DNA of 7,217 bases from Anaerolineales bacterium (GTDB lineage Bacteria > Chloroflexota > Anaerolineae > Anaerolineales > UBA6663): assembly GCA_016789245.1 (NCBI GenBank), contig JAEURM010000100.1, forward strand, positions 1 through 7,217, written 5' to 3'. Made by a program: the position numbers and the translations under genes. A model generated the notes under the pieces. The model saw nothing but the letters and a program-made list of their open reading frames with translations, was not told the origin of the DNA and made no database searches. Below, in pieces: positions 1 through 7,217 of this stretch (position 1 is the first letter of the stretch; each line of letters starts with the position of its first letter).

Positions 1-230
1 TCATCTGAAAATGCAATCCAAGCTTGGATTTGGCCATCTTTATTGGAGCGCCAACGGATTTTGTCACCTATCTGATAGATTTGGCTCTCCGGTTGTTCTG
101 GAAAGCGGGATGATAAAAGGCCCCACTGAAACTTGATAAACACTTGCTCACTTGATTGCTCGGCAGTTAATCGCTGTGAGCAAAAAGGGCAGACGAGCTC
201 ATTACATCTTAAAAAAGCATGACTAGGCAT
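1..230 (-). CDS. Partial hypothetical protein with zinc-ribbon-like CxxC start
   Basis: I do not recognise this gene with certainty. Reading the minus strand from ATG at 230-228 gives an open frame of 76 codons with no stop before the window edge, so the 3' end is missing. The visible protein has Cys9, then CPFC (Cys14 and Cys17), which looks like the first knuckle of a zinc ribbon. Further on are an aromatic stretch (FQWG, residues 34-37) and YQIGDKIRW (52-60). The second cysteine pair, if there is one, would lie outside the window. The chosen ATG has no Shine-Dalgarno sequence. The same frame stays open upstream to a stop at 297-299 and encodes a hydrophobic stretch, but contains no ATG, GTG or TTG. 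Base composition is clearly AT-richer than in the following genes, which may point to transfer or to a different chromosomal segment. The open frame and CxxC are seen; the zinc binding is inferred. Confidence 0.55.
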   Translation of the reverse strand, partial: MPSHAFLRCNELVCPFCSQRLTAEQSSEQVFIKFQWGLLSSRFPEQPESQIYQIGDKIRWRSNKDGQIQAWIAFSD

Positions 231-252
231 AAGCTGGTAGGCTATCGTAAAG

Positions 253-258
253 ATTATA
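253..258 (-). promoter_or_regulatory. Possible -10 box (TATAAT) for the left-edge gene
   Basis: A perfect TATAAT lies on the minus strand 22 bases upstream of the ATG at 230. No convincing -35 hexamer is found 15-18 bases further upstream, and the segment is AT-rich, so a chance match is quite possible. Confidence 0.25.
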
Positions 259-285
259 AAGGAGAAGAAGTTGATTCGCCGAATA

Positions 286-1497
286 CTATTGTCTCTCTAA
301 AAGCCCCACCACTTCCCGTGCGCCAGCCTCCGCCGCGAAGTGTGGGGCGAGGGATTGGGCGCGGTGGCGCAGGGCGGCGTTGCTGAGGGTGGCGCTGAGG
401 GCTTGGGCCAGCGCGGGCGCGGTGAGGGTGTGGCGCGGCAAAGTGTGGGTGGCCACGCCTAAAGTTTTAAGCCGCTCGGCCCAGAAGAATTGATCTGACG
501 CGACGGGGAGAATGATGTGCGGCACCCCGGCGCGGAGCGTGTTAGCCAGTGTGCCAATACCGCCATGATGCGCTACCGCCGCGAGGCGCGGAAACAACTG
601 CGCGTGCGCTACCTCGCTCACTGGCAAAATATCTTTTCCCGCGCGGCAACCACTTTCCAGCGGCACAATGGCGCGCACGCCCGCTTGCGCTACCGCTTCT
701 TCAATCAATAAATGTGCGCCGCCACTGCCCATGCTTCCCAAGCCAATGTACACGGGCGGTGGGCCGGCCGCTAAAAATTCTTCTAGCGTGGGCGGCAAGG
801 GCTGGGGCGTTTCTGGCAACCAACAAAAACCGGCCAGTGTGTGATGCGCGGGCCAATCGGCGGGGCGGGGCACCAGCGCGGAACCAAACGCGTACACAAA
901 CGGCACGCGGCGCGTAAGCAAATCATCCATGAGGGAAGTGAGCGGTGGCAAGCCCAACGTACGCGCGCGCCACGCATTTACCACGCCGCGCCATGGAAGC
1001 CACAGCGCCCATTCCACCAAACGGTGCGTAAGTGAATTGAAAAACTGCGGCACACGCCCCGGCCACAACGCGCTGGGAAAGTGCCGCGTGCGCGTGAGCG
1101 GTTGCGCCAATAGCGCCACACACGGGATGCCCAACTTTTCCGCAATGGACGCGCACCACAGCGTGGGCAAACTGATAATGAGCATCTCTGCCGATTGGCA
1201 GGCATGCCACGCGGAAGTGAGCATGTGCGCATACACGGGCCGCGCGGCTTTGAGATAGGCCAGCGAGGCGCGTAGGCCGCCGCCGGGTGCGAATTCCGGC
1301 GCACTGCCGCGCGCAAATAAATCACTGGGGTTGCCGGGTACTTCGGCAAAGGGCACCCCGTACGTTCCTGCCACAGCGCGGAAGGCGGGCGGCGCGGCCA
1401 CGGTGGCTTCTAGGCCGGCGGCTTGGGCGCTGTGCGCGGCGGCCACGCTAATTTGCACATCGCCGCGCGTACCACTGGTGAGAAAAAAAGTTCGCAT
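286..1497 (-). CDS. GT1-family glycosyltransferase (sterol/macrolide glucosyltransferase type)
   Basis: This 403-residue protein is a predicted cytoplasmic, two-domain GT-B fold enzyme that moves a sugar from a nucleotide sugar to a small lipophilic or aglycone acceptor. The N-terminus (TSGTRGDVQ, residues 7-15) matches the conserved opening of COG1819/UGT-like enzymes related to sterol 3-beta-glucosyltransferases. Residues 252-259 (GLGSMGSG) form the start of the donor domain. HHGGIGT (310-316) followed by RAGVPHIILP (322-331) and the acidic DQ pair (335-336) is the classic UGT donor-binding region. Length fits the family (about 400 residues) and both ends look intact. ATG at 1497 is chosen because it sits directly before the first beta strand; no Shine-Dalgarno is visible. 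It is transcribed away from the metalloprotease gene. The acceptor cannot be told from sequence; glycolipid, carotenoid or hopanoid acceptors are all possible. Confidence 0.9.
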   Translation of the reverse strand: MRTFFLTSGTRGDVQISVAAAHSAQAAGLEATVAAPPAFRAVAGTYGVPFAEVPGNPSDLFARGSAPEFAPGGGLRASLAYLKAARPVYAHMLTSAWHACQSAEMLIISLPTLWCASIAEKLGIPCVALLAQPLTRTRHFPSALWPGRVPQFFNSLTHRLVEWALWLPWRGVVNAWRARTLGLPPLTSLMDDLLTRRVPFVYAFGSALVPRPADWPAHHTLAGFCWLPETPQPLPPTLEEFLAAGPPPVYIGLGSMGSGGAHLLIEEAVAQAGVRAIVPLESGCRAGKDILPVSEVAHAQLFPRLAAVAHHGGIGTLANTLRAGVPHIILPVASDQFFWAERLKTLGVATHTLPRHTLTAPALAQALSATLSNAALRHRAQSLAPHFAAEAGAREVVGLLERQ

Positions 1498-1498
1498 G

Positions 1499-1529
1499 CG
1501 TAATTGTTAGTTTGGGTTAGCCCGTAATT
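1499..1529. repeat. Short direct repeats in the divergent intergenic region
   Basis: The heptamer CGTAATT occurs at 1499-1505 and 1523-1529, and GTTAG occurs at 1506-1510 and 1516-1520 between them. The cluster sits directly upstream of the glycosyltransferase start, in the 102-bp gap between two divergent genes. It could be a regulator-binding site; chance is also possible because the units are short. Confidence 0.3.
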
Positions 1530-1536
1530 CTTCGTA

Positions 1537-1564
1537 TTGTAGATGAGGTGCAGGCCGTTATACT
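1537..1564 (+). promoter_or_regulatory. Possible promoter of the secreted metalloprotease gene
   Basis: TATACT at 1559-1564 matches five of six bases of the -10 consensus. TTGTAG at 1537-1542, 16 bases upstream, matches only the TTG half of the -35 consensus. The position, 35 bases before the start codon, leaves room for a short leader containing the ribosome binding site. Confidence 0.4.
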
Positions 1565-1588
1565 GTAGGCTGGCTTTGGGAGAGAATT

Positions 1589-1592
1589 GGAG
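1589..1592 (+). promoter_or_regulatory. Shine-Dalgarno GGAG deciding the ATG at 1600
   Basis: GGAG lies 7 bases before ATG 1600. Two other ATGs (1593 and 1596) are out of frame and too close to the GGAG, so the ATG at 1600 is favoured. It also starts a clean signal peptide. Among the genes here this is the clearest Shine-Dalgarno at standard spacing. Confidence 0.6.
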
Positions 1593-1599
1593 ATGATGG

Positions 1600-2931
1600 A
1601 TGACGCGGCTTTCTCGTTTGCAAACAGCTTTGGTGGTGGGCGCGGTATTGCTGGCCATGTGGGTTCTTGCGGCTCAGCCCGGCCCAGCCGCCTCGGCGCA
1701 ATTTAGCCTTAGCCCCACACCTACTCCAATAAAACCCATCTCTATGCCCCTGCCGCGCCCAGAAATTGGGCTGACGTACGGCGGGCTAATGGCCGCCCAA
1801 AACGGGCCGTGCGTGGGCATGTTTGAAACGCGCGCCACTGGCCGCTGTACGCACGGCCCAGACCCGGTGCCGGCTGGCTACAGCCTTTTGCAAGACGTAG
1901 CGCCGGTGCTAGAAACGGAACTAAAGTTAGTTCAGCCGCTGGCCACCTGTGACGGCGATGGCGTGAGTGGCAACCGTGTGCAGGTGATGTATGTGCGCGC
2001 CTCAGACCGCACAGATAGATTTGCGACGTATGAGAACTCCATCAAAACGTGGGCCAACGCCGCCGATGATATTTATTATCAAAGTGCGGTAGAAACGGGC
2101 GGTTCGCGCCGTATCCGCTTTGTGCATGATGGCAGTTGCGAACCGACTGTGCTGAATGTGGTGGTGGCCGCCACGGCGGATGATGATTTTGATGCCACCA
2201 TTGTGGCTTTGGAGGCCCAAGGCTACAACGCCACCAACCGCATGTATATGATTTTTATGGACGCCTCCGGTGTGGGGATTTGCGGTATTGGCACGCTTTG
2301 GAGTGATGACCGACCCACCAGCAACAACTGGAACAACGCTGGCCCGGCGTATGGCCGCACGGACGCGGGTTGCTGGGGCGGCGGTGTGCCCGCACACGAA
2401 CTGATGCACAACTTGGGCGGCGTGCAACTCTCCGCCCCGCATTCAAGCGGTGGCTACCATTGTACGGATGAGTGGGACCGGATGTGTTACAAAGACTTGC
2501 CGTTGAATCCAACCATGCAGTATCTCTGTACCAACAGTGCGCTGGATAACCGCTTTGATTGCAATGATGATGATTATTACAACACCAACCCCGCCGTAGG
2601 TAGTTACTTAGCAGATCATTGGAACGCGGCTAACAACCAATTTTTAATTGGCGGTAACGGTGGGCCAACCAGCACGCCGACTAATACACGGACACCCACC
2701 AGTACGCGTACGCCCACCAATACTCGCACGCCTACAAACACTCGGACTGGTTCTCCCACCGCCACGGGCACGTCCACGCAAACAGGCACGCCCACTCAAA
2801 CCGCAACACCTTCCCCAACGGTCACGGCTTCTAGCACCAGTACAGCTACGGCCACAGCCACTCTCACCCACACTCCCACCGCCACTCCGGTGCTAGACCA
2901 AAAGCTATTCTTGCCAATAGTTGAACGCTAA
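1600..2931 (+). CDS. Secreted zincin-like metalloprotease with Thr/Pro-rich linker and C-terminal tail
   Basis: The 443-residue protein begins with a Sec signal peptide: Arg residues at 3 and 6, a hydrophobic core at about 9-25, and a likely AxA cleavage site near residue 33 (AASA). A Cys-rich extracellular domain of about 300 residues follows. It contains HELMH (His266, Glu267, His270), the zinc-binding and catalytic motif of zincins, followed by NLGG. The canonical metzincin third ligand (HExxHxxGxxH) is absent: position 276 is Gln. His287 in GGYHC, or His281, probably takes that role. MCY at 295-297 could be the Met-turn. Residues 356 to about 431 are a Thr/Pro/Ser linker without obvious structure. 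The protein ends in [12 protein letters not shown] (432-443), which resembles a recurring tail after such linkers in Chloroflexota exported proteins, as I recall. The zincin motif and signal peptide are seen; surface anchoring and the substrate are inferred. Confidence 0.8.
2686..2739 (+). repeat. Three tandem hexapeptide repeats (TRTPT[S/N]) in the linker
   Basis: Three consecutive 18-bp units encode [12 protein letters not shown] and TRTPTN, with a degraded fourth from 2740. Codons differ between copies (ACA/ACG/ACT for Thr, CGG/CGT/CGC for Arg). The repeat is therefore kept at protein level and is not a fresh DNA duplication. It is a spacer, possibly a target for glycosylation of threonines. 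Confidence 0.8.
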
Positions 2932-2937
2932 ACAAAA

Positions 2938-2969
2938 CGCGCCGCCTAAATTTTAGGCGGCGCGATTTT
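2938..2969. terminator. Bidirectional intrinsic terminator between convergent genes
   Basis: Arms 2938-2948 (CGCGCCGCCTA) and 2954-2964 are perfect inverted copies forming an 11-bp GC-rich stem with loop AATTT. The palindrome can even be extended to 13 bp around one base. TTTT follows at 2966-2969 on the plus strand, and AAAA at 2934-2937 gives a T-run on the minus strand. It lies between the metalloprotease stop (2931) and the MOSC gene stop (2992), so it can end transcription from both sides. Confidence 0.9.
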
Positions 2970-2991
2970 GAATAATCACTAACCAATAACT

Positions 2992-3549
2992 TCAATACGC
3001 CGGTTGGCTGGGCAACTCTGCGCGCACCGGCTCGCCCGCCGCCAAAGGGCCGGGCAATTCCACCACCGTAATGATGCCGCGTTTATGCAGGGCCGCTTTG
3101 GGAAATAGTGAGGCTGACTTAATCAGCGTTGGAAATTGCGCTTGCAAAACTTTACCCGGGCCAGTGCACGGTTCGTTCTCACCGCTCACCACCAGCACCG
3201 TTCCCCGGCCAAAAAACAGCCGCGTGCCAATGGGCAAAAGCGTAAAGCGCGGCAAGCCGCTTACCAACACATTGGCACCCAACCACTCCGGCAGAACTTC
3301 TGGCACGTTGAGGGCGGCGGCTACTTCCGCTAAATCTTCCACAGAAACCAACGTTACCTGCCGTTCATTGCGGATGAGAGTGCCGCGTGGGAAGTGCGGC
3401 ACTCGCCCATCGGCGGGCCGCGTAAAACCGGCGTGCTTATCACCGGCCACGCCTTCAAAGTTTAGTTCAATCTCTGGCTGGTGGGTGGTAACCAGCGATT
3501 GCGCCGCTTGGCCCACCAACACTGCCTCCACTTTGCCGTTCAACGTCAT
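2992..3549 (-). CDS. MOSC domain-containing protein
   Basis: This 185-residue protein is a stand-alone MOSC domain (molybdenum cofactor sulfurase C-terminal family, related to YiiM and YuaD). Such proteins bind molybdenum cofactor or handle sulfur and take part in reduction or detoxification; a precise reaction is not assigned here. Visible family marks are GDKHAGFTR (36-44), NERQVTLVS (61-69), GANVLVSGLP (91-100), the conserved cysteine in ENEPCTGPG (Cys128), and KRGI (156-159). Length is normal for single-domain members. ATG at 3549 overlaps the stop of the upstream lipoprotein esterase gene as ATGA, which suggests translational coupling. It is the last gene of the run and is followed by the terminator at 2938-2969. 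Its partnership with an esterase lipoprotein does not suggest an obvious shared pathway. Confidence 0.88.
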   Translation of the reverse strand: MTLNGKVEAVLVGQAAQSLVTTHQPEIELNFEGVAGDKHAGFTRPADGRVPHFPRGTLIRNERQVTLVSVEDLAEVAAALNVPEVLPEWLGANVLVSGLPRFTLLPIGTRLFFGRGTVLVVSGENEPCTGPGKVLQAQFPTLIKSASLFPKAALHKRGIITVVELPGPLAAGEPVRAELPSQPAY

Positions 3550-4496
3550 GGCGTTAATTGCTCCACCTCCGGCGGCGCAAAGTCTTCATTGCGCCAATCC
3601 GCCGCATAAAATTTGAGATAGTCTTGCACGTGCGCGGCCCAATAATTTTCCGTGTGCCCGCCCGCCTGCACCACCAACGTGTGCTCAATCTTAGACCAAG
3701 TGAAGACTTGACCCAGCCACAGCGGACTTCGCAACGTGGCATCGTTCTCGCCGCTATCAATGTAAAACACCGGCTTGGGTTTGTTCTTCAACTGCCGCAC
3801 CCATTCCAGCAAATTGTTTTCATCACCGTAAAACACGGCCGGGCTGTGCAAGCCCGCACGGCTAAACGTTTCTGGATAATGCAAAGCAAAATGTACGGCC
3901 CAGCCGCCGCCGCGTGAAAGGCCGCCCACCGCCCGTGCCTCGCGCACGGCGTAGGTACGGTAGTTCGCATCTATGTACGGCACGATCTCTTTCACCAGCG
4001 CCGGGTCAAAGCGCTCATCCTTGCGCTCCCATGGCAGAACAATAATCAGCGGTGCAATCTGGCCCGAGGCAATAAGTTTGTCCGCCGCCGTGAGCAAACC
4101 TACGCGCTCCCACTGGTCTGCGCGGAAGCCCTGGCCATGCAACATGTACAACACCGGGTAACGCCGGTTCAACGCTTCATAACATGGCGGTACATACACG
4201 CGCGCATCAATATCGTATGGAAAAACATCCGAGGGGAGGGTAATGGAAACCGTGGTGCCGGAAACCAGAGCGGGGTTGCACGCGGGTTTGGGAGTGGCAG
4301 ACGGCGGCGCGGTGGGCGTGGGAGGTGCGGTGGCCGTAGGCTGGGCCGTTGGAACAGCGGGCGTAGCCGTGCGGCGTACAGTGGGCGTGGCGTTGGCTCC
4401 AGCCGCCTGCGCCACTGCTTCAACCGGCGCGGAGGTTGCCGGCGCACAAGCCGCCAAAACCAACGCCGCAAAAATTAATAAAAGCCACCAACGCAT
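3546..4496 (-). CDS. Lipoprotein serine esterase (esterase D/PF00756-like alpha/beta hydrolase)
   Basis: The predicted 316-residue protein is an exported lipoprotein: two Trp after the starting MR, a hydrophobic segment, then lipobox LAAC with the lipidated Cys at 17. Residues of about 25-72 form an Ala/Thr/Pro linker that would hold the enzyme away from the membrane. The alpha/beta hydrolase domain follows, with VLYMLHGQG (oxyanion-loop HG, about 115-123), the nucleophile elbow GLSRGG with Ser194, a likely acid near YIDSGEND (Asp247 or Asp252) and His281 in GGHTENYW. This is the pattern of the esterase D / enterochelin esterase / mycolyltransferase superfamily, so ester cleavage outside the cytoplasm is likely; the substrate is unknown. 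ATG at 4496 is chosen over TTG at 4505 because it gives a compact signal peptide and the TTG overlaps a good -10 box. There is no Shine-Dalgarno; the mRNA may be leaderless. Confidence 0.85.
   Translation of the reverse strand: MRWWLLLIFAALVLAACAPATSAPVEAVAQAAGANATPTVRRTATPAVPTAQPTATAPPTPTAPPSATPKPACNPALVSGTTVSITLPSDVFPYDIDARVYVPPCYEALNRRYPVLYMLHGQGFRADQWERVGLLTAADKLIASGQIAPLIIVLPWERKDERFDPALVKEIVPYIDANYRTYAVREARAVGGLSRGGGWAVHFALHYPETFSRAGLHSPAVFYGDENNLLEWVRQLKNKPKPVFYIDSGENDATLRSPLWLGQVFTWSKIEHTLVVQAGGHTENYWAAHVQDYLKFYAADWRNEDFAPPEVEQLTP
3561..3570 (-). promoter_or_regulatory. Shine-Dalgarno region of the MOSC gene inside the upstream gene
   Basis: On the minus strand GGAGG (3570-3566) and GGAG (3564-3561) lie within the last codons of the lipoprotein gene. 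The second is 11 bases before the ATG at 3549. Together with the ATGA overlap this supports coupled translation. Confidence 0.5.
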
Positions 4497-4504
4497 AACG
4501 CCCA

Positions 4505-4533
4505 ACTTTAGGCGCGCGCGGGCGTTTGGTCAA
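4505..4533 (-). promoter_or_regulatory. Promoter of the lipoprotein esterase gene (TTGACC-17-TAAAGT)
   Basis: On the minus strand TTGACC (4533-4528) matches five of six -35 bases. TAAAGT (4510-4505) matches four of six -10 bases, and the spacer is exactly 17 bp. Transcription would begin around 4497-4499, within a few bases of the ATG at 4496, which explains the missing Shine-Dalgarno. It lies 12 bp downstream of the CACGAAT palindrome. Confidence 0.55.
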
Positions 4534-4545
4534 CTCCCTTGTTTA

Positions 4546-4607
4546 GCCACGAATTGGCACGAATAAACACGAATTCTCATTCGTGATAATTCGTGTTCAT
4601 TCGTGGC
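4546..4607. repeat. 62-bp palindrome of six CACGAAT units at 10-bp period
   Basis: Three direct copies of CACGAAT start at 4548, 4558 and 4568. Three inverted copies (ATTCGTG) start at 4579, 4589 and 4599. Outer GC bases at 4546-4547 and 4606-4607 complete the symmetry around a TCTC centre (4575-4578). All six heptamers are identical, while the 3-bp spacers differ (TGG, AAA, ATA, TTC), so the units and not the spacers are conserved. It starts 8 bp after the esterase stop codon and lies upstream of the next promoter. There is no T-run beside it, so it is not a standard terminator. I recall similar CACGAAT arrays in other bacterial genomes but cannot verify this. Confidence 0.95.
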
Positions 4608-4614
4608 GAACCAC

Positions 4615-5346
4615 CTAAAATTTGGCACCGAGATAATAAGGCAACATCGCCCGCCAAGTGGGCCAATCGTGCGGCATATCAAAGCCCCACAAATCCAGCA
4701 CATGTGGAATTTCCTTGCTGGCCAGCACGTTCGCCATATCACGCGAAGATTGCGGATTCTCGTAATTGCCTTGCCCGCTCAAAATGTAAATGTGCTTCTT
4801 CTGGCGCAAAAGCGGCAAATAGCGGTCATCGTTCAAATTGGGAATGTAAGCCAGCGGGTCATTGAAATACACGTGCTCGTTGTAAAACCCATCGGCAAAG
4901 TTGCGGATATTAAAGTTGCCGCTCAGTGCAATCATGCCGTCAAACAAATCTGGCCGGCGGCAGAGCTGATTGGCCGCGTGGTAACCGCCCAAACTAGCCC
5001 CGCACGTAATAATGCCAAACCGCCCTTGGCAACTGTTCCAAATGTACGGCACTACTTCTTCGGTTACGTAATCGTTGTACAGCTTCTGCATCCACGCGCG
5101 GTGGCCGGGGTGCACGTCTTTGTTCATCCACGCATCGCGGTTAATGCTGTTAATAGAAAACACCTTCACCTTGCCGCCATCAATATGCTCCGCAATCGCA
5201 TCAATTAAGTGAAAGCGCTCATATTCCAAAAAATCGGCGGCGGCGGTAGGGAACATCAGCAGGGGAAAGCCGTAGTGCCCATACGTCACAATTTCCATGC
5301 GCTTATCCAGCGCGGGGCTGTGCCAAGAGTCAATGTGGCGGTGCAT
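4615..5346 (-). CDS. Esterase-fold alpha/beta hydrolase, paralogue B
   Basis: This 243-residue protein has no signal peptide and is probably cytoplasmic. It belongs to the esterase D-like alpha/beta hydrolases (PF00756 / COG4947-like by recall). The nucleophile elbow is CGASLGGYHAA with Ser118. The catalytic His is probably His226 in MPHDWPTW, and the acid probably lies in SGQGNYEN (Glu196 region). Other marks are the N-terminal SPALDKRMEI (10-19), FPTAAADF (32-39), HPGHRAW (79-85) and ADGFYNEHVYFNDP (151-164). It shares nearly all of these with the neighbouring gene at 5435-6154, so the two are tandem duplicates. The start MHR matches the paralogue's MHR and supports the ATG at 5346. Seven A residues and no Shine-Dalgarno precede the ATG. 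Palindromic repeat elements flank the gene on both sides. The substrate is unknown; an acyl or small ester substrate is an inference from the fold. Confidence 0.82.
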   Translation of the reverse strand: MHRHIDSWHSPALDKRMEIVTYGHYGFPLLMFPTAAADFLEYERFHLIDAIAEHIDGGKVKVFSINSINRDAWMNKDVHPGHRAWMQKLYNDYVTEEVVPYIWNSCQGRFGIITCGASLGGYHAANQLCRRPDLFDGMIALSGNFNIRNFADGFYNEHVYFNDPLAYIPNLNDDRYLPLLRQKKHIYILSGQGNYENPQSSRDMANVLASKEIPHVLDLWGFDMPHDWPTWRAMLPYYLGAKF

Positions 5347-5356
5347 TTTTTTTACC

Positions 5357-5426
5357 AGTGTCGGGTGTCAAAGTATCAAGTGTCAAGCTTGGCGAAGCGA
5401 CACTCGACACTCGACACTCAACACTT
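5357..5426. repeat. 70-bp palindrome of GTGTC-type heptamer repeats
   Basis: On the left, four heptads AGTGTCG, GGTGTCA, AGTATCA and AGTGTCA run from 5357 to 5385, with one extra A at 5371. On the right, GACACTC occurs three times in tandem (5399, 5406, 5413), followed by AACACTT (5420-5426). The right half is the inverted counterpart of the left half. The centre 5387-5398 forms a small stem (GCTT with AAGC) around GGCG. The element fills most of the gap between the two paralogous esterase genes. TTGACA hexamers arise twice from the repeat on the minus strand (5386-5381 and 5371-5366), but I find no matching -10 box. Confidence 0.92.
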
Positions 5427-5434
5427 ACTTTTAG

Positions 5435-6154
5435 TTAGTCATGTCCGTTGATATACAGCTGGATCATCTGATGCCAGTACGGCCAATCATGGCTCCAGCC
5501 GTCCCACTCGCGCAGGGCGTTGCCAATGCCTTTGCCCCACAGTTGGCCACTAAACCAGCGATTGTGCTCAATGTTCGGGTCATCGCGGCCCAACGCCATG
5601 ATGATATCCAACCGCCGGAGCATTTCTAAACGGCCCCAATCATGCTCACGCGGCAGGTAGAGCGCCGGGTTGTGATAATAGACGGTATCGTTCACATAGC
5701 CATCTGCCCACTTGCCAATATCATACAGGCCGCTCAGGGCAATGATGCGATTGGTAATATCTGGATGCCGGAGGCCAAAGTTCATGGCGTGGTAAGCGCC
5801 AAAACTAGCGCCTGTCACCATTAAATACGGTGTGGGGTTCTTGTGGTACATCAGCGGCAGAACTTCCTGCACGATGTAATCTTCATATTGCTGGTGCCGC
5901 CACGCCCGCCCGCCCGGGTGCGCCCAGCGCGCGTACCAGCTTTCAGCGTCCACGCTATCCACACACACCATTTGGAGCCAGCCGCGCTCCAATTGTTCCC
6001 ACAGCGCGCCCGTCATGCCACGGTCTTCCCACTCATAATACTTGCCCATTGAAGTGGGAAACACCAACATGCGCGCGCCGCCATGCCCAAAGATGAGTAG
6101 TTCCATGTGGCGGTTTAAGTTCGGGCTGTACCAGCGATGATATTCTCGGTGCAT
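5435..6154 (-). CDS. Esterase-fold alpha/beta hydrolase, paralogue A
   Basis: This 239-residue protein, probably cytoplasmic with no signal peptide, is the closest visible relative of the gene at 4615-5346. Shared motifs run along the whole length: SPNLNRHMEL (10-19), FPTSMGKYYEWE (32-43), HPGGRAW (79-85), the nucleophile elbow TGASFGAYHAM with Ser117, SGLYDI...ADGYVNDTVYYHNP (141-163) and the catalytic His222 in WSHDWPYW. The acid is likely Asp191 or Asp192 in ALGRDDPN. The two copies differ clearly outside these motifs, so the duplication is not recent. Length fits the compact esterase family. The protease gene upstream (stop at 6221) is separated by a 66-bp gap filled by a palindromic repeat. 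No Shine-Dalgarno is visible before the ATG at 6154. Function beyond hydrolysis of an ester cannot be told. Confidence 0.82.
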   Translation of the reverse strand: MHREYHRWYSPNLNRHMELLIFGHGGARMLVFPTSMGKYYEWEDRGMTGALWEQLERGWLQMVCVDSVDAESWYARWAHPGGRAWRHQQYEDYIVQEVLPLMYHKNPTPYLMVTGASFGAYHAMNFGLRHPDITNRIIALSGLYDIGKWADGYVNDTVYYHNPALYLPREHDWGRLEMLRRLDIIMALGRDDPNIEHNRWFSGQLWGKGIGNALREWDGWSHDWPYWHQMIQLYINGHD

Positions 6155-6160
6155 AAAGGT

Positions 6161-6222
6161 TCACGTATTGCGTATAGCGTGTTGCGTAGGGCCAAACGGA
6201 ATACGCAACCCGCACTACGTCT
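6161..6222. repeat. Imperfect palindrome of TTGCGTA-type heptamer repeats
   Basis: Left side heptads are TCACGTA (6161), TTGCGTA (6168), TAGCGTG (6175) and TTGCGTA (6182). The right side holds inverted units TACGCAA (6202), CCCGCAC (6209) and TACGTCT (6216). The centre is GC-rich (6189-6201, GGGCCAAACGGAA). Pairing of the inner TTGCGTA/TACGCAA units is perfect, while the outer units match less well and the left side has one extra unit. It fills the gap between the esterase start (6154) and the protease stop (6221) almost exactly, and its last bases overlap the stop codon. Confidence 0.85.
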
Positions 6223-7217
6223 AAATTTCTATCAGTGAGTAAAACTCCCCCAAACCATCTTCTAGGCGGTGGGGATTTTCTGGGTCAATCGTCCAGCGCG
6301 TGCGGTCAATCAGGAATTTGTAGGCGTGCTGGCCGCGCGCAAAGGCGGGAACCGTTAGCCGCCACGCGCCCGGCTCATATTGGTGCAGCTCATAGCCGTA
6401 CGGCAACCAATCATTGAAGGAGCCTACCACCGCTACCTGCCGCGCATCTTTATCATAATAGTGAAAGGTGATGGTGTGTTGCGGCGAACGCGGCACGTAA
6501 TCATGCTGAGCCGCGAGGCGCAGAGCGGCCGCCACCGCGCGCGCACCATTCACCACGCCGTGGCCTTGTTTCTCTTTGGGCACATGCGGCAGTAATTCCG
6601 CTGTGGCCGTAAGCAGTTCTTTCACCTGCGCGGGCGTGAGGGTGGGGTTGGCTTCCAGCATTTGCGCCACCACAGCGGAAACGATGGGCGCGGCCATGCT
6701 GGTGCCATCCACATGTTGGTAGTGCGGGTGGATGAACTTGGCTTCCACCATGCGTTCACGGATGGCGGCGCGGATTTCCGGCAGGCTGAGGCTGAGTGTT
6801 TTCTTGCTAAAGCGCCGCTGGGCTTCGGGCGAGTGCAATTGTTTGCGCAGTTCTCTATCGCTCAAGCCTTCTAGCATCCATAGGAACATGGCTTCATTGT
6901 GCGTGGATGTTTTGGGCAACATGGGCGCGGCCAACCACAACGCGGGCGCAATTACATCTGGCTTGCTCACGCCGTGTGCGCCGTGGCCGTAACTGCTCCA
7001 ATACATTTTGCGCCGCGCGGCGTCCAACGTATTTTGGTCATCTAGCCCGCCCACGGTGATAGCGGAGGGCGCGGTGGCCGGCGGAATCAGCATTTCACTG
7101 CCGCTGTTGCCCGCCGCGCAAACCACGTTGAGGCCCAATTCCACCGCGCGCTCCACGCGTTCATCTAATTCCGTTAGGCGGCCTTTGCTCGGGTCATCAC
7201 CGCCCAAAGAAATGTTC
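6221..7217 (-). CDS. Subtilisin-like S8 serine protease fused to a glycogen-binding-like E-set domain (5' partial)
   Basis: The last 331 residues are visible; the start, with catalytic Asp and His, lies beyond 7217. The frame is open to the edge (NISLGG, a typical stretch after the catalytic His), so the TTG at 7207 is not a start. Numbering from the first visible Asn, CAAGNSG (33-39) holds the oxyanion Asn37, DVIAP (87-91) follows, and GTSMAAP (171-177) holds the nucleophile Ser173. Between DVIAP and GTSMAAP are about 79 residues, far more than in subtilisin, forming a charged, probably helical insert (about 97-168). Residues 247-331 form an isoamylase/AMPK-type E-set domain (CBM48-like): VAVVGSFNDWLPYG, YKFLIDRTRWTIDPENP. 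This domain usually binds glycogen-like glucans or serves as a protein-interaction module. Cell location cannot be judged without the N-terminus. The gene precedes two esterase genes on the same strand. Confidence 0.88.
   Translation of the reverse strand, partial: NISLGGDDPSKGRLTELDERVERAVELGLNVVCAAGNSGSEMLIPPATAPSAITVGGLDDQNTLDAARRKMYWSSYGHGAHGVSKPDVIAPALWLAAPMLPKTSTHNEAMFLWMLEGLSDRELRKQLHSPEAQRRFSKKTLSLSLPEIRAAIRERMVEAKFIHPHYQHVDGTSMAAPIVSAVVAQMLEANPTLTPAQVKELLTATAELLPHVPKEKQGHGVVNGARAVAAALRLAAQHDYVPRSPQHTITFHYYDKDARQVAVVGSFNDWLPYGYELHQYEPGAWRLTVPAFARGQHAYKFLIDRTRWTIDPENPHRLEDGLGEFYSLIEI

What the first reader, a model, noticed from the sequence alone, without database searches (positions are those of the whole stretch)
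4546..6222. Three sequence-unrelated palindromes with one shared plan fill three consecutive gaps
The gaps 6155-6220, 5347-5434 and 4506-4614 each hold a palindrome made of short tandem units and their inverted copies: TTGCGTA (7-bp step), GTGTC (7-bp step) and CACGAAT (10-bp step). The units differ, but length (about 60-70 bp), symmetry and intergenic position agree. This suggests one class of non-coding elements with many sequence families, perhaps spread by a common enzyme or used as binding arrays. Tandem heptanucleotide repeats (STRR) are known in heterocystous cyanobacteria, but those are not described as inverted arrays, as far as I recall.
Basis: partly seen in the sequence, partly recalled or inferred. 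Interest (0 to 1): 0.8.

Follow-up and report, generated by a model that had tools for sequence, protein, structure and literature searches.

The report
Palindromic heptad arrays at gene ends
Three short palindromes built of repeated 7-10 letter words sit just behind three neighbouring genes, and related bacteria carry the same kind of element at many gene ends with many different words, nearly always in the same left-right order and sometimes with one word swapped for another at the same gene.

Summary
The three elements are real (0 of 3000 shuffles of each gap reach the observed score) and belong to a class. In stretches of four array-rich Chloroflexota genomes such elements occur about once per 5-8 kb, against 0 in shuffles. 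237 elements show 131 distinct units, mostly of 7-8 nt. In co-directional gaps they hug the upstream stop codon (133 of 167 start within -25..+20 nt). At orthologous gaps of relatives presence is kept (P(element|element) 0.70 vs 0.17), yet at least 8 of 31 gaps hold clearly different units in different genomes. Polarity is nearly fixed: GAGATT-left 1713 overlapping matches vs 2 reversed; TGCGTA-left, a window unit, 364 vs 1. The kind is known: heptad repeats (STRR), some hairpin-forming, in cyanobacteria, and inverted heptad pairs in Xanthomonas. New here are host group, density, number of families, unit replacement and polarity. Arms show no excess of G-U pairs and no T-tracts, so a selected terminator is doubtful. 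I favour REP-like dispersal of palindromes plus fast churning of units, tolerated or used as gene-end hairpins. Function is untested.

The parts
4548..4605 (.). palindromic array, unit CACGAAT, 10-nt step (3 direct + 3 inverted units)
   Evidence: 0 of 3000 shuffles of gap 4506-4614 reach its score; RNA fold z -6.1; starts 9 nt after the stop of 4615-5346 on the minus strand
5357..5425 (.). palindromic array, unit AGTGTC(A/G), 7-nt step
   Evidence: 0 of 3000 shuffles; fold z -7.8; 9 nt after the stop of 5435-6154 and 10 nt before the start of 4615-5346
6164..6219 (.). palindromic array, unit TTGCGTA, 7-nt step, decayed
   Evidence: 0 of 3000 shuffles; fold z -2.1; 1 nt after the stop of 6221-7216 and 9 nt before the start of 5435-6154
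6221..7216 (-). S8 peptidase with CBM48-like C-terminus; gene upstream of the TTGCGTA element (runs off the window)
   Evidence: Pfam PF00082, PF02922
5435..6154 (-). esterase-family protein B (PF00756); gene upstream of the AGTGTC element; used as anchor to find orthologous gaps
   Evidence: 4266 homologues, best 120 listed; best 80 of 381 loci kept
4615..5346 (-). esterase-family protein A (PF00756); gene upstream of the CACGAAT element
3546..4505 (-). esterase (PF00756), lipoprotein-like N-terminus (by eye); downstream of the CACGAAT element

Best explanation
The three palindromes are members of a large, fast-evolving class of STRR-like palindromic heptad arrays. Plan: [unit]n - short spacer - [reverse-complement unit]m, with a unit of mostly 7-8 nt. 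Shown: they are numerous in relatives, sit mostly at the 3' ends of genes, have nearly fixed polarity for each unit tested, and keep their place while the unit is changed or replaced in close relatives. Inferred: families spread as whole palindromes (REP/MITE-like copying, visible as a shared spacer in genome G023). Repeated loss and gain of units by slippage or template switching within and between the arms then re-sorts the units, drifts the unit base by base, and erases the ancestral spacer; polarity survives because each copy descends from a palindrome. They persist just behind stop codons, either because a hairpin there is useful (intercistronic boundary: transcript end protection or translational insulation, as suggested for STRR) or because insertion there does least harm.
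For: Excess over shuffles: 85 vs 1.7; 50, 37, 33 and 48 vs 0 in four genomes. Place: 133 of 167 co-directional elements start within -25..+20 of a stop, 93 of 167 fill the gap; in 49 roomy gaps 25 lie in the first tenth after the stop, KS p 1e-9. Presence kept, unit changed: pair states EE_same 95, EE_diff 29, E- 104, -- 258 over 73 gaps; of 31 gaps with an element in two or more genomes, 8 hold clearly different units on inspection (35, 46, 47, 48, 58, 100, 109, 112), gap 112 three of them. Polarity: 1713 vs 2 and 364 vs 1 matches in 52 genomes; 1484 vs 96 element pairs. Unit drift with polarity: unit pairs one mismatch apart 116 same orientation vs 18 opposite. Copying: 8 of 15 G023 elements share a spacer within 2 mismatches (0 of 20 G026 controls) while 35-nt flanks share at most 13 nt.
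Against: In G001, G002, G022, G005 and G046 pairs of elements share 20 nt or more about as often as unit-shuffled versions (6/8, 16/23, 19/15, 3/3, 4/2 real/shuffled; at 28 nt or more 5 vs 1 in all), and GAGATT spacers are nearly all different (35 distinct of 38). So whole-element copying is clear only in G023, with a shared 20-nt arm in 7 of 20 G026 elements. No enzyme or target-site signature was found. Descent alone does not explain why the 5' arm is purine/G-rich across 131 units (AG 81 vs CT 13). 19 of 107 divergent gaps also hold an element. Hairpin use is not supported by wobble tolerance (G-U 140 vs A-C 146), and unit order in the arms is only weakly mirrored (mean rank 0.553, p 0.04).
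Confidence: 0.55

Rival explanations
1. Gene-end RNA hairpins under selection: the arrays are transcription terminators or 3' stabilisers in which only base pairing matters, so the sequence is free to change.
For: Hugging of stop codons and conserved presence; strong RNA folds of two window elements; at gaps 38 and 117 some relatives carry a plain, unrelated hairpin where others carry an array; fewer elements per kb in divergent gaps (0.42 vs 0.96 co-directional).
Against: No T-tract: TTTT within 12 nt after the element in 15 of 167, AAAA in 20. Mismatched stem positions show no excess of G-U over A-C on the coding strand, 140 vs 146, though the convergent/divergent control was uneven (27 vs 54), so the test is noisy. 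Unit order barely mirrored. Fixed polarity is not needed for a hairpin. The window's convergent gap uses an ordinary T-tailed terminator (2938-2964).
Confidence: 0.25
2. REP/RAYT-type or other transposase-driven mobile palindromes, each family with its own transposase.
For: Dispersed copies with shared spacer and unrelated flanks in G023; presence/absence at gaps 12 and 15.
Against: Y1_Tnp in 18 of 20 genomes at 1-8 matches; array-poor G017 has 1, array-bearing G006 has 0. Most families examined show little whole-element copying. REP end tags were not tested.
Confidence: 0.12
3. Arrays are written de novo at broken ends by a repeat-adding polymerase, telomere-like, and the two ends are then joined head to head.
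For: One unit length class (7-8 nt, 198 of 237) whatever the sequence; head-to-head polarity with purine/G-rich 5' arm; shared units with unshared spacers; replacement at the same site.
Against: Shared spacers in G023; a weaker purine bias also in plain stems (57 vs 26); no enzyme sought or found; periods of 9-10 nt exist (33 of 237).
Confidence: 0.07
4. Protein-binding arrays (regulator or nucleoid protein sites).
For: Repeated, phased units.
Against: 131 distinct units and different units at the same gap in relatives; fewer in divergent gaps, where regulators usually act.
Confidence: 0.04

Closest known systems
STRR heptanucleotide repeats of heterocystous cyanobacteria (PMC2670836 passages; Mazel 1990 and Vioque 1997 recalled, not seen)
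   Same: 7-bp tandem units, intergenic, can form hairpins; PMC2670836 describes one near a gene's 3' end and mentions others between hupS and hupL. My detector finds 2 palindromic arrays in 150 kb of a T. variabilis plasmid, one 8 nt after a stop and 25 nt before a start.
   Different: Here palindromic arrays are dense, units number >100 with 8-10 nt steps too, the hosts are Chloroflexota (also Acidobacteriota and Gemmatimonadota MAGs), and unit change at orthologous gaps is documented.
GGGAATC heptads of Xanthomonas and GGGGA(C/T)T of Nostoc (PMC4692102; passages and section 10 read)
   Same: 70 and 75 convergent (inverted) pairs; mostly intergenic; closer to the 5' neighbour (average 28 nt); few in divergent gaps (7-8%). 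If 'convergent' means GGGAATC-left, polarity is the same (my reading).
   Different: One unit family, discussed as G-quadruplexes; no multi-family class in the parts I read.
TAACTGA repeats of Beggiatoaceae (PMC4679880, passages)
   Same: Heptad arrays, intergenic, some mixed with other heptamers.
   Different: Direct repeats (one inverted case), mostly upstream of start codons, one main unit.
REP/BIME palindromes and RAYTs (PMC3733652, passages; placement of E. coli REPs near stop codons recalled)
   Same: Short dispersed palindromes, several families.
   Different: 20-40 bp with tagged ends, no heptad arms (as described in what I read); RAYT link not found here.
Borg tandem repeats (PMC9879509, passages)
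   Same: Rapidly evolving, independently arising tandem repeats with a base bias (A).
   Different: Head-to-tail, perfect, units of 18-21 nt in the examples seen, archaeal elements, also in ORFs.

Membership tests
STRR (cyanobacterial heptanucleotide repeats) | tandem units of 7 bp | tested here: met
   Two of three window elements have a 7-nt step, the third 10 nt; class: 7 nt in 138 of 237, 8 nt in 60
STRR (cyanobacterial heptanucleotide repeats) | intergenic, many copies per genome | tested here: met
   in relatives; the window's own genome is not held
STRR (cyanobacterial heptanucleotide repeats) | host is a heterocystous cyanobacterium | tested here: not met
   nearest loci are mostly Anaerolineae/Chloroflexota MAGs; so not filed as STRR proper, only as the same kind
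STRR (cyanobacterial heptanucleotide repeats) | palindromic arrangement also occurs in cyanobacteria | tested here: met
   2 arrays in 150 kb of NC_007410 vs 0 shuffled; one is scored inside an ORF called by my script
Intrinsic transcription terminator | hairpin after a stop codon | tested here: met
Intrinsic transcription terminator | run of T after the stem | tested here: not met
   TTTT in 15 of 167
REP element | dispersed copies of one palindrome with shared core | tested here: inconclusive
   yes in G023 (8 of 15 spacers); little sign in five other genomes
REP element | GTAG or CGTC end tag and cognate RAYT | not tested
   tags not scanned; Y1_Tnp counts do not track arrays
MITE / transposon | target-site duplication | tested here: inconclusive
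   filled and empty sites at gaps 12, 15, 96 read by eye, none seen; no systematic test
Rfam RNA families | match to a curated family | tested here: not met
   0 matches at gathering score in the window

The most novel reading that the evidence does not exclude
A dedicated repeat-adding activity (template- or enzyme-specified, 7-8 nt per step, telomere-like) writes genome-specific words onto both 3' ends of breaks at gene ends; the ends are then joined head to head. This would explain fixed polarity, the purine/G-rich 5' arm, shared words without shared spacers, and word replacement at the same gap.
Probability: 0.06. Interest if true: 0.93.

Novelty: new variant of a known kind. Interest (0 to 1): 0.62.

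Why it matters
The origin and use of heptad repeats in bacteria appear to be open: PMC2670836 (2009) calls the STRR function still unknown and PMC4692102 (2015) notes no detailed literature on heptameric repeats. Array-rich Chloroflexota offer many natural replicates per genome, with close relatives in which the same gene end carries different words. That lets copying, slippage, selection for a hairpin and de novo writing be told apart. Fixed polarity is a constraint any model must meet.

Tried and rejected
Chance: rejected. Canonical terminators: no T-tract. RNA-pairing selection: no G-U excess, weak mirror order; not fully excluded. Simple copy-paste for all families: not supported, yet seen in G023 and partly G026. 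Y1 transposase link: no pattern. Rfam: nothing. Literature: four idealised array strings found in 0 papers; searches (lists capped in 21, 56 and 81) gave STRR, Xanthomonas, Beggiatoaceae, REP and Borg papers among others, and no listed title or abstract start described palindromic heptad arrays in Chloroflexota. Most subscription papers are not in that library, so absence from print is not shown.

Results against my reading: ACGGAT and AATCCG show no fixed polarity (5 vs 5 each). The control columns happen to test another unit: ATGCGT-left 302 matches, reversed 7. One CGTGATG element in G001 is reversed. In 71 of 80 esterase-B loci no scoring element follows the stop (9 of 80 do). G017 has 1 element in 198 kb. 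GTGTCAN x3 occurs in only 16 of 301 genomes of the phylum. The convergent/divergent control of the wobble test was uneven, G-U 27 vs A-C 54. My mechanical family criterion flagged 9 of 31 gaps; on inspection three of those (89, 95, 98) are drifted relatives, and two it missed (47, 48) hold different units, so I report 8; the other 20 gaps were not inspected again. Several swapped units share a 4-5 nt core (AGATT at gaps 46 and 112), so drift and replacement are not always separable. Rows dropped: one search left out loci L006, L016, L022, L067 because their genomes were surveyed; searches left out inside-gene elements scoring under 28 (29). Gene calls are by my own ORF script, unvalidated.

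Full report
OBSERVATION. The window (7217 nt) carries a row of minus-strand genes from 7216 down to 2992: S8 peptidase, esterase B, esterase A, esterase lipoprotein, MOSC protein. The three gaps named hold palindromic arrays at 4548-4605, 5357-5425 and 6164-6219. A detector that asks for a tandem of period 5-12 plus an inverted copy within 110 nt scores them 29, 29.5 and 21.5. None of 3000 dinucleotide shuffles of each gap reaches its score. On the minus strand each begins 1-9 nt after a stop codon, and two end 9-10 nt before the next start. The window's convergent gap instead has an ordinary T-tailed terminator at 2938-2964.

RELATIVES. No genome is held for the window. Esterase B has 4266 homologues (best 120 listed). 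An alignment of 46 sequences (window plus 45 homologues) brought the best 80 of 381 loci from named genomes, mostly Chloroflexota MAGs with a few Acidobacteriota, Gemmatimonadota and others. Across window plus 80 loci (1.23 Mb) the detector finds 85 elements of score 22 or more, against 1.7 per shuffle. 23 of 80 loci hold at least one outside genes. Just after the esterase-B stop, 9 of 80 loci hold one: three share AATTATG, while L022, L032, L052, L055, L067 and L069 each have another unit. More loci show half or decayed arrays there by eye, not counted.

DENSITY. Contiguous stretches give 50 elements in 400 kb of G005 (10 scored inside genes), 37 in 199 kb of G001 (4), 33 in 166 kb of G002 (0) and 48 in 240 kb of G022 (5), each against 0 in shuffles. 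G046 gives 27 in 200 kb (8 inside genes), G006 (Acidobacteriota) 11 in 133 kb (7 inside genes; 1 in its shuffle), G017 1 in 198 kb. E. coli K-12 gives 0 in 50 kb and a Trichormus variabilis plasmid 2 in 150 kb. Among 237 elements the period is 7 in 138, 8 in 60, 9 in 19, 10 in 14 and something else in 6; 131 distinct oriented unit consensuses were counted.

PLACE. Of 266 elements pooled, 167 lie in co-directional gaps. 133 of these start within -25..+20 nt of the upstream stop, 96 within -5..+10, and 93 fill the gap. Among 49 co-directional gaps with at least 80 nt to spare, 25 elements lie in the first tenth after the stop (KS p 1e-9). Gaps of 35 nt or more that hold an element: 111 of 427 co-directional, 16 of 79 convergent, 19 of 107 divergent (G001, G002, G022, G005). 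G001, G002 and G022 are relatives, so some elements are orthologous copies.

TURNOVER. 73 gaps of G002 were matched in at least one of G001, G003, G004, G021, G022 by 200-nt flanks. In 12 of them all genomes compared had an element, in 23 some, in 38 none. Over genome pairs (not independent) the states were: both elements with a shared unit 95, both without a shared unit 29, one only 104, neither 258. Hence P(element in B | element in A) = 0.70 and P(element | none) = 0.17. A mechanical criterion (no 6-mer present three times in both) flags 9 of 31 gaps with an element in two or more genomes. I printed those nine plus gaps 47 and 48: 35, 46, 47, 48, 58, 100, 109 and 112 hold clearly different units, 89, 95 and 98 drifted relatives. 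Gap 112 holds three (GAGATT in G001 and G022, CAGATT in G002, GTAATT in G003 and G004) with near-identical flanks and extracted lengths 131-138 nt. Gap-length differences are as small between flagged (median 5 nt) as between same-family pairs (8 nt). At gaps 38 and 117 some relatives have a plain hairpin where others have an array; at 12 and 15 some have nothing.

POLARITY. A palindrome can be built unit-left or complement-left. Element pairs sharing a repeated 6-mer agree 1484 to 96 (14 unclear; orthologous copies included). In 52 whole genomes, GAGATT-left gives 1713 overlapping matches (several per element) in 21 genomes and the reverse 2 in 2 genomes. TGCGTA-left, one of the window's units, gives 364 in 10 genomes and the reverse 1. 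The tools' own control columns amount to a third unit: ATGCGT-left 302, reversed 7. Across 131 units the left arm is purine/G-rich: AG in 81 vs CT in 13, GG 64 vs CC 22. The 5' half is richer in purine in 146 elements and poorer in 21 (of 173, seven genomes), while plain stems in element-free gaps of nine sequence sets show 57 vs 26. Unit pairs one mismatch apart share orientation in 116 cases and oppose in 18, as expected if units drift inside polar palindromes.

COPYING OR NOT. In G001, G002, G022, G005 and G046 exact shared stretches of 20 nt or more are about as frequent as in unit-shuffled versions (48 vs 51 pairs in all); at 28 nt or more there are 5 vs 1. GAGATT elements have 35 distinct spacers of 38. 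In G023, however, 8 of 15 TTGCGTA elements carry a spacer within 2 mismatches of one 11-mer, with unrelated flanks; in G026 7 of 20 share a 20-nt arm. I read this as copying followed by churning, at different ages. Y1_Tnp occurs in 18 of 20 genomes (1-8 matches) without tracking arrays.

RNA OR DNA. If pairing were selected in RNA, G-U should be tolerated over A-C on the coding strand. Counts are 140 and 146 in 165 hairpins; convergent and divergent elements read on the + strand gave 27 and 54, an imbalance I cannot explain, so the test is noisy. Unit order is only weakly mirrored (mean rank 0.553, p 0.04, 144 elements). T-tracts are not enriched. These weaken selection on RNA pairing but do not exclude it.

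KNOWN KINDS. Heptad repeats are known as STRR in cyanobacteria; [quoted passage not shown] PMC4692102 (passages and section 10) reports inverted heptad pairs near gene ends in Xanthomonas. PMC4060949 (passages) finds inverted repeats over-represented in intergenic regions almost everywhere. PMC4284476 (passages) links stem-loops near processing sites of nif transcripts to stability. The window's elements are therefore a variant of a known kind, extended to a new host group with many families, unit replacement and polarity. E. coli REP effects near stop codons are recalled, not read.

LIMITS. Gene calls are by my own script; thresholds are mine; the held genomes are mostly MAGs; neighbouring genomes are not independent; no expression data exist here.

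Noticed in passing
window 2938-2964: Classic bidirectional terminator (12-bp stem, T/A tails) in the convergent gap between 1600-2931 and 2992-3549, unlike the array-filled co-directional gaps.
   Followed up: partly
L006, L010, L016, L019, L043, L060, L062, L065 and others: The palindromic octamer ACGGCCGT recurs many times in several Anaerolineae loci; HIP1-like (recalled), a separate phenomenon from the arrays.
   Followed up: no
G002 gaps 17 and 113: A longer palindrome containing GTCATTCCGAG sits beside or in place of arrays in gene gaps.
   Followed up: no
L006 4455-4488 and L022 16716-16795: A palindrome of AGACCTGACAGGTCT and AGACCTGTCAGGTCT occurs in two different genomes.
   Followed up: no
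window 3546-6154: Three esterase-family (PF00756) genes in a row on one strand, A and B likely paralogues.
   Followed up: no
window 1600-2931: 443-aa protein with no Pfam match and a Thr/Pro-rich repeat tail near its C-terminus.
   Followed up: no
G022, orthologue of G002 gap 48: A second, unrelated palindrome (CTCAGTAG...CTACTGA) appears inserted inside a GAGATT array.
   Followed up: no
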